A DNA stretch of 64,000 nucleotides. Origin: Geobacter sp. AOG2 (GTDB lineage Bacteria; Desulfobacterota; Desulfuromonadia; Geobacterales; Pseudopelobacteraceae). Made by a program: the position numbers and the translations under genes. This document shows positions 1 through 64,000 of this stretch, in pieces. The stretch lies in NCBI RefSeq assembly GCF_019972295.1, contig NZ_BLJA01000001.1:2484158-2548157 (forward strand), in the 5' to 3' direction. Every line of letters starts with the position of its first letter. The stretch's first letter is position 1. Under the pieces are notes generated by a model. That model saw nothing but the letters and a program-made list of their open reading frames with translations, did not search any database and was not told the DNA's origin.

Positions 1-915
1 GTCGGCGCGGACACGCTCGTACTCGAAATCACCCAGAAACGCCTTGATCTGCTTGGTCTTGCCTTCGAATTCCTCCTTGAGGGCCTCGATAGTTTCAGCG
101 GTGACCAGGCTGATCTGGTTGTGGCGCTCCTGCTTGGTCTTGATCTTCACCGCCTCGGCGATGCGGTCGTAGGCCAGTTCGCGAACGCGGGCCAGCAGGG
201 CTTCGTCAACCACGGGCGGAGCGATCACGCGTTTGGCTACGCCGACCTTCTTCTGCAGTTCCTCCTGAGCTTCGATCAAAGGGAGCATTGCTTCTTTGGC
301 GAAGAAGATGGCCTCCAGCATGTCGGCTTCGGAGACGAACTTGGCTTCCCCTTCCACCATGATGACCGCATCGCGACTGGCGGCAACCACGATCTCCAGG
401 TCGCTCTGCTCCAGCTCTTCGGAGGTGGGGTTCACGATCAGTTTGCCGTCCACCCGACCGACCTTGGCGCCGGCGATGGGGCCCTGGAACGGGACGTCCG
501 ACACCATGAGGGCTGCAGAGGCGCCCAGCATGGACAGGATACCGGGATCATTATCCTTGTCGGCAGACACAACGGTGGCCATGATCTGGGTGTCGTTCAG
601 AAAGTTCTCGGGAAAGAGCGGGCGGATCGGACGGTCGATCAACCGGCAAGTTAGGGTTTCGGCGTCTGACGGACGCGCTTCACGTTTGAAAAAACCGCCC
701 GGTATCTTACCGCCGGCGTAGGCTTTTTCGGTATAGTTGACGGTAAGGGGGAAGAAATCTTGCCCCTCCTTGGCTTCTTTTGTCGCCACCGCGGTCACCA
801 GCACCATGGTGTCGCCACAACTGACCACCACAGCACCGCTAGCCTGTTTAGCCATTTTGCCGGTGGTGATGGTTACGGTCCTGCCGCCGAACTCAACCTG
901 TACTTTTTGTTCCAT
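1..915 (-). CDS. pnp: Polyribonucleotide nucleotidyltransferase (PNPase), C-terminus beyond window
   Basis: Phosphorolytic 3'-5' exoribonuclease, a degradosome component that uses phosphate to release nucleoside diphosphates. The minus strand reads from ATG at 913-915 ([20 protein letters not shown]) for 305 codons to the window edge with no stop. It covers the first RNase PH-like domain ([27 protein letters not shown]) and the start of the all-helical linker. The second RNase PH, KH and S1 domains are missing only because the window ends. The order rpsO then pnp on the same strand is the classic arrangement. The intervening 311 bp holds a terminator and a decayed inverted repeat. Confidence 0.97.
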
Positions 916-975
916 ATGGTTTCTCCTGTTTGGTTGCGTTGGGGCCGTCGCTACAGCTTCCCAGATAGGCTATCA

Positions 976-1080
976 TCTGCCACGGAGGCACGAAGGATAC
1001 ACAAATGTTTGGAATGGCGTCATAAGGTTTTACGACCTCATTTCAGCGATTCAATACATTTTCTGTATCTCTGTGGCAAA
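976..1080. repeat. Decayed inverted-repeat element in the rpsO-pnp gap
   Basis: The left arm TCTGCCACGGAG (976-987) and right arm CTCTGTGGCAAA (1069-1080) are near-complementary. They resemble the perfect arms of the intact element at 60531-60694 (TTTGCCACAGAG / CTCTGTGGCAAA). I read this as an older copy of the same intergenic repeat family. The sequence between the arms has no coding signal. Confidence 0.5.
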
Positions 1081-1130
1081 CGTTCCAGGTGTTCTTTGGC
1101 CTTCTAGGAAACTCTACCCACGTCCCCAAC

Positions 1131-1156
1131 AAAAAATAAAAGGGCCGTAAAGCCCT
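1131..1156 (-). terminator. Intrinsic terminator downstream of rpsO
   Basis: On the minus strand a short stem AGGGC/GCCCT (1141-1156) is followed by a T-rich tract (complement of 1131-1140). It lies about 70 nt beyond the rpsO stop and before pnp. It may give partial termination, or an RNA processing site, between rpsO and pnp. A second small hairpin (CCCGC/GCGGG) sits near 1199-1212. Confidence 0.6.
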
Positions 1157-1226
1157 CTTGTGAAACGAGCATACCCAAAAATGGAGCAGGCAATATACCC
1201 GCAAAAAGCGGGCATACTGCCATCCA

Positions 1227-1493
1227 TTACCTGCGTATGCCGAGACGTTCGATGACCTTCTTGTACCTGTCCAGCTCTTTGCCTTTGAGGTAGTCCAGAA
1301 GGCGCCTCCTCTGGCCGACGAGCTTCAGAAGCCCGCGACGGCTGTGGTGGTCCTTTTTGTGGATCTTGAAGTGCTCGGTCAGATAGGTGATCCGCTCGGT
1401 GAGAATGGCGATCTGCACCTCCGGGGAACCTGTGTCGCTTTCATGGGTTTTGAACGAGTTGATGATTTCCTGTTTCTTTTCGGTTGCCAACAC
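1227..1493 (-). CDS. rpsO: 30S ribosomal protein S15
   Basis: Small-subunit primary binding protein that contacts the central domain of 16S rRNA. The 88-residue product contains the conserved S15 core ([44 protein letters not shown]). I prefer the GTG at 1491-1493, giving MLATEKKQE, because GGAGG lies 8 nt upstream and the length matches the family. An in-frame GTG nine bases further out (1502) would add three residues and overlap the SD. The product usually represses its own mRNA. A TATGCTGCAGCATA palindrome (about 1529-1542) lies in the leader, but I cannot assign it. Confidence 0.96.
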
Positions 1494-1601
1494 TGTCAAC
1501 ACCTCCCTTCATTACGGTTTGTTATCTGTATGCTGCAGCATAGCCAGTTTATCCAGGGTTTTGTTAAATAACACATAAGTCGCTATTTGTAAAGCGGTAA
1601 C

Positions 1602-2510
1602 TCAGCGGAAGACACGTTTCGGCGCAACGCGAAACCTGTCGGCGTCAAGGGGCAAAAGTTCGGCCACCGCGACAAGTTCTTCTCCAAAACAAAGACGCAC
1701 CAGTCGGGGGGAGTCGCATCCAAGCCAGGCACCATCCAAGGTATCCTCCAAGTCGGGGGCCCTGCCATGCCTGACCTTGGCCACACCGGCATCGTTCAGG
1801 GAGATGGCATCCAAATGGCCGAGCGCGACGCAGGGGGTCCGGCAAAACGTATCGGCCCGCCCCTCCCGCACGGCATCCTCCAACACTTCAAGCGTGACGC
1901 TCGAAGCTAAGTCGAACGGTCCGCTGGCCGTCCTGCGCAATTCCTGGAGCGCAGCGCCGCATCCAAGGACAGCTCCCATATCGTCCGCCAGCGAGCGCAC
2001 GTAAGTACCGCGGGAGCAGACCACCCGAATGGCGACCAGCGGCAGGTCAATGGAGACTATCTCTAAGGAGTATATCCGCACCAAGCGCGCCTTGCGCTCC
2101 ACTTCTTCCCCCTTGCGCGCCAGCTTGTACAACGGTTGCCCATCCTGCTTTATGGCCGAAAACATGGGAGGAATTTGACGGATCTCGCCGGTGAAGTCGC
2201 TTACCACGGCTTCCAGGCGATCGCGGCTCACCTGCGTTCCGTCGGCCTCGTGCAGAATTTGGCCGGTCATGTCAAGGGTATCGGTCTTTACGCCAAGACG
2301 CAGGAGCGCGTCATAGGCCTTCCGTCCTTCGTCCAGGAACGGTATGGCCTTGGTCCCTTCGTTGACCGCAACCGGCAGGACACCGGTGGCAAAGGGGTCG
2401 AGGGTGCCGGTATGCCCAACACGCCTGGTGCCGAGAATCCTGCGTACACGGCTAACCACATCATGCGAGGTGAGGCCGACCGGTTTGTCGATGACTACGA
2501 AACCGTTCAT
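1602..2510 (-). CDS. truB: tRNA pseudouridine(55) synthase
   Basis: Converts U55 to pseudouridine in the T-loop of tRNAs. The sequence has the TruB signature GHTGTLDPFATGVLPV with the catalytic aspartate, the N-terminal MNGFVVIDKPVGLTSHDVV, and the later CSRGTYVRSLADDMG segment. The C-terminal part (after about residue 235) is a PUA-like region. I start at ATG 2508-2510 because family members begin at this point. The frame stays open upstream to a TTG at 2534. No strong ribosome binding site is visible at either start. It sits between nrnA and rpsO, all on the minus strand. Confidence 0.95.
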   Translation of the reverse strand: MNGFVVIDKPVGLTSHDVVSRVRRILGTRRVGHTGTLDPFATGVLPVAVNEGTKAIPFLDEGRKAYDALLRLGVKTDTLDMTGQILHEADGTQVSRDRLEAVVSDFTGEIRQIPPMFSAIKQDGQPLYKLARKGEEVERKARLVRIYSLEIVSIDLPLVAIRVVCSRGTYVRSLADDMGAVLGCGAALQELRRTASGPFDLASSVTLEVLEDAVREGRADTFCRTPCVALGHLDAISLNDAGVAKVRHGRAPDLEDTLDGAWLGCDSPRLVRLCFGEELVAVAELLPLDADRFRVAPKRVFR

Positions 2511-2646
2511 AGGGGGCCGTATTCGCTGGTGCAAAGCCGCAAAAAGAAAGGGGGTGCAGAAGCGTGACAGGAAGTGTGCCGGACGGCGGCTGATGGGGCG
2601 GGGTTCCTCCTGAGGTGTGGTCGGATATGGGCAGACCTGTGGCGAT

Positions 2647-3609
2647 TCAGCAAAGGGCGGATTCCACGATGGCGTAGACCTGCGCTTTCACCTCGTCCAG
2701 CGTCCCGTCCACGGTGCAGCCGGCCGCGTTGTGATGGCCGCCTCCGCCCATCCGGGCGGCAAAGCCGGCCACATTGACCTTGCCCTTGGAACGAAAACCG
2801 ACCTTATACCGCTGCTCGGCCAGTTGGCGGAAAAAAATCGCTACCTCGACGCCGCGTATGGAACGGGGATAATTGATAAAGCCATCCGTCAACTCGGCGT
2901 CGGTGGCGGTTACGGCATACATGTCCAGGGTAATGGAGACGGAGGCCGCCCGGCCGTCGCTGATCACTTCCAGCGTGGGCAGGCATTTGGCCAGGAGTTC
3001 CAGACGCTTGCGGGGCTGGTTCTCATAGAGTTGCTCAGCCACGTCCCAGGCGTTGATGTCGCAACCGATCATCTCGCCGGCAATGGCGAAGGCCTCGGGA
3101 TTGGCATTGGAATAACGAAAGGAACCGGTATCGGTGATGATGGAGACATACAGGCAGAGCGCCGTCTCACGGTCCATGGCATAGCCGAAAGCGTTGATGA
3201 TGCGGTATACCAGCACGCCCGTCGCCGCGGCCTGGGGATCGATGAGGTTGTGGGCGCCGAAATTATCGCACCCCAGGTGGTGATCCAGATTGACCAGCGT
3301 ACCGATGCGCTTGAAGGCGCAGAATTCGTCGCCCGCCCTGCGGAACTCGCCGATATCCTGTACAAAAGCCACATCGAAATCGCGGTCGGGGACGTGGGGG
3401 GAAACCGTATCCACGCCCGGTAGAAAGGCGTACAGATCCGGCACTTGGTCGCGCAGATGAACGCAGACTTCTTTGCCGATCTTCCGGAGAAACGAGGCCA
3501 GGGCCAGGGAAGAGCCTACCGCATCGCCATCCGGACTTTCGTGGCTGGTGAGCAGAAAAGACGTATTGGCGCGGATTACCGAAACAATATCCTGAATGGT
3601 CTCATTCAT
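2647..3609 (-). CDS. nrnA: DHH-family oligoribonuclease / pAp phosphatase (NrnA-like)
   Basis: Predicted cytosolic phosphoesterase that degrades nano-RNAs and dephosphorylates 3'-phosphoadenosine 5'-phosphate. The DHH domain shows HESPDGDAVGSSLAL, VQDIGEF and LVNLDHHLGCDNFG (metal ligands). The DHHA1 domain carries the RNA-binding GGGGHHNAAG motif near the C-terminus. Start at ATG 3607-3609 (MNETIQDIV) has AAGGAG about 13 nt upstream. A TTG four codons earlier is too close to that SD. The start overlaps the rbfA stop by 8 nt, indicating translational coupling. Bacteria with this gene often lack Orn. Confidence 0.92.
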   Translation of the reverse strand: MNETIQDIVSVIRANTSFLLTSHESPDGDAVGSSLALASFLRKIGKEVCVHLRDQVPDLYAFLPGVDTVSPHVPDRDFDVAFVQDIGEFRRAGDEFCAFKRIGTLVNLDHHLGCDNFGAHNLIDPQAAATGVLVYRIINAFGYAMDRETALCLYVSIITDTGSFRYSNANPEAFAIAGEMIGCDINAWDVAEQLYENQPRKRLELLAKCLPTLEVISDGRAASVSITLDMYAVTATDAELTDGFINYPRSIRGVEVAIFFRQLAEQRYKVGFRSKGKVNVAGFAARMGGGGHHNAAGCTVDGTLDEVKAQVYAIVESALC

Positions 3610-3952
3610 GCTCTGTTTCAATCTCCTTGAGGAGTGAGTCTATCCGGTTGCCATATTCCCCGGAATGATCGTACTTGAACAGCAGGTCGGGGGTGTAGCG
3701 CATGGTCAGGCTTTTGCCCAACTCACGGCGCAGGAAACCCTTGGCGCTGTTCAGGCCGGCCTCGCTGTCCTTCTTGGCTTGATCGTCGCCGATAACCGTG
3801 AAAAACACTCGCGCCAGATGGAGATCGTCGGTAACCTCCACGGCGGTGATGGTGACAAACCCGATGCGAGGGTCGTTGAGCCCTCGGGAGAGGATCGAGG
3901 AAATCAGTTCATGAATGGTCTCGGCGACCTTGTCGGAACGTTTGTGTTGCAT
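3602..3952 (-). CDS. rbfA: Ribosome-binding factor A
   Basis: KH-fold factor needed for maturation of the 5' end of 16S rRNA and late 30S assembly. The 116-residue protein starts MQHKRSDKVAETIHELISSI and contains the family segment DPRIGFVTITAVEVTDDL and LTMRYTPDLLFKYD near the end. The ATG at 3950-3952 is chosen on family length; the longer open frame upstream has no RbfA-like sequence. It follows infB on the same strand with a 160-nt gap that holds a 10-bp inverted repeat. Only a weak purine-rich SD (AAGAAAAGAG) is visible. Confidence 0.94.
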   Translation of the reverse strand: MQHKRSDKVAETIHELISSILSRGLNDPRIGFVTITAVEVTDDLHLARVFFTVIGDDQAKKDSEAGLNSAKGFLRRELGKSLTMRYTPDLLFKYDHSGEYGNRIDSLLKEIETEHE

Positions 3953-4056
3953 AAAGGCAAAACTCTTTTCTTCATTCAGAACACAATGGGGCGGCCAATG
4001 CGGCTTCCCGCCGTATTCCTGCGGCTCTGGGCGAATGGTTGCTTTCACCTGAAACA

Positions 4057-4103
4057 GTGATGCCTGAACGGTAGCCAAGCGAGAGAAACTGGCCAGGCAT
4101 CAC
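4057..4103. repeat. 10-bp perfect inverted repeat between infB and rbfA
   Basis: GTGATGCCTG (4057-4066) and CAGGCATCAC (4094-4103) are exactly complementary around a 27-nt loop that itself contains GCC/GGC. There is no T-tract, so this is more likely an mRNA processing or stabilising structure downstream of infB than a terminator. Confidence 0.55.
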
Positions 4104-4112
4104 GGATTCATA

Positions 4113-6773
4113 TTATAATTTCGCGGCGATCTTTTCCATCTCGAACGCTTCGATGATATCACCGACCTTGAGGTCGTTGTAATTTTCAAGGCCGATGCCG
4201 CACTCGTAGCCGCTGGCCACTTCCTTGACATCGTCCTTGAAACGGCGCAGGGACGACATCTTGCCCTCGTAGACCACCACGTTGTCACGCAGCAGGCGCA
4301 CCTGGGCGTTGCGCAGCATTTTGCCGTCCTGAACATGGCAGCCGGAAACGGTGCCGACCTTGGGCACGGAGAACAATTCGCGAACCTCGGCGCGACCCAG
4401 GTATTTCTCCTTGAAGGTCGGAGAGAGAAGTCCTTCCATGGCCTTCTTTACATCCTCAACCGCATCGTAGATGATGTTGTAGAGGCGGATATCGACTCCC
4501 TCCTTCTCGGCCAGGCCTTGGGCCTTGACCTCGGGCCGCACGTTGAAGCCGATGACGATGGCGTTGGAGGCGGCCGCCAGATTGACGTCCGTCTCGGTAA
4601 CAGCGCCGACCGCAGAGTGGATGACGTTGAGACGCACTGCATCGGTGGAAAGCTTGCGCAACGATTCGCCCACCGCTTCCACCGATCCCTGCACGTCGCC
4701 CTTGACGATAACATTGAGGTCCTTGACTTCGCCGCTCTGGATCTTGCGGTACAGGTCTTCCAGGGAGAGCTTGCTGTGTTTGGCCAGTTCCAGCTCACGC
4801 AGCTTGATCTGGCGCAGGGTTGCGATCTCCTTGGCCTGTTTTTCGTCCTTCATGGCCACAAAAACATCGCCGGCATCGGGCACACCGGAGAGACCAACCA
4901 ATTCCACCGGCTTGGAGGGGCCTGCTTCCAGCACCTTCTCGCCACGGTCATTCTGCATGGCACGCACACGGCCGGAATGGATGCCGACCACGCAGTAGTC
5001 GCCTGCCTTGAGGGTACCTTCCTGCACAAGCACGGTGGCAACCGGGCCTCGTCCCTTGTCCAGCTTGGCCTCCACGATGGTGCCCTTGGCCAGTTTGTCA
5101 GGATTGGCTTTGAGTTCCATCACGTCGGCCTGCAACAGGACCATTTCCAGCAACTCTTCGAGATTGAGACGTTTCTTGGCCGACACCTCCACCATGGTGG
5201 CGTCACCACCCCACTCGGAGGCAACAAGACCGAACTCCATCAACTCCTGCTTGACCCGTTCCGGCTTGGCGTCCGGCTTGTCAATCTTGTTGATGGCAAC
5301 GATGATCGGAACCTCGGCGGCCTTGGAGTGGTTGATGGCCTCACGGGTCTGGGGCATGACCCCGTCGTCGGCCGCTACGACCAGGATGACGATGTCGGTC
5401 ACCTTGGCGCCGCGGGCACGCATGGCGGTAAACGCCTCATGACCCGGCGTATCGAGGAAGGTAATCTTACGTCCATTCAACTCCACATCGTAAGCACCGA
5501 TATGCTGGGTGATGCCCCCGGCTTCGCCGGCGATGACGTTAGCCTCACGGATCGCATCCAGAAGAGAGGTCTTGCCATGGTCGACGTGGCCCATGATGGT
5601 CACGACCGGCGGCCGTTTCACTAGGGTTTCGGGCGCATCGGGAGCCGACTCAAGGATTTCGTCCAGGTCGACCGCCACGTTTTCCACCTCATAGCCATAC
5701 TCAGAGGCCAGAATGACCGCGGTATCGTAATCCAGGGGATGGTTGATGGTAACCATCATCCCCATCTTCATAAGGGACTTTATCAGATCGTTGGCCTTAA
5801 TACCCATGCGCTTGGCCAACTCGCCGACACTGATGCTCTCGGTGATCCTGATGATACGCTTGATGGCCTTGGGAATGGTGATCTCGGTCTTGCGGGTTTC
5901 AACCACCCGCTCCCTGCCGCCCTTCTTCTTGGACCCACGGTAGACCGGATCAAAGGTACGCTCGCGTTTTTCCAGGATCTCATGTTTCTTGGGCTGTTCC
6001 TTCTTCTTGCCGGGAGCGCCGCCCCCTTTCTTGCCACCCTTTCCGGCGTCGGGACCATGGCCGGGGCCATCTTTTTTACCACCCGGGCGACGGCTGTCTC
6101 CGGCGGAAGGGGCTGCGGGCGTCAGTTGCACCTGCTTCATGCGGGAACGATCCTGCTCGCCTGCGGGCGCGGCAGTGGGGGCACTGTTCCGGGGCGCCCC
6201 CTCCGAAGCCGGACGGGACGGAGCAGTGCGCGGCGTGGGCGGCGCCTCCTTGGTCACCACGCGGGTGGGACGGGTTGTAACGCCCGGAATTTCCATTCTG
6301 CCCAGGATACGAGCCTGGTTTGGGCCAGCCTTCACCGGTTCGGGCGGAGTTTTGGGCTTTTCCGGAATAACCGGTTCCACCACAACCGCCTTGGCTGGAG
6401 CCGGCGGCTCCTGAGGAACGATCTCAGGTTCAGGCAGTTGAACAGCAGGGGCCTTGGGAGCAGGGGCGGGGGCGGGGGCCGGCTCCACCTTCTTTTCCGG
6501 CTCGACGGCGGCAGTCACCGGCGGTGCTTCCTCGACAGCAACAGCCGGAGCAGTCTTGGCACGACGTCTGATGATGTTGGTCGTGACCCGCACCTCTTCG
6601 GTGCTGGCACTGTTTTCCTTGGGCTGAGGCGTCATCAGCTTCTTGACGGCATCCTCTTCAACCAGGGAGGCCGACGATTTGGCATCAACCCCGATCTCTT
6701 TGAGCCTGGCAAGGGTCTCACGGGCATCAACACCCAATTTCTCCGCCAGATTGCTCACACGTATCTTGCTCAT
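4113..6773 (-). CDS. infB: Translation initiation factor IF-2
   Basis: GTPase that recruits fMet-tRNA to the 30S subunit and promotes subunit joining. It is 886 residues. The IF2 N-terminal module is [20 protein letters not shown] long Pro/Ala/Lys-rich, then Gly/Lys-rich, linker runs over about residues 60-270. A second N-domain repeat ([20 protein letters not shown]) precedes the G domain, which has [22 protein letters not shown] and [10 protein letters not shown]. Domains II-IV follow ([29 protein letters not shown]). It lies 2 nt after the ylxR-L7Ae gene in the rimP-nusA operon. The length is typical of deltaproteobacterial IF-2. Confidence 0.98.
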
Positions 6774-6775
6774 GC

Positions 6776-7381
6776 TTACTGCACCTCCCCCAGGAAGTTT
6801 CTATATCGTTCAATTGTTTTCAAAAGTTGCACCACAAAACCGCTCGATTTCACGGCAAGCGCACTACGTGGTGCCTTACCGAGCAGAGCGCCAAAATCGT
6901 CTTTTGTCAGTACCCGCAAACAGGGCACGCCGTTGCCGGCCGCCTGGGCCGCGATCTTCTCCCCGATGGCCTCGGAGACGTCCAAGGCCACCAGGACCAG
7001 TCCCGGCTTGTTCTTATTCTTCAGCGCCTCGCCAACCATGGAGCCGCCAGCAACAATCTTGCCTGCCTTGTTGGCCAAGGCGATGTACCCCATGACCCGT
7101 TCAAGCAACAGCTTCGCCACCTGCGCGGTCATCTCGTCGGGAGCGGGCACGGCCACCTCGTGCCTGAAGGCACGGCCAAACTGGCGCTGCTTGACTGCAC
7201 CAGCCAGACAGCTAGCACTGACGCAGGTGTAGGCGCCCCTGCCGGGCAGCTTCGCATCCAGATCCGGCACCACCTCCCCCTGTGGGGAGAGCACAAAACG
7301 GATCAGTCGATCCCGGTCTCTGATTTCACGGCAGGCAAGACAACTGCGTTGCGGCTTTTCCGCACCATCGTGGCGGGGCAT
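6776..7381 (-). CDS. YlxR-like RNA-binding domain fused to an L7Ae/YlxQ-like domain
   Basis: The 201-residue protein begins with a YlxR (DUF448) module: [18 protein letters not shown], then [14 protein letters not shown] with the Cys pairs and GRGAYxC signature. From about residue 95 it continues into an L7Ae/L30e-like fold ([48 protein letters not shown]). In Bacillus these are two adjacent genes (ylxR, ylxQ) between nusA and infB; here they are one reading frame in the same place. It is probably a nucleic-acid-binding accessory factor of transcription/translation. The gap is 9 nt to nusA and 2 nt to infB. The exact role is unknown. Confidence 0.85.
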
Positions 7382-7390
7382 CCCGGTACG

Positions 7391-8599
7391 CTACTCCGCC
7401 TGCTTCTCTTCGGCATCCGAGGCAACTGCAGCATCGGCGGTCCCTGCCTCTACAGTTTCGTCAGTCTCAATAGTCCCGGTATCCTCGGTAGCCTCATCGG
7501 CCGCAGGCTCCTCTTCCGCCTGGGTGCCGTCAAAGGAGGCAAATTGGGCCAATTCAGCCTCAGCCGCCTTGGATTCGCTCTTTATATCAATGCGGCAGCC
7601 GGTCAGACGGGCCGCAAGACTGACGTTCTGTCCGCGTTTGCCGATGGCGAGGGAAAGCTGATCGTCCGCCACGACAATCTCAAGCACCCGATTGTCCTCA
7701 TCCACGAACACCTTGGAAACCTGTGCCGGAGAAAGGGCATTGCAGGCGAAACGGGCAATATCCTCGGACCAGGGGATGATATCGATCTTCTCTCCGCGCA
7801 ACTCAGAGACCACGTTCTGGACGCGGGCGCCCCGCATGCCGACACAGGCGCCGACCGGGTCCACATCCGAATCATTGGAGGAAACGGCAATCTTGGCGCG
7901 GCTGCCCGGATCGCGCACTACGGCGTTAATCTCAACGATGCCTTCGGCGATCTCCGGCACCTCAAGCTCGAACAGTTTGGCCAGCATACTGGGATGGGTA
8001 CGGGAGAGGATGATCTGCGGCCCTTTGGTGGTCATACGGATTTCGGTAATGATGGCGCGGATGCGGTCGCCGGGACGATAGACCTCGCGCGGCATCTGTT
8101 CCTTGGCCGGGAGTGCCGCCTCGGCGCGCCCCAGGTCAACCAGCAGTTCACCCTTTTCGAAACGCCGCACCATGCCGGTGATGATCTCCCACTGGCGGTC
8201 GCTGTACTCGTTGAAGATGGTTTCCCGTTCCGCCTCACGCACCTTCTGGATGATGACTTGCTTGGCAGTCTGGGCGGCAATGCGGGTGAAGCCGGTGGCA
8301 TCCAGCTTTTCTCCCAACGAATCGCCGACCTCCACATCAGGGTCAACCTCACGGGCCTCTTCGAGACTGATCTCCTTGTAGGAGTCCTGCACCTCCTCAA
8401 CAACGGTCACGAACTCAAACAGCTCCACCTCGCCCGAGTCAGGATTGTAATGAGCCTCCAGATCCCGGGTATTGCGGTACTTCTTGTTGGCAGCAGTCAA
8501 CACCGCCTGCTCCATGGCCTCCATGACCACCTGCCGGTCGATGCCCTTTTCCTTGACGATCTGCTCGATGGCATGTTTGAGATTGATGTTCGTTTCCAC
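7391..8599 (-). CDS. nusA: Transcription termination/antitermination factor NusA
   Basis: RNA-polymerase-associated factor controlling pausing, intrinsic termination and antitermination. The 402-residue protein has the N-terminal RNAP-binding domain ([19 protein letters not shown]), the S1 domain ([20 protein letters not shown]) and the two KH domains ([38 protein letters not shown]). It ends in an acidic Glu/Asp/Ala-rich tail of about 60 residues in place of the two C-terminal acidic repeats of E. coli NusA. It lies between rimP and ylxR. Autoregulation through the terminator upstream of rimP is possible but is inference. Confidence 0.97.
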
Positions 8600-8636
8600 G
8601 ATTGCTTCTCCTTACTGACGTATATGGGAAATCAGA

Positions 8637-9122
8637 TCAAAATTCGAATTCAAGATTGGCCTTGGCGACCTTATCCAACGGGATCGAGGCAGACGGGCCT
8701 TCGGCAAGCTTCATGACGACGCTGCCGTCCACCAGCCCTTCCAACCGCCCGATAAAGGTCTTGCGCTTGTTGCCGGCATCATCGGGCAGCGCCTCAAAAG
8801 TGCGCACCTTCACCAAACGCCCGGCAAAGCGTTCGTAATCGGCCGGCGTTTTGAGGGGGCGGTCCAAACCGGGGGAGGACACCTCCAGCGAATAGTGGCC
8901 CGGGATGATGTCTTCTACGTCGAGGATGGCCGACAACTCGCGGCTGACGTCGGCGCAATCGTCCAGGGTAATGCCCCCATCCTTGTCGATGAAGAGCCGC
9001 AATACGCCATCGCGCCCTGCCCTGGCGAACTCGATATCGACGAGTTCCATACCGAGCGATTCCAGTATAGGCAACGCAATGCCGGACACCTGCCCGCAAA
9101 CATCTCCCTTGATCATAGCCAT
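8637..9122 (-). CDS. rimP: Ribosome maturation factor RimP
   Basis: 30S assembly factor acting on early 16S rRNA/S12 incorporation. The 161 residues contain the typical LGMELVDIEFARAGRDGVLRL, DDCADVSRELSAILDVED and YSLEVSSPGLDRPLKTPADY segments and a C-terminal SH3-like domain. The start is ATG at 9120-9122; a second in-frame ATG follows two codons later. Neither has a clear SD. It is the first protein gene of the nusA-infB operon, as in many bacteria. Confidence 0.96.
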   Translation of the reverse strand: MAMIKGDVCGQVSGIALPILESLGMELVDIEFARAGRDGVLRLFIDKDGGITLDDCADVSRELSAILDVEDIIPGHYSLEVSSPGLDRPLKTPADYERFAGRLVKVRTFEALPDDAGNKRKTFIGRLEGLVDGSVVMKLAEGPSASIPLDKVAKANLEFEF

Positions 9123-9132
9123 ACGCTGTCTC

Positions 9133-9165
9133 GCAAAAAAAAAGTGAGCCTTGCGAGCTCACTTT
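9133..9165 (-). terminator. Intrinsic terminator immediately upstream of rimP
   Basis: Reading the minus strand, AAAGTGAGC/GCTCACTTT (9141-9165) forms a 9-bp stem followed by a run of T (complement of 9135-9143). It ends only about 10 nt before the rimP start codon, which leaves no room for a promoter between them. Transcripts entering rimP from upstream must therefore pass it, so it acts either as an attenuator or as the 3' end of an upstream transcript such as the tRNA. Confidence 0.75.
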
Positions 9166-9437
9166 TGAGTGAACAACTTTTTTGTCTTTATACCATGACA
9201 ACCCATGAAGAAGCAACTCTTTTTTTGGGAGACAGTCAGTAAAAACGCTACTTCGGCCGAACAATATCCGGTTTTATTTTGCGACACATCACAATCCTCC
9301 CCATGATGACACCTCTCCCAGAAATAAAGAGTACGGCGGGGCAAGGTCCGTTGGTCGGGAAAGTATTCGTAAAGCGCGCATATGAACCCCATAGAACAAC
9401 AGACACATACCCTGTCGCGGGAGGTGCCTGCGTGTAC

Positions 9438-9513
9438 TGGAGCCACCTGCCGGAATCGAACCGGCGACCTATTGATTACGAATCAATTGCTCTACCAACT
9501 GAGCTAAGGTGGC
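9438..9513 (-). tRNA. tRNA-Thr(CGU)
   Basis: The minus strand folds as a full cloverleaf: acceptor GCCACCT/AGGTGGC, D arm GCTCAGTTGGTAGAGC, anticodon loop TTCGTAA (anticodon CGT), T arm with GGTTCGATTCC, and an encoded CCA (complement of 9438-9440). It lies upstream of rimP in the same direction. This recalls enteric bacteria, where a tRNA gene (metY) heads the rimP-nusA-infB operon. Confidence 0.96.
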
Positions 9514-9611
9514 GACGACGTTTTTCATGGGGGCTTGGTCGGCGGGGATTTGCGGGTCAGTGCGGCAGGATAAATAGCACCCTTTCTGAACCAATTATCT
9601 CCAGCGGAGTT

Positions 9612-9641
9612 AAGTTACCTTAAAACAAAGGCCTCTGTCAA
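9612..9641 (-). promoter_or_regulatory. Candidate sigma-70 promoter of the tRNA-Thr transcript
   Basis: On the minus strand a perfect -35 TTGACA (complement of 9636-9641) is followed after 18 nt by TAACTT (complement of 9612-9617). It lies about 100 nt upstream of the tRNA 5' end. It could also supply the rimP operon by read-through of the terminator at 9133-9165. Confidence 0.5.
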
Positions 9642-9670
9642 TCCCTACTTGTCAGGTACTTTATCGAATG

Positions 9671-10726
9671 TCACCCGAGGCGCCGAAAAGCCGAGGCCTT
9701 AATGGCCGCAAAGAGCCGGTTCCCCTTTTTAACCCCCAGTTCGCGGGCAGCCTCATGTACTATCTCGGCTACGAGCCGGTCATCACCACTGGCAAGCTCC
9801 ACCCCCACCTTGTTGCCGGACTGGAAGGTGTCCGCAACAGTGCAGTCGAGCAGGTTTCTGGCGCTGATGGCGTCGGGATGTTGCTTGATGAGGATAATAT
9901 CTTTCGAAGAGAGTTCAAACAGCGCGTCCGGCCGATCGCTGGCGGTGGAGATCAAAAGCTCAGTCCCGCCCCAGGTGTAGGCGGACATACCGTCGACCCT
10001 ACGCGGATTACCCAGCCGCAGGAGATTGATATAGCCGGCCGGGCTCTGCCCCATGCGGGATCGCGCCAGTTCTTCCGCTGTTGTCTGGGCCTCGATGCGC
10101 CCAGTATCGACCGCAAGCACCATGTCCGACATGATGCGCATCTCCAGAAGAGAATGAGTGATAAAGAGATAGGGAATGTGGAACGCTTCGCTGGTAGCCT
10201 TCAGATAATCGATAATTTGAAACCTGAGAGCATCGTCCAGAGCCGACAGCGGTTCATCCATCAGCAGCAGGCGGGGATTGGAGAGGACTGTCCTGCCGAT
10301 TGCAACCCGCTGTTTTTCACCACCCGAGAGGTTATGTACGCCACGCGACAGGAGGTGGCTTATCTGCAGCACCTCCACCAGGGCGTCGAAATCGATCCGA
10401 CGGTTAGCCGGAGCGCTCCGTTTGTAGCCGTACAGAAGGTTTGCCTTGACGCTCATGTGGGGAAACAGGTAGGGGCGCTGGAAAACTATGCCGATACGAC
10501 GCTGATCCGGGGGGACATCGACTGTTCCCTGACTGTCGTAGAGCAGTTCGCCGTCCAGACGGATGGTACCGGCATCCGGCCGCTGCAAACCGGCGAGCAG
10601 GCTTACCAGCGTGGATTTTCCACTTCCCGACGGGCCGAAGACACCTATGCGCTCCCCCTGGACCGTAAAATCCACATCCAGGGAAAAGGCGCCGAAATTC
10701 TTTTGTAAGCTTACATGCAGTTCCAT
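9671..10726 (-). CDS. modC: Molybdate ABC transporter, ATP-binding protein
   Basis: Cytoplasmic ATPase of the ModABC importer. It has Walker A GPSGSGKSTLVSLLAG, signature LSGGEKQRVAIGR, Walker B LLLMDEPLSALD and the switch His in YLFITHSLLEM. The C-terminal third (about residues 285-351) is a mop/TOBE-type oxyanion-binding domain (SARNLLDCTVADTF) ending in KKGNRLFAAIKASAF. The 351-residue length is standard for ModC. One base separates it from modB, so modABC is a tight operon on the minus strand. Confidence 0.96.
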   Translation of the reverse strand: MELHVSLQKNFGAFSLDVDFTVQGERIGVFGPSGSGKSTLVSLLAGLQRPDAGTIRLDGELLYDSQGTVDVPPDQRRIGIVFQRPYLFPHMSVKANLLYGYKRSAPANRRIDFDALVEVLQISHLLSRGVHNLSGGEKQRVAIGRTVLSNPRLLLMDEPLSALDDALRFQIIDYLKATSEAFHIPYLFITHSLLEMRIMSDMVLAVDTGRIEAQTTAEELARSRMGQSPAGYINLLRLGNPRRVDGMSAYTWGGTELLISTASDRPDALFELSSKDIILIKQHPDAISARNLLDCTVADTFQSGNKVGVELASGDDRLVAEIVHEAARELGVKKGNRLFAAIKASAFRRLG

Positions 10727-10727
10727 A

Positions 10728-11417
10728 TCAGACGGCCTTGGCGATGCGACGATTGAGATATTCGTGGAGCAGGAGCACCAGCACCGAGAGGAGTACCGAC
10801 ACCAGGCACAGAGCCATGGCCATGCTGTCGCCGTCGGGGGAACTCGTATATTCGTAGATGGCCAAGGGGATGGTCTGGGTTATACCGGGGATATTGCCGG
10901 CCACCACGATGGTCGCGCCGAACTCACCTAGGCCGCGGGCAAACATGAGTGCCGACCCGGCGGCGATCCCGCGCAACGAAAGTGGGATGATTACGGTCAA
11001 GATGGTGTCGAACCATCCGGCCCCCAAGGTGCGGGCGGCCTGAATGAGACGCTCGTCAACGCTTTCCATGCTCAGCCGGATGGACCTGACCATGAGGGGA
11101 AAACCGACCACAGCGGTGGCAACGACCGCGGCCTTCCAGGTAAAGATCAGCTTGATGCCCAAGGGCTGTAACAGATGTTGGCCGATAAAACCCTTCTGCC
11201 CCAGAAGCAGGAGAAGGATATACCCGATCACCACGGGCGGCAGGGTCAGAGGAAGGTTGACCGCCACATCCAGCGCAACCTTCCCCCGAAACTGCCGGTA
11301 GGTCATGAGATAAGCAACCCCGAATCCGAAGGGCAGCGATACAAGTGTCGCCACGACCGACACCTTGAGCGACAGCAGGATAGCCATATATTCGGCAGAG
11401 GTAAAAACCGGCATCAA
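10728..11417 (-). CDS. modB: Molybdate ABC transporter, permease
   Basis: Inner-membrane channel of ModABC. The 229 residues have about five hydrophobic segments (AILLSLKVSVVATLVSLPFG, LPPVVIGYILLLLLG, AAVVATAVVGFPLMVRS) and the EAA-type coupling loop AARTLGAGWFDTILTVIIPL, with GLGEFGATIVVAGNIPGITQ, typical of ModB. It lies between modA (6 nt upstream) and modC (1 nt downstream). Confidence 0.96.
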   Translation of the reverse strand: MMPVFTSAEYMAILLSLKVSVVATLVSLPFGFGVAYLMTYRQFRGKVALDVAVNLPLTLPPVVIGYILLLLLGQKGFIGQHLLQPLGIKLIFTWKAAVVATAVVGFPLMVRSIRLSMESVDERLIQAARTLGAGWFDTILTVIIPLSLRGIAAGSALMFARGLGEFGATIVVAGNIPGITQTIPLAIYEYTSSPDGDSMAMALCLVSVLLSVLVLLLHEYLNRRIAKAV

Positions 11418-11423
11418 TATACC

Positions 11424-12170
11424 CTACTTCACCAGAAAGCCGTGTTTGGCAAGGATCGTCTTAGCCTCGGCCGATTGCAAATACCGGAAAAAGGCGGCGG
11501 CCTCAACCTTCTTACTGCCTGATACCGTCAGGGCCATGGGGTAGGTTACCCGCGTGTAGAACTCCTGGGGCACCGTAAACAGAATCCTGGCGGTTTTGGC
11601 CACCTGGAGGGCATCGGTCTTATAGACAAATGCACCGTCAACTTCCCCCCTATCGGCGTACAGCAAGCATTCGCGCACATCCTTGGCCATGACCAGTTTC
11701 TTTTCGAGCTGTTTTTCGATACCCGCCTTTTTGAAGGCCTCAGCGGCGTACTCACCGGCTGGGACGCTTTTGGGGCTGCCGATGGCAATTTTCTCCAGCT
11801 TGAGCACGTCGTTCAGGTTTGCGGCCTTCACCCCCGGCCGACCGGCGAATACCAGAGAGTTGTAGGCAAAGGTAGCGATGTTCTTGTCATCGGCCAGATG
11901 TTTTTCCTTTGCATAGTCCATCCACTTCAGGTTGGCAGAGATGAATATGTCCGCCGGAGCACCGTTCTCGATCTGTTTGGCCAGGGCGCCGGAAGCACCA
12001 TAGTTTTTCTTGAAGGTTACGCCACTGTTCTTTTTTGCAAAGCTGTCGGACAAATCATTGGCAACCTCTCTCATGCTGGCTGCCACAAACAGGTCGATCT
12101 CACCGGCCGACGCGGCGATGGGGAGCAAACAGACTGCAGCTACAATCAGATAGGATACTATTCGAGTCAT
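11424..12170 (-). CDS. modA: Molybdate ABC transporter, periplasmic binding protein
   Basis: Captures molybdate (and probably tungstate) in the periplasm for ModBC. A Sec signal peptide (YLIVAAVCLLPIAASAGE) precedes the mature ModA sequence LFVAASMREVANDLSDSF, FKKNYGASGALAKQIENGAPADIF and KLEKIAIGSPKSVPAGEYA, with the oxyanion-contacting Ser residues near the N-terminus. It has 248 residues. It starts the modABC operon, 69 nt after the modD stop. That gap contains a near-palindrome TTATGAAATTTTCATAA (about 12213-12230). Confidence 0.95.
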   Translation of the reverse strand: MTRIVSYLIVAAVCLLPIAASAGEIDLFVAASMREVANDLSDSFAKKNSGVTFKKNYGASGALAKQIENGAPADIFISANLKWMDYAKEKHLADDKNIATFAYNSLVFAGRPGVKAANLNDVLKLEKIAIGSPKSVPAGEYAAEAFKKAGIEKQLEKKLVMAKDVRECLLYADRGEVDGAFVYKTDALQVAKTARILFTVPQEFYTRVTYPMALTVSGSKKVEAAAFFRYLQSAEAKTILAKHGFLVK

Positions 12171-12239
12171 TGATGGTCTCCGTTTAAGATGAAATGGTTG
12201 ATAGTAATAAGACTTATGAAATTTTCATAATGGGCTTCT

Positions 12240-13094
12240 CTACGGTTGGCGGGGAACAATCCGGGCGCCAATGTCCGCAGGCTTGCCGAAATAGACCGAG
12301 GACAGAACGATGATGTCCACCCCACTGGCGGCATATTCCGCCACGTTTCCCTCGTTGATGCCGCCCGCCGCGGAGATTTTCACCGCCCGGTCCATGGCAT
12401 GGATATCGTCAACCAATTGCCGCAGTTCCGCCGGCGGCAGCTTGTCTACCTGAACCACATCGACTCCGGCCCCGGCAATGCGAAGCGCCTCGCTTGCATC
12501 GTCCGCCTCGACGATGATTCGGTTTTCCGGCACCTTGGCGCGCAAGTCGGCGACCCCTGCTAGCAAGGCATCCAGCCCGCCCAAAAAGGCAGTGTGCTGT
12601 TTGAACACCAGCACGGTCTCCGACAATCCCAGACGATGGGGTAGTGCTCCCCCAGCCATAATGGCCTTGATGGCTATCTTCTTGGTTCCGGGAAAGGACT
12701 TGCGGGTAGTAACCACCGCGATGCACGGATTCGCCCCTTTGGCTGCCTTTACGACCCTGGCGGTCCGCGAGGCGATGCCGGAAGCATACTCTAGCAGGTT
12801 CAAGGCAACCTTCCAACCGGCATGCAGCGCCTGTGCCGTTCCCATGGCGGTCAGAAAAACCGTCCCAGGAGCACAACACGTTCCGCTCGGTTCAAGGGTC
12901 AAGATGCGGCAGCCGCATTTCTCCAGTACCCGGCCCGCCTCCTCGCAACAGCAGAGGGTCGTCTCCTCACGGGTAGTAAAAGTAATGATGCCCGGCTGTG
13001 TACCGATACCGAGCAGGTGGGTGGTCAGGTCGCCATAGGGAAGGTCTTCATCGATAAAACGTTCGATCTCGCCGTCAGGCAAACAGGCTAGCAT
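12240..13094 (-). CDS. modD: ModD, nicotinate-nucleotide pyrophosphorylase-like molybdenum-locus protein
   Basis: 284 residues of the quinolinate phosphoribosyltransferase fold (DLPYGDLTTHLLGIG, NLLEYASGIASRTARVV, ATTRKSFPGTKKIAIKAIMAGGALPHRLGLSE, NRIIVEADD, ISAAGGINEGNVAEYAASGVD). Molybdenum loci often carry such a NadC paralogue, named ModD, whose exact reaction is unsettled. It replaces GGG..HR with GGALPHR as other ModD proteins do, and it should not be taken as NadC. It sits at the head of modD-modABC with a ModE-like box just before its start. Confidence 0.88.
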   Translation of the reverse strand: MLACLPDGEIERFIDEDLPYGDLTTHLLGIGTQPGIITFTTREETTLCCCEEAGRVLEKCGCRILTLEPSGTCCAPGTVFLTAMGTAQALHAGWKVALNLLEYASGIASRTARVVKAAKGANPCIAVVTTRKSFPGTKKIAIKAIMAGGALPHRLGLSETVLVFKQHTAFLGGLDALLAGVADLRAKVPENRIIVEADDASEALRIAGAGVDVVQVDKLPPAELRQLVDDIHAMDRAVKISAAGGINEGNVAEYAASGVDIIVLSSVYFGKPADIGARIVPRQP

Positions 13095-13112
13095 TGCATC
13101 CTCCCCCGTTCA

Positions 13113-13141
13113 TTCGCTATATTATTGTAAACATATCGTAA
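13113..13141. promoter_or_regulatory. ModE-like operator upstream of modD
   Basis: CGCTATAT, ten bases, then ATATCG forms an imperfect palindrome (13115-13138) resembling the CGCTATAT...ATAACG type ModE box. It lies 20-45 nt upstream of the modD start codon, where a repressor would block the promoter. The same half-site layout with the same spacing recurs at 16939-16966. Confidence 0.55.
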
Positions 13142-13148
13142 TCCCTAG

Positions 13149-13176
13149 AAAAAGGGGCAGCTCCGTTGATGCCCCT
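13149..13176 (-). terminator. Intrinsic terminator downstream of modE
   Basis: On the minus strand AGGGGCA/TGCCCCT (13153-13176) encloses a 10-nt loop and is followed by TTTTT. It lies about 30 nt past the modE stop and separates modE from the modD-modABC unit. Confidence 0.75.
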
Positions 13177-13203
13177 CCAGGATATCCCTAGTTGCGCTTC
13201 TGC

Positions 13204-14019
13204 TCAGCTCACGCCGAGGATGACGCTGGATGCCTTGAAGATGGCGCAGGCATGCCCCCCCACAACCAACCCCAGGTTTTTGCTACTCTCATGGGTAATA
13301 ACGGCGCTGATAGTGTTGCCGCCCCCCACCTCCACATCCACCTCGGCGCTGACCGGTCCTTCAATAATCTTGGCGACCGTGCCACACATGAGGTTCCGGG
13401 CGCTGAGCTTGGTATTGTGCAGTTCGGTTCCGATAATGACAGAACTAGCCTTAATGATGGCATAGGCTTCTTTTCCCACGGCCAACCCCAGGTTATCAAT
13501 GGCACCATTGGTGACAACAGCCGCTATGGTGGCCCCACCCTTGAGAGTCAGATCAACTTCGGCATTAACGGCGCCCTTGACGATCCTGGCCACGGTTCCG
13601 GCAAATACGTTACGTGCGCTTACTTTCATGGCAATCCTCCTCAGTAGTTGGTAAAGGCTATCGGCATCGCCTAGTTTGTCGGCAATATTTGCCAGAAACT
13701 TGCGATGTTCTTCCTGAATAATCTGAAACTCCCTCAGAACTTTTTTTCCTTCCGCGGTGAGGGTGGTCCCGCCGCCGCCCCTACCCCCGGCCAAGCGGTC
13801 GACCAGTGGCTTGTCGGCCAGGTTATTGATCATGTTGACCAGATCCCAGGCGGTCTTATAGCTAAGCCCAACTGCCTTCGCGGCCTTGGTGATCGAACCG
13901 AGTTCGCCGATCTGCTCCAGCAGACTGATCCGGTCTCCCCCCAGGAACTTCCGGTCTTCCTTGTGCAGCCACACGGCCCCGGAGAGCCCCAGCTTGGCAC
14001 TTTCCTGTAAAGATTTCAT
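13204..14019 (-). CDS. modE: Molybdate-responsive transcriptional regulator ModE
   Basis: DNA-binding sensor of molybdate. The N-terminal LysR-like winged helix (RISLLEQIGELGSITKAAKAVGLSYKTAWDLVNMINN, GGGGTTLTAEGKKVL) spans about residues 20-110. It is followed by two mop domains in tandem (KVSARNVFAGTVARIVKGAV; KLSARNLMCGTVAKIIEGPV) that bind oxyanion across the dimer. 271 residues from ATG 14017-14019, with GAGGGG 12 nt upstream. It is expected to repress modD-modABC when Mo is replete. Upstream are TTTACA-16-TATAAT and a CTGTAATTATACAG palindrome over the -10. Confidence 0.95.
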   Translation of the reverse strand: MKSLQESAKLGLSGAVWLHKEDRKFLGGDRISLLEQIGELGSITKAAKAVGLSYKTAWDLVNMINNLADKPLVDRLAGGRGGGGTTLTAEGKKVLREFQIIQEEHRKFLANIADKLGDADSLYQLLRRIAMKVSARNVFAGTVARIVKGAVNAEVDLTLKGGATIAAVVTNGAIDNLGLAVGKEAYAIIKASSVIIGTELHNTKLSARNLMCGTVAKIIEGPVSAEVDVEVGGGNTISAVITHESSKNLGLVVGGHACAIFKASSVILGVS

Positions 14020-14094
14020 AACGCAACCACACCCCTCTGTGTGCACCACAACCGCGCCCGCAAAAGACACGGAATTCTGTGCAGTATGGCTGTA

Positions 14095-14122
14095 ATTATA
14101 CAGGGATTGCCGGCCATGTAAA
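14095..14122 (-). promoter_or_regulatory. Promoter of modE with overlapping palindrome
   Basis: The minus strand carries TTTACA (complement of 14117-14122), 16 nt, then a perfect TATAAT (complement of 14095-14100), 76 nt before the modE start. The -10 lies inside the palindrome CTGTAATTATACAG, a possible operator for autoregulation. It does not resemble the ModE-like boxes found elsewhere. Confidence 0.6.
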
Positions 14123-14199
14123 GTGCATTAAACGGCATACAATCCAGCAAGCTGCCCACAGCGTGGCGCAGCCTGCCGATTTTTTACGCATGGGCCGGA

Positions 14200-15504
14200 T
14201 CAGAATACCATCTGCACCTGAAAGCGGACCTGGTTGTCGTCGGTCGGCTGCGTACCAGCGGTAGTGGATATGAGTCCAGCCTGTTTGTGGATATTGGTAT
14301 AGTCGGCCTGGACCTTAAGGTTGTGCGTGCTGTTGACGTACCAAGACGCACCGACGGCATTTTCGGTCCAGAGGTTCCTGGACGCGTCCCGATCCGGGTC
14401 AAGATAGGAGTAGCGGTAGGCCAGTTCGAGGGTTTTCGGAATCACGAAATAACCCGCCTGGGCGTAGAACCCCTGGGCACGCATCTTTTTGCCGGAGGTC
14501 TGCCCCTCGGCCTGGGCAAAGAAGTACTCTCCGGTGGCCGAGAAACCGAGCCATTTGAAGACCGCATCCGCGCCGCACGTGTTGAAGTCGATCTTTTCGC
14601 CGGTGGTGAATTTGCTCGTTCCCTTGCCGACCCCATACCAGCCGCCACTGGATTTCAGGAAAGAGAGTTGGTTGGTTTCCAGGGTACCGGTAGTGCCCGC
14701 GGTGTTGCTGAGGGTATCCCGGAAATAGTCGGCGCCGATGGACACCAGCGGTTTCTTGCTGTATTCCACGTCGGATTCGGAGTATTTTACCTCCCCCAGA
14801 GGGTTGGCCGTGAGCCGAGCGCTGAAGGCGTTGTCGGTCTTGCTTCGCCACGTGTTCTGGCCCACCCCGCCGTAGCCGGCGATGTTGTAGTTGAAGATCC
14901 CGCCAGCGATTTTGCCGTGGATCATGGCTCCGGTGTCATACCCCGGCACAAAGGCGGAGGTCACGATTGAGGCGTCCACAAACTGCTGTGCTGTGGAGGA
15001 GGTAATCCACTGGCGGCCGAACTGGACCTTGTCCTGCCCGAGACGGAACTGCACCTCGTTCATCAGGCGGTAGTTGAGCCAGACCTCTTCCATGGGGCCG
15101 TTGTTTGCAGTAGAGCCGCTGTTGAAGTTGGCAAAGTTGATGTTCATCTTGTAGGTCAGGTCCGGGGAATAGGCATGGCCATTGAACAGCAGCTTGATGC
15201 GGCGCAGCTCGAACTTGCTGTAGTCCGGGTCCGTGGCGGGTTTGTTGACGTCATCCCCGTCGAGGAAGGTGTAACGGACCTGATAGGAAGCTCCGATGGA
15301 AATGCCGAACTTACCGTCGGCCGTGGCGAAGTTGAGCCCCCCGCCTGGTTTGTACTTGATCTGGCTGCTTTTCTGAATTTCTTTGTAATCCTCTTCGGTA
15401 ATGACTCCCTTTTCCTTCAGCACGTCCTCAAGGCTCTTCGCCGAGACACTACCGGCCTGAGCCACAAGCAGGGCCAGCCCCAGCAAAATTCCCAACTTCT
15501 TCAT
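14200..15504 (-). CDS. Phosphate/oxyanion-type porin (OprO/OprP family)
   Basis: Outer-membrane beta-barrel of 434 residues. A signal peptide (MKKLGILLGLALLVAQAGSV, cleaved after SAK) and a short coiled segment (LEDVLKEKGVITEEDYKEI) precede the barrel: FELRRIKLLFNGHAYSPDLT, EVWLNYRLMNEVQFRLGQDK, QFVDASIVTSAF, and a terminal phenylalanine (VRFQVQMVF). The family includes phosphate-selective porins, but substrate cannot be read from sequence. Position next to modE/modD/modABC suggests molybdate or another oxyanion. ATG 15502-15504 has GGGGG 6 nt upstream. A terminator hairpin lies 80 nt before the start. Confidence 0.85.
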   Translation of the reverse strand: MKKLGILLGLALLVAQAGSVSAKSLEDVLKEKGVITEEDYKEIQKSSQIKYKPGGGLNFATADGKFGISIGASYQVRYTFLDGDDVNKPATDPDYSKFELRRIKLLFNGHAYSPDLTYKMNINFANFNSGSTANNGPMEEVWLNYRLMNEVQFRLGQDKVQFGRQWITSSTAQQFVDASIVTSAFVPGYDTGAMIHGKIAGGIFNYNIAGYGGVGQNTWRSKTDNAFSARLTANPLGEVKYSESDVEYSKKPLVSIGADYFRDTLSNTAGTTGTLETNQLSFLKSSGGWYGVGKGTSKFTTGEKIDFNTCGADAVFKWLGFSATGEYFFAQAEGQTSGKKMRAQGFYAQAGYFVIPKTLELAYRYSYLDPDRDASRNLWTENAVGASWYVNSTHNLKVQADYTNIHKQAGLISTTAGTQPTDDNQVRFQVQMVF

Positions 15505-15582
15505 AACAACCCCCTTTTGATTTATACGCACCCTGGAGCGCGCTACTACTGTTGCAGCATACTGTTTACCGCCTCAACTTGA

Positions 15583-15606
15583 AAAAAGGGGGGATTACTC
15601 CCCCCA
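15583..15606 (-). terminator. Terminator hairpin in the porin leader
   Basis: On the minus strand GGGGGGA/TCCCCCC (15589-15606) is followed by TTTTTT (complement of 15583-15588). It ends about 80 nt upstream of the porin start. Immediately before it lies a second strong hairpin, AAGGACTCAC/GTGAGTCTCCTT (15613-15636). This could be an attenuator of the porin mRNA, or the 3' end of a separate small RNA. Confidence 0.65.
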
Positions 15607-15807
15607 CCACATGAAGGAGACTCACGAGTGAGTCCTTGTTGCAACGCTTGCGGCGGACATTGAATTGTAGAAGCGCTCCAAGCATATAATGACCATTGGT
15701 TATCGGCCCCCGACATTGCGGCTCGCAGGACGGGATCCGGCTCACCCGATGCATGGAGGTTTCCGCCGTTAATGACGTAGACAACGCAGGGAGCGGGTAA
15801 TCCATGA
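15607..15807 (-). promoter_or_regulatory. Structured non-coding leader upstream of the porin gene
   Basis: No protein gene is visible between 15505 and 16125. The minus-strand RNA of this 200-nt stretch has several complementary blocks: CGGCGGA (about 15761-15767) with TCCGCCG (about 15649-15655), CGCTCC with GGAGCG, and CGGG/CCCG around GGATCC. It then enters the tandem hairpins at 15636-15583. The layout resembles a riboswitch or attenuator, but I matched it to no known aptamer class. The remainder of 15844-16125 shows nothing recognisable. Confidence 0.4.
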
Positions 15808-15827
15808 GCGCTGTATATATAACTATA

Positions 15828-15843
15828 TACATAACGCATGCCA
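15828..15843 (-). promoter_or_regulatory. Sigma-54-like promoter element B
   Basis: The minus strand reads TGGCATGCGTTATGTA. It matches TGGCACG-N4-TTGCA in the -24 box, with GT in place of the usual GC at -12. The same form (TGGCAYGNNTTATGTA) precedes nifH at 19127-19142 and recurs at 16867-16882. It would drive the porin leader. The overlapping sequence 15808-15837 is also palindromic (GCGCTGTATATA...), so a repressor site is an alternative reading. Confidence 0.45.
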
Positions 15844-16125
15844 CATATTTACGCCGACATCCGTTTATCCCACCCTCCGCACAAAATCAAACGAATCCTC
15901 TCACGTCAAAAACCGATGCGGCAACCGGCATCAAACTGGAAAATTGTCACGAACCAAGGAGTTACTTCAAGTGCGCGCTCCCTGCCTGCGCATGAACTCC
16001 AATGGGGAATAATTCTTTATTTCAACACAACAAACATCTTCTCCGGGTCTTTTGCCGCAACTTATTATCATTTTGATTGCTATTGTTATCATAGTGATAA
16101 CCGGTGATCATCATGAAAGCGACGG

Positions 16126-16524
16126 CTATCGACAGACAACGCAATCCCACTCATCATCACTGATGTCTGCAATCTGAGTTTTGCGCATCCAGGGTGCCGG
16201 GGTCCCTCTCAACACATTTTTCAGCCTGCCGATAACCTCTTCGACTGAAGACCCCATAGAAAACTTCATGGGATGAATGTGTTTTGCTACAAGCTTGGCC
16301 GCCGCCGGGCCGTTTATTTCACCGGCGCATACAATAGAACACCCCTTGAGTGCCGTGACACGGGCTGCGATCCTGTCATCCTCGTTTCCGCCGTCGTCGT
16401 CGATTCGTACCGTTGTCACGTAGTAAGCCTCGTCCGGACCGATATCCCAGACAGTGAAGCTGGTGGACTTACGGAAATTTTGGTCAATTTCGACACCGGT
16501 CGATGTCGTGAAAGCAACTTTCAT
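16126..16524 (-). CDS. NifX/NafY-type dinitrogenase iron-molybdenum cofactor carrier family protein
   Basis: 132 residues with the NifX/NifB-C fold: MKVAFTTSTGVEIDQNFRKS, FTVWDIGPDEAYYV, DDRIAARVTALKGCSIVCAG, GPAAAKLVAKHIHPMKFSMG. Members bind FeMo-co or its NifB-co precursor during nitrogenase cofactor assembly, though many are only paralogues. It ends in DDEWDCVVCR, which adds a CxxC not universal in the family. Its start lies about 75 nt downstream of the decayed nifH fragment in the same orientation, so both may derive from one nif operon. Confidence 0.82.
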   Translation of the reverse strand: MKVAFTTSTGVEIDQNFRKSTSFTVWDIGPDEAYYVTTVRIDDDGGNEDDRIAARVTALKGCSIVCAGEINGPAAAKLVAKHIHPMKFSMGSSVEEVIGRLKNVLRGTPAPWMRKTQIADISDDEWDCVVCR

Positions 16525-16599
16525 GCGCCCCCCTTCCCAGTCTCCATGGCCGCCTTACCACCCCATGGCCGCATTTTTACTAACATCACTTTGTCTACC

Positions 16600-16790
16600 T
16601 TCCTCATCACGCCGCACTTCATCAGGAAACCCAAACTCGTCCATATCCAATGAGTTCGTGACGACCCACATCTTGTTGTCGATCATCTTTTAGGCCAAAG
16701 TATTGCTCTTATTGGCCTGGGGATGGTCCGAGGCTTGTTCGATAGACGCCATGCGTCGCTGTCCGGAGTCCTTCACCCGGCTCCCTCCCC
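16600..16790 (-). pseudogene. nifH: Decayed 3' fragment of a second nifH gene
   Basis: The minus strand translates QRRMASIEQASDHPQANKS, NTLA, a TAA stop (16690-16692), then KMIDNKMWVVTNSLDMDEF. This aligns directly with the C-terminal region of the intact NifH in this window ([46 protein letters not shown]). At the DNA level long stretches agree (for example CATCTTGTTGTC at about 16669 and 18092). The P-loop, Cys ligands and most of the gene are gone, and a sigma-54-like element remains about 80 nt upstream. It is a remnant of a nifH duplication or of a displaced nif/anf/vnf operon. Confidence 0.85.
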
Positions 16791-16866
16791 TTTGCAGCAC
16801 CGGAAGAATATCGAGGCGGAAGCACACATTTACGTCACTAATGTAGCCGTGTGATATATATCCAAA

Positions 16867-16882
16867 TACATAACCCATGCCA
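16867..16882 (-). promoter_or_regulatory. Sigma-54-like promoter element C, upstream of the nifH remnant
   Basis: The minus strand reads TGGCATGGGTTATGTA, almost the same as element B and as the element before the intact nifH. It points at the nifH remnant and the NifX-like gene. I read it as the surviving promoter of the lost nifH copy. Confidence 0.45.
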
Positions 16883-16938
16883 AGTTGCCAAAACCGTACA
16901 ATTGTTTAAGCACTGGCAGTTACATAAATACGACGCGA

Positions 16939-16966
16939 TACGCTATATTACACAATGCATAACGAA
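16939..16966. promoter_or_regulatory. ModE-like box between divergent sigma-54-like promoters
   Basis: CGCTATAT, ten bases, then ATAACG forms an imperfect palindrome with the same half-sites and spacing as the box upstream of modD. It lies about 100 bp upstream of the FKBP promoter and about 57 bp upstream of element C. ModE could thus link molybdate status to these nif accessory genes. Confidence 0.5.
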
Positions 16967-17065
16967 TGGTCAAATACCACGTATATGCTCCATTATGCGG
17001 CAGTCTTGCCCCCCGCCGGGTTCCAGGAGTCTCCAGCAGAGAATGATTGTATTCAAAACACACCT

Positions 17066-17081
17066 CGGCCGACATGTTGCA
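17066..17081 (+). promoter_or_regulatory. Sigma-54 promoter of the FKBP-cowN unit
   Basis: CGGCCGACATGTTGCA has GG and GC separated by exactly ten bases and a perfect TTGCA -12 element. Transcription would start near 17093, about 37 nt before the FKBP start codon. The -24 box is weaker than consensus (CGGCCGA against TGGCACG). Confidence 0.6.
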
Positions 17082-17129
17082 TATGTCATAGAACCAGCAA
17101 TGAACAACCGCCTGCAAGGAGTATGAAAC

Positions 17130-17558
17130 ATGGCACACGCACAGCAGGGCAACACCGTATCGGTCCACTACATCGGAACCCTCGACAACGGGCGCATCTT
17201 TCATAGCACGACCGACGAAGAACCACTCGTGTTCACCATCGGCCAAAACCAGGTCTTTCCGGCCCTGGAACGGGCCGTAACCGGCATGGCCGTGGGGGAA
17301 ACGGTCAATATCGTCATCCCGGCCGACGAGGCCTACGGGCCGCGCTTGAAAGAGAACATCATTCGGGTGGAACGGACGTACTTTCCCGCTGAAAAAGAGA
17401 TCACGATTGGTCAAAAACTCAGCATCAGTTTCACGGGCGGCGGGGAACGGGTCGTACAAATTGTCGGTTTCAGCGAGACCGAGGTGACCCTGGACGGCAA
17501 TCATCCCCTGGCCGGCCTGGATCTGACCTTTGCTCTGCGACTGGACGGCATAGAATGA
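17130..17558 (+). CDS. FKBP-type (SlyD-like) peptidyl-prolyl cis-trans isomerase in a nif context
   Basis: 142-residue cytosolic foldase. The FKBP half is NTVSVHYIGTLDNGRIFHST, PLVFTIGQNQVFPALERAV and GMAVGETVNIVIPADEAYGP. The inserted chaperone flap spans about residues 70-120. The closing strand GNHPLAGLDLTFALRLDGIE is SlyD-like. The His-rich SlyD tail is absent. AAGGAG precedes ATG 17130. It lies under a sigma-54 promoter, 47 nt upstream of cowN and convergent with nifH. NifH maturation in Azotobacter needs a prolyl isomerase of another family (NifM), so this protein may play that part here; that is inference. Confidence 0.88.
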   Translation: MAHAQQGNTVSVHYIGTLDNGRIFHSTTDEEPLVFTIGQNQVFPALERAVTGMAVGETVNIVIPADEAYGPRLKENIIRVERTYFPAEKEITIGQKLSISFTGGGERVVQIVGFSETEVTLDGNHPLAGLDLTFALRLDGIE

Positions 17559-17605
17559 ATCAAGTGGTTTCCCGATAAAAATAAATAATCCGAAAGGCAG
17601 GCTTC

Positions 17606-17914
17606 ATGGAGGCAAAAACCGCAAAGCCGGACCGTTACGTATCGTTCGCCGGTATCAACGGCGATGAGAACTCACGGGTACTGATGGAAATGCTGCGCCG
17701 GCACATCGATGACCCGGAAAAGACCAACGCCTTCTGGGAGAAGTTCAAGGAGAAGCTGAACAGTGTGGGAGAACCGGACAAGACCTGCGGCCGCTGTCTT
17801 GACGAGCTGTTTCTGGTCCATTCCTACATCAACAACATCAGGGAGCTCTTCGAGACCTACGACGACCGGGATGCCCTGGAGTTACTGGAGCAGATCGAGG
17901 AGGAAAGCTGCTGA
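17606..17914 (+). CDS. cowN: N2-fixation sustaining protein CowN
   Basis: 102-residue cytosolic protein of the CowN family, which protects Mo-nitrogenase from inhibition by carbon monoxide. Recognised by [58 protein letters not shown] and [13 protein letters not shown], all of which match family positions. ATG 17606 has AGGCAGG upstream and follows the FKBP gene by 47 nt in what looks like one transcript. It ends at a hairpin shared with convergent nifH. A CxxC (KTCGRCLDE) near residue 61 appears to be an insertion relative to proteobacterial CowN. Confidence 0.85.
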
Positions 17915-17918
17915 AACA

Positions 17919-17950
17919 AAAAGCCGCATTCCCGAAAGAATGCGGCTTTT
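17919..17950. terminator. Bidirectional terminator between cowN and nifH
   Basis: A 13-bp perfect stem AAAAGCCGCATTC/GAATGCGGCTTTT closes a 6-nt loop. It has A and T tracts on both sides, so it can stop cowN (plus) and nifH (minus). It shows that nifH is transcribed without nifD/nifK behind it. Confidence 0.85.
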
Positions 17951-17980
17951 CTGTCTTCCACTATCTGACGGCGCAAGAAA

Positions 17981-18856
<876 letters not shown>

Positions 18857-19013
18857 TCATCCACTATAGTGGATTTACCACTGTTTTGAGGTAGCACAAT
18901 CAAGGCGCTACGGCTGCGCACGCATCACCGTATCCCCGGCCTCTTGAGCTGTATGCTCCGTTCAGTTCCCACAACTGGTTGTCGCCATTATTCTCCAGAC
19001 TATGTTCATTCGT

Positions 19014-19059
19014 TCAAAAAACAAAACGCCCCGCCTCTCATCTGCGAGAGCGGGGCGTT
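19014..19059 (-). terminator. Terminator inside the nifH leader
   Basis: On the minus strand AACGCCCCGC/GCGGGGCGTT (19025-19059) forms a 10-bp GC-rich stem extended by TCTC/GAGA around a 6-nt loop GCAGAT, and is followed by TTTTGTTTTTTG. It lies about 180 nt before the nifH start and downstream of the candidate promoter at 19127-19142, so nifH expression from that promoter would require antitermination. Confidence 0.75.
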
Positions 19060-19093
19060 GGCGCCGATTGCACGGGATTTGTGTAAATATCGG

Positions 19094-19113
19094 TGACATG
19101 GTCGAGCATGTCA
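19094..19113 (-). promoter_or_regulatory. Hexaloop hairpin in the nifH leader, candidate antiterminator site
   Basis: The minus strand forms a perfect 7-bp stem TGACATG/CATGTCA around the hexaloop CTCGAC, just after the predicted transcription start and before the leader terminator. Paired hexaloop hairpins ahead of terminators are the targets of ANTAR-domain antiterminators, but the usual A at loop position 1 is absent, while the G at position 4 is present. Confidence 0.4.
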
Positions 19114-19126
19114 TGTTCAGCAGTGT

Positions 19127-19142
19127 TACATAATACGTGCCA
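19127..19142 (-). promoter_or_regulatory. Sigma-54-like promoter upstream of nifH
   Basis: The minus strand reads TGGCACGTATTATGTA. The -24 box TGGCACG is perfect, but the -12 box has GT instead of GC. Transcription would start near 19117 and give a leader of about 270 nt. No better candidate is seen between the leader terminator and nifH. Confidence 0.5.
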
Positions 19143-19285
19143 ACAAGACTAAAAACAGTTAAAGGCCCTCAAACAGCTTGTTTCCAACCATTCTTCGTCA
19201 CTTGCCGTAACGCGGCGCCCAAAACAAATGATTAATTAATAGGCATACAGCAAACAATACAGGGCAACAAACATGGTAGTGACGA

Positions 19286-20302
19286 TCAGACGTACTCGAT
19301 CCGTTCTCCATTACGCAAGGCATTGCGGACAGCGGTCAATCGGGCGTCCATTTCCTCAAAGGCGGCCATGTTGGCCCGTTCGGCGGGACTAGTGGCTATA
19401 ATGGCCCGCACTCCTCCGTTCTTGAACACCAGTCGCCGATCCCCCATAAGGGCCAGGATGGGGTCATGGGTGGCCATCAGCACAATCTTGTGCCCGTCAA
19501 CGAGGGTCCGCACCGCTTTTTTCCGATCGATACCAGCGTTTTCGATCTCATCAATAAGCACAATGGGCGAGGTGCTGAGACAGGAGGTGTCGGCGATCAT
19601 CAGCGCCCGTGACTGGCCGCCGGACAGGGCCGTAACCGGGGTTTGGGGCGAGAAGTTTTCCCCAGCCAGTTCATTGGCCTTTTCGATGATGGTTCGGGTG
19701 ACTCCGGCCACGTCGTTTACCATGCGGCTCTCGGCGTGCATGGCGATAAACTCCTCCACGCTCAGGTCCATGACGAAGTTCATGTTCTGGGAGAGTTGGG
19801 CCACCAATTTATGCTCCAGGGAGAAACGACGCGTCGGGTCGGGCACGGCACCATTGATCAGCACCCGGCGGCGGGTGGGCGTATCCCCCTGGGCCATCCA
19901 TTCGATATCGGCCAGGAAGCGGCTCTTGCCGGAACCGGTCGGGCCGACGATGGAAACCACCTCCCCCGGCGTTACGGTCAGCACGAACCCCTCGTCGGCA
20001 CCGTTCTTGTCTACCCCCCCCTGGATGGTTATGGAGCCGATGGTCGGACCATTCTGTTTTTCCTGAAGCGAAATCAGGAGTGTCATAAAGGCGCTGAACT
20101 GTTCCCCCAACTCCCGGCGTTCGATCCCCAGATCTTCCAGTACCTCGGGTGGGATGCGCTCGATATAGGCGCCCACCGACTCGTCGGCCGACGGCAGCAT
20201 CAGCCCCAGGGAGGTGAAGAAATCCTCCGCATAGGGATAGTTACGCAGCAGATCCCCGCTCGGCATGGCGCTGTAGGGTACGGTATCATGATCGGTTGTC
20301 AT
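19286..20302 (-). CDS. Soluble ABC-type ATPase with N-terminal helical (DUF1858-like) module
   Basis: 338 residues, no membrane segment. The N-terminal 60 residues (GDLLRNYPYAEDFFTSLGLM) resemble the small helical DUF1858/ScdA_N module. Then comes an ABC ATPase domain: Walker A GPTGSGKSRF, Q-loop region AQLSQNMNF, signature LSGGQSRALM, Walker B SPIVLIDEIENAGID and switch MATHDP. The Walker B shape (VLIDEIEN) and the wide insert are not those of a typical importer. No permease gene is adjacent. Its start overlaps the GTPase gene by 4 nt (ATGA), so the three genes are translated together. Function unknown; an energy-coupled assembly or delivery role is inferred. Confidence 0.8.
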   Translation of the reverse strand: MTTDHDTVPYSAMPSGDLLRNYPYAEDFFTSLGLMLPSADESVGAYIERIPPEVLEDLGIERRELGEQFSAFMTLLISLQEKQNGPTIGSITIQGGVDKNGADEGFVLTVTPGEVVSIVGPTGSGKSRFLADIEWMAQGDTPTRRRVLINGAVPDPTRRFSLEHKLVAQLSQNMNFVMDLSVEEFIAMHAESRMVNDVAGVTRTIIEKANELAGENFSPQTPVTALSGGQSRALMIADTSCLSTSPIVLIDEIENAGIDRKKAVRTLVDGHKIVLMATHDPILALMGDRRLVFKNGGVRAIIATSPAERANMAAFEEMDARLTAVRNALRNGERIEYV

Positions 20303-20985
20303 GTAAAATCCATCTTCCTGACATTACCCATCTGGTAATCACTGCCGATACGGCGCTGGCCGAGACAGTAGGAACAGAGCGCCGCAGGCATGGTAAAGCG
20401 CAATAACCTGCCGGTGAGGGAGACCGTCTCCTTGGCGGCGGACAAAAGCCGACCCAGTTCATACCCCCCCTGGCCGGTTAGACCGTTGACATTGATTATG
20501 ACGGCTCCAGGATTGACCTGTTGCACCCGGTATGCGAACACCTCCCGTTCAGCCTGGGAGACGATGTCCCCCTTGGTGACCACCACGATGTCCGCCATCT
20601 TGAGCATCGGCCCGATCTTGCGCGGCGTATCCACCCCGCTCAGATTGTCGATCACGCAGACCGCGCACACATCCTTAATGTGGGGCGCGCAGCGGTTACA
20701 CAAACCGGCGCTCTCTGAGATCAGCAGGTCGAAGCCGCGCTGTTCCCCCCATTGCAGGCACTCCTGGATATTGCTGACGAAGAAATGGTCGGGGCAGAGG
20801 TTGCCGGACAGGCCGGTTTTTGCCTCGATGCCTTTCCGTTCGTACAGGGCCTGGTCCCCGGTGGAGAGACAGTCGAACTTTATGACGCCTACCTTCACCC
20901 CCTCCCCTTGCAGCGCCTCGGCCGCCTTGATGATCACGGAGGTCTTGCCCGATGAGGGCGGCCCAGCCACGGTGATCAGCCTCAT
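20299..20985 (-). CDS. G3E/HypB-UreG-like GTPase with cysteine motifs
   Basis: 228 residues. The P-loop GPPSSGKTSVIIKAAEAL is followed by VGVIKFDCLSTGD, FDLLISESAGLCNRCAPHI and VVVTKGDIVSQAE (TKGD in place of NKxD). This is the order seen in metallochaperone GTPases such as HypB and UreG. Extra cysteines (GNLCPDHF; CNRC then KDVCAVC; a C-terminal CSYC) could hold metal or an Fe-S cluster. It overlaps both neighbours by 4 nt. It is probably a nucleotide switch for metal or cofactor insertion into an unknown target. Confidence 0.8.
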   Translation of the reverse strand: MRLITVAGPPSSGKTSVIIKAAEALQGEGVKVGVIKFDCLSTGDQALYERKGIEAKTGLSGNLCPDHFFVSNIQECLQWGEQRGFDLLISESAGLCNRCAPHIKDVCAVCVIDNLSGVDTPRKIGPMLKMADIVVVTKGDIVSQAEREVFAYRVQQVNPGAVIINVNGLTGQGGYELGRLLSAAKETVSLTGRLLRFTMPAALCSYCLGQRRIGSDYQMGNVRKMDFT

Positions 20986-22223
20986 GTTCCGCTCCCCGCG
21001 AACGACCGGAGAAAGGTCGCATTGACCTCCACCAGCAGGGACTTGATGTCATTGTCCTTCACGTACTCCCAACCGATCCATTTGAAGGTCGCATCGTCCG
21101 GCAAGCCGTTGTCCACGTCGGGATGGACCGCCGGGAACGAGGCTCCGGCGCAGATCCCCGCCACTTGCGCCCCGGTCAGGAAATCGACCAGCGGTTGCAG
21201 CGCTTCGCGTTTTCCGGTCTTGACCAGCATGGTCACCGGACTGACCAGGGCGCCATCCTCCGGCCAGATGATGCTGATCCCCTGCCGGTCCCGCAGGTGC
21301 CGGGCAAAAAAGTACGGCATGACACTGACGGCAGGCGCATCCACACTGCCGGTGGCGGCGGCCTTGACCATCTGTGAGGGGTGCCAGCCGTACCGGACGT
21401 TTTCACCCAGACGGGATATGCCGTCCTCCCCGTGATCCTTGCGGATCGACAGCAACAGGGTCTCGCAGAAGGAACCGTCCCGGTTGCCGCGGATGGCGAC
21501 ACTCTTGCAATAGGCAGGCTTCAGGAGATCGTTCCAGGTCGAAGGGACTGGCCGGTCCCCGAGGCGCGCATGGTCGGCCACCATCACCAGCAGGTTCATG
21601 GCCAGCATGGTATACTGCCCTTGGGGATCGATCACCCCCAGCCGTGCCAGGTGCCGGTCTCCGCCAAAGGTGGAAACGCTGGTGAACAGACCCGGCTTGA
21701 TGAAACGCTCCACGAAGGGGCGGTGGAAGAAGCTGTTGAAGCCGGGGGTTACGATAATATCCGGCATGTCGTCAATGGATTTAAAATGATCCACCAGGGC
21801 ATAGTAATCGACGTCATGGTTGGCGTTACCCTCAAGGCAATGGGTGAAGGAGGCGCGCACTTCCGGGGGCAGAGTGTCCAGGTACGCCTCGAAGGCCTCC
21901 TCTATCGGCACCTTAAGCGGGCAGGGAAGCAGGGCGAACAGATTGAGGGGGCGGCCCGCCGCCTCGGGCACCGCCAGCTTCCGCGCCGTCCGGGCGGCCA
22001 CGGCAATCGCCTCGTCCAACTGCCGGCAGAACAGATCGGCGTTGAGGTTCCGTGCCGCAAGGAGAGTACGGAGCGTCACCACCGTCCCGAATGACGTACG
22101 CAAACCTTCATCAGCAACCATCTCCAGGCCGGCATTGACGAATACCGGCAGGGTTTCCGGGTGGTTGGCGAGTATGTGGCCGAGGTTTGAATTGAGTAAT
22201 GAGGACGGTGCGACGGTATCCAT
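20982..22223 (-). CDS. Cytosolic substrate-binding-like protein with N-terminal DUF1858-like module
   Basis: 413 residues. The N-terminal 70 residues (NLGHILANHPETLPVFVNAG, ADLFCRQLDEAIAVAARTA) look like the DUF1858/ScdA_N helical module also present at the start of the ABC ATPase of this operon. The rest resembles a type 2 periplasmic binding fold (PDIIVTPGFNSFFHRPFVER, NLLVMVADHARLGDRPVPST, AVSVMPYFFARHLRDRQGIS, LVSPVTMLVKTGKREALQPL, WIGWEYVKDNDI). There is no signal peptide, so it should stay in the cytoplasm, which is odd for a binding protein. First gene of the operon, 36 nt after the predicted sigma-54 start site. Confidence 0.78.
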   Translation of the reverse strand: MDTVAPSSLLNSNLGHILANHPETLPVFVNAGLEMVADEGLRTSFGTVVTLRTLLAARNLNADLFCRQLDEAIAVAARTARKLAVPEAAGRPLNLFALLPCPLKVPIEEAFEAYLDTLPPEVRASFTHCLEGNANHDVDYYALVDHFKSIDDMPDIIVTPGFNSFFHRPFVERFIKPGLFTSVSTFGGDRHLARLGVIDPQGQYTMLAMNLLVMVADHARLGDRPVPSTWNDLLKPAYCKSVAIRGNRDGSFCETLLLSIRKDHGEDGISRLGENVRYGWHPSQMVKAAATGSVDAPAVSVMPYFFARHLRDRQGISIIWPEDGALVSPVTMLVKTGKREALQPLVDFLTGAQVAGICAGASFPAVHPDVDNGLPDDATFKWIGWEYVKDNDIKSLLVEVNATFLRSFAGSGT

Positions 22224-22269
22224 GTGGTTCCTCGGTATGGGTGCGGATTGTCTTCAATTCGATTGATCA

Positions 22270-22285
22270 AGCATAATGCTTGCCA
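22270..22285 (-). promoter_or_regulatory. Sigma-54 promoter of the binding-protein/GTPase/ATPase operon
   Basis: The minus strand reads TGGCAAGCATTATGCT: GG and GC are exactly ten bases apart and the -24 box is TGGCAAG. The predicted start near 22259 lies about 36 nt before the first gene. The remaining gap 22286-22570 shows no gene and no other clear signal. Confidence 0.65.
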
Positions 22286-22570
22286 GTGCATGGCAAGAAG
22301 CCGCCAATCCTTCAAAAGAAGGGGTTGGCAGCTCTTGATGCGCTCCGGTGAGCCAGCTTTCCGAGCAGGGATGACTAATTAATGGGCAGGCGTAACCGGC
22401 AGGGAGACACGCGGAATAGAATGAAGTGGACAAAAATCAAGTTCCCTCCTCCATCGGGGGAAGATCAAGGAGAGGAAGAAAACTCTGTTGCAAATTCAAC
22501 TAACTCTCCCGCCGGGTGAGGAACTTTAGGCGATTATGGATTATGCCGTTATCCCGCTCATCCCCGTAAC

Positions 22571-24931
22571 TTACAGAACATCATGTTCTGTGCGAGTGAC
22601 AATTTCATCCTGCAACTCCTTGGAGAGGTCGCAGAAGTAATCGCTGTAGCCCGCCACACGCACGATCAGGTCCCGATGATTTTCAGGGTCAGCCTGGGCG
22701 GCCCGCAGGGTTTCTGCGCCCACCACGTTGAATTGGACATGGTGGCCATCCATACGGAAATAGCTCCTGACCAGGTTGGCCATCTTGTCGATCCCCTCCT
22801 CACCCTCCACCAACGCGGGCGTGAACTTCATATTGAGCAGGGTGCCGCCGGTGCGGATATGGTCCATCTTCCCGGCGGACTTAATGACACTGGTGGGGCC
22901 GTTTCGGTCCGCCCCCTGGACCGGCGAGATCCCCTCGGAAAGCGGCATGCCCGCCCGACGGCCATCCGGCGTAGCCCCCACGACCGAGCCGAAGTAGACG
23001 TGGCAGGTGGTGGGGAGCATCTCCACCCGGTAGTGCCCCCCCTTGCTGTTGGGCCTACCGTCCACGGCGGTGAAGAAACTCTCGAAAACCCGGCGCATCA
23101 GGTCGTCGGCATAGTCGTCGTCATTGCCGTACTTGTGGGTCCGGCTGAGCAGGCGCTGGCGGAGCAACTCCTGCCCCTCGAAATCCGAGTTGAGGGAATC
23201 CTGCAGCACCGCCAGAGGTAGGCGGCCGGAATCGAAAACCTGCTCCTTGAGAGCGGCCAGACAGTCGGTAATGCTCCCGATGCCCACCCCCTGGATGAAG
23301 GTGTTATTGTAGCGGGCTCCGCCAGCATTGTAGTCCAGTCCCTTCTTGATGCAGTCGTCGATCAGCACCGACAGGAACGGAGCCGGCATGAGTTCGGCGA
23401 ACATCTGCTCGATCAACTGGTTTCCGGCCATCTTGATTTCGATGAAGTGGCGCAACTGCGCTTCGAAAGCGGCGTACAGGTCGTCGAACGTGAAAAAGGT
23501 GGCCGGGTCGCCGGTATGTGATCCCACCTGACGGCCGGTGCGCGGGTCCATGCCGCTATGCAGGGCCAGTTCCAGCAATTTCACCAAGTTGAAGTACCCG
23601 GTGAGGATGTAGGCCTCCTTGCCAAAGGCCCCCACCTCTACACAGCCACTACACCCGCCCGCCCGGGCGTCCGTCAAGCTTTTCCCCTGGCGCAGTTGTT
23701 CCTCCACCACGCTGTCGGCGTTGAAAATGGAAGGGAAGCCGTAGCCTTTCCTGATCACCCGCAGGGCATGCTTGAGGAAGGCATCAGGGGATTTGCGGGA
23801 AAGCTGGATGTTGCTGCTGGGTTGGAGCAGGTGCATCTCGTCGATGATATCCAGCAGGATGTGGGACACCTCGTTGGCGCCGTCGGAACCGTCCGGCAGG
23901 AGCCCCCCCAGATTAATATTGGCAAAGTCTGTGTAGGTGCCGCTCTCAGCCGCTGTTACCCCCACCTTGGGGGGCGACGGATGATTGTTGAATTTGACGA
24001 AAAAACACTCCAGGAGTTCCCGCGCGACCTCCCGGGTCAAAAGCCCCTCGGCCAGGCCCTTTTCGTAGAACGGCAAGAGGTGCTGATCCAGGTGTCCAGG
24101 ACTCATGGAATCCCAGCCGTTCAACTCGGTGATGATGGCTAGGTGGCAGAACCAGTAGGCCTGGAGTGCTTCGTGGAAGTCACGGGGCGCGTGAGCCGGG
24201 ACATGGCGGCAGACCTCGGCGATACGCAGCAGTTCCATTCTGCGCGGTATATCCTGTTCCTGGAGGGCCAGGCGTTCGGCAAGTTCGGCATGCCGACCGG
24301 CAAACAGGATCACTGCGTCACAGGAGATATCCATGGCGGTAAGCTCTTCCCGTTTACGCCAAGCCAAGGGATCGCCGCTAAAGTCGAGCCGGGCGAGTTC
24401 ATCGGCGATCTCCGCCTTGAAGTCCACGAGTCCATGCTGGTAGAGCTTGCCATCCAGAACCGTGTGCCCCGGCGCCCGCTGTTCCATGAACTCGGTGAAG
24501 ATACCGGCGGCATAGGCCTCGTGCCATTCGGGCTTCAGCTGTGAAAAAATCTTGTCCCGCAGAGAGCGGCCGCGCCAGTAGGGAATCACGATATCCTCGT
24601 AGTCCCGGCGGCATTCTGCCGACACGGCGTAACTCGTCAAGGGGCGGGAGTCCAAAATCTCCAGGTCCTCAAGGCTGTGACAGGTCAGCTCCGGGTAGGT
24701 AGGCACCGCCTTGGGTTCGGGACCCCGTTCGCCGACGATTAGCTCCCCCTCCCCCAGCCAGATGGTCTTGTGGCGACAGATATGGAGAAAAGAGAGGGCG
24801 CGGGTCACCGGGATCGAGTATTTCCCTTCGTTCTCCCGGTAAAACTCCGTGATCAGCACCGCCCGTTCCGCGGAAATGCTCGGCCGGGCCTCCAGGCTCC
24901 TGCGCCGCAACCCCTCTGTACGTCCGGTCAT
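22571..24931 (-). CDS. Glycyl radical enzyme, HypD-like (putative trans-4-hydroxy-L-proline dehydratase)
   Basis: 786 residues of the pyruvate-formate-lyase superfamily. The thiyl cysteine lies in GGCSGCVEVGAFGKEAY near residue 430, with the catalytic Glu two residues on. The glycyl radical is Gly761 in RVAGYSDYF. Long stretches agree with clostridial HypD as I recall it (ELIVGERG, CHSLEDLE, AGIFTEFMEQRAPGHTVLDG, TELNGWD, TYTDFANINLGG, YGNDDDYADD, MLPTTCHVYFG, DHIRTGGTLLN, RMDGHHVQFNV). The pocket His, Asp, Ser, Tyr and Thr residues appear kept. No proC is adjacent, so another substrate is possible. The activase lies 3 nt upstream. Confidence 0.8.
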   Translation of the reverse strand: MTGRTEGLRRRSLEARPSISAERAVLITEFYRENEGKYSIPVTRALSFLHICRHKTIWLGEGELIVGERGPEPKAVPTYPELTCHSLEDLEILDSRPLTSYAVSAECRRDYEDIVIPYWRGRSLRDKIFSQLKPEWHEAYAAGIFTEFMEQRAPGHTVLDGKLYQHGLVDFKAEIADELARLDFSGDPLAWRKREELTAMDISCDAVILFAGRHAELAERLALQEQDIPRRMELLRIAEVCRHVPAHAPRDFHEALQAYWFCHLAIITELNGWDSMSPGHLDQHLLPFYEKGLAEGLLTREVARELLECFFVKFNNHPSPPKVGVTAAESGTYTDFANINLGGLLPDGSDGANEVSHILLDIIDEMHLLQPSSNIQLSRKSPDAFLKHALRVIRKGYGFPSIFNADSVVEEQLRQGKSLTDARAGGCSGCVEVGAFGKEAYILTGYFNLVKLLELALHSGMDPRTGRQVGSHTGDPATFFTFDDLYAAFEAQLRHFIEIKMAGNQLIEQMFAELMPAPFLSVLIDDCIKKGLDYNAGGARYNNTFIQGVGIGSITDCLAALKEQVFDSGRLPLAVLQDSLNSDFEGQELLRQRLLSRTHKYGNDDDYADDLMRRVFESFFTAVDGRPNSKGGHYRVEMLPTTCHVYFGSVVGATPDGRRAGMPLSEGISPVQGADRNGPTSVIKSAGKMDHIRTGGTLLNMKFTPALVEGEEGIDKMANLVRSYFRMDGHHVQFNVVGAETLRAAQADPENHRDLIVRVAGYSDYFCDLSKELQDEIVTRTEHDVL

Positions 24932-24934
24932 GCC

Positions 24935-25816
24935 CTACCCTCCTATTTTGGTGACCAACCCCACGCTCCGAAATATCTTTGCCAACTCTTCCATACGCTC
25001 TTGGGTCGGCGTTGTCGTATCATTATCCGGGATGGCACGCCCCAGGCGACCAAGTTTACCGTGCCAGGTTCTATGAAAGGGGAGCAGGTTTACTTGACGC
25101 ACCCCTTGAATACCGGCTGTGAAACAGGCAGTTTCCGCCAAGTTTGCCTCATCGTCGTTCACGCCGGGGATGATGGGTACCCGTATCCAGATCGCACCGT
25201 GGACCAGTCCAAGGGCAGCTAGATTATCCAGAACCTGCCGGTTGCCCAGGCCCGTCGCCTCGCAATGCCGTCGGTCATCCATCAGCTTCAGGTCGTACAG
25301 GAACAGATCGGCCAGTTTTGATATCTCCAGCAGATGCTCCAAGGGAGCAAAACCGCCGGTGTCCACTGCGGTCCGTATCCCCTGTTCCCGGCAGGCAACA
25401 AGCAACGCCCGAAGGAACTCGAACTGCATGAGCGGCTCTCCGCCGGAAAAGGTGACACCCCCGGCCGATTCCTCATAAAAGATCCGGTCCTGCATGACGG
25501 CGGTCATCACCTGGGCCGTGGTCATCTCCCTACCGGCCAGGCTACGCGCGCCCGGAGGGCAGACCTCCACGCACGCCCCGCACAAAAGACAATCGGCCCC
25601 GCCCTGTTTACCATCCCCGATGATCGCTCGGGGGCAGGCAGCAATGCACTCCCCGCAGGCCAGGCAGCGGCTCTCCATGACGGTTGTCTCCGGCCGAGAG
25701 GCTTGGCTTTCGGGGTTATGACACCACCAGCAGCGCGCCGGGCACCCCTTCAGAAAAACCGTGGTGCGGATGCCGGGGCCATCTGAGATAGAATATTTCT
25801 GGATATTGAAGACCAT
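24935..25816 (-). CDS. Glycyl radical enzyme activating enzyme (radical SAM)
   Basis: Installs the glycyl radical on the downstream HypD-like enzyme using SAM. The N-terminus MVFNIQKYSISDGPGIRTTV is followed by the CxxxCxxC motif GCPARCWWC. Two 4Fe-4S ferredoxin motifs come next (CLACGECIAACP, CLLCGACVEVCP), as in the PflA group that activates dehydratase-type enzymes. SGGEPLMQ and the C-terminal barrel (VPIIPGVNDDEANL) follow. The ATG at 25814-25816 fits the family; another in-frame ATG lies three codons upstream (25825). Neither has a good SD. Confidence 0.93.
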   Translation of the reverse strand: MVFNIQKYSISDGPGIRTTVFLKGCPARCWWCHNPESQASRPETTVMESRCLACGECIAACPRAIIGDGKQGGADCLLCGACVEVCPPGARSLAGREMTTAQVMTAVMQDRIFYEESAGGVTFSGGEPLMQFEFLRALLVACREQGIRTAVDTGGFAPLEHLLEISKLADLFLYDLKLMDDRRHCEATGLGNRQVLDNLAALGLVHGAIWIRVPIIPGVNDDEANLAETACFTAGIQGVRQVNLLPFHRTWHGKLGRLGRAIPDNDTTTPTQERMEELAKIFRSVGLVTKIGG

Positions 25817-25964
25817 ACCGAACATCGGCGCAAAATAGCATGCATGTTCTTACTGTTACAAGATTTTTACCGCTATCTCGCGAATTCATTGACTCGGTGA
25901 ACAAATTTTCAAATTGCAAGTTCCGATTCAATTATTCTTTCCGCTATCTCAACCACGGAGCAAA

Positions 25965-25999
25965 AATAAAAAAAGGGCTGCACCGTTATGACGCAACCC
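25965..25999 (-). terminator. Intrinsic terminator downstream of the 26.0-kb hypothetical gene
   Basis: On the minus strand GGGTTGC/GCAGCCC (with one G-T pair) spans 25975-25999 and is followed by TTTTTTTTATTTT. It closes the transcript of the genes at 26040-27044 before the activase gene. Confidence 0.75.
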
Positions 26000-26039
26000 G
26001 CTGATTTGACCGGACCACTGTTCCGAGGAACGAGACGTT

Positions 26040-26450
26040 TCAAACGCACCGTTCTTCCAACTCAAGTATCGGTGACACCGTCACTCGGTAGGCACCTGCG
26101 AGGGAGGACGCCACAAAAGCGTTTTCCCATTCCTGGTACCGTTCCTGTTCACCCTCCAGAGGCACACGTTCCTTGCCGTCGTACCGGACCTCCCTAGCCA
26201 CAAAATCGAAACATGCCTGTTCCCTCACGCCGGAAGAGACATCAGTATCTATAAAGCTGGTGATAAAGATGATGGTGCCGTCGGTATCTATGGCGATTTC
26301 GGCCGGGCTATGGCCGCCAGCCCCGGCAAAATGGCTCGAACTCTGACAAGTAAGGACGCAAGCCGTGAAGCGATCAGAAATGTGGGCATGAAGGATGGTT
26401 CGCAACTCCTTCGATATGAGCCACGGCAGATTATTGGTATTCAAAAACAC
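26040..26450 (-). CDS. Hypothetical protein
   Basis: 136 residues with no family I recognise. No signal peptide or membrane segment. Readable pieces are LTCQSSSHFAGAGGHSPAEI, DTDGTIIFITSFIDTD and YDGKERVPLEGEQERYQEW. It follows the lipoprotein gene by 12 nt on the same strand and is closed by a strong terminator, so it is probably real and co-transcribed. The amino-acid composition is ordinary for a small soluble protein. Confidence 0.55.
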   Translation of the reverse strand: MFLNTNNLPWLISKELRTILHAHISDRFTACVLTCQSSSHFAGAGGHSPAEIAIDTDGTIIFITSFIDTDVSSGVREQACFDFVAREVRYDGKERVPLEGEQERYQEWENAFVASSLAGAYRVTVSPILELEERCV

Positions 26451-26462
26451 GCTTTATCAGCC

Positions 26463-27044
26463 TTATAAGGGAGAGATGGAATTTCGCACCTTCAGATAAT
26501 CGACCGCTTCAACGGCACCGGTCGCAACATTGATGAGCTGGCGTTCGGTTACATCTATCGCATGGGATCTATCATCATAGTTTCGTGAAAAATTAACCAT
26601 CAGGATATGCGTCGCGGTAGTTTCAGTGGCAAATTTTTCCCGTAATTCCTGCGGCAGGAAAGCCAGATTATTCGGCTCGTACTCGTCGAGCACCATATTG
26701 ACCTCTTGCCTGTCTACCAGACTGAAAGTATGGTGCTGAAAATACTTTGAAATAGTGATCAGGTGTTTTTCATACTCGGAGATCAATTCGGTTGAGGTTG
26801 AGTCGACAAACTCCTGATACCCGCCGTACCCCTCAAAATTACTATCAATTTTCACCTTGCCGGTTATTACGGCAATACAGACACTCTGATCATACGACAT
26901 ATAGTAAAGCTTGTTATCAATAGGAAATTCATTTTCCAAGGTTTTATTGTGCGTCAGGGTTGTCAGGCCGTATGACCTGTTAAGGTCGCTGCATGACGGC
27001 AGCATTACAAGAGATAACAGGATGCATAAATGTAATAACTTCAT
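26463..27044 (-). CDS. Predicted lipoprotein
   Basis: 193 residues. MKLLHLCILLSLVMLPSCSD has a lipobox with Cys18. The mature part includes FQHHTFSLVDRQEVNMVLDE and ATHILMVNFSRNYDDRSH. This is reminiscent of the CsgG/DUF-type lipoproteins in which a helix with (V/L)DR is followed by ATHILM, so an outer-membrane or periplasmic accessory role is possible. No precise family is claimed. Upstream lies a terminator of the 27.3-kb gene, so it has its own promoter. Confidence 0.65.
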   Translation of the reverse strand: MKLLHLCILLSLVMLPSCSDLNRSYGLTTLTHNKTLENEFPIDNKLYYMSYDQSVCIAVITGKVKIDSNFEGYGGYQEFVDSTSTELISEYEKHLITISKYFQHHTFSLVDRQEVNMVLDEYEPNNLAFLPQELREKFATETTATHILMVNFSRNYDDRSHAIDVTERQLINVATGAVEAVDYLKVRNSISPL

Positions 27045-27195
27045 ATCAGTACCTGTTAACAGGAATCACAAGGGTGAAAGTACCCGCAAAGTATGCCGGC
27101 AGAGTATCAAATTCCGCCCTGGCTTTCAAGCCTTGTATCTGCTGACTGGCAAGAACGTCCGCGATGTCAGGCGCGCAACCTCAGCCACCCACCCA

Positions 27196-27223
27196 AAATA
27201 AAAAAGCCCCGGATTTCCGGGGC
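27196..27223 (-). terminator. Intrinsic terminator downstream of the zinc-ribbon protein gene
   Basis: GCCCCGG/CCGGGGC (27206-27223) with a 4-nt loop is followed on the minus strand by TTTTTTATTTTGGG. It lies about 70 nt past the stop at 27290. Confidence 0.85.
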
Positions 27224-27289
27224 CGTAAAAGCGAATCTCTGGCAAGGGGACTGCGTCACCTACTCAACAAAAACACTGCGATTAAATGT

Positions 27290-28483
27290 TTACAGGCTTG
27301 CCAAGCCCCGATATCTCTGTTTAGCCGTCTCCAATTCCTTGGACAGTTTTTCGGGAAGATTAGCTTTTAGCTCTTGCACCGTCTGCTTAAAAGCCTTATC
27401 GGCCTTGTCGGTGGAGTTGTTGAAACTATCCAGCGTCCCCCGTGGCGAGCTCTTGAGCGCATAAAGGTTCCCGTAAATACCGTTAAGCTCCGCAAGCTTC
27501 GCATTTGCCTGAGAATACTTGGCCGGAGCCGGCTGAAGCTTCTGCATAAGCTTGTCAACCTCAGCCTTGACCTTGTCCGCCTTGACATCATCATCCATAT
27601 TTACACGGGGAACGAAATTCGCAGTTGACTCCGCAGTTGCCTTCCACTCTCGCGAAATTTTAGCGCAGGCATTGATACTGCCCTCAGTGCCCAGCTTTAT
27701 CCCGTAAAGGGCCTTAACATAATTCGTCACGAACGCCTGCTCAGCCTTATACTGACGGTAATAAACAAAACCGCCGGCGATAACGGCGGCAATCACCACA
27801 AAACTGACCAGCGTAGCCCTCAACTTACCGGAAAAAATAGTCGTTTTTGCAGATGCGGTGACAACAGGCCTGCTCGGCGTATAAACATCTTTCGATACAC
27901 GTGGCCGCAGAGAAGTCCCAAAATCGGCGAATGCCTGCCTGAATTTTGCGCTCTGCCTGCTTTTGGCTTGGCGACGGGCTTCTTCATGATTCACAACGAC
28001 AAAATAATCCGGGAACAGGAAACCGCAAGAACGGCATACGGTGTGGTGGTCCAACTGATGCCCGCACTTGGCGCAAAACAACTCTTTCGACAACTGGCCG
28101 GCTCTTTTGGCACTGGAATCCCGGACAATTTCAATATTTGTCTTACAGGAGGTGCACTTCGTTGTGAGCCCCGTATCCGGAATTTGATAAAAACCGACCT
28201 CATTTTTCGCGGCACATTTCAGGCACGTAAAAGGCAAAACCTCCTGGCACTCCGGGACATCGGGCCGGCGCAATTCCTCGATACCCTGTTCCGGCTTTTC
28301 AAGAGGTTCTGGCTCTTCATCGAAAGAAAAAATGTCCGTATCGCCCTGACCAGTTTTTTCCACAGGCCACGACAGATCGCCGAAATCAAAATCGTCCGAA
28401 ACTCCTGTATCAGGTTTTTCGGCAGACTCCGACTTGGAGAGTTCCTCAAAAAAGAAATCGTCGTTATTGTTATCAGCCGTCAT
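27290..28483 (-). CDS. Zinc-ribbon, single-pass membrane protein of unknown function
   Basis: 397 residues. An acidic, low-complexity N-terminus (about 1-75, with repeated FD/EEP runs) leads to Cys-rich ribbons (FTCLKCAAKNEVGFYQIPDT, TKCTSCKTN; then FCAKCGHQLDHHTVCRSCGF). A single transmembrane helix (LVSFVVIAAVIAGGFVYY, about 226-244) follows. The C-terminal 150 residues are helical and Lys/Ala-rich (DKVKAEVDKLMQKLQPAPAK). The start overlaps the stop of the pilin-like gene by 4 nt, so the two are translationally coupled. It may be a cytoplasmic zinc-ribbon sensor with an extracytoplasmic helical domain. No function known. Confidence 0.7.
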   Translation of the reverse strand: MTADNNNDDFFFEELSKSESAEKPDTGVSDDFDFGDLSWPVEKTGQGDTDIFSFDEEPEPLEKPEQGIEELRRPDVPECQEVLPFTCLKCAAKNEVGFYQIPDTGLTTKCTSCKTNIEIVRDSSAKRAGQLSKELFCAKCGHQLDHHTVCRSCGFLFPDYFVVVNHEEARRQAKSRQSAKFRQAFADFGTSLRPRVSKDVYTPSRPVVTASAKTTIFSGKLRATLVSFVVIAAVIAGGFVYYRQYKAEQAFVTNYVKALYGIKLGTEGSINACAKISREWKATAESTANFVPRVNMDDDVKADKVKAEVDKLMQKLQPAPAKYSQANAKLAELNGIYGNLYALKSSPRGTLDSFNNSTDKADKAFKQTVQELKANLPEKLSKELETAKQRYRGLASL

Positions 28484-29010
28484 ATTCTACTCGGATCTCT
28501 CAAACCGACAAATGTGCCGTCGTTATGTCGTGCGATATCATCGGCACTCGTTGGATCGGCATAAGATTGTGCGCTTGCACCGTTACGCCCCATTGAATAC
28601 AGGTCATAATCCGTGTTGAGTTGCTCGTCGAATTCATCTTTAAGTGCACCTGAGGCATCAATGGTAAAATTCTGATAGACATATGCCCTACCCCACGGAT
28701 CAAGCTGATTGGCAGCGGCTCCGATATCGGACAGCTGGGCAGGCTGGCTGTTCTTTTCCAGGATATATGCGGTAACTGCCTTGTCGATGGTGCGAAGGTC
28801 CGCAACACATCGGCCATTTCTTACTGATACCAGGTAACTGTCATAAACAGGTATGGACATGGTTGCCAGCGCCGCCACAACCCCCATAACAGTTATCAAC
28901 TCAACCAGCGAGAATCCGCGGCAGCCGAGACGAAAAGCCCCACGTTCCTGAGTGATCCCGCGACTTAAAACGCCGACATATTTGGTTTTAAAACGTTCAG
29001 GAGCGGCCAT
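28480..29010 (-). CDS. Type IV pilin-like (prepilin) protein
   Basis: About 176 residues. The prepilin cleavage motif CRG followed by FSLVELITVMGVVAALATMS begins the hydrophobic helix. The globular part has NGRCVADLRTIDKAVTAYIL and NQLDPWGRAYVYQNF, like type II secretion (GspG-type) or minor pilins. The leader before the cleavage glycine is long, about 32 residues from ATG 29008-29010 (or 39 from ATG 29029-29031). Neither start has a strong SD. No secretion ATPase or prepilin peptidase is adjacent, so it is an orphan pseudopilin. Confidence 0.75.
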   Translation of the reverse strand: MAAPERFKTKYVGVLSRGITQERGAFRLGCRGFSLVELITVMGVVAALATMSIPVYDSYLVSVRNGRCVADLRTIDKAVTAYILEKNSQPAQLSDIGAAANQLDPWGRAYVYQNFTIDASGALKDEFDEQLNTDYDLYSMGRNGASAQSYADPTSADDIARHNDGTFVGLRDPSRI

Positions 29011-29094
29011 GTCGTCTTCTTCTGTAAACATTATGAATGTGCACCATGATTTACCGCAAAAGCACGCCAAATGTCCAGACAATAAAGCAAAAAT

Positions 29095-29135
29095 ATGTCA
29101 CCTAAAGCTACCGGTGACATTTTACGTCACCTTAG
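29095..29135. repeat. GTCACC repeats upstream of the pilin-like gene
   Basis: ATGTCACC (29095-29102) and GGTGACAT (29113-29120) are perfect inverted repeats. A third direct copy CGTCACCTTA follows at about 29125. The cluster lies 85-125 nt upstream of the pilin-like start and looks like an operator. The rest of 29136-29416 shows nothing recognisable. Confidence 0.4.
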
Positions 29136-29416
29136 AATACCGTTACTTTGGTAAAATTTTCAGAAAACATATACAAAAACGAACACCCTGCTCCCAAGCA
29201 GTCCAACCTGATTATCGGACAAGCACAAGACGGGCCAAAAAAGGAACTAATGTGCAAAATGAAAACAAAAAATATTCCATCCCCTAAAAACGCCAGAGCA
29301 CTCCCCCGAAAATAACGCCACATCACGAATCCTAAGATACGAAAAAACAACGAAGCGGGGGACGCCGTGTGATAAAGTGACAACTCCTTCTTCACCATAA
29401 ACTATGCGAGGCGATC

Positions 29417-30094
29417 ATGATACCGTGGGAACTCATCGACAGCGCACAGGCGTCGGGCGGAGGCGAACTGCGCCTCTACCGGCGCGGCAGGGAGTATTCG
29501 ATCCAGGTTAACGGCAGCGAGCTTATGAACAGCCGGATCCACGGCTCGGAGGAAGCCTTGGCCGACCTGGCCTGCGCCCATATCGCCGGGCTTCCCGCTC
29601 CCCGCATTCTCATCGGCGGGATGGGTATGGGGTACACCACCGCCGCGGCGCTGCGCCGGCTCGGCGCCGACGGCCGGGTGGTGGTGGCCGAATTGGTGCC
29701 AGCCGTAGTGGAATGGAACCGGGGGCCGCTCGCGGACTTGGCCGGATATCCGCTGGACGATGACCGGGTCACGGTCCGGGAGCAGGATGTGGCCCTCGTC
29801 CTGCGGTCGGAACAACAAGCCTACGACGCTATCCTGCTGGACGTGGACAACGGCCCAGAGGCCATGACCCGACGGGGCAACGCGTGGCTCTACGGCCGGA
29901 CCGGCCTGGAGGCCGCCTCTGCCGCCCTGCGGCCGGCGGGGGTGCTGGCCGTGTGGTCGGCCGGCCCTGATCGTGCGTTTACCGAGAGGTTGCGTCTTAC
30001 GGGTTTCAAGGTTGACGAGGTCCGGGTTCCGGCGCGCGGCAAGGGGCAAGGGGGACAGCAGCATACTATCTGGCTTGCCGTGCGGGAGGCATGA
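29417..30094 (+). CDS. Spermidine-synthase-like methyltransferase-fold protein
   Basis: 225 residues with the Rossmann core of the spermidine synthase family: RILIGGMGMGYTTAAALRRL, RVVVAELVPAVVEWNRGPLA, DDDRVTVREQDVALVLRSE, YDAILLDVDNGPEAMTRRGN, LRPAGVLAVWSAGPD. It lacks the N-terminal beta domain and the usual gate-keeping YHE motif, so polyamine synthesis is not assured. Such short stand-alone members are common and uncharacterised. It is a single gene with AGGCG before the ATG. Confidence 0.75.
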   Translation: MIPWELIDSAQASGGGELRLYRRGREYSIQVNGSELMNSRIHGSEEALADLACAHIAGLPAPRILIGGMGMGYTTAAALRRLGADGRVVVAELVPAVVEWNRGPLADLAGYPLDDDRVTVREQDVALVLRSEQQAYDAILLDVDNGPEAMTRRGNAWLYGRTGLEAASAALRPAGVLAVWSAGPDRAFTERLRLTGFKVDEVRVPARGKGQGGQQHTIWLAVREA

Positions 30095-30209
30095 GCGCTT
30101 GCAGAGGAGTTATCAAAAGACCTCAGGAGGTTATGCCCGCTGAGGCCAGATGATATCCTTCATTGATTAGATTACCGATAAATGCCGTTGGCTTGCCTCG
30201 GGAACGATC

Positions 30210-30677
30210 TTACGCGTGATTCTGTCTGGCTACGACCTCCTCCGCTGTCGCCGGACGAGTCTCCGCCACAACACCGTTGAAGATCAGGGCCATGCCGGCA
30301 AGCGGATGGTTGCCGTCCAGCACCGCTTTGTCGTCCGCGATGTCCGTGACCGAGAGATACACGGGCTCGCCGCTACTCCCTTCATCCTCCGAAGCTCCCT
30401 CGATCAACATCCCTATGGTAAGCGGCTGGGGGAGTTCGTCAACCGGCACAATCTGCACGAGGTCCGGGTCGTATTCTCCGAAGGCTTCGCCCGGCTGTAA
30501 CTTGACCTTCACCACATCTCCGATCGATTTACCTTCCAGCGCACTCTCAATCGGCGCAAAGATATCATTGTAGCCACCGTGCAGGTACACGAGCGGCTCC
30601 ACGCCTTCATCAACCGGATTGCCATCCACGTCGGTGACGTTGTATTTCACCGTAACAATTGTGTTCTTGGTAATCAT
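30210..30677 (-). CDS. FKBP-type (SlyD-like) peptidyl-prolyl isomerase
   Basis: 155 residues. ITKNTIVTVKYNVTDVDGNP, EPLVYLHGGYNDIFAPIESA, LEGKSIGDVVKVKLQPGEAF, GEYDPDLVQIVPVDELP and NHPLAGMALIFNGVVAETRP show the FKBP-plus-insert layout of SlyD. The start at ATG 30675-30677 is set by family. The frame runs open through the tRNA-Cys gene upstream but is not coding there. It is a second paralogue besides the nif-linked one at 17130. It is a housekeeping foldase, with no metal-binding His tail. Confidence 0.9.
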   Translation of the reverse strand: MITKNTIVTVKYNVTDVDGNPVDEGVEPLVYLHGGYNDIFAPIESALEGKSIGDVVKVKLQPGEAFGEYDPDLVQIVPVDELPQPLTIGMLIEGASEDEGSSGEPVYLSVTDIADDKAVLDGNHPLAGMALIFNGVVAETRPATAEEVVARQNHA

Positions 30678-30803
30678 GGTAACTGTAACCTTTTCATTCG
30701 TGAAATATGCCCCACAGAGATCGGCGAGGCTAGCCGGGATCATTGTACTACGAAGTGCTCGCTTTACTCGAAAAACCAGACCGAACCGAAGGTGCCGCAC
30801 GAT

Positions 30804-30834
30804 ATAAAAAAGGGCCAGCTTTTCAGCTAACCCT
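30804..30834 (-). terminator. Terminator of the tRNA-Cys transcript
   Basis: On the minus strand AGGGTTAGCT/AGCTGGCCCT (30811-30834, two mismatched or wobble positions) is followed by TTTTTTATA. It lies 12 nt past the tRNA 3' end. Confidence 0.8.
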
Positions 30835-30845
30835 CTGCGTTTGTT

Positions 30846-30919
<74 letters not shown>

Positions 30920-30972
30920 ACGAATGAATCTGGACGTTCCTTATATACAAATTATCCTCTACCTGTCAATCC

Positions 30973-31368
30973 CTATTTAAATTTGATCGCCATCCCGGTG
31001 GCGCGGAATTCGGTGGACGGTATCACGCCCGACGTGGTGTGGGCTCCAGTGATCTCTGGAAAAATGATGGCATCCGCCCCCATCTTGGCCGCCTCCCTGC
31101 GCAGGGCCGCAGTACCCCAATCGTAAACATCGGTGGAGATCAGGGCGTCAGTGGTGAACACCTCACGCGTGATCTGGATCCTGCCGAGTTTTATGTAGGA
31201 ACGCACTACCTCGTCCTGGGCCAGGATCGGGGGAAGGCCGGAGGAGTCGTCGCGGGTATTGGAGTCCACACCGGCACAACCGGACAAAAGCACCGTTATA
31301 ACAAATACCTGCAACCAGAGCCGTGTGAAGCCAGTCATGTTCGACGCCATACCTTTTGCCCCATTCAT
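30973..31368 (-). CDS. Small predicted lipoprotein
   Basis: 131 residues. A hydrophobic leader ([17 protein letters not shown]) carries a clear lipobox with Cys31. The mature part contains [20 protein letters not shown] and [20 protein letters not shown]. The [10 protein letters not shown] piece is shared by small YbjQ/DUF4156-like surface proteins. ATG 31366-31368 has AGAGGT upstream; shorter starts at 31350 or 31338 are possible. It sits between tRNA-Cys and the divergent yebC gene. Confidence 0.7.
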
Positions 31369-31472
31369 ACAGTTTTTACCTCTGGACAGAGTGTGGCCGC
31401 TATGCTAGTGTTTGTCACTTTTTATGGCAACAAAAAAAAGCCACACCACACTTTTTCGAAGGAGCGGGAAGG

Positions 31473-32216
31473 ATGTCAGGTCATAATAAATGGAGCACCA
31501 TCAAGCACAAGAAAGGCGCCGCAGACGCCAAGAGGGGCAAGATATTCACCAAGCTGATCAAGGAGATATCCGTTGCCGCCAAGTTGGGAGGCGGCGACCC
31601 CAATGGTAACCCGCGCCTGCGGACCGCAGTCGATAAGGCCAAGGCCGAGAATATGCCCAAGGACAACATCGACCGGGCCATCAAAAAAGGTACCGGCGGG
31701 ATGGAAGGGGTTACCTACGAAGAGATCGTCTACGAGGGCTACGGCCCCGGCGGGGCGGCGGTGCTGGTAGAGGTGCTGACCGACAACCGCAACCGTTCCG
31801 TCTCCGACATACGCAGTATCTTCACCAAAAACAACGGCAACATGGGCGAGGCGGGCTGCGTTGCCTGGATGTTCAGCAAGAAGGGCCTCATCGTCTACGA
31901 CAAGTCGGTGGATTTCGAACAGCTGTTCGAGGCCGCCATCGAGGCGGGCGCCGACGACGTGGCCGAGCAGGATGAACAGATCGAGGTTACGACCGAGCCG
32001 GCCTCCTTCATCGAGGTACGGGAGGCGCTGGCGGCCAAGGGCTTCAAGCAGATTAACGCCGAGATCACCATGATCCCCCAAACCCAGGTGGTGCTGGAAG
32101 GGAAACATGCCGAGAGCATGCTGCGATTGATGGACAAGCTTGAAGACAATGACGATGTGCAGAACGTCTACGCCAACTTCGACATCTCGTCGGAAGAGAT
32201 GGAAAAGATGATGTAA
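31473..32216 (+). CDS. yebC: YebC/PmpR-family regulator, TACO1-like
   Basis: 247 residues starting [20 protein letters not shown] with AAGGAG upstream. The family hallmarks are [57 protein letters not shown] and [19 protein letters not shown]. Members were annotated as DNA-binding regulators. Recent work on the family points to easing ribosome stalling at proline-rich stretches. Single gene closed by a strong terminator. The frame is open further upstream but that part is non-coding. Confidence 0.96.
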
Positions 32217-32218
32217 TC

Positions 32219-32245
32219 AGGGGGGCTTCGGCCCCCTTTTATTTT
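32219..32245 (+). terminator. Terminator downstream of yebC
   Basis: GGGGGC, TTCG tetraloop, GCCCCC, then TTTTATTTTTT. The T tract runs directly into the GGAGG ribosome binding site of msrA. Confidence 0.92.
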
Positions 32246-32257
32246 TTGGAGGCCTAC

Positions 32258-32722
32258 ATGGAGAAAGCAACCTTTGCCGCCGGCTGTTTCTGGGGGGTGG
32301 AAGACGCCTTCATGGATGTGCCCGGCGTCGTGGCAACCAGGGTCGGCTATACGGGCGGCCGGACCGAACACCCTACCTATGAGGATGTGTGCAGCCATAC
32401 CACCGGCCATGCCGAGGCGGTGGAGATCACCTTCGATCCCGGGCGCATCTCCTACGAACAACTCCTGGACCTCTTTTGGGAGTGCCACGACCCCACGCAA
32501 CTCAATCGCCAAGGCCCGGATGTGGGCGACCAGTACCGCTCAGCCATTTTCTACCATTCGGAGGAGCAACGCGATGCCGCCGAGACGGCACTGGAGCGCC
32601 TCGACCTCTCGGGCAGACTACGCCGCAGGATCGTGACCGAGATCGTCCCCGCAGCAACATTCTGGGAAGCAGAGGCATACCACCAAAAGTACCACCACAA
32701 GCAGGGCGGTTGCGGATTCTGA
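32258..32722 (+). CDS. msrA: Peptide-methionine (S)-S-oxide reductase
   Basis: Repairs oxidised methionine. 154 residues with the active site AAGCFWGVE (catalytic Cys), [20 protein letters not shown] and [16 protein letters not shown]. The C-terminal [11 protein letters not shown] holds the resolving cysteine. ATG 32258 has GGAGG 6 nt upstream. A TTG within that SD would add four residues and is rejected. It lies immediately behind the yebC terminator, so low read-through or its own promoter must supply it. Confidence 0.96.
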
Positions 32723-32785
32723 CGTTCCCTCTCGGCCTCCCCTCCGTCCGAGATGTTACACACCACCCGGAACTATGCATCTATG

Positions 32786-32815
32786 AAAAGGGGACGACCT
32801 GTTGGCCTCCCCTTT
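32786..32815. terminator. Possible convergent terminator between msrA and the quinone oxidoreductase gene
   Basis: AAAGGGG/CCCCTTT arms (7 bp) with a 15-nt loop lie between two convergent genes. T tracts on either side are short. Confidence 0.45.
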
Positions 32816-32847
32816 CATTTCGTCACCACCCGCTGTCCAAGTCACTA

Positions 32848-33810
32848 TCAAGGGACCAGCACAATCTTACCCAGGGTGCTGGCCTCCATGACGGCATGAT
32901 GGGCCGCTGCCGCCTCGGCCAAGGGCAGCACCCTGCTCACTACAGGTCGCAGGGTGCCGTTCTCCAAACCGGCCACGAACGCGGCGTGCATGGAGGCCAA
33001 GTCCTCGGGCGTGGCGTTGTACATGGTGACGCCCAGGATCGACGCCTCGCGCCCCATGGCGTCCCGCGGATCGATTTCGATCCTGCCGCGGCTGCCAATC
33101 ACCGCCACGCGGCCGCCTACGGCCAGTAACGTCAGGTCCTTGTCCAGATTCACATTGGCCAGCATCTCCAGGATCACATCCACCCCACGGCCGCAGGTCA
33201 ACTCATTCAGCTTGTCCAGATAACCCGGTTCGTGGTGATTGAGCACATGATGGGCTCCCTGAGCCTGCACCAGAGCACGCCCCTCATCGGAACCAGCCGT
33301 ACCGATCACCCGCAACCCGGCGGCCCGGGCTAGTTGCACCGCGCCGAGGCCCACCCCGCCGCTGGCGCCATGCACTAGCACCGTCTCGCCGGCGCTGGCG
33401 CGGGCCCGCTGGAACAGGGCACGATAAGCCGCACCGTAGGGCACCCCCAAGGCGGCCCCTTGGGCGAAGCTAACCCCCTCGGGCAGGGGATGAGTCTGAA
33501 ACTCGGCGCAAAGCGCCTTCTCTCCGTAAGTACCTGAAACGGACCAAGCCACATACACCCGGTCGCCTACCCGGCGGTGCTTCACCTCCGGCCCCACCGC
33601 GGCAATCACCCCGGCGGCATCGATCCCCGGCGTATAGGGCGGCACCGGTGCGTGCCGGTACAGCCCCGAACGGATGTAGGTATCCACCGGGTTGACCCCG
33701 GCGGCCTTTACCGTAACCACTACCTGGCCCGGCCCCGGCTCAAGGTCGGCCACCTCGTGCAACACCATGACCTCGGGAGGCCCGAATTCTGCAACCTGTA
33801 TTGCTTTCAT
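32848..33810 (-). CDS. NADPH:quinone reductase / zeta-crystallin-type MDR oxidoreductase
   Basis: 320 residues of the zinc-free medium-chain dehydrogenase family: MKAIQVAEFGPPEVMVLHEV, VKAAGVNPVDTYIRSGLY, TPGIDAAGVIAAVG, the nucleotide-binding segment VLVHGASGGVGLGAVQLARA, GLRVIGTAGSDEG and DVILEMLANVNLDKDL. The catalytic zinc ligands of alcohol dehydrogenases are absent. It probably reduces quinones or enones with NADPH. Single gene. Confidence 0.92.
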   Translation of the reverse strand: MKAIQVAEFGPPEVMVLHEVADLEPGPGQVVVTVKAAGVNPVDTYIRSGLYRHAPVPPYTPGIDAAGVIAAVGPEVKHRRVGDRVYVAWSVSGTYGEKALCAEFQTHPLPEGVSFAQGAALGVPYGAAYRALFQRARASAGETVLVHGASGGVGLGAVQLARAAGLRVIGTAGSDEGRALVQAQGAHHVLNHHEPGYLDKLNELTCGRGVDVILEMLANVNLDKDLTLLAVGGRVAVIGSRGRIEIDPRDAMGREASILGVTMYNATPEDLASMHAAFVAGLENGTLRPVVSRVLPLAEAAAAHHAVMEASTLGKIVLVP

Positions 33811-34028
33811 TCCCGTCCACTCCTTTCCCTCGATGTTTCGTGTTATATTTTTATTTTACCCCACTACACGAGACCGGTCAGGATAAAAAAAGCGGGTGGC
33901 CCGAGGATATCAAAGGCAGAGCAGCGTTCCAGGCAGGCATACCACAGGAAAATATCGTAAATTGCGAGGAAAAAGCATATTATGCGGCTCGTAACGCGCC
34001 AATCACAAAAACACGATGGGACATAATT

Positions 34029-36344
34029 ATGACCGTATCAAAAAAACAAATCCTGGCGCTTCTCAAAGAATACGGCGGCTCGGTCCTTTTCTCGACCCTG
34101 CTGCGCGACTTTGGCGGTCGCCACCTGAAGCGCGAATTGAAGAACCTGTTGGATGACATGGCGGACAACGGCGAGGTGATCCACCAACGGGGCAACAGTT
34201 ATGTCCTGCCGGGCCAGGTCAAGACCGTGCGCGGCCGTATCTCGGTCCATCGGGATGGCTACGGCTTCGTTGCACCCGAAGGGGGCGGCGAGGATATCTT
34301 TATCCCGGCAAAGTTCATGAAAAATGCTCTGCATGGTGATCTGGTGGAGGCAACCGCCGGCCAGAGCCGCATGGGCGGCAGCAAGCTGGATGGACGGATC
34401 GTAACCGTGGTGGAGCGGGTAACCACCCGAATCGTAGGGCGTTATGAGGAGACACGGCGCGGCGCAGTGGTCATTTCCGACGACCAGCGCCTCAACCTAG
34501 CGGTCGTCATCCCCCCCAAGGGTCGTGCCAGGGCCGAGGATGGCCAGCAGGTGGTGGCCGAACTGACCGCCTACCCGGTGGGCGGCCGGCCAGCCGAGGG
34601 ACGCATCGTGGAGATACTGGGGTGGCCCGACGACCCGGAGGTGGAAGTCCAGTCGGTCATCCGCCGCTTCGACCTGCCCCATGTGTTCGGCCCTGACGTG
34701 CTGGCCGAGGCCGACGCCGTGCCGGAAACCGTGAGTAAAGGAGAATTGAAGGGGCGCGTGGATCTAAGGGGCATGACCACTGTCACCATCGACGGCGAGA
34801 CGGCCCGGGACTTCGACGACGCCGTCGCATTGCGCCGGGAGGGGGCCAACTTCCGGCTCTGGGTTTCCATCGCCGATGTATCGGCCTATGTCACGCCGGG
34901 AAGCCCCCTGGACCGTGAAGCCTACCTACGTGGCACCTCGGTCTACTTCCCGGACCGCTGCATACCCATGCTTCCCGAGAGGCTTTCCAACGGCATCTGC
35001 TCCCTCAATCCCCAAGTGGAGCGCCTGACCATGACGGCCGAGATGCTCTTCGACGCTACCGGCCGCATGGTGGAAAGCTCATTCTACCCCAGCGTTATTA
35101 AAAGCACCGCCCGCCTGACCTACACCATCGTCAAACAGATTATCGTGGATGACGACCGGGAAATAACGGACAAGCACCGCCACCTGGCCCCCATGCTGGG
35201 GGAGATGAAGGCGTTGGCCCTGGTCCTGATGGCCATGCGCAAAAAACGCGGCAGCATCGACTTCGACCTGCCTGAACCGGAGATTGTCATCGGCCTCACC
35301 GGCCGTACCGAAGGGATCGTTCGGGCCGAACGCAACCTGGCCCACCAGTTGATCGAAGAGTTCATGTTGGCTGCCAATGAGGCGGTGGCTAGCTTTGTCG
35401 CCGCCCGCGAGATTCCCTTCCTCTACCGCATCCACGAAAACCCCGACCCTGCCAAACTCCACGACTTCCAGGAGTTCATCTACGGTTTCGGCTACGAATT
35501 TGTCCTGGCCGAGGACCGGGTCAACCCTGCAGAATTGCAACGCCTGCTAGCCCAGGCAGAGGGGCGGCCCGAGGAGCGCATGCTTAACTATGCCCTCTTG
35601 CGCTGTATGAAGCAGGCCCGCTACGCCGCCGAGAACCTGGGGCATTTCGGCCTGGCCTCTCCCTGCTACTGCCACTTTACCTCACCCATCCGGCGCTACC
35701 CCGACCTGGTAGTGCACCGTATCCTCAAGGCGATCCTGGCGCTGGACGAGAGCAAGGGGGACAAGCGCCGCGGCAAACAGTTGGCCATTGCCACCGAACA
35801 TCTCGGCGAGGCGGCCGAGCACACCAGCAAGCGGGAACGAGTGGCCATGGAGGCCGAGCGGGACGTGGTGGAGATGAAGAAGGTCCAGTACATGCAACAG
35901 CATCTGGGGGAGGAGTTCGACGGCTATATCACCGGGGTGACCGGCTTCGGCTTTTTCGTGGAGTTGGAGGAGTTGTTCGTGGAAGGACTGGTGCACATCT
36001 CCACCCTGGACGACGATCAGTACACTTTTCAGGAGAAGCAGCACTCCCTGGTGGGCAACCGGCTGCGGCGGATCTTCCGCATCGGCGACAAGGCACGGGT
36101 CACGGTGGCGGCGGTTTCACCGGCCACCCGGCGCATCGAGTTCACCCTGGCGGACCACGCGACGTCCGCACCGCCGACCCGCGGCACGGCACCGGCGCCC
36201 TCCACCGAGGAATATCCCCGCATACCCATACGAGGCAAGAAGGTGCCCGGTTTCGGGCGTCGCACCGGGGACTCGGGGGTAGACGAAAAGGGGAACGCTC
36301 CTCTCAAGGGAAGAGGACGGCCCGGTGGCGCAAAACGGCGCTGA
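34029..36344 (+). CDS. rnr: Ribonuclease R
   Basis: 771-residue 3'-5' exoribonuclease that digests structured RNA. The layout is a winged-helix start (QILALLKEYGGSVLFSTLLR), cold-shock domains (RGRISVHRDGYGFVAPEGGG, EDIFIPAKFM), and the RNB catalytic domain with GETARDFDDAVALRREG and TSVYFPDRCIPMLPERLSNG. The S1 domain follows (FDGYITGVTGFGFFVELEEL), then a short basic Gly/Arg tail (KGRGRPGGAKRR). ATG 34029 is the first plausible start; the open frame upstream is not conserved sequence. GGGA lies about 9 nt upstream. Confidence 0.96.
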   Translation: MTVSKKQILALLKEYGGSVLFSTLLRDFGGRHLKRELKNLLDDMADNGEVIHQRGNSYVLPGQVKTVRGRISVHRDGYGFVAPEGGGEDIFIPAKFMKNALHGDLVEATAGQSRMGGSKLDGRIVTVVERVTTRIVGRYEETRRGAVVISDDQRLNLAVVIPPKGRARAEDGQQVVAELTAYPVGGRPAEGRIVEILGWPDDPEVEVQSVIRRFDLPHVFGPDVLAEADAVPETVSKGELKGRVDLRGMTTVTIDGETARDFDDAVALRREGANFRLWVSIADVSAYVTPGSPLDREAYLRGTSVYFPDRCIPMLPERLSNGICSLNPQVERLTMTAEMLFDATGRMVESSFYPSVIKSTARLTYTIVKQIIVDDDREITDKHRHLAPMLGEMKALALVLMAMRKKRGSIDFDLPEPEIVIGLTGRTEGIVRAERNLAHQLIEEFMLAANEAVASFVAAREIPFLYRIHENPDPAKLHDFQEFIYGFGYEFVLAEDRVNPAELQRLLAQAEGRPEERMLNYALLRCMKQARYAAENLGHFGLASPCYCHFTSPIRRYPDLVVHRILKAILALDESKGDKRRGKQLAIATEHLGEAAEHTSKRERVAMEAERDVVEMKKVQYMQQHLGEEFDGYITGVTGFGFFVELEELFVEGLVHISTLDDDQYTFQEKQHSLVGNRLRRIFRIGDKARVTVAAVSPATRRIEFTLADHATSAPPTRGTAPAPSTEEYPRIPIRGKKVPGFGRRTGDSGVDEKGNAPLKGRGRPGGAKRR

Positions 36345-36448
36345 CACTGCCGCCATGGCGAAACTGGTTGCATGGCACTGGGGCGCTGTGGTAGGAAATG
36401 ATCCAACAAAACAAAAAGATCTCTAGGACAGGAACCGGAACTTATCGT

Positions 36449-37300
36449 ATGAACGAAGAAAAGGTTGCCCCATTCATCGAACACCTTGTTGAGCTGCGCA
36501 AGCGGCTGGTTATCATCGTCGTCGCCGTAGTCATCGGCATGGGCGTTGCCTGGAATTTCTCCGGCCCCGTCCTCAACTTTGTGGAAAAACCCCTCACCGG
36601 CAAGACCTACCTGACCGAGATCAAGAAACAAATCTACGCCCAGGTCAAGGAGCGGGCTCCGGCGCTGTATACCCGCTACAAGCTGGAACAGGAGGTCACC
36701 GCACCGGAAAAGAAACACGTCCTCAACTACAGCGCCCCCTTGGAGCCGTTCTTCATCCAGTGCAAGATCTCCATGCTGCTCGGCTTCGTTCTGGTACTGC
36801 CCGTGGTCTTTTTGCAATTGTGGCAGTTCATAGCGCCCGGACTCACCCGTAAGGAACGGCGCATGGTGGTCCCCTTCATCACCGCCGCCTCGCTCACCTT
36901 CTGTGTCGGGGCCATGTTCTTCCTGATCGTGATCTGGCCGGTCATCATCAATTTTTCCCTTTCCTACGAGGCCGAGGGGCTCCAGAGTTGGTTCAACATT
37001 AGCGCCTACATCAACTTCTGCCTACGGCTGATCCTGATCTTCGGCCTGATCTTCGAGCTTCCCATCCTGTCGCTGATCCTGGCGCGTTTCGGCATCGTCA
37101 GTTACAAGATCCTGGCGCCCAAGCGCAAATACGCCCTCCTGGTCAGCGCCATCGTGGCATCTTTCCACGCCGACCTAATTACCATGTTCGTGATCATGGT
37201 CCCCATGTATATGATGTATGAGATCAGCATCTGGGTGGCATTGATCTTCGGCAAGAAGAAGCTAGCACCGCCGCCCGAACCGGAGGGCGAAGCAGCCTAA
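36449..37300 (+). CDS. tatC: Twin-arginine translocase subunit TatC
   Basis: Inner-membrane receptor for twin-arginine signal peptides. 283 residues with MNEEKVAPFIEHLVELRKRL (cytosolic start), six hydrophobic segments (VIIVVAVVIGMGVAW, MLLGFVLVLPVVFLQLWQFI, MFFLIVIWPVIINFSL, LILIFGLIFELPILSLILAR) and the conserved FELP. The first periplasmic loop is enlarged (about residues 45-110, KTYLTEIKKQIYAQVKERAP), making it longer than the usual 240-260. No tatA or tatB is adjacent. Confidence 0.95.
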   Translation: MNEEKVAPFIEHLVELRKRLVIIVVAVVIGMGVAWNFSGPVLNFVEKPLTGKTYLTEIKKQIYAQVKERAPALYTRYKLEQEVTAPEKKHVLNYSAPLEPFFIQCKISMLLGFVLVLPVVFLQLWQFIAPGLTRKERRMVVPFITAASLTFCVGAMFFLIVIWPVIINFSLSYEAEGLQSWFNISAYINFCLRLILIFGLIFELPILSLILARFGIVSYKILAPKRKYALLVSAIVASFHADLITMFVIMVPMYMMYEISIWVALIFGKKKLAPPPEPEGEAA

Positions 37301-37305
37301 GAGCC

Positions 37306-37515
37306 TGTTGAAAAACCCAGGTTGTTCAAAAATAGTCAGATCGTTGCATCCGCAGAAGGCCCTGCGGAGGCGTAGCAGCGCTTCTCCGCACAAAAGGGGC
37401 TTCGAGGACGGCAGCGTATAATTATGCGTGAGCATAATTATCGGTGACGGAGCGATAGCGTAGTCATCCCGTTTAGCGGGACGCCGACAGGCGCTAAGAT
37501 GGCTGTTTTTCAACA
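37306..37515. repeat. MITE-like 210-bp structured element between tatC and pfkA
   Basis: TGTTGAAAAAC (37306-37316) and GTTTTTCAACA (37505-37515) are exact 11-bp terminal inverted repeats. Inside are further palindromes: ATAATTATGC/GCATAATTAT with a 4-nt loop (37418-37441), TCCGCAG/CTGCGGA, and CCCG/CGGG near 37470. There is no open frame of note. It fits a non-autonomous mobile repeat or a structured intergenic repeat family. No second copy is in this window. Confidence 0.65.
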
Positions 37516-37536
37516 ACCTTCTGGAGGAGGTTTCCC

Positions 37537-38625
37537 ATGGCAAAGACCATCGGCATCCTGACCGGCGGCGGCGACTGTCCGGGGCTGAACGCCGTTATCC
37601 GCGGCGTGGTCAAGAGCGCCATCATCCGGCATGGATGGCGGGTGATCGGCATCGAGGACGGTTTCGACGGTCTTTTGAACCCGGCCGTTTGCAAGCCGCT
37701 TACGCTTGAGAGCGTACGGGGCATCCTTCCACGCGGCGGCACGATCCTGGGCACTACCAACCGCGGCAACCCTTTCTCCTACCCAATGGAGCAGGACGGC
37801 GTCATCATCCACGCCGATCTCTCCGACAAGGTGGTGGCAAATATCAGGGAGTTGGGGATCGACGCCTTGGTGGCTGTCGGAGGCGAGGGTTCGCTCAAGA
37901 TCGCCCTGGAACTCTCCAGAAAAGGCGTGCCGGTTGTGGGGGTGCCCAAGACCATTGACAACGACCTGCGGGAAACCGATTTCACCTTCGGCTACAACAC
38001 TGCACTGGAAACGGCAACCGACGCTCTGGACAAACTGCACACTACCGCCGAAAGCCACCACCGGGTGATGATCCTGGAGGTCATGGGACGCTATGCCGGC
38101 TGGATCGCACTGGAATCGGGTATTGCCGGCGGCGCGGACGTCATCCTCATACCCGAGATACCCTTTTACATTGACCGCATCTGCACCGCCGTCACCAGGC
38201 GTTCGGCCCGTGGCAGCCGTTTCAGTATCATTGTGGCTGCGGAGGGGGCCTACCCGTCCGGCGGCTGCAGGGTCGTGGCTCAGGAGGCGGACGAACGCCA
38301 GACTATCGAACGCCTGGGGGGCATTGGGCAGTTTGTGGCAAAGCATATCGAACAGTGCCTGGATATGGATGTGCGCGTCACCGTGCTGGGGCATCTGCAA
38401 CGGGGAGGTTCGCCCACCACCTTCGACCGGGCTCTGGGGAGCCGCTTCGGCACCAAGGCGGTGGAGATGGTGGCAGACGGGGAATTCGGGTACATGGCCT
38501 GCCTGAAAGGGCGCACCATCATCTCGGTTCCCATTGAAGACGCCACGCGGGATCTGAAACTGGTTGACCCCCAGGGTGAGATCGTCAGGACGGCCGAAGA
38601 CCTGGGCATCATGCTCGGGCGCTGA
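37537..38625 (+). CDS. pfkA: 6-phosphofructokinase
   Basis: Phosphorylates fructose 6-phosphate in glycolysis. 362 residues with GILTGGGDCPGLNAVIRGVV, GTTNRGNPF, LVAVGGEGSLKIA, VPKTIDNDLRETDFTFGYNT, VMGRYAGWIALESG and LGHLQRGGSPTTFDRALGSR. The GGEGS motif has Gly where PPi enzymes have Asp, favouring ATP. PKTIDND has Lys where classic ATP enzymes have Gly. This pattern belongs to the mixed ATP/PPi group III. GGAGGAGG lies upstream of ATG 37537. Confidence 0.94.
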   Translation: MAKTIGILTGGGDCPGLNAVIRGVVKSAIIRHGWRVIGIEDGFDGLLNPAVCKPLTLESVRGILPRGGTILGTTNRGNPFSYPMEQDGVIIHADLSDKVVANIRELGIDALVAVGGEGSLKIALELSRKGVPVVGVPKTIDNDLRETDFTFGYNTALETATDALDKLHTTAESHHRVMILEVMGRYAGWIALESGIAGGADVILIPEIPFYIDRICTAVTRRSARGSRFSIIVAAEGAYPSGGCRVVAQEADERQTIERLGGIGQFVAKHIEQCLDMDVRVTVLGHLQRGGSPTTFDRALGSRFGTKAVEMVADGEFGYMACLKGRTIISVPIEDATRDLKLVDPQGEIVRTAEDLGIMLGR

Positions 38626-38664
38626 CGAAACTGGCTCGTCCTTTTGCGCTTTTTAAAAAACCTG

Positions 38665-38693
38665 TTGACAAATCAGGTAAAAAACCATAAAAA
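38665..38693 (+). promoter_or_regulatory. Promoter and candidate operator of the Rrf2 regulator gene
   Basis: TTGACA (38665-38670), 17 nt, TAAAAA (38688-38693). The -35 lies inside ACCTG-N9-CAGGT. The 11-mer GACAAATCAGG (38667-38677) recurs exactly upstream of cydA at 39176-39186, suggesting one regulator binds both. Confidence 0.55.
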
Positions 38694-38725
38694 GACATAA
38701 AAAGTCCTATTGAGGTTATATATCT

Positions 38726-39130
38726 ATGATGGAACTTACCCGTAAGGGTGAATATGCAATTCGCGGCATCGTTTATCTGGCATCCCGCCCTGCCGACCAA
38801 GTGTGTCTTTTAAGCGACATAGCGGCGGCAGTTGACGTCCCCCCCACCTTCCTGGCAAAAATATTCCAACAATTCAGTAAGATCGGATTGGTCAAGTCGT
38901 ACCGGGGCACCGGCGGCGGCTTCCTCCTCGGCCGTACGGCGGACAAGATCACCCTCCTGGACGTAGTTGAAGCCGTGGAAGGCCCGATCATCCCCAATAG
39001 ATGCGTCGTCAACGGAATCGATTGCGATCGCAGCACCGCTTGTAACGTACATCCCGTATGGATGAACGTACAGGCCCAGGTCCGGGGCATCCTCAACAAG
39101 GTAACCCTGAAGGAGTTGGCCGAGGGATAA
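38726..39130 (+). CDS. Rrf2-family transcriptional regulator
   Basis: 134 residues. The winged helix (MMELTRKGEYAIRGIVYLAS, PPTFLAKIFQQFSKIGLVKS, RGTGGGFLLGRTADKITLLD) is followed by three cysteines in the IscR-type spacing region (RCVVNGIDCDRSTACNVHPV), which could hold an Fe-S cluster. It lies directly upstream of cydAB with a shared 11-bp motif in both promoters. This suggests it senses O2, NO or redox state and controls the bd oxidase and itself. Confidence 0.9.
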   Translation: MMELTRKGEYAIRGIVYLASRPADQVCLLSDIAAAVDVPPTFLAKIFQQFSKIGLVKSYRGTGGGFLLGRTADKITLLDVVEAVEGPIIPNRCVVNGIDCDRSTACNVHPVWMNVQAQVRGILNKVTLKELAEG

Positions 39131-39175
39131 CCTCTTCCTTCCGTACCGCGCACAAAAAAATTTTGCCATAAATAA

Positions 39176-39186
39176 GACAAATCAGG
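39176..39186 (+). promoter_or_regulatory. Candidate Rrf2-type operator upstream of cydA
   Basis: GACAAATCAGG is an exact copy of the motif in the promoter of the adjacent regulator gene. It lies 17 bp upstream of the cydA -35 element. Confidence 0.45.
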
Positions 39187-39202
39187 CCTTTTTGTTCATA
39201 AA

Positions 39203-39232
39203 TTGATTGCATTTCAAAAAAATAGTTATAAT
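39203..39232 (+). promoter_or_regulatory. Promoter of cydAB
   Basis: TTGATT (39203-39208), 18 nt, then a perfect TATAAT (39227-39232) in an AT-rich stretch, about 85 nt before the cydA start. Confidence 0.6.
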
Positions 39233-39317
39233 ATTGCGAACAGTGGTTTGATTACGCCAAATTATATTTGCCTCGGGGACGCACCTCTCAGTAACACTAT
39301 TTTCGCAAGGAGGAAGT

Positions 39318-40664
39318 ATGGACGTCGTAACCCTCAGTCAGCTGCAATTCGCGGCAACCGGCATGTTCCACTGGATCTTTGTCCCTCTGACCCTCGGACT
39401 CTCGATCCTGACAGCCTGGATGGAAACCAAGTATGTGACGACAGGGGATGAGATGTGGCTCCGCATGACTAAGTTCTGGGGCAAACTGTTTCTTATCAAC
39501 TTTGCCCTGGGTGTCGTGACCGGCATCACCATGGAGTTCCAATTTGGTATGAACTGGTCCGAGTACTCCCGCTACGTGGGAGATATCTTCGGAGCGCCGC
39601 TGGCCATTGAGGCGACCCTGGCATTTTTCCTTGAGTCGGTCTTTATCGGCGTCTGGATCTTCGGCTGGAACAAGATTTCCAAAAAGGCTCACATGATAAC
39701 TATCTGGCTGGCCTCGGTCGCCACGAATGTCTCGGCCCTGATCATCCTTTTGGCCAACGCCTGGATGCAAAAGCCGGTCGGTTATGTGCTACGCAACGGC
39801 CGAGCCGAAATGGAAAATTTTCTGACGGTCCTGACCAACCCTTACGGCTGGATCAAGTTCACCCATACCCTGCTCTCCGGTTATGCCCTGGCAGCCTTTC
39901 TCATTATGGGGGTTTCCGCCTGGCACCTGCTGCGCGGCAACGAGATTGACTTTTTCAAACGCTCCTTCAAACTTGCAGCGGTCTGGGCCTTCGTAGCCTC
40001 GATCATCGTCGGCCTGTCCGGCGACTTCCACGCCGTAGAGATCGCCAAAACCCAACCCTCCAAGTTCGCCGCCATGGAATCACAATGGGAAACCAAGCGG
40101 GGCGTCGGCATGAACCTGCTGCTTCTGCCGGACCCGGCACGGGAATGCAACGCCATCGAACAGATCTGTGTTCCCAATGCCCTCAGTATGCTGGCCTTCC
40201 ATGACCCGAACGCCGAAATCAAGGGACTCAAGGAATTCCCCAAGGAACTCCGCCCCATGGTTACCCCGACTTTTCTCAGTTTCCGTCTGATGGTTGGCCT
40301 GGGCACTTTTATGATCCTCGCCAGCCTGGTAGCCATCTTCTTCTCGCGCAAACAGAATCTGGAAAAACGGCGCTGGTTCCTGACGCTCATGGTGTTTGCT
40401 ATCCCGGCCCCCTACCTGGCAGAACAGTTCGGTTGGCTCGTCGCTGAACTGGGACGCCAACCCTGGATCGTCTACGGCGTACTCAAGACCGCGGACGCAG
40501 TCTCCAAATCGATTACGACCACCCAGGTGGCCCTGTCGCTTCTGGGCTTTACCGTCCTGTACGGCCTCCTTGGCGCCATCGACATCTTCCTGCTGGTCAA
40601 ATACGCCAAAAAAGGGCCGGACAAGGATCTTTCCACCATCATCAACGTTCAGGGGAGGGCATAA
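39318..40664 (+). CDS. cydA: Cytochrome bd ubiquinol oxidase subunit I
   Basis: Haem-bearing subunit of the high-affinity, non-proton-pumping quinol oxidase. 448 residues. It has the haem b595 His region (QLQFAATGMFHWIFVPLTLG), the haem b558 ligand region (NPYGWIKFTHTLLSGYALAA), GDFHAVEIAKTQPSKFAAME and the GRQPW motif (ELGRQPWIVYGVLKTADAV). The Q-loop is short, as in non-enteric bd oxidases. In an anaerobe it serves oxygen scavenging or micro-oxic respiration. AAGGAGG precedes the ATG. cydB follows after 3 nt. Confidence 0.97.
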   Translation: MDVVTLSQLQFAATGMFHWIFVPLTLGLSILTAWMETKYVTTGDEMWLRMTKFWGKLFLINFALGVVTGITMEFQFGMNWSEYSRYVGDIFGAPLAIEATLAFFLESVFIGVWIFGWNKISKKAHMITIWLASVATNVSALIILLANAWMQKPVGYVLRNGRAEMENFLTVLTNPYGWIKFTHTLLSGYALAAFLIMGVSAWHLLRGNEIDFFKRSFKLAAVWAFVASIIVGLSGDFHAVEIAKTQPSKFAAMESQWETKRGVGMNLLLLPDPARECNAIEQICVPNALSMLAFHDPNAEIKGLKEFPKELRPMVTPTFLSFRLMVGLGTFMILASLVAIFFSRKQNLEKRRWFLTLMVFAIPAPYLAEQFGWLVAELGRQPWIVYGVLKTADAVSKSITTTQVALSLLGFTVLYGLLGAIDIFLLVKYAKKGPDKDLSTIINVQGRA

Positions 40665-40667
40665 ACA

Positions 40668-41723
40668 ATGGACGTATCCGTATTCCAGATCATCTGGTTC
40701 GTGTTGTGGGGCGTACTCTGGGCGGTCTATTTCATGCTGGACGGCTTTGTGCTCGGTACCGGCTTCCTGGCCGGCGTACTGGCCAAAAACGATACCGAGA
40801 AGAGGGTACTGATCAATGCGGTCGGTCCGGTGTGGGACGGCAACGAGGTCTGGCTGATCACCGCCGGCGGTGCCACGTTTGCGGCCTTCCCCACAACCTA
40901 TGCCCTCATGTTCAGCAATCTGTACTCGGCACTGCTGCTCCTCTTGTTTGCCCTGATCGTACGCGGCGTCTCCTTCGAGTTCCGGGGTAAACTGGAAAGC
41001 ACCTCATGGAAGGGCGCCTGGGACAAGGCCATCATCGTCTCCAGCTTCCTCCCGGCCCTGCTGTTCGGGGTTGCGTTCGGCAATATCTTCAAGGGCATCC
41101 CCATGAGGAACGATTTTGCAGCCTTGAGCTTCGCCTACGACGGTACCCTGATTGGCCTGCTCAATCCCTACGGCCTGGTAACCGGCGTACTATTCGTCCT
41201 GCTCTTTGCCGTGCACGGCTCGCTCTACGCCGCCATTAAGACCACCGGCGACCTAAGCAAGAGGGGCGCTGCCCTGGCCGACAAACTCTGGCTGCCGCTT
41301 CTGGTGGTTGCGGTCGTATTCCTGGGCTACACCTATCCGGCCACCAAGCTGTATGACAACTTCCTCAAGGCACCGGTCCTGCTGATCATACCCGTCATTG
41401 CCGTAGCCTCGCTCCTGCTGGTCAAGCTCTTTACCGCAAAAGGAGAATGCTACAAGGCCTTCACCTTTTCGTGCCTGACCATTGTTTTCGTGGTATTCAC
41501 CGGCGTTACCGGACTCTTCCCTAACCTAATCCCTTCCAGTATCGATCCGGCCTCCAACCTGACCATCTTCAACTCATCGTCCAGTCTGCTGACGCTGCAA
41601 ATCATGACCGTAGTGGCATTGATCTGCGTTCCGATAGTCATCGCCTACAAAATCTGGGTATATCGTCTCTTCCGTGCCCCCGTCAGCAACGAGGATGTGC
41701 TGGGAAGCCACGAAGCCTACTAA
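40668..41723 (+). CDS. cydB: Cytochrome bd ubiquinol oxidase subunit II
   Basis: 351 residues with about eight membrane helices: QIIWFVLWGVLWAVYFMLDG, FVLGTGFLAGVLAKND, INAVGPVWDGNEVWLITAGG, FPTTYALMFSNLYSALLLLL, GVSFEFRGKL. These are standard CydB signatures, including the W-D-G-N-E-V-W quinol-oxidase motif. Translationally close to cydA (3-nt gap). No cydX or cydCD is visible nearby. Confidence 0.97.
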   Translation: MDVSVFQIIWFVLWGVLWAVYFMLDGFVLGTGFLAGVLAKNDTEKRVLINAVGPVWDGNEVWLITAGGATFAAFPTTYALMFSNLYSALLLLLFALIVRGVSFEFRGKLESTSWKGAWDKAIIVSSFLPALLFGVAFGNIFKGIPMRNDFAALSFAYDGTLIGLLNPYGLVTGVLFVLLFAVHGSLYAAIKTTGDLSKRGAALADKLWLPLLVVAVVFLGYTYPATKLYDNFLKAPVLLIIPVIAVASLLLVKLFTAKGECYKAFTFSCLTIVFVVFTGVTGLFPNLIPSSIDPASNLTIFNSSSSLLTLQIMTVVALICVPIVIAYKIWVYRLFRAPVSNEDVLGSHEAY

Positions 41724-41824
41724 TTCAAGGCTTAACATATTGATATTGTGTGCTATTTATTCGTTGGACTTGACAAAAAGATCATCATGAAGTATAAGCT
41801 CTACGTACCTCGCACAGCGTTCAC

Positions 41825-41848
41825 AAAGTCCCGGCCAACCGGGACTTT
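41825..41848 (+). terminator. Hairpin downstream of cydB
   Basis: AAAGTCCCGG/CCGGGACTTT, a perfect 10-bp stem with a CCAA loop, about 100 nt after cydB. The following bases (GGCGTTTC) are not a good T tract. It is probably the cydAB terminator or a stabilising 3' structure. Confidence 0.6.
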
Positions 41849-41961
41849 GGCGTTTCAGGGTAAATCCAGCAAGAAAGGAGCATCCAGCCGGAGCCACCTC
41901 CATCACCTCCTGGCGTGTACGCCATTCCGGCAAAGCCGATACAACCGACCTACTCTTTCTT

Positions 41962-42609
41962 ATGCGAAAAACACTACTCTGTCTAACATGCCTGCTTTTA
42001 TTGGCAGGCTGCGAAAACACCCCGGTCAAAAAAACGGAGCCGCAGGCTGCTGCGACCACTCCCATCGAATCCCCCCTTGACCGGGAGATCAAGAGCCTCC
42101 TGGAGAAAGGTATCTCCATGAGCGAGCGAAAGCGCCAGGTAAGCGCCATCGAGGCCGCCTTTACCCGCCGCACAACCCCCGACCGGGCACGCCAACTTGC
42201 GGCCCTCTGTTTTACCAAGACCCTCGGCACCCCGTTCATGCCCTTTGACCTAGCCGAAATCGCCCTGGCCGAAACCGGCGGTAGCCGCCTCTCCGGCGTG
42301 GCAGTCTCTTCCAAGGGAGCCCTTGGCGTGTGGCAGCTCATGCCCCAGCGGGCCAAAAGCCACGGCTACACCCCCCAGGACATGGAAAATGACGAAATGT
42401 GTGCCGAAGCCGCTGTCCGCGAGCTGTTCACCAAGCTGCAAATCGCCGACGGCAACCTGGATCGTGCCAAAAAGCTTTACTGCGGCCAGGGCCCGCAAGC
42501 CAATGCCTATCTGAGGAAAATTCGGCATGTCCGTCGGGAGATGCTGGCCGAGTTGGATCGCCAGACCGAGCGTATTGCCATGGAAGAGTCCGGCGTAAAG
42601 ACCCCCTGA
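41962..42609 (+). CDS. Lytic-transglycosylase-like lipoprotein
   Basis: 215 residues. MRKTLLCLTCLLLLAGCENT has a lipobox with Cys17. The later part matches a compact SLT domain: the catalytic-type Glu in EIALAETGGSRLSGVAVSSK, then GALGVWQLMPQRAKSHGY, in place of the usual A-x-G-L-M-Q-L-M-P. It would cleave peptidoglycan with anhydro-muropeptide formation at the outer membrane. The domain is shorter than in MltE-like enzymes, so activity is uncertain. It follows cydB but a hairpin separates them. Confidence 0.8.
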   Translation: MRKTLLCLTCLLLLAGCENTPVKKTEPQAAATTPIESPLDREIKSLLEKGISMSERKRQVSAIEAAFTRRTTPDRARQLAALCFTKTLGTPFMPFDLAEIALAETGGSRLSGVAVSSKGALGVWQLMPQRAKSHGYTPQDMENDEMCAEAAVRELFTKLQIADGNLDRAKKLYCGQGPQANAYLRKIRHVRREMLAELDRQTERIAMEESGVKTP

Positions 42610-42654
42610 CGAAATTCGTACAACACACACTTCGCCTTTTCGTCGTCCCTTCCC

Positions 42655-42682
42655 GCCCGCGGCCCGTGCCGCGGGCGTTTTT
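42655..42682 (+). terminator. Terminator downstream of the lytic-transglycosylase gene
   Basis: GCCCGCGGC, CCGT loop, GCCGCGGGC, then GTTTTT. The MCP promoter begins directly after the T tract. Confidence 0.9.
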
Positions 42683-42684
42683 GC

Positions 42685-42714
42685 TTGATATGAAAGCCTC
42701 AGCTCTGCTATAGT
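42685..42714 (+). promoter_or_regulatory. Sigma-70 promoter of the MCP gene
   Basis: TTGATA (42685-42690), 18 nt, TATAGT (42709-42714) preceded by TGC (extended -10). About 130 nt before the MCP start. Confidence 0.6.
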
Positions 42715-42845
42715 TGGACGGATTTTCCCGTATGTACGCCTGTTTTCACACGACCCGTGCGATGCACCGCCGACGGGACAGCAACGGCCGCGACATCCCC
42801 CTGGCGCTTGAAGCATAACTTCGCAGAGCAAGGAGCTTGCACCAA

Positions 42846-45005
42846 GTGCAGACAACTTCGAATCCGCCCAACGGCAACGGTTTCAGCCTGCGTGCCAAGA
42901 TGACGCTGCTTTCAACGGCGGCATTCTCCGGCATTCTGCTTGTGGCCATTCTCAGCATCCTGCTCCTCAATGAGGTCCGGATCGGGGGGAGCACCTATCG
43001 GACCATCCAGGCCAACAACAACGCCCTGGAAAATATTGCCCTCCTCAAATCGGACCTCTACCAGATCAGTAATGAAATGCAGAATTTCATGCTGGAAACC
43101 GACCCCGCCACCATCGACAAGATCGTTACGACCGTGAAGCGGCTTACCGGTGATATCGACAACAAGTTCGGCATCGTCCAGAAGTCCATGAATGCACCCG
43201 GCGAACGAGAGGCAATGAACAAGGCCTACACCATCTGGTCCGAGTACAAAAAAACGCTCTTAAACGAGGTCGTGCCTGCGGCCGAACGAGGGGACGTGCT
43301 CAAGGCCAGCTATCTCATGACCGGTCTCCAAACGCAACGGTTTAACATCTTCAGCACCGCCGTCACGGCAATGGTAGAAACTCTCCACCGAGACGTCAGC
43401 ACAGCGGAGCGGCAGGCCTCTTCGAGCATCGCCACCAAAATCACGACGACGGCCACTGCCGGTCTCGTCATCATCGTTCTGATAGCCATCCTTTCGTACC
43501 TGATCACCCTTTCCATCACCAGACCGCTCAGGGCGTGCGTCGATTTCGCCCGTACCGTAGCGGACGGCAGGCTCGATAGCCGTCTCGAGATCAAGGCGGG
43601 CGGAGAAACCGGCGCCTTGGCCACAGCCATGAACACCATGGCAGAAAATCTGCAAGGCATGGTTTCCCGGGTCGATACCGCCTCCGATGAACTCACCTCC
43701 ATCGACCACAACATCGAAAAGGCGTCCCGCCAAGTGGTCAACTCCGCCAAGCTCCAGAAAGAAACCGTAGCAGAAACCTCCCAGGCGGTGGAACTCATCA
43801 ACATGTCGGTCCAGGACATATCAAACGACATCGATAAGCTTGCCGTATCTGCCTCGGAGACCTCCTCGTCGATCCTTGAGATGGCTGCCAGTATTGAGGA
43901 GGTGGCCATAAACGCCGACAAATTGGGAGGCACGGTCAACGAGGTCAGTTCCTCGATTATCGAGATGGCCACCTCCATCAAGGAGATCGACGTAAGCATC
44001 GCTAACCTGCTGGATGCCTCCAGTACCACGGCCTCCTCCATCGCCGAGATGGATGCCACGATCAAGCAGGTGGAAAAGAGCGCCATGGACACCTCGGCCA
44101 TCTCCGAGGGGGTAAAAAATGACGCCGAAACCGGCAAAAAAGCGGTGGAAGAAGCCATTGCCGGCATGCAGGACATCCGTCGTTCGTCGCACATCACCGC
44201 CGAGGTCATAGAAAATCTGTCCCTCAAAGCCAACGACATCGGCACGATCCTCTCGGTCATCGACGAAGTAGCCGAACAGACCAATCTGCTGGCCCTCAAT
44301 GCCGCAATCATCGCCGCCCAGGCGGGGGAACACGGCAAGGGATTCGCGGTGGTAGCCGACGAGATCCGCGAACTGTCCGAACGGACCAGCACCTCCACCC
44401 GCGAGATCGCCACCGTCATCAAAGGGGTGCAGAACGAGACCGCACGCGCTGTTGAGGCGATCAGCCTGGCGGAACAGTACATCTCCGAGGGGGAAAAGCT
44501 TTCCCAGCACTCCGGCACCGCTCTGGAAAAGATTGTCGACGGCGTCCAGAAGGCCAGTATCCAGGTTCGGGAAATAGCGCGCGCCACCGTGGAACAGGCA
44601 CGAGGCAGCCAAAGCATTAAGGAAGCCATGACCAGCGTCGAGGAGATGGTCGGCCACATTGCCACTTCGGCTCGCGAGCACTCACGCGGGAGCGATCTCA
44701 TCGCGTCGGCGGTAGAGAGCATGAAGGACCTGACCATCCATGTACGTACCTCGACCCGGGAGCAGAGCCGGGCCGGTAGCCTGATTGCCCGTTCCACCGA
44801 GGATGTGACCTCGATGATCGACCAAATTCGCGATGCATGCCGCTCCCAAGGCACCAACAGCGCCCAGATACTCAAGGCCGTCGGCAACATTCAGCTATCC
44901 TCCACCGCCAATGCCGAGGCTGCCGACCTCATGGAGCAGGCCGTCACCAGCCTTTCGAAACAGATTGATCTGCTAAAGAAGGAAATGGCCGGTTTCAAAA
45001 TTTAG
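42846..45005 (+). CDS. Methyl-accepting chemotaxis protein
   Basis: About 719 residues. TM1 ([20 protein letters not shown]), a periplasmic helical-bundle domain (about 45-190), TM2 ([20 protein letters not shown]), HAMP ([18 protein letters not shown]), and a very long coiled-coil signalling domain. The hairpin tip reads [21 protein letters not shown] and [20 protein letters not shown], where most MCPs have [11 protein letters not shown]. It lacks a C-terminal CheR-docking pentapeptide. GTG 42846 is preferred (AGGAG 10 nt upstream); TTG 42837 is too close to that SD. It is an orphan sensor with no che genes beside it. Confidence 0.94.
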
Positions 45006-45174
45006 TACCCTGTGCGAGTAATCTCGAGGTATTTCAGTTTCTGGTAAGGTGTGGCGACACAGGCCAGGGCTATTCCGAAGACCCGTAATGCAGCCAGGGG
45101 CTAAAATGACCGAAATTTCCAGAAATAAATTAACCGTACAGGTCACTAAAGCTACTCCCGGAGACCACACCTAC

Positions 45175-45978
45175 ATGGACCGACTTGCCCGACGACTCGA
45201 TACACTCCGCAGCAAGAACGACAAGGCTCTAGTGACCTTCATAACCGCTGGCGACCCTGACCTGGGCACCACTGAAGAGATGATCCGGTTATTGGCCGAT
45301 GCCGGTGCGGACATCATCGAACTGGGCGTCCCCTTTTCCGACCCCATGGCCGACGGGCCGACCATCCAGCTTGCATCCGAGCGTTCCCTGGCTGCCGGCA
45401 CCACCCTGGCAGGGATTCTTGCGACCGTAACCAAGGTTAGGGCCTCCCAGGACATACCGATTATTCTAATGGGGTATCTCAACCCGATCCACGCCTACGG
45501 TTATGAACGTTTTGCCGTCGATGCCGCCCAGGCGGGTGTGGACGGCGTTCTGCTGGTGGACATGCCGCCCGAGGAGTCCGACGAGTTTCTCCGACATGCC
45601 ACTCAGAGCGGGCTGAACGTTATCTTCCTGCTGACCCCGACCTCGAATAAGTACCGCATTGCTACGGTTGCAGAATTGGGGCGCGGTTTCGTCTATTATG
45701 TCACCGTCACCGGCGTCACCGGCATGCGCAAGGACACTTCAGCGACCCTGGCGGCCGAACTGGCCAAGGTACGCAAGAAAATTCACCTGCCGGTCATGGC
45801 CGGTTTTGGCATATCCACCCCACAACAGGCCGCCGAGGTGGCAGCCATGGCCGACGGGGTCGTCGTGGGCAGTGCCATCGTCAAACTCTTCGAGCAGCAC
45901 TCCGGCACCAAGCTTAAGAGCGAATTGAAACGGTTGGTCGGCAACCTGAAACAGGCCATCTCCTCCAACGCGGCCTGA
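45175..45978 (+). CDS. trpA: Tryptophan synthase alpha chain
   Basis: Cleaves indole-3-glycerol phosphate to indole and G3P. 267 residues with the catalytic Glu in [20 protein letters not shown], the catalytic Asp in [47 protein letters not shown] and [17 protein letters not shown] 45175 ([12 protein letters not shown]) with GGAG upstream fits the family length. An open frame extends 42 codons upstream without conservation. trpB is not adjacent. Confidence 0.96.
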
Positions 45979-46092
45979 TGCCGATCTCACATTAAGGATA
46001 AGATCGTAGAGCTTGACAGTGTGGCGCTTTTTTGCTACCACCCCCTTTCACTTCTTTCTAGGTAACAACTTTGACGGATCGCGAGGTTTATT

Positions 46093-46947
46093 ATGAGCTG
46101 GTTCAATCGGGATAAAGCAGGGATAGAGCAGAATAACGCTAAAAAGGTCAAGGTCCCCGAGGGGATGTGGATCAAGTGCCAGGGGTGTTCCGAAACCATC
46201 CTTGGCAAGGATATCGAAGCCAACCTCAACGTCTGCCCCAAGTGCGGGCACCACTACCGCATCCCGGCCCGCAGGCGCCTGGAGATCCTGCTGGACAACG
46301 GCACATGGCAAGAGTTCGACGCCGGCATGAAGTCGGTGGACTTCCTTAATTTCAAGGACGCCAAGAGCTATCAGGATCGAATCGACGCCGCAGTAGCCAA
46401 GGGTGGATCAAAAGACGCCGTCATCTGCGTCGAGGGTACCATCGATGGGATCGGCGTGCAGGTCGCCTGCTTTGATTTTGCCTTCATGGGCGGCAGCATG
46501 GGAAGCGTGGTTGGCGAAAAGATCACCCGATCCATCGAGCGGGGTCTCAAACAGCGCCAACCGGTGATCATCATCTCCGCTTCAGGCGGTGCTCGCATGC
46601 AGGAAAGCATCCTGTCGCTGATGCAGATGGCAAAGACATCGGCTGCCTTGGCCAAGCTTAAGCAGGCGGGCATCCCCTTTATATCCCTCCTGACCGATCC
46701 CACCACCGGCGGCGTCACCGCCAGTTTCGCCATGCTGGGAGATCTCAATATCGCCGAGCCCAAGGCCCTAATCGGCTTTGCCGGGCCGCGGGTCATCGAA
46801 CAGACTATCCGCCAGAAACTTCCTGAAGGGTTTCAGCGCGCTGAATATCTGCTGGACCACGGCATGGTGGACGTGATCATTCCCCGTACGGAGATGCGCC
46901 CCAAACTCGCTTCGATCCTGAAGATGCTCTATCGTCCCGCAGCCTGA
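46093..46947 (+). CDS. accD: Acetyl-CoA carboxylase carboxyltransferase subunit beta
   Basis: Transfers CO2 from carboxybiotin to acetyl-CoA together with AccA. 284 residues with the zinc ribbon KCQGCSETILGKDIEA plus VCPKCGHHYR. The crotonase-type core has FAFMGGSMGSVVGEKITRSI, IIISASGGARMQESILSLMQ, LTDPTTGGVTASFAMLGDLN and GFAGPRVIEQTIRQKLPEGF. It starts an operon with folC (1-nt gap) and lptD. Confidence 0.97.
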   Translation: MSWFNRDKAGIEQNNAKKVKVPEGMWIKCQGCSETILGKDIEANLNVCPKCGHHYRIPARRRLEILLDNGTWQEFDAGMKSVDFLNFKDAKSYQDRIDAAVAKGGSKDAVICVEGTIDGIGVQVACFDFAFMGGSMGSVVGEKITRSIERGLKQRQPVIIISASGGARMQESILSLMQMAKTSAALAKLKQAGIPFISLLTDPTTGGVTASFAMLGDLNIAEPKALIGFAGPRVIEQTIRQKLPEGFQRAEYLLDHGMVDVIIPRTEMRPKLASILKMLYRPAA

Positions 46948-46948
46948 G

Positions 46949-48226
46949 ATGGCCCTGGCCGGCATACTTGAGAAACTTTACGCCCGCCGGCGTTTCGGTA
47001 TTCGTCCCGGCATGGACCGGGTTCGGCTCATCATGGAACGCCTGGACCACCCGGAACGTTCCTTCCGCAGTATCCACGTGGTCGGCACTAACGGCAAAGG
47101 GTCTACCTCGGCCTTTCTCGCCGCCATGCTCAACGCAGCGGGGGTCCGCACTGCCCTGTTCACCTCTCCCCATCTGGTAAACTTCAGTGAACGCTTCCGT
47201 ATCGACGGGCAAGAACCGGCCCCGGAGCGCCTTGAAACGCTACTCGCCACGGTCATGGCGGCGGCCCCCCCTGAGGCTACCTTCTTTGAGATCGTCACCG
47301 CCCTTGCTACTCTCTACTTTGCCGAGGAGCACGTCCAGGTGGCGATTATGGAGGCGGGCATGGGGGGCAGATCGGACGCCACCGCCATTATTCCCGCAAT
47401 GATGACAGTCATCACCCCCATAGCACTGGACCACTGCGACTACCTGGGGAAAACCTTGGCACACATCGCCGCCGAAAAAACCGGCATCGCCGAACCGGGG
47501 ACTACGGTGATCTCCGCCCGCCAGCCTGCCGAGGCTCTGGAAGCAATCCGGCAGGTATGCGTCGCGAGACAGAACCACCTCATCCTCGAGGGGGATGACT
47601 TTCGCGCCTTGTGGAGGGATTCCGGCTCCCTTTGCTACCACGGCCTCCACACGGAATTGCCAAACCTGACCCCCGGCATACCGGGCCGTTACCAATCCAG
47701 CAATGCCGGGTTGGCCCTAGCCACGGCAGAGGCCCTTGGTGCCACCGGCATACCTGTCCCGCCGAACGCTTTGGAGGCCGGTATCGGCGCTGCCCGCTGG
47801 CCCGGCCGCATGGAGCTGATACCGGGCCGGCCTCCCCTGCTCTTGGACGGTGCCCACAACCCGGCCGGTGCTGCCGCCCTGGCCGAGGCGTTGGGCGATT
47901 ACCATTACCGACGGCTTCTGCTGGTTACGGGCGTCATGTCCGACAAGGATGCCCCGGCCATGTTTGCTCCTCTGTGCGGCAAAGTCCATCACGCCTACAC
48001 TGTCACCCCTGCCGTGGAACGCGCCCTGGATGGCGCAGCCCTGGCTGCAGTCCTCGGAGCGTTGGACTTTCGGGCCACGCCCTGTGGGAGCGTCGGCAAC
48101 GGCATTGAAGCGGCATGTCGTGAGGCCGGGAGCGACGATCTGATCCTGGTGTGCGGCTCCCTGTTCACGGTCGGAGAGACCAAAGCGTGGCTGACCGGAC
48201 AACCTTTTGAAGGGATACGGGGTTAA
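46949..48226 (+). CDS. folC: Folylpolyglutamate / dihydrofolate synthase
   Basis: Adds glutamate to dihydropteroate and folates. 425 residues of the Mur ligase fold: VVGTNGKGSTSAFLAAML (P-loop), LFTSPHLVNFSERFRIDG, IMEAGMGGRSDATAIIPAMM, TPIALDHCDYLGKTLAHIAA, EKTGIAEPG, and the C-terminal PPLLLDGAHNPAGAAALAEA. The accD-folC pairing is common in proteobacteria. Confidence 0.96.
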   Translation: MALAGILEKLYARRRFGIRPGMDRVRLIMERLDHPERSFRSIHVVGTNGKGSTSAFLAAMLNAAGVRTALFTSPHLVNFSERFRIDGQEPAPERLETLLATVMAAAPPEATFFEIVTALATLYFAEEHVQVAIMEAGMGGRSDATAIIPAMMTVITPIALDHCDYLGKTLAHIAAEKTGIAEPGTTVISARQPAEALEAIRQVCVARQNHLILEGDDFRALWRDSGSLCYHGLHTELPNLTPGIPGRYQSSNAGLALATAEALGATGIPVPPNALEAGIGAARWPGRMELIPGRPPLLLDGAHNPAGAAALAEALGDYHYRRLLLVTGVMSDKDAPAMFAPLCGKVHHAYTVTPAVERALDGAALAAVLGALDFRATPCGSVGNGIEAACREAGSDDLILVCGSLFTVGETKAWLTGQPFEGIRG

Positions 48227-48237
48227 GGCGCAACGAT

Positions 48238-50283
48238 ATGAAACCCACCCGCCTGTTCATACTGCTGGCCTGCCTGGTCTGGCTCCCCACTTCCCCCTGT
48301 CATGGTGCCACTTCCATGCCTTCCGAGGGCGGCATCACCATCAACTCCGACTCCATGAGCCAGGATACGGCTAAAGAGTTATTTACCGCCACCGGCCATG
48401 TGACAATCAGGTGGCAGGGTATGACCCTCACGGCCGACAAGGCGACCTATGACGGCAAAACCCGGAGACTGTACGCCACGGACAATGTGGTTGTCGTCAA
48501 AGGAGATGAAACCCTTAAGGGAAAATCCATCAGCCTGGACCTGGACTCCGGGCGGGGCGAACTGGACAAGGGTGTGCTCAGCTCTACCACGTCCAATGTC
48601 ACCTTCACCGGTGAAAAGATTACCAGGATCAACGATAACGAGATTGAACTGACCACTACCGAGCTGACCACCTGCGACCTCCCCGATCCAAGCTGGAAAT
48701 TCGGTGCAGATCGGCTCAACGTCAACCTGCTGGGGTATGCCGTCGGCCGGGGCGTGACCTTTTATATTAAGAATGTACCGGTCCTTTATCTCCCCTGGGT
48801 TGCGTTTCCGGTTGTAAAAGACCGTAAATCCGGGCTTCTCTTTCCTCGCGCCGGCTACTCCAACGGACGGGGAGCTCAGTTGGATCTCCCGCTCTACCTG
48901 GTCATTTCTCCCAACCAGGACCTGCTACTTGATCTCGACATTGAGTCCAAGCGCGGCGTCGGCACCGGCGTGGATTATCGCTACATCCGCACCAGGGGGA
49001 GTGAAGGGCACTTCGGGGGCTACCTGATCTATGACCTGTTGCAGGAGCGCTGGCGCGGCCAGATGGGTACGACCCACAAGGAGATATTCTCGCCGACCAT
49101 GAATCTGCGAGCGGATATCAACCTGACCAGCGACAGAAACTTTCTAAGCGATTTCGGGGAAAAAAGCGGGGACTACAACCGCCAGTCCAACGATACTATC
49201 GTCAACGCCCTGAAGACCTGGCAGCATTACGCCCTTTCGAGCTACCTGCGCTTCGCCGAAGATCTCTACGCCACGGACAACAGCCGCACACTCCAGACCC
49301 TGCCGGAGATCTCCGTGGCCGGAGTCCGCCAGCAAATTTTCTCCACGCCGGTCTATTTCGATCTTGATTCCAGCTTTGCCAATCTGTACCGCGAGGTCGA
49401 TCCTATCGGCCAGCGCGTGAACGCCTTTCCGCGCTTGATGCTCGTATCCGGCCTGCCCGGCTACCTGAACGCATCGGCCTATGCCGGCCTGCATCTACGC
49501 GGCTATACCACCCAGTATACCGCCGGCACCCGGACACGGTCGGAGGATGGCGACCTGCTGCCCGAGATTGGCGGCCGCGCCTCAACATCGGTAAGCCGAA
49601 TCTACGAGGTGGGTGGCGTCTACCTCAAAAAGTTGCGCCACGAACTTACCCCGGAGTTATCCTATACCTACAGCCCGAGCCACGACCAATCAAGTCTCCC
49701 CTTCTACGACTATAACGACCGGCTCGTACCCCAAAATATCATCTATGCCTCCATAACCAGTTTCCTGGGCGGAAAATTCCAGACCGGCGACAGCACGGCG
49801 TACCACGACATCTCCCGCATCAAACTGACCCAAGGCTACAGCGTCGGAGGAACGCGACGCGACCTGTTGACCTTGGTGGACGCCAACCGCCCCTGGACCG
49901 ACCTGATGCTGGAATCCGAAACCTGGCTGCATCCCCAGGCAAAACTGACCTTCGACGCCCGTTACAACGTTTACGACAATCACATTTCCAGCGCAGCCCC
50001 CAGTGTAGAACTGGACGACAAGCAAGGAAACAGCGCCGCCGTGAGCTACCGCATGTCCCGTGATCAGGTTGAATACCTGGAAGCCAAGCTCACCACTAAA
50101 TTCTTCAACCCGTGGACCCTGGGTTATACCACCCGCTACTCCTTTGACCGCCCCGGCTTTCTCGAATCGGTCTATGCCGTCGAATACCGGCAAAAATGTT
50201 GGAGCATCAACACCTCTATCAGCGACCGGCCGGGAAACCATTTTTCTTTCCATGTCAGCTTCAACCTGGAAGGATTGATGTAG
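48238..50283 (+). CDS. lptD: LPS assembly protein LptD
   Basis: Outer-membrane barrel that, with LptE, inserts lipopolysaccharide. 681 residues. Signal peptide (LFILLACLVWLPTSPCHGAT), N-terminal OstA/LptA-like beta-taco (INSDSMSQDTAKELFTATGH, TADKATYDGKTRRLYATDNV), then the barrel (YIKNVPVLYLPWVAFPVVKD, RSGLLFPRAGYSNGRGAQLD region) ending SFHVSFNLEGLM. A pair of cysteines (TTCDLPDP and the late KCWSIN) may form a disulfide. It is shorter than E. coli LptD. It lies 11 nt after folC. Confidence 0.93.
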   Translation: MKPTRLFILLACLVWLPTSPCHGATSMPSEGGITINSDSMSQDTAKELFTATGHVTIRWQGMTLTADKATYDGKTRRLYATDNVVVVKGDETLKGKSISLDLDSGRGELDKGVLSSTTSNVTFTGEKITRINDNEIELTTTELTTCDLPDPSWKFGADRLNVNLLGYAVGRGVTFYIKNVPVLYLPWVAFPVVKDRKSGLLFPRAGYSNGRGAQLDLPLYLVISPNQDLLLDLDIESKRGVGTGVDYRYIRTRGSEGHFGGYLIYDLLQERWRGQMGTTHKEIFSPTMNLRADINLTSDRNFLSDFGEKSGDYNRQSNDTIVNALKTWQHYALSSYLRFAEDLYATDNSRTLQTLPEISVAGVRQQIFSTPVYFDLDSSFANLYREVDPIGQRVNAFPRLMLVSGLPGYLNASAYAGLHLRGYTTQYTAGTRTRSEDGDLLPEIGGRASTSVSRIYEVGGVYLKKLRHELTPELSYTYSPSHDQSSLPFYDYNDRLVPQNIIYASITSFLGGKFQTGDSTAYHDISRIKLTQGYSVGGTRRDLLTLVDANRPWTDLMLESETWLHPQAKLTFDARYNVYDNHISSAAPSVELDDKQGNSAAVSYRMSRDQVEYLEAKLTTKFFNPWTLGYTTRYSFDRPGFLESVYAVEYRQKCWSINTSISDRPGNHFSFHVSFNLEGLM

Positions 50284-50319
50284 GGACCGGAAAACGACCT
50301 GGGAATGGCATATTTTATC

Positions 50320-50349
50320 TTGACAACTGCAGGTCGGATGAATTAAAAA
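50320..50349 (+). promoter_or_regulatory. Candidate promoter of tRNA-Met
   Basis: A perfect TTGACA (50320-50325), 18 nt, TAAAAA (50344-50349), about 27 nt before the tRNA. Confidence 0.5.
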
Positions 50350-50375
50350 GTAAGGCCTTACTCAATGATGATTTT

Positions 50376-50452
50376 GGCGGCGTAGCTCAGCTGGTTAGAG
50401 CACACGGCTCATATCCGTGTTGTCCGGGGTTCAAGTCCCTGCGCCGCCACCA
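50376..50452 (+). tRNA. tRNA-Met(CAU), probably elongator
   Basis: Acceptor GGCGGCG/CGCCGCC, D arm GCTCAGCTGGTTAGAGC, anticodon loop CTCATAT (CAT), T arm CGGGGTTCAAGTCCCTG, encoded ACCA. The first acceptor pair G-C argues against initiator tRNA. An Ile2 (lysidine) tRNA is possible, but the body resembles elongator Met of related bacteria. Confidence 0.92.
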
Positions 50453-50880
50453 TTACATATAAGTAGTTTAAATTACTACTTACCAGCACAAGACCCTTCA
50501 TTTGACACACAACCTGACACATAGTCGGGAGAGTGCGGTGAAGGGTTTTCTGCGTTTAAGAAGTGTTCCAGTGCCGAGTCCCGCTTGACCTCTACGGGAC
50601 ATACCTCAAGGCCAAAGAGAGACTTAAAAACCCCTCGCACAAGAGACAAGCGGATAGCTCAAGGTGCCGCCGCGGAGTGGTGCTGTAGATTAACTCATAT
50701 ATTCTACCGATGCAGAAAACATAGTTACAGGTGCAAAGCTATTCCCAGCCAAGACGCAGGCTGCCATAGATAAACCGAAAGCCCACCACTCCGAAAGTTT
50801 TTGACGGATATATCGAAGCCCATATTTGGCATGTGGAAAGATTTGAAGTGGGATAGATTGAAAGGGGTACTCAAAATGAT
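50453..50880. other. 428-bp stretch without a gene after tRNA-Met
   Basis: No intact gene is visible. Two short plus-strand pieces could be remnants of a tyrosine recombinase or other mobile gene: VKGFLRLRS near 50537 and DLYGTYLKAKERLKNPSHKR near 50589. They are in different frames and interrupted by stops. Position directly behind a tRNA 3' end is the usual integration site. Evidence is weak. Confidence 0.3.
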
Positions 50881-51258
50881 CTAAAAGGTTTGACTATCCG
50901 TTAACCACTTAACTGCGTCTTCAAAAGAGCGAAAAGCGGCATAGGGGTACGGTAAACCGGCAATCTCCGCCATAACCGAAAACATACGAGTCATCCCAAA
51001 GTTGCTATCAATGGTGCTGACATAAGCAGTCTTACCTGATTTGTTATATGGTCTATATTCGTTTGCTAGTGCCAATATTTGTCTGAACTGTGTTGGTGTA
51101 AGAGCGTTAGCGCTCCCATCCGTAAAGTCCCATATAATATGACATTTCACCATGTGGTAATGGTTCTTGATCGCGTCTGCAACATCATCGAGCGTCAACA
51201 CTCCGAAGACCTTGAAGACAATTATGTCATCGAGATGTTCAATGGATATTGTAGCCAC
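50881..51258 (-). CDS. STAS/SpoIIAA-like domain protein
   Basis: 125 residues: MATISIEHLDDIIVFKVFGV, LTLDDVADAIKNHYHM, HIIWDFTDGSANALTPTQFR, GKTAYVSTIDSNFGMTRMFS and FRSFEDAVKWLTDS. The alternating strands and helices and the spacing resemble the SpoIIAA-like/STAS fold found in small regulatory proteins. I start at GTG 51256-51258 because AGGAGG lies 6 nt upstream. A longer frame begins nine codons earlier. No neighbour suggests a partner. Confidence 0.65.
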   Translation of the reverse strand: MATISIEHLDDIIVFKVFGVLTLDDVADAIKNHYHMVKCHIIWDFTDGSANALTPTQFRQILALANEYRPYNKSGKTAYVSTIDSNFGMTRMFSVMAEIAGLPYPYAAFRSFEDAVKWLTDSQTF

Positions 51259-51612
51259 ACCGCACCTCCTCCACAAATAATCCAAGCCAACAGCATCTGC
51301 AATTATGATTGTTTTTATATTTTAATTCATAATTACGATAATTTAACTTTTACTTCAATCATAAACTACCCAACATATGGTTACCCAACACCCATCCATC
51401 TCTACCGAATACTGAAAATGTTCACTGATCCGGGAGGGTGTTTGGACTTGGGGGGTACAGGCAAAGCACGATACCATTCGGACAGAAACTCAGGACGTTT
51501 TGTGCTGATAGCAGCTTGCAGGAACCACCGCCCGCATTCCCTCACAAACAAAACGGCCCGTCTCCAAAGAAACAGGCCGCTCTCTTCTGCATTCAGACGG
51601 TGAATCCGCCGG
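51259..51612. other. 354-bp AT-rich stretch without a gene
   Basis: It holds the cheW terminator near its right end. The left part is AT-rich (ATTTTAATTCATAATT near 51320). Nothing else is recognisable. Confidence 0.5.
51550..51579 (-). terminator. Terminator downstream of cheW
   Basis: On the minus strand CGGCC-TGTTTC / GAGACG-GGCCG with a 4-nt loop (51554-51579), followed by TTTTGTTTG. Confidence 0.75.
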
Positions 51613-52110
51613 TCAGCCAAGGCCTTCCAACTGTGCCTGTTCCTCTGAGGTAAAGAGCTGGTTCAGGTCCAGCACCACAAGCAAATGCTCACTGCGGTTT
51701 ACGACACCCGTGATGCACTCCTGGGCAGCGCTGCCCCTCGTGATTGACGGGGCCGGTTGAATCTCGGACGACGAGATACGGATAACCTCGGCCACGGCGT
51801 CAACGGCAAATCCGTGTAACCCCCCGGCAGTCTCCATTACGAGGATACGGGAGTTGCGGTTCACTTCGCTGTCCATGAGACCGAAACGCCGCCGCAAAGA
51901 GATAATGGGGATCACCGCCCCGCGCAGGTTGATAATGCCGTCAACATAGTCGGGGGTATTGGGCATCTTGGTAATTGCCGGCAGGCGGATGATCTCCCGC
52001 ACGGACAGCACGTCAACGCCGTATTCCTCGCGCCCGAGTTCGAAGCTGACCAACTGGATGATATCGTTTGCTCCGTCGGCCCCGGTCTTTATCATGGGAA
52101 GATTGCTCAT
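51613..52110 (-). CDS. cheW: Chemotaxis adaptor protein CheW
   Basis: Couples MCPs to the CheA kinase. 165 residues with the two beta-barrel halves: QLVSFELGREEYGVDVLSVR, EIIRLPAITKMPNTPDYVDG, IINLRGAVIPIISLRRRFGL, LHGFAVDAVAEVIRISSSEI and LLVVLDLNQLFTSEE. GGAGG precedes the ATG at 52108-52110. The upstream 100 bp contain the decayed end of an MCP gene on the same strand, so it was once an mcp-cheW pair. No cheA in the window. Confidence 0.95.
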   Translation of the reverse strand: MSNLPMIKTGADGANDIIQLVSFELGREEYGVDVLSVREIIRLPAITKMPNTPDYVDGIINLRGAVIPIISLRRRFGLMDSEVNRNSRILVMETAGGLHGFAVDAVAEVIRISSSEIQPAPSITRGSAAQECITGVVNRSEHLLVVLDLNQLFTSEEQAQLEGLG

Positions 52111-52121
52111 GTCATGCCTCC

Positions 52122-52240
52122 TTACAGTTTGAACTGACCGACGAGTTGTAAAAGTGCCCAGCCTCGTGGAAAAATTGGGACAATGCAGCGGCAGTGGCTA
52201 GCCTGTCAACCTGCACAGTGACTTCGCTGATCTGTCTGAG
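52122..52240 (-). pseudogene. Decayed 3' end of an MCP gene
   Basis: The minus strand ends in ALLQLVGQFKL followed by TAA (52122-52124), the usual end of MCP signalling domains. Just upstream, in another frame, is QISEVTVQVDRLATAAALSQ, again typical of the MCP C-terminus. At least one frameshift separates them, and no upstream MCP sequence survives before the lipoprotein gene at 52332. Confidence 0.7.
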
Positions 52241-52331
52241 AACCAACCTCAGGGGCATGACCGGAGCGCACCGCAAAATCAATGTAAATATTGCGATGGG
52301 CATAAGGTGCCTGCCAATTTTACCTATCAAC

Positions 52332-53027
52332 TTATTTGAATCCGGCAGGCTTTTCCTTGTCAGGTTTAGCGTCTGCTTTTTCATCACCCTGCTTGTCCGT
52401 TTTAACGGTATCGGCAGCAATAGCCGGAGTAGGAATAGGCGTAACAACTACTACCTTGGCAAGTTCCTCTGCAATGGTATCCTCTATGATATCGAGGGCA
52501 GTCGCGCTACCACATGCGCCTCCCTGGCCGGTGGTACTTGCAAACAACCCCCACAGAAAATGCGAATCCTTTATGGGGCAACCCCAGGCAAAAGAGTCTT
52601 TCATGCTGAACTTGGCAAGCGTGGTATCCTGCGGAGCAGCCTGGCTAAGCACAAAGTCCCCATCAAAAAGCACCGTGTCTATTTTCGGGGACAGTAACGC
52701 TTCCAGCTTGCCATCTGCGGTAAGTCGGGTTATTTTCATGTCGAGAACGAAGTTTCGCGGGACATAGATGGCACAGGGTGAGAATTTTTTTCTTCTATAG
52801 AGAGCCTCCCGGACCCCTGATTCCATTCGGGCAAGTAATGCATTCTCCAGCGCCAGACCATTCCCCGCCGACACTTTAACCGTCACATTATCAACACTAC
52901 AGATAAGATCCTCAGGCTTCGGACTATCCTGAAATGCCACGGTTGCAACGTTGGAAGCAGAAGCGCAACCGGATAATGCGGCCAATGCAGCGACAAACAG
53001 GACAGTTCTCGACAACTTTGTAATCAT
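52332..53027 (-). CDS. Predicted lipoprotein
   Basis: 231 residues. MITKLSRTVLFVAALAALSG precedes lipobox Cys21. The mature part has ENALLARMESGVREALYRRK, IYVPRNFVLDMKITRLTADG and FSMKDSFAWGCPIKDSHFLW. The C-terminus is a Lys/Asp/Pro-rich tail (KTDKQGDEKADAKPDKEKPA). The middle resembles small DUF-type lipoproteins that form strands across the periplasm, but I do not recognise the family. Single gene on the minus strand. Confidence 0.65.
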   Translation of the reverse strand: MITKLSRTVLFVAALAALSGCASASNVATVAFQDSPKPEDLICSVDNVTVKVSAGNGLALENALLARMESGVREALYRRKKFSPCAIYVPRNFVLDMKITRLTADGKLEALLSPKIDTVLFDGDFVLSQAAPQDTTLAKFSMKDSFAWGCPIKDSHFLWGLFASTTGQGGACGSATALDIIEDTIAEELAKVVVVTPIPTPAIAADTVKTDKQGDEKADAKPDKEKPAGFK

Positions 53028-53172
53028 AGGAATACCCGCTATTCATAAAATATTTTGCCCGCCATGATACCGAGCCCAGCACGGTTGTCAAGATGGCAAA
53101 CTATATGTATATGCCATTTCGTGCTTTTATGGTGAGAATCCTCCTACAAGACACTCCGTTCAGAAGGAAAAC

Positions 53173-53544
53173 CTAATGGCTCACCCCGGCGATCATCCCG
53201 CTGAAGAAAGCGATCAGCCAGCAGGTATAGATACTGAGGCTCACACGATGAAAAAGGCGATTCACCGCCTCGGCCCGACGGACCAACGTGGCGACGAGCG
53301 CCAAGGTGAAATGAAATGCCATGCCGCACAGTGACGCGATGCCGGTTGCCGTGTGCCAAGCAGGCTCAATACCATTGGCAAAACCGTAAAGGAGCATGAG
53401 ATGGGTTCCCAGGTAGTCACACACAAGACCGAACCCGAAGATATACAGGTGTTTGCGGTGCAACCCCCGGCTGCGGGCGCTGAAGACCGCCCAGGTGTAA
53501 AAAACCAGGGCAAGACACATGCAGATGATTGCTTGAAACAACAT
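53173..53544 (-). CDS. Four-helix membrane protein, HsmA-like
   Basis: 123 residues with four hydrophobic segments: MLFQAIICMCLALVFYTWAV, YIFGFGLVCDYLGTHLMLLY, TGIASLCGMAFHFTLALVAT and LSIYTCWLIAFFSGMIAGV. The layout with a HRKHLYIFGFGLVCDYLGT loop matches the small HsmA family (TIGR03987) as I recall it. Function unknown. ATG 53542-53544 with AGGAG 12 nt upstream is preferred over a longer frame. Confidence 0.7.
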   Translation of the reverse strand: MLFQAIICMCLALVFYTWAVFSARSRGLHRKHLYIFGFGLVCDYLGTHLMLLYGFANGIEPAWHTATGIASLCGMAFHFTLALVATLVRRAEAVNRLFHRVSLSIYTCWLIAFFSGMIAGVSH

Positions 53545-53692
53545 GGGTATCCCATTCTCCTGTTTTGACACGCTGCGAACTGGAGGCAATAGCAATTACG
53601 CTGCATAATAGCAGATATGGCAAACCAGAAAAAGGCCGCCCTTTACGCGAGGCAGCCATTTCTCATCTTCAAATGCCCGTGTTTGCAACACG

Positions 53693-54052
53693 TCATTTCT
53701 CCGTCTTTGGCTTCATCATTTCCTTGGCATGACGTTTGGCCTCATCCAACTCAGCAGGGGTGAGCATGGAGTCACGAGTCGTTTTGAACCATGGGCCGAC
53801 GAGACCGTTGAGAAAACAAAAGAATGGCGACTTTTCCTCCAGTTCGGCTTTCATGAAGCGGACGCAGCCATGACATTCGGCATTGCTTACTCCGTGGCTC
53901 CGGGCATCAATACCGTTCCACCAAGCCAGGATACGCATGCCGAGCACCAGCGGTTCGCGAACCAGGCGAAACCACCAATGCTTTCCGTAGACGCGCCTGA
54001 CGAGCAGCAATGCGCAGTTTTTGCAGACAACGGGAGATAATTCCTGGGGCAT
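53693..54052 (-). CDS. Hypothetical cysteine-motif protein
   Basis: 119 residues from ATG 54050-54052. CxxC motifs (VVCKNCALLLVRR; NAECHGCVRFMKAELEEKSP) and FLNGLVGPWFKTTRDSMLTP, then a Lys-rich tail. No signal peptide. The two Cys pairs could bind metal. The start lies right at the stop of the DUF4410-like gene (TGAGATG), so they are co-transcribed. Family not recognised. Confidence 0.6.
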   Translation of the reverse strand: MPQELSPVVCKNCALLLVRRVYGKHWWFRLVREPLVLGMRILAWWNGIDARSHGVSNAECHGCVRFMKAELEEKSPFFCFLNGLVGPWFKTTRDSMLTPAELDEAKRHAKEMMKPKTEK

Positions 54053-54053
54053 C

Positions 54054-54647
54054 TCAATACAGCTTTTCAATGAACGCTCCTATATTTTGGCCAAGGCTTT
54101 GAGCTTGGTGGGGAAAGAGATCTTCAAAACTTTCCATGCTCGCGACTCCCTTAAAACCGGCCTCCTGGTCTTCGAAGGTCGCCAGTTCCACGCCGCTTTT
54201 CGCATCGATCAGGCGGCCTTTTACCTTCAGATAGGTCTTCCCCGCGCCAAACCCGACCCAGAACCTGAGGGCGCGGCTACCGCCGTTGAACTCCGTGAAA
54301 TTTCCCTCCAGGATCACGGCATTATCCTTTGCTTCGCCATTCAATATAACGTTCTTGAACAGCTTGCGCTTTGCCATCTCTGTCTCAATACTCAGAGTCA
54401 GGGTCTTCATGATAAGCGGTTTCATGGCGTCCACCTTTGGTTTTTCCTCATCATCGATTCGGTCATACACAACACCGTCCGTGGAAAAATCTCTGATGAT
54501 GATGGTGTCGTAACCGGAAAGGCGATGGGACGTCATAATCGTTTCATCGTTAAGAATACCCGGTTTGGAAAGAGGCGTCTCAGCATTGGCGAGTGAAGCA
54601 ACGGTAACAAGAAGCACTGCCTGCAGTAATAACACAACCTTTTTCAT
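54054..54647 (-). CDS. Exported DUF4410-like protein
   Basis: 197 residues. Signal peptide (MKKVVLLLQAVLLVTVASLA, cleaved after ANA). YDTIIIRDFSTDGVVYDRID, LFKNVILNGEAKDNAVILEG, RALRFWVGFGAGKTYLKVKG and RLIDAKSGVELATFEDQEAG resemble the DUF4410 family, in which a strand-rich domain ends in G-x-G. GAGGG lies 7 nt before ATG 54645-54647. Probably periplasmic or outer-membrane attached. Function unknown. Confidence 0.75.
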   Translation of the reverse strand: MKKVVLLLQAVLLVTVASLANAETPLSKPGILNDETIMTSHRLSGYDTIIIRDFSTDGVVYDRIDDEEKPKVDAMKPLIMKTLTLSIETEMAKRKLFKNVILNGEAKDNAVILEGNFTEFNGGSRALRFWVGFGAGKTYLKVKGRLIDAKSGVELATFEDQEAGFKGVASMESFEDLFPHQAQSLGQNIGAFIEKLY

Positions 54648-54857
54648 GACACATCCCTCCCTCAACAGCGAAATGCCCTATGGAATAGTCTTTTATTATA
54701 TCATAGAAAAGGCCGGGGATCTTTCTCCGTGGTACAGAAACAATGGCGGGGCGGTCATCCGCCCGGCCGTTAATTGCTTTTACCGGTTTTCGACGTATAA
54801 TAATATCAAATGGCCGCCATGAAGTCATTGTTTGATGCACAGAGGGAGCTGAGGAGA

Positions 54858-55067
54858 ATGCCGATCTCTGCTATCACTCAATATATTCGGACTCAACCTG
54901 TCGTGTACCCCCCTCCTCCGAAGAGCGCCGAATCTAAGAACAGCACCGACTCAAACCGCGCAAACGACGATACGACGAGCCATCTTGCCTCGAAAAAACC
55001 TGCCGTAGACACGGTGACTATTTCGAAACAGGCAGTACAGTTGGCTGCACAAGCACAGAAGGCTTAG
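54858..55067 (+). CDS. Small Pro/Ser-rich protein
   Basis: 69 residues from ATG 54858 (MPISAITQYIRTQPVVYPPP), a low-complexity middle rich in Ser, Lys and Asn, and an ending VDTVTISKQAVQLAAQAQKA. That ending resembles short proteins sometimes found near flagellar or chemotaxis genes; this is a weak resemblance. GAGGGAG and AGGAG lie upstream. It may be real but is short. Confidence 0.5.
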   Translation: MPISAITQYIRTQPVVYPPPPKSAESKNSTDSNRANDDTTSHLASKKPAVDTVTISKQAVQLAAQAQKA

Positions 55068-55234
55068 TGTTTTGTGACATCACCGCATAACTTCCGACGT
55101 CAGGACTCCTGATCAACACTACTTCGTATCACCCCCCCCAATATTGATACAGATTATCATATTCATTTACACCGTTCATCAAATCGGCTACTCTATATCC
55201 ATATACACCAGAAGACGCAGTATGGAGGTTTGCC

Positions 55235-55552
55235 ATGACGAGAACAAGCGGAGTCATTTCAGTGCTGGCGGCAGCCCTTCTATTCTCGGCCGTGCCGGTT
55301 CGTGCTGATGAATATACGGGGACATCCATGGGGCAGGACATGAAATCCGTGCAGGAGGGCCACAAGGATCAATGCCTGATCGTGGCTATGAACTGCCCAA
55401 ACGATAGAGTTGATACGGTACGGCAAAGGGTTGACCGGTTGAATCGGGAAATTGCGAAAGGGTCAGAGATCTACAGCAATGAAGAGTTGAAGGCGCTCAA
55501 GGAACAGTTGAAGTGGATCAACGAGGACAGCACCATCTCTACCTCCGAATAA
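55235..55552 (+). CDS. Small exported protein
   Basis: 105 residues. Signal peptide (VISVLAAALLFSAVPVRADE, cleavage after RA-D). The mature part has a CLIVAMNCPNDRVDTV pair of cysteines and a charged helical end (VRQRVDRLNREIAKGSEIYS, EELKALKEQLKWINED). A clear GGAGG lies upstream. Probably periplasmic with one disulfide. Unknown function. Confidence 0.75.
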   Translation: MTRTSGVISVLAAALLFSAVPVRADEYTGTSMGQDMKSVQEGHKDQCLIVAMNCPNDRVDTVRQRVDRLNREIAKGSEIYSNEELKALKEQLKWINEDSTISTSE

Positions 55553-55580
55553 CCCCGGTCGAAAACCTGGGGTAAAAAAA

Positions 55581-55614
55581 TGAGGCCCAACGGCGGGTTG
55601 CCGTAAAGCCTCAT
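55581..55614 (-). terminator. Terminator downstream of the Cache MCP gene
   Basis: On the minus strand GAGGC/GCCTC with inner pairing (55581-55613) is followed by TTTTTTT. It also faces the end of the plus-strand gene at 55552. Confidence 0.8.
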
Positions 55615-55654
55615 TCATATAAGGATGCGGCCCGCTCCCTGCGAGAGGAGGTAG

Positions 55655-57259
55655 TTAGGCCAGTTTGAACTGCTCTACCAGTTTGCTCAGTTCATCCGCC
55701 AGATGTGCCAGTTTGTCGGCTGCCCTGGTGGTATCGTGGGTCGATTGGGCTGTGGTGTTGATCACCTCGGTGATCTGGTGCATGTTATTGCTGATCTCAC
55801 TACTGGTTGAGCTCTGCTGCAAGGCTGCCGTGGCGATCTGGTTGATTTGGCCGGTCACCTCGTTAACCTGATCGAGGATTTGCTGCAAAGCGCTCCCTGA
55901 ACGGGTGGCCTCGGCGGTCCCGGCCTCCACCTCCCGCACACCGTCCTCCATGGAATCCACCGCTTTCCGGGTTTCTCCCTGGATGGCGCGGATCATCACC
56001 GTTATCTCCTTGGTGGCGCGAGTGGTCCGTTCGGCCAGGGCGCGAACCTCGTCGGCAACAACGGCGAAACCGCGCCCTTGTTCGCCGGCCCTGGCGGCTT
56101 CAATGGCGGCGTTGAGCGCCAACAGGTTGGTCTGATCGGCGATATCCTCGATGGTGCCGACGATGGCGCCTATCTCATTGGAGCGGGCACCAAGCCCCGC
56201 GACCTGCTGTGCTGTTTCCTGGACCCTGGCCGCGATCCGATGCATGCCTTCGACCGTCTGCATGACGATCTCCGAACCGTTTGTAGCGAGTGTGCTCGCA
56301 CGGTGGGAGTTGTCGGCAGCGGAATTGCAGTTGTTGGCAATGTCGTGAGAGGTGGCAGCCATCTCCTCGCCCGCCGTCGATACGGTAGCAGCCTGAGAGG
56401 CCAACTCCTCGGTCCCGGTGGCTATCTGGGTGGCTGTGTCGTGCAGGTTTGCAGATGCGGAAGCCACATCGTGGGTACTGTTGGCCACCTTGAGCATGAC
56501 CGTCTGCAGCTTGTCCACAAATCGATCAAAATACCCAGCGGCCTCGCCGATCTCGTCGTTCGCCTTGATGTTCAGCCTGACCGTCAAGTCCCCTTCGCCC
56601 AAAGCTATATCGTGCATCAACGAAACCATTCTGCCCAGCGGTTGCAACGCCTTGCGGACAAACAGGAAGGACAGCAGCGAAAACCCGGCGGCCAGCACGG
56701 CAGCCACCCCCGCGACCACATACTTCAGGCGGTCATAGACAGCCAGATACTCACTCTGTTTCTCCCCCACATACATGACGCCGATCACGTCACCGGCAGA
56801 GTTTTTCAGGGGGTCGTAGGCGGTAAAATAGGGGACGCCGAGGATGGGCGCCTCGCCTCGGTAGGGCTTACCCTGCTTGATGACGGATTCATAAGCCGCC
56901 CCCTGGAGTTTCGTTCCTACGGCGCGGCTTCCATCCGGCTTCATCACATTGGTGGAAACGCGTACATCACCCATAAAGATAGTGGCCGCCCCGCCGTAAA
57001 GTTCCTTGATCTTGTCCGGCAGCTCAAAGTTATCGTTGATGATATAATCGCCCTGTTTAAGCTTGCCGTCCGTAATTTTCAGGTCTGCGCCTTTGAGCGT
57101 GAGCAGTAAATGAAAGCTTTTCATGCGCGCGTCAAGGTCCACCGACGCTTTCCGTTTGAATTCGTTACGCATCTCAAAGAGACATAACGATGACGTTGTG
57201 GCGACGGCTAACAGAACGATAGCTACATTGGTGACAAAGAATTTGTGGCTTAACTTCAT
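55655..57259 (-). CDS. Methyl-accepting chemotaxis protein with single Cache sensor domain
   Basis: 534 residues. TM1 ([20 protein letters not shown]), an extracytoplasmic sCache domain (about 30-190: [51 protein letters not shown]), TM2 ([20 protein letters not shown]), HAMP ([20 protein letters not shown]). The signalling domain has tip [20 protein letters not shown] and [20 protein letters not shown], ending LVEQFKLA. This Cache type often binds small organic acids. It is an orphan receptor. AGTTCC region upstream is AT-rich. Confidence 0.96.
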
Positions 57260-57640
57260 AAAGGAACTCCTATACAGTCATATTCTCGTGGTCGTCACGG
57301 GCACAATACCGTTATTTAACGTATTTTAACTCTCATTGTAATATCACTATTTCTCATTATTGTATTTATTGTATACAAATTGTTTGCACAATTCAGTGAT
57401 ATTATTTCTACTTTTATCGCTGGAAGACAACCCTAATTAGCCATATATAGCTGTATTATAACTAAATGCCAGCCTGGTAACGAAAAAAAAACGACCCTCG
57501 AAACAAGAGGGTCGTTTTTTCCGTACCATACTCAAAAAAATTTGATATACGTTAAATAACTTAGTATTCTTAAACCGTCACAACAGCGATCTCCACTTTA
57601 GGGGCGCCCTCCTTGTGATCCGGCAATAGGGATAAACAAA
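57260..57640. other. 380-bp AT-rich intergenic stretch
   Basis: No gene is visible. It holds the strong terminator at 57490-57520 and a run of AT-rich sequence upstream of the Cache MCP, in which its promoter should lie. Nothing more specific is seen. Confidence 0.5.
57490..57520. terminator. Bidirectional terminator
   Basis: AACGACCCTC/GAGGGTCGTT with a 7-nt loop, flanked by AAAAAAAA on the left and TTTT on the right, so it can act in both directions. It lies about 120 nt past the DUF2917 gene (minus). Confidence 0.85.
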
Positions 57641-57904
57641 TCAGCAGGAGACCAGCCTAACAGCGGTTCCATGGGGAACACCTCCCGCCATGGGCAGTTC
57701 CCCCAGGCGAATTTCTGCCGGTTTAAGGGCCTCCACCAGGGCCACCTGCCCCGGTGCTACGTCAAAACAGGTGCCCGCGACGACAAGGTAATCCCCGGCA
57801 TCTCCCCTGGTCAACCAAACCGTTCCCGTTGAACAGCGCAACCTCAGTCCCGATGGCCCGCCGTCGAGACGTATCAATTCACCCTCTGCCAGATAACACT
57901 CCAT
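57641..57904 (-). CDS. DUF2917 domain protein
   Basis: 87 residues: ECYLAEGELIRLDGGPSGLR, LRCSTGTVWLTRGDAGDYLV, GTCFDVAPGQVALVEALKPA. This is the DUF2917 pattern (a cupin-like small beta fold with W-L-T-x-G-D). Function unknown. It is divergent from the MocR-type regulator gene with 172 bp between, which suggests the regulator controls it. Confidence 0.85.
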   Translation of the reverse strand: MECYLAEGELIRLDGGPSGLRLRCSTGTVWLTRGDAGDYLVVAGTCFDVAPGQVALVEALKPAEIRLGELPMAGGVPHGTAVRLVSC

Positions 57905-58076
57905 GAACCTACCTCCTCTTCTGATGATTAGACCTTACCCCTTCCCGCACAAAAAAAACAGGTACAGAAAATCTGATTTGTAACCATTACAGTTGCATGA
58001 TATGATATCTGTATCCGGACAAAAGCAGTTCAACTGTACCCATTTCCCTACCAATACTGTAAGGTAACCAGACACC

Positions 58077-59528
58077 ATGATAAACGCGACTACGATTCCG
58101 GACAGCATGGCGCCCCTCTATGAACGGGTGGCCATTGAGATGGCAACCCTGATTGGTGAAGGCACTTTCCGGGCCGGCGACCGGGTCCCGTCGATCCGGC
58201 AACTCAGCCGACGTTTCGACGTCAGCATCAATACGGCCATGCAGGCCTATGCGCTCCTGGAAGACCAGCGCCTGATCGAGGCGCGGCCCCAATCCGGCTA
58301 TTATGTGCGGGCCCGTGCCCCGGAGATCATCTCACCCCGCCTCTCCCCCTCGACGCAAATCAAACCCGCGACGGTAACCATCAGCGAACTCTGCCACCAG
58401 GTGATTCGCAATATGATGAACCGGGATATCCTGCCCTTGGGGAGCGCGATCCCCAACCCGCGTCACCTGCCGGTGGACAAACTGAACCGGATACTGGCCA
58501 GTGAGACGCGCCGATTCAGCGATCCGAGCGTCTCCTACCTCATGCCTCCTGGTTGGGAACGACTCCGGGTACAGATCGCCCGGCGCTCCCTGGAAACCGG
58601 AATCAGCGCCACTCCCGACGAGGTCCTGGTTACCGCCGGCTGCGTCGAAGCGGTCCTTCTGGCATTACGCGCCACCTGCCGTAGCGGCGACACCATCGCA
58701 GTGGAATCCCCTTTCTATTTCAACTTCCTCCAAATGATTGCCGAACTGGGCCTGAAAGCCCTGGAAATCCCCGCCACCCCACGGGAAGGGATCAGCATCG
58801 AGGCGTTACGTTACGCCATCGAGCACAACCGGGTGAGCGCCTGCCTGGTGATCCCCAACTTCGGCAATCCCCTGGGGAGCCTCATGCCGAGCGAGCGCAA
58901 GCGTGAGTTGGTGGAACTACTGGCCCGCCACGAGATCCCCCTGATCGAGGACGACATCTACGGCGACCTGGTGTTCGGCAACGACCGCCCGGTCGCGGCC
59001 AAGTCCTTTGATCGCAAGGGGCTGGTCATCTACTGTTCATCCTTCTCCAAGACCCTCTCCCCCGGATATCGCGTGGGGTGGACCATTGCCGGGCGTTATC
59101 AGGAACGCATGGAACGGCTCAAGATGATGATGAACCTCTCCTGTTCCTCCCCAACCCAGTTGGCCGTCGCCGAATTCCTGGCCACCGGCGGCTACGACCA
59201 CCACCTGCGGACGGTGCGCCGCATCTATGCCCGCAATATGTCGCTCATGCGGGACGCTGTAGTGCGTTTCTTCCCGGAGGGGACCCGCATGACCCACCCG
59301 GCGGGGAGCTTTATCCTCTGGGTGGAGATGCCGGAACAGGTGAACTCCATCACCTTGTACCACCGGGCGCTGGAACAGGGGATCGGCATCGCGCCCGGCT
59401 CGCTCTTTACGCTTACGGAGAATAAGTACCGTAATTTCATACGCTTATCCACGGCAATCTGGGACGACGGCATCGAGCAGGGCGTGAAAAAACTGGGCGA
59501 ACTGGCCCGCAATCTATTGGAAGGATAA
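58077..59528 (+). CDS. MocR-type transcriptional regulator / PLP-dependent aminotransferase-like protein
   Basis: 483 residues. The GntR winged helix (APLYERVAIEMATLIGEGTF, GDRVPSIRQLSRRFDVSINT, AMQAYALLEDQRLIEARPQS) is fused to a fold-type I aminotransferase domain. The PLP lysine is in CSSFSKTLSPGYRVGW, with NFGNPLGSLMP and IEDDIYGDLVFGN. MocR proteins use bound PLP or amino compounds as signals. It probably regulates the divergent DUF2917 gene and/or the alcohol dehydrogenase gene 4 nt downstream. Confidence 0.93.
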   Translation: MINATTIPDSMAPLYERVAIEMATLIGEGTFRAGDRVPSIRQLSRRFDVSINTAMQAYALLEDQRLIEARPQSGYYVRARAPEIISPRLSPSTQIKPATVTISELCHQVIRNMMNRDILPLGSAIPNPRHLPVDKLNRILASETRRFSDPSVSYLMPPGWERLRVQIARRSLETGISATPDEVLVTAGCVEAVLLALRATCRSGDTIAVESPFYFNFLQMIAELGLKALEIPATPREGISIEALRYAIEHNRVSACLVIPNFGNPLGSLMPSERKRELVELLARHEIPLIEDDIYGDLVFGNDRPVAAKSFDRKGLVIYCSSFSKTLSPGYRVGWTIAGRYQERMERLKMMMNLSCSSPTQLAVAEFLATGGYDHHLRTVRRIYARNMSLMRDAVVRFFPEGTRMTHPAGSFILWVEMPEQVNSITLYHRALEQGIGIAPGSLFTLTENKYRNFIRLSTAIWDDGIEQGVKKLGELARNLLEG

Positions 59529-59532
59529 GACG

Positions 59533-60516
59533 ATGCGTGCAATGGTCATGTTACGTTCCAATGTTACGCTGATGTTACGGAATATACCCGTTCCTCTACC
59601 GGTCGCAGGGGAATTGCTGCTGAAGGTCACGGCGTGCGGCATCTGCCGGACCGACCTGCATGTGGTGGACGGGGAACTGACCGAGCCGAAGTTGCCGCTG
59701 GTGCCGGGGCACCAGATCGTGGGGGTGGTGGAGAAACTTGGGGAGGGCGTGACGGGGTTCCGGCGCGGCGACCGGGTCGGGGTTCCCTGGCTGGGGGGCA
59801 CCTGCGGGGAATGCGATTTCTGCGTCTCGGGGCGGGAGAATCTCTGCGACCGGGCCCTGTTCACCGGCTACCAGAAAAACGGCGGCTTTGCCGAATACTG
59901 CACCGCCGACAGCCGTTTCTGCTTCCCCCTGCCGGAAGGATATCCCGACACCCAGGCCGCACCGCTCCTCTGCGCGGGATTGATCGGCTACCGGTCCCTG
60001 CGCATGTCCGGGACGGGAAAGCGGCTCGGCATCTACGGCTTCGGGAGCGCGGCCCATATCGTGACTCAGGTGGCGGTCTGGCAGGGGCGAGAGGTCTATG
60101 CCTTCACCCGGCCGGGGGACGCGGCGGGACAGCAATTTGCGCGGGAGATGGGGGCCTGCTGGGCGGGCGGTTCCTTCGATGCGCCGCCAACGCCCCTGGA
60201 CGCGGCCATCATCTTCGCCCCGGCGGGAGAACTGGTGCCGGCGGCGCTCCGTGCGGTGGGCAAAGGGGGGGTCGTGGTCTGCGGCGGCATCCACATGAGC
60301 GACATACCGGCCTTTTCCTACGACATCCTGTGGGGCGAGCGGAGCATCGTCTCGGTGGCCAACCTGACCCGCCGCGACGGGGTGGAGTTCCTGAAGCTGG
60401 CGCCCCAGGTGCCGGTCAGGACCGAGGTAGAGATCTTCCCCCTGGAACAGGCCAACGAGGCGCTGGCGGCCCTGAGGGAAGGGAGGATCAGGGGAGCCGG
60501 GGTGCTGGTGCCTTAG
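59533..60516 (+). CDS. Zinc-dependent alcohol dehydrogenase (AdhA-like)
   Basis: 327 residues. Catalytic zinc site (VTACGICRTDLHVVDGE, PGHQIVGVVEKLGEG), structural zinc Cys set (GTCGECDFCVSGRENLCDRA), DRVGVPWLG and a Rossmann motif GIYGFGSAAHIVTQVAVWQG. It oxidises or reduces small alcohols or aldehydes with NAD(P)(H). The gap is 4 nt from the MocR gene, so it is co-transcribed, and the regulator may sense a metabolite of this enzyme. Confidence 0.93.
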   Translation: MRAMVMLRSNVTLMLRNIPVPLPVAGELLLKVTACGICRTDLHVVDGELTEPKLPLVPGHQIVGVVEKLGEGVTGFRRGDRVGVPWLGGTCGECDFCVSGRENLCDRALFTGYQKNGGFAEYCTADSRFCFPLPEGYPDTQAAPLLCAGLIGYRSLRMSGTGKRLGIYGFGSAAHIVTQVAVWQGREVYAFTRPGDAAGQQFAREMGACWAGGSFDAPPTPLDAAIIFAPAGELVPAALRAVGKGGVVVCGGIHMSDIPAFSYDILWGERSIVSVANLTRRDGVEFLKLAPQVPVRTEVEIFPLEQANEALAALREGRIRGAGVLVP

Positions 60517-60530
60517 ATTAGAATCAGATT

Positions 60531-60694
60531 TTTGCCACAGAGCCACAGAGGCTCAGAGAAAACAATCGGAGAAAGGCAGGAATCCTTGTGTTGGACAGGG
60601 AGGGAAACCAGAATTATTGTTACTCTCTCGATGTTTTGTTTCCTCTGCCTTACAGCCTTGATTCTCCTCCGTGCCTCTGTGGCTCTGTGGCAAA
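60531..60694. repeat. Perfect 22-bp inverted repeat, 164-bp intergenic element
   Basis: TTTGCCACAGAGCCACAGAG plus GC (60531-60552) is exactly complementary to GC plus CTCTGTGGCTCTGTGGCAAA (60673-60694). The 120 bp between them has no coding signal. Such arms are seen in repeated intergenic elements of Geobacter-type genomes as I recall them. A decayed relative lies at 976-1080. Confidence 0.85.
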
Positions 60695-60721
60695 TCGTCC
60701 TTTGTTTTTCCCGGACAATCG

Positions 60722-61456
60722 CTAACGCCCCTTGCGCGGGCCTTTCCTGTCGCCGCCCGGACGTTGGGGTCTGCCGCTGCGGTCGGCGCTTGCCGGCCGT
60801 GCTCCCGCGCCGCTCCTCGCTCCGGAATCGGACCGCGTTCCCGCGCCCGACCGGGCACCGGCATCGGACCTCGCACCAGCACCTCCCTTTGGCCCGAAAC
60901 CGGACCGCGCTTCGGCAGCGGGCCGGGATACGGCGCCAAGCCGGGACTCGGCAATGGCCCTTGCCCGCGAACCGGTCCTCGCACCCGCGCCGGACCTCTC
61001 TCCCGCCTCGGACCTTGTCTCGGCACCGGTCCTTCGTTCCGCGGCAGGCTTGGGCCGCGCGGCAGACCTTGCCCCGGCGCCCGGCTTCGCGCCCGCGGCT
61101 GTTTTCGGTCCCCCGCCGAACTTCGCTCCGGCACCGGTTTTCGCCCCCGCTCCGGGTCCCGTTCTCCTGGCCCCGCCCGGCTTGCCGCCCTTGACCGGTT
61201 TGTCCGGTTTCTGCTCCCGGGCGATGCTCACCGTGATGACCCGGTCGATCAGATACGCGCCGTCCAGGGTCTCGGCCACCTCCTTGGGGTCCACGCCCGC
61301 CGCCATGCGCACATAACCGCAGCGTTTGAACTCCTTGGTCTCGGGGTCGATGATCAGATGCACGGAAGTGACCATCCCCATCACCGAAAACAGCTTGTAC
61401 AGATCCTCTTCCGTCACCTCTTCCGGCAGGTGTCCAACGTATAATTCCTTAGCCAT
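60722..61456 (-). CDS. RRM RNA-binding protein with long low-complexity tail
   Basis: 244 residues. One RNA recognition motif (MAKELYVGHLPEEVTEEDLY, SVHLIIDPETKEFKRCGYVR, DGAYLIDRVITVSIAREQKP; RNP2 LYVGHL and a modified RNP1 KRCGYVRM). About 155 residues rich in Gly, Ala, Arg and Ser follow, with imperfect repeats such as AGARS and GAGAR. Bacterial RRM proteins are cold- or stress-linked RNA binders. The tail is far longer than the usual 10-30 residues and looks disordered and basic, suited to RNA binding or condensation. Confidence 0.9.
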   Translation of the reverse strand: MAKELYVGHLPEEVTEEDLYKLFSVMGMVTSVHLIIDPETKEFKRCGYVRMAAGVDPKEVAETLDGAYLIDRVITVSIAREQKPDKPVKGGKPGGARRTGPGAGAKTGAGAKFGGGPKTAAGAKPGAGARSAARPKPAAERRTGAETRSEAGERSGAGARTGSRARAIAESRLGAVSRPAAEARSGFGPKGGAGARSDAGARSGAGTRSDSGARSGAGARPASADRSGRPQRPGGDRKGPRKGR

Positions 61457-61532
61457 GCTCGATCCTCTTCATTCCTGCGGATGGTTTTACAAAGTGCTTC
61501 CACTCCTCCCCCCTCCAGGGGAGAACAAAATC

Positions 61533-61553
61533 CCCTCCCCCAGCGGGGGAGGG
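61533..61553 (-). terminator. Terminator downstream of the SDR gene
   Basis: CCCTCCCCC/GGGGGAGGG (61533-61553) with a 3-nt loop, followed on the minus strand by GGATTTTGTT. The flanks (TCCCCCCTCCAGGGGAG; GGGAGGGGGAAG) are further purine/pyrimidine tracts. Confidence 0.65.
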
Positions 61554-61596
61554 TTAGGGAGGGGGAAGAAGAGGAAAAATAAGGGGCATGCTCCCG

Positions 61597-62361
61597 TTAC
61601 CGCTTCTCCCGGTGGATGGCGAACGGCGCCCAGGCCTGGTCGATGGACATGACCTCCAGGGTGTTGATGTTCACGTGGGCCGGGCGGTTCACCGTCCACA
61701 GCACCGTCTCGGCGATATCCACCGCCGTCAGGGCCTCGGTTCCCTCGTAGACCTGGGCCGCCTTCGCCTCGTCCCCCTTGAAGCGGACCTTGGAAAACTC
61801 GGTCTCGGCCATGCCGGGCTGGATGCAGGTCACCCGCACCTTGGTCCCCAGCAGGTCGCAGCGCAGGTTGCGGGAGAACTGGGTCACGAAGGCCTTGGTG
61901 CCGCCGTACACATTGCCCCCCGGATAGGGCCACGAACTGGCGGTGGAGCTGATATTGACCACGTGCCCCCGGTTGCGGGCCACCATGCCGGGCAGGATCA
62001 GGCGGGTGCAGTACATCAACCCCTTGATGTTGGTGTCCACCATGGTCTCCCAATCGTCCAGGCTGACCTGATGGGCCGGTTCCAGCCCCAGCGCCAGGCC
62101 TGCGTTGTTGATCAGCACGTCGATCTCGCGGAACGGTTCCGGCAGAGAGTTCACCGCCCCCTGCACCGCCTCCCGGTCGCGCACGTCCAGCGGGATGATG
62201 TGGACCTCGGCCGTGCCGGCCAATTCCGCCTGCAAGGCCAAAAGCGGATCGATGCGGCGGGCCGTCAGGATCAGGCGGTTGCCGGGCTGGGCGAAGATAC
62301 GGGCGCAGGCGGCGCCGAAACCTGCCGATGCCCCGGTGATGAAGATGGTTTGTCCGCTCAT
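61597..62361 (-). CDS. SDR-family NAD(P)-dependent oxidoreductase (YdfG-like)
   Basis: 254 residues. MSGQTIFITGASAGFGAACA (TGxxxGxG cofactor site), RIDPLLALQAELAGTAEVHI, LINNAGLALG (NNAG), and catalytic Ser with YxxxK in VYGGTKAFVTQFSRNLRCDL. The closing stretch is VLWTVNRPAHVNINTLEVMS. Closest in layout to YdfG-type 3-hydroxy acid / serine dehydrogenases. ATG 62359-62361 has GGAGGAGG 8 nt upstream; an open frame 37 codons longer is not conserved. Confidence 0.92.
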   Translation of the reverse strand: MSGQTIFITGASAGFGAACARIFAQPGNRLILTARRIDPLLALQAELAGTAEVHIIPLDVRDREAVQGAVNSLPEPFREIDVLINNAGLALGLEPAHQVSLDDWETMVDTNIKGLMYCTRLILPGMVARNRGHVVNISSTASSWPYPGGNVYGGTKAFVTQFSRNLRCDLLGTKVRVTCIQPGMAETEFSKVRFKGDEAKAAQVYEGTEALTAVDIAETVLWTVNRPAHVNINTLEVMSIDQAWAPFAIHREKR

Positions 62362-62627
62362 GGTTCTTGCCTCCTCCGGTTTGTGGTGTGTGATTTGTAC
62401 TACATTACGGGCGGGGATAAAACAGAAAAAGCCGCACAGGGATGAGGAAAACTGACGGAGTTGGCACAACACGCGGGTCGAGATCCTTCTACGCTAACAT
62501 GTGCTGTGAGGCGACTTGAAAAGTGCCTGGAACGAGATTCAAAGCTCGAAGATAAAATGGAACGGCTGCGGCTGGGCTTGAAAGTTCAAGTCTTCAAGTC
62601 CTGACCCCATCGAATTCCCCCTGAATC

Positions 62628-62690
62628 GTCCAACACGCGGCGGCACGCGGTCGTCGCTCCGCTCCGCCGGTGCGCCTTATGACGTTGAAC
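62628..62690 (+). other. Integron attC-like recombination site
   Basis: GTCCAAC (62628-62634) fits the R'' core RYYYAAC and GTTGAAC (62684-62690) fits the R' core GTTRRRY. Between them GGCGGCAC-GCGG and CCGC-GGTGC-GCC pair imperfectly. There is one unpaired G on the left arm and extra bases on the right, matching the extrahelical bases of attC hairpins. At 63 bp it is within the attC size range. Sequence turns AT-rich directly after it. No integrase gene is in the window. Confidence 0.65.
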
Positions 62691-62714
62691 AATTAGAAAT
62701 ACGAAGGGAGTCAT

Positions 62715-63086
62715 ATGACGGATCATTTGGATATTGTGCTGCCGATTATTCTGATAATTATTGCATTCCTGTTAAAGCTTTTCATGGACAGAAATGCAAC
62801 ACTACCACATTTCATAAAATCACTTTATGAACTTCCCGTTGATATTGTCTTTTTGGGTCTTACTTTCACAACGGCATTTACCATATCTGAAGCAAGCCAT
62901 ATGGCAAAGGGTATGTTCTACTTGTTTGTTTTTTTAGTAATTGCATTAATTAACGTAGTTCTTTGGCGAAGATCAACTACGCTATACGAACAGACTTCTT
63001 ATAGCTGGGCGTCATCTCTATTTGTACTTAACGCTACAATTGCAGGTTATGTCCTTTACAGATCAGTCATTATAATAGCATCTTAA
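62715..63086 (+). CDS. Small four-helix membrane protein of an AT-rich cassette
   Basis: 123 residues with four hydrophobic segments: IVLPIILIIIAFLLKLFM, VDIVFLGLTFTTAFTIS, MFYLFVFLVIALINVVLW and SLFVLNATIAGYVLYRSVII. Charged loops are short. No family recognised. GGGAG precedes ATG 62715. It lies 24 nt after the attC-like site and 9 nt before the next gene, so the two form one unit. Base composition is clearly lower in GC than the preceding genes, pointing to transfer. Confidence 0.85.
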   Translation: MTDHLDIVLPIILIIIAFLLKLFMDRNATLPHFIKSLYELPVDIVFLGLTFTTAFTISEASHMAKGMFYLFVFLVIALINVVLWRRSTTLYEQTSYSWASSLFVLNATIAGYVLYRSVIIIAS

Positions 63087-63095
63087 GGAGTATAT

Positions 63096-64000
63096 ATGTT
63101 TGAATTTGCTTATAAAGATGTTTTTATGCTTACACTGCTTGCATTATTATTCACTTTTGTTGTTATTGTATTAACATATCTCATGAAGCATATGCAAAGA
63201 CAGAACAAAGAGCTTATAAATACAATGCGTGATTCATATGAAAAACAAATATATATGATTAATGATAACCTAACAGCATCAATGGATAGATGGCGTGATG
63301 TAAATCATCTTTTATTGAGTTCACAAGCAGTACAACCTGCTGTTGATCCATCTCAGAAAGTACGTTTTTCATCATTTTTAAAAGCAAATGGTGTCCGATC
63401 TGAGGAAATAGATCCAGATCCTAATCTTGTTTTTGTTCTAACACCTTTCAATAATAGATTTGATAATGTGTTTGAAACAATACGTAACACATGCCTGGAT
63501 GTCGGCCTTAAATGCTATAGAGGAGATGAGGAATTTATTCAAGGCGACATCTTGCAACATATTCTAAAAGTAATATGTAAAGCTTCTATTATTATCGCAA
63601 ATATTGAGGGCAGGAATCCGAATGTATTTTACGAACTTGGCCTTGCCCACGCAATGGACAAGAGTACTCTACTAATTTCAAAGACAGTAGATGCGCTTCC
63701 AATTGATATCAAATCAAAGAAAATAATTGTATATCAAGAATCAAATGATCTAAAAAGCAAGTTGAAAGACGAACTTTTAAAGCTTGCCTACATAAAGAAG
63801 AATAATAACAAACAAATAAACAAAAATAATTATCAAAATAACTTAGAGGTTACAGGCGATAAATACTTTACTGGTAAAGTATATTATGAACTTGAAAATG
63901 CCAGTAATGCGGCGCAACAGCAGACAAAGCCGCTATTTATTGTAATCTACGACAATAATAAGATGACTCGAAGCAAATTAGATCACTCCCTTGGATATTT
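63096..64000 (+). CDS. Membrane-anchored protein with nucleoside-deoxyribosyltransferase/TIR-like domain (partial)
   Basis: At least 301 residues, open to the window end. One N-terminal membrane helix (VFMLTLLALLFTFVVIVLTY, about 9-30), a coiled-coil-like stretch (about 31-70), then a Rossmann-like domain. The domain has NLVFVLTPFNNRFDNVFETI, GDEEFIQGDILQHILKVICK, ASIIIANIEGRNPNVFYELG and LAHAMDKSTLLISKTVDALP. The NPNVFYELGLAHA motif with its Glu is typical of TIR-like/deoxyribosyltransferase-type effector domains that act on NAD or nucleotides in antiphage systems. After about residue 270 a new segment begins (PLFIVIYDNNKMTRSKLDHS), cut off. AAGGAG lies 5 nt before ATG 63096. Confidence 0.85.
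   Translation, partial: MFEFAYKDVFMLTLLALLFTFVVIVLTYLMKHMQRQNKELINTMRDSYEKQIYMINDNLTASMDRWRDVNHLLLSSQAVQPAVDPSQKVRFSSFLKANGVRSEEIDPDPNLVFVLTPFNNRFDNVFETIRNTCLDVGLKCYRGDEEFIQGDILQHILKVICKASIIIANIEGRNPNVFYELGLAHAMDKSTLLISKTVDALPIDIKSKKIIVYQESNDLKSKLKDELLKLAYIKKNNNKQINKNNYQNNLEVTGDKYFTGKVYYELENASNAAQQQTKPLFIVIYDNNKMTRSKLDHSLGY

Follow-up and report, generated by a model that had tools for sequence, protein, structure and literature searches.

The minus strand of the 64,000-nucleotide region analysed here (the window), which comes from the genome of Geobacter sp. AOG2 (G000; 3.92 Mb, single contig), carries next to a NifX-like gene a short stretch resembling the 3′ part of nifH, and this raises the question whether a complete nifH once stood at this place and, if so, to which operon it belonged and how it was lost. 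The first-pass annotation had read the stretch as the remnant of a second nifH, and as the trace of a nif (or anf/vnf) operon that was lost or rearranged; this interpretation is supported as largely right, with the corrections given below.

A broken third nifH beside a NifX-like gene

In a local DNA alignment, the reverse complement of 16540-16882 matched the nifH region of the window with a score of 89, against a mean of 21.2 (sd 2.1, maximum 30) in 300 dinucleotide shuffles, and the NifH protein of the window, used as the query against the genome, retrieved the same place at E 3.1e-7 (47% identity over residues 215-263, with one TAA). Neither chance nor another P-loop family accounts for the similarity, since the score exceeds every shuffle and the best match is a nifH of the Mo type. 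The remnant spans 16602..16765 (minus strand) and aligns with nifH codons ~219-274, as numbered against the 289-codon gene of the congener G003; the C-terminal homology proposed earlier therefore holds, with these codons as its extent instead of the last 60, and the in-frame stop is the TAA at 16690..16692 (minus strand). The N-terminal three quarters of the gene are absent, and with only these codons and the TAA left, the remnant does not have the P-loop, the two cluster cysteines, and the full ~270-aa domain that mark an intact NifH of the PF00142/TIGR01287 family. Its protein alignment stops after an LDMDEF stretch, and it is missing from the hits of a genome-wide PF00142 profile search.

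The remnant was compared with 40 distinct nifH-family sequences, which were left of the 49 loci supplied after duplicates and partial hits had been dropped. The best DNA match among them was the nifX-linked nifH of G003 (score 153), followed by the copies of the intact window gene nifH2 in G001, G002, and G000 itself (135, 125, and 122, respectively), and the protein identity was 27/50 residues with the G003 gene and 20-25/49 with the other 36 Mo-type copies. All 37 Mo-type NifH sequences scored 71-153 and the three AnfH sequences 27-49, by which a remnant of anfH is ruled out; no V-nitrogenase was met among the relatives examined. Thus, what was lost is the nifH of a Mo-type nifH-nifX unit, and the part of the earlier claim that extended to an anf or vnf operon was not borne out.

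The NifH-family genes over the Pfam cut-off in G000 are nifH2 (17981..18844, minus strand; an intact orphan found by profile searches ~1.2-2 kb from the remnant), a nifH at 420381-421241, and two more distant relatives. Genes of the nitrogenase component I type (PF00148) lie at 421504-424250, directly behind the nifH at 420381-421241, which makes this the nifH of nifHDK (nifH1), ~2 Mb distant from the remnant; the second PF00148 place, one 969-aa frame at 325416-328028, appears to be a nifEN-type fusion, and profile searches found no nifD- or nifK-type gene in the 64-kb window. Therefore, with nifHDK elsewhere in the genome and the nifH of the window intact, the remnant is the third nifH of G000 (nifH3) and not the second, as had been assumed.

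Compared over 34 codons, the remnant and the G003 gene differ at 12/5/10 sites of codon positions 1/2/3 (a small sample), against 3-5/2-4/8-14 for the six pairs among four intact nifH genes. As its changes are spread evenly over the codon positions, the coding constraint is lost in the remnant. The neighbouring gene at 16126..16524 (minus strand), the second of the old operon, had been called NifX-like and is real: it matches Pfam PF02579 (dinitrogenase cofactor-binding domain) with 59.9 bits against a gathering cut-off of 26.3, and narrowly misses that of NCBIfam TIGR02663 (109 bits, cut-off 112, residues 1-116 of 132), for which reason the name NifX-like is retained. Between G000 and G003, nifX differs at 14/12/54 sites of codon positions 1/2/3 over 118 codons; this pair is one example of nifX pairs between species, in which position 3 carries most of the changes, and nifX is therefore under purifying selection.

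With NifH homology above chance, lost coding constraint, and a syntenic intact gene in a relative, the stretch 16602-16765 is confirmed as a real nifH pseudogene. It is ordinary in kind, not differing from pseudogenes of redundant paralogues, with which it shares the truncation, the in-frame stop, the even changes over codon positions, and an intact syntenic orthologue in a sister species; its useful trait is the informative comparative series provided by the varied outcomes in the congeners.

Fate of the locus within the genus

Six genomes of the genus (G000-G005, G000 included) were compared, and the full gene that had been suggested to persist in relatives is found in G003, wherein an intact nifH (L183 8608-9477, stop included; PF00142 426 bits for the first 288 codons) lies at the same locus, with FKBP-cowN on one side and modE-modD on the other, and ends 33 bp before nifX. 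The gene order of G000 is that of G003 with the remnant replacing nifH and a porin gene added between nifX and modE (14200..15531, minus strand; profile matches and locus comparison); the gene for the FKBP-type prolyl isomerase (17130..17558, plus strand; profile matches) is divergent from the remnant, and beyond it lies cowN (17606..17914, plus strand; 124 bits vs a cut-off of 48), whose product protects nitrogenase from CO. G002 and G005 have FKBP, nifX, porin, and modE, and G004 has FKBP and nifX, all three with no nifH between FKBP and nifX, and the G001 locus is without nifH3, nifX, and porin, only a modE tail remaining.

The gap between FKBP and nifX measures 1371 bp in G003, 605 bp in G000, and 559, 560, and 547 bp in G002, G005, and G004, respectively, and what is kept in it differs among the genomes. 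G004 retains the leader and the beginning of nifH, after which nifX follows; G002 and G005 retain the leader, with a degenerate nifH start; and G000 retains the promoter end together with the 3′ part of nifH. Therefore, at least two distinct routes led to the loss of nifH3 within the genus, while nifX stayed. In a long-gap global alignment the gaps were scattered and the deletion endpoints not cleanly placed, so that one and several deletions are not separable; a net loss of ~766 bp (vs G003) would have taken out nifH codons 1 to ~218 in G000 together with the leader's 3′ half, and the remaining part of nifH3 would have decayed after the deletion. The genus thus presents a series of nifH loss, from the intact gene through two different partial deletions to the loss of the whole segment, and with nifX retained in 5/6 genomes, a separate NifX-like role under molybdenum shortage becomes testable.

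Based on these findings, the fragment is, with high confidence, what is left of nifH3 as a pseudogene; nifH3 came first in a nifH-nifX operon, which a congener still has intact at the corresponding position. A different origin would be the copying of only a part of the orphan nifH, by segmental duplication or failed gene conversion, so that a full gene never stood here; the nifH2 copies of G001, G002, and G000 do come next behind the G003 gene in DNA score, and a promoter-like element is common to both loci of the window. However, G003 has the intact gene at exactly the same place, the leader upstream of the remnant matches the model of the nifX-linked leaders, and the nifH2 leader model has no match at the remnant at E<=1e-3; the remnant is also largely diverged from nifH2 (125/176 bases identical), and shares LDMDEF with the G003 gene where nifH2 has LEMEEL, all of which makes a partial duplication very improbable.

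In the NifH tree, the nifX-linked nifH genes of G003 and of the relative G021 group together (97/96), apart from the group of the window nifH2 (100/99); the G003 row, for L183 8608-9465, is flagged as a long branch (0.32), by which its placement is unsure, and this length is perhaps due to relaxed selection before the loss. The nifX-linked nifH of G021 is no closer to the remnant than other copies are (score 107, 22/49), and therefore the orthology of the remnant rests on its position, its leader, and the match with G003. As for the loss of nifH3 itself, it may have been made dispensable by nifH1 of nifHDK and, in this genome, nifH2, because these make nearly the same protein.

Promoter-like elements, ModE-type sites, and leaders

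Sigma-54 promoters have the consensus GG-N10-GC at -24/-12. A sigma-54-like element with GT replacing GC, TTGGCATGGGTTATGTA, lies at 16867..16883 (minus strand) upstream of the remnant, and its resemblance to the element of the intact nifH, noticed in the first-pass annotation, holds on comparison with TTGGCACGTATTATGTA (19127..19143, minus strand; pattern search); the porin gene is preceded by TGGCATGCGTTATGTA. The pattern was written after the sites had been seen, and its expectation is 0.025 per shuffled 3.8 kb. The form GG-N10-GT, instead of GG-N10-GC, is common to the remnant, nifH2, and porin elements and to the leaders of 23/29 nifH2-type genes (window and congeners included), wherein the pattern lies 242-303 nt upstream of nifH. 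The elements may be sigma-54 promoters with GT at -12. At the remnant, the element belongs to what survives of the former nifH leader (16786..16883, minus strand): its 5′ part, with the promoter-like element, an operator-like site, and the first ~100 nt, is present, and its 3′ half is missing; against a leader model built from G002, G003, G004, and G005, the 5′ part scored 37 bits in nhmmer (E 1.2e-9), over model positions 2-100 only.

The ModE operator is a palindrome of the CGTTATATA-N6-TATATAACG type. A scan using this half-site gave five hits at four places in the 64 kb, against 0.65 (maximum 2) in 20 local shuffles: proximal to the remnant and nifX (16852..16875, minus strand), in the interval between FKBP and the remnant (16941..16964, CGCTATATT-N6-TGCATAACG), upstream of the porin gene (15811..15836), and at 13115-13138. 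Two palindromes of the ModE operator type hence lie upstream of the remnant. None was found in the 20-kb nifHDK region (L010), and such sites occur also in the five congener loci, in the nifH-nifX unit of the relative G014, and in the gap between FKBP and a regulator gene in the relative G019. The modE-type regulator gene at 13204..14070 (minus strand) encodes TOBE and HTH_1 domains; its product exceeds the cut-off for the Mop domain (TIGR00638, 149 vs 55) and misses those of both NCBIfam ModE models (TIGR00637, 95.4 of 98.5; NF007957, 162 of 369), and behind the gene lie modD and modABC, as named by eye. Because a ModE-type regulator adjoins and ModE-type palindromes are present, a molybdenum-controlled nifH-nifX operon is probably the simplest reading of these sequences.

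We propose that this operon was read from the sigma-54-like promoter, overlapped by a putative ModE operator, and that under the predicted ModE control it would have been on when molybdenum is scarce, its output being extra Fe protein and the cofactor carrier NifX. At present, nifX would depend on the former nifH promoter for its transcription, and its 5′ untranslated region would be formed by the defunct end of nifH.

The stretch could also be functional as it stands, either as a small protein or as a regulatory 5′ untranslated region of nifX; an ORF of 62 aa exists (16690-16878), and transcription from the promoter-like element would place the stretch in the nifX transcript. However, this ORF starts inside the promoter- and operator-like sites and ends with the TAA of the remnant, the congeners have other sequence at this place, and there is neither an Rfam match at gathering at the remnant nor a terminator-like site in 16500-17000, so that such a function is quite improbable and the stretch is better explained as the nifH3 pseudogene.

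The leader of nifH2 contains a terminator-like hairpin (19025..19059, minus strand) between the promoter-like element and the gene, which shows in a direct fold (-30.1 kcal/mol for 19020-19075, z -4.0), though the terminator scan did not pick it up, and which suggests an attenuator. By eye, GC-rich hairpins before T-runs occur in many other Geobacterales nifH leaders.

Directly before nifH2 lies a conserved leader element (18880..18959, minus strand; ~80-83 nt, from alignment and covariance model), whose consensus of 13 aligned copies has a short hairpin and a three-way junction with 18 pairs; four of these pairs have changes on both sides, a number reached by 31/500 shuffles. The covariance model finds the element in 29/141 genomes of the order, at 30 places (L207-L236), and in 3/395 genomes of a phylum-wide sample, each of which again belongs to this order, with stricter filters in both surveys by which weak matches are lost. 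It stands directly before nifH at 29/30 places, the remaining one lying close to the end of a contig, where nifH is not within reach, and nifD is seen in 0/30 of these loci, which span only 2-631 bp past the nifH match. Among 28 distinct rows, which were aligned to the model and hence lean to it, 94.8% of cells pair; their covariation score of 0.136 was reached by 0/500 shuffles and their four double-change pairs by 134/500. The window copy alone folds no better than shuffles (z +0.79), and therefore the case for the element rests on the alignment. In Rfam, the whole window gave only three tRNAs at gathering, the nifX-linked leader of G003 chance-level hits only, and the orphan nifH leader of the relative G011 chance-level hits to SAM_alpha (11 bits, cut-off 36) and sno_ncR3 (12 bits, cut-off 88). 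The nifH2 leader element can be regarded as a reasonable, though unproven, cis-regulatory RNA candidate.

In Geobacter sulfurreducens, nif genes are subject to GnfR/ANTAR antitermination. G000 resembles this system in having a response regulator with an ANTAR domain ~4.5 kb upstream of nifHDK, and in the terminator-like hairpins of nifH leaders (by fold for nifH2, by eye for the others); the remnant locus differs, as the 3′ half of the leader is gone. In one report, GnfR is named as a nitrogen-fixation response regulator (PMC7962754).

Fe-only nitrogenase loci and related systems

Fe-only nitrogenase genes are present in three Geobacterales relatives (G014 C31:36153-41192, G009 C12:357008-362169, and G019 C1:3608032-3612657). 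The remnant locus might be the residue of an anf island, whose ancestor had anfHDGK-anfO beside modE, cowN-FKBP, and nifH-nifX, lost anf, and saw nifH3 decay later; this is compatible with a nifH3 pseudogene of a nifH-nifX operon and not exclusive of it. In the relatives, AnfD is over cut-off in G014 and G009 (1073 and 1051 bits), AnfK in G009 and G019 (that of G014, a partial sequence, is below), and AnfO in G014 and G009, and anfHDGK-anfO adjoins modE-modD-mod genes in G014 and G009. Behind the nifH-nifX of G014 stands a regulator of the NifA type, which at 496 bits misses the NifA cut-off (529); this regulator, nifX, and nifH lie 3-7 kb beyond anfO, and next come ABC-ATPase, HypB-like, and SBP genes that resemble the genes of the window at 19286-22223. 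In G019, cowN-FKBP is found ~9 kb from anfK beside a gene 82% identical to the G014 regulator, with a ModE-type box between, and in G009 a porin gene and a NifX-like gene stand beside anf.

However, anfG (PF03139), the gene by which an Fe-only nitrogenase locus is recognized, occurs in 3/57 genomes (G000 included) and in 0/6 members of this genus, and the remnant, differing in this from the anf islands with which the locus shares modE and mod genes, cowN-FKBP, and a nearby NifX-like gene, is of a Mo-type NifH. Neither the congener loci nor window 12000-22000 gave an AnfD, AnfG, AnfK, or AnfO match at E<=1e-3 (in the rest of the window the search covered hits of >=45% identity), and an AnfH query matched nifH genes only in these loci and this part of the window. 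The nifX of the G009 island is only 37-38% identical to that of the window, the related nifX of G019 lies ~19 kb from anfK without a nifH, and the anf genes could equally be later insertions at molybdenum-controlled loci. Therefore, the neighbourhoods in the relatives make a lost island thinkable, and with no AnfD, AnfG, AnfK, or AnfO match it is possible yet doubtful. A NifA-type query also matches a regulator in G004 (L186 12344-13645, 34%).

A wider scenario, which we consider unlikely on present sequence evidence, would be the stepwise dismantling of a molybdenum-starvation nitrogenase island, wherein a ModE-controlled module (cowN-FKBP, nifH-nifX, porin, mod, and perhaps anf) lost its catalytic genes, NifX was kept for a molybdenum-starvation role of its own that is independent of a linked nifH, and the orphan nifH2 came under an undescribed structured RNA leader. 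Among the titles listed by literature searches, none deals with a remnant of nifH or with a riboswitch of nifH in Geobacter.

Mise et al. 2021 (PMC8597730) apply the term 'pseudo-nifH' to nifH-like genes that make no contribution to nitrogen fixation and belong mainly to genomes lacking nifDK; 'Geobacter' occurs 0 times in the main text of that paper. These genes are like the ones treated here in being nifH-family genes without adjoining nifDK, and differ in that G000 has nifHDK, with nifH2 an orphan paralogue and nifH3 broken. In Geobacterales, a fragment of nifH or an orphan copy of the gene does not by itself indicate an additional nitrogenase.

Farther along the window, 19286-22223 (minus strand) encodes an ABC-type ATPase, a HypB/UreG-like GTPase, and a DUF1858-SBP_bac_6 protein, with no permease adjoining; the ATPase is present in 22/57 genomes at E<=1e-60, and the trio is also found near nifH-nifX in G014. 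The region 22571-25825 (minus strand) encodes a trans-4-hydroxy-L-proline dehydratase, a glycyl radical enzyme (1243 bits vs a cut-off of 1100), with its likely activating enzyme, assigned by eye, at 24935-25825.
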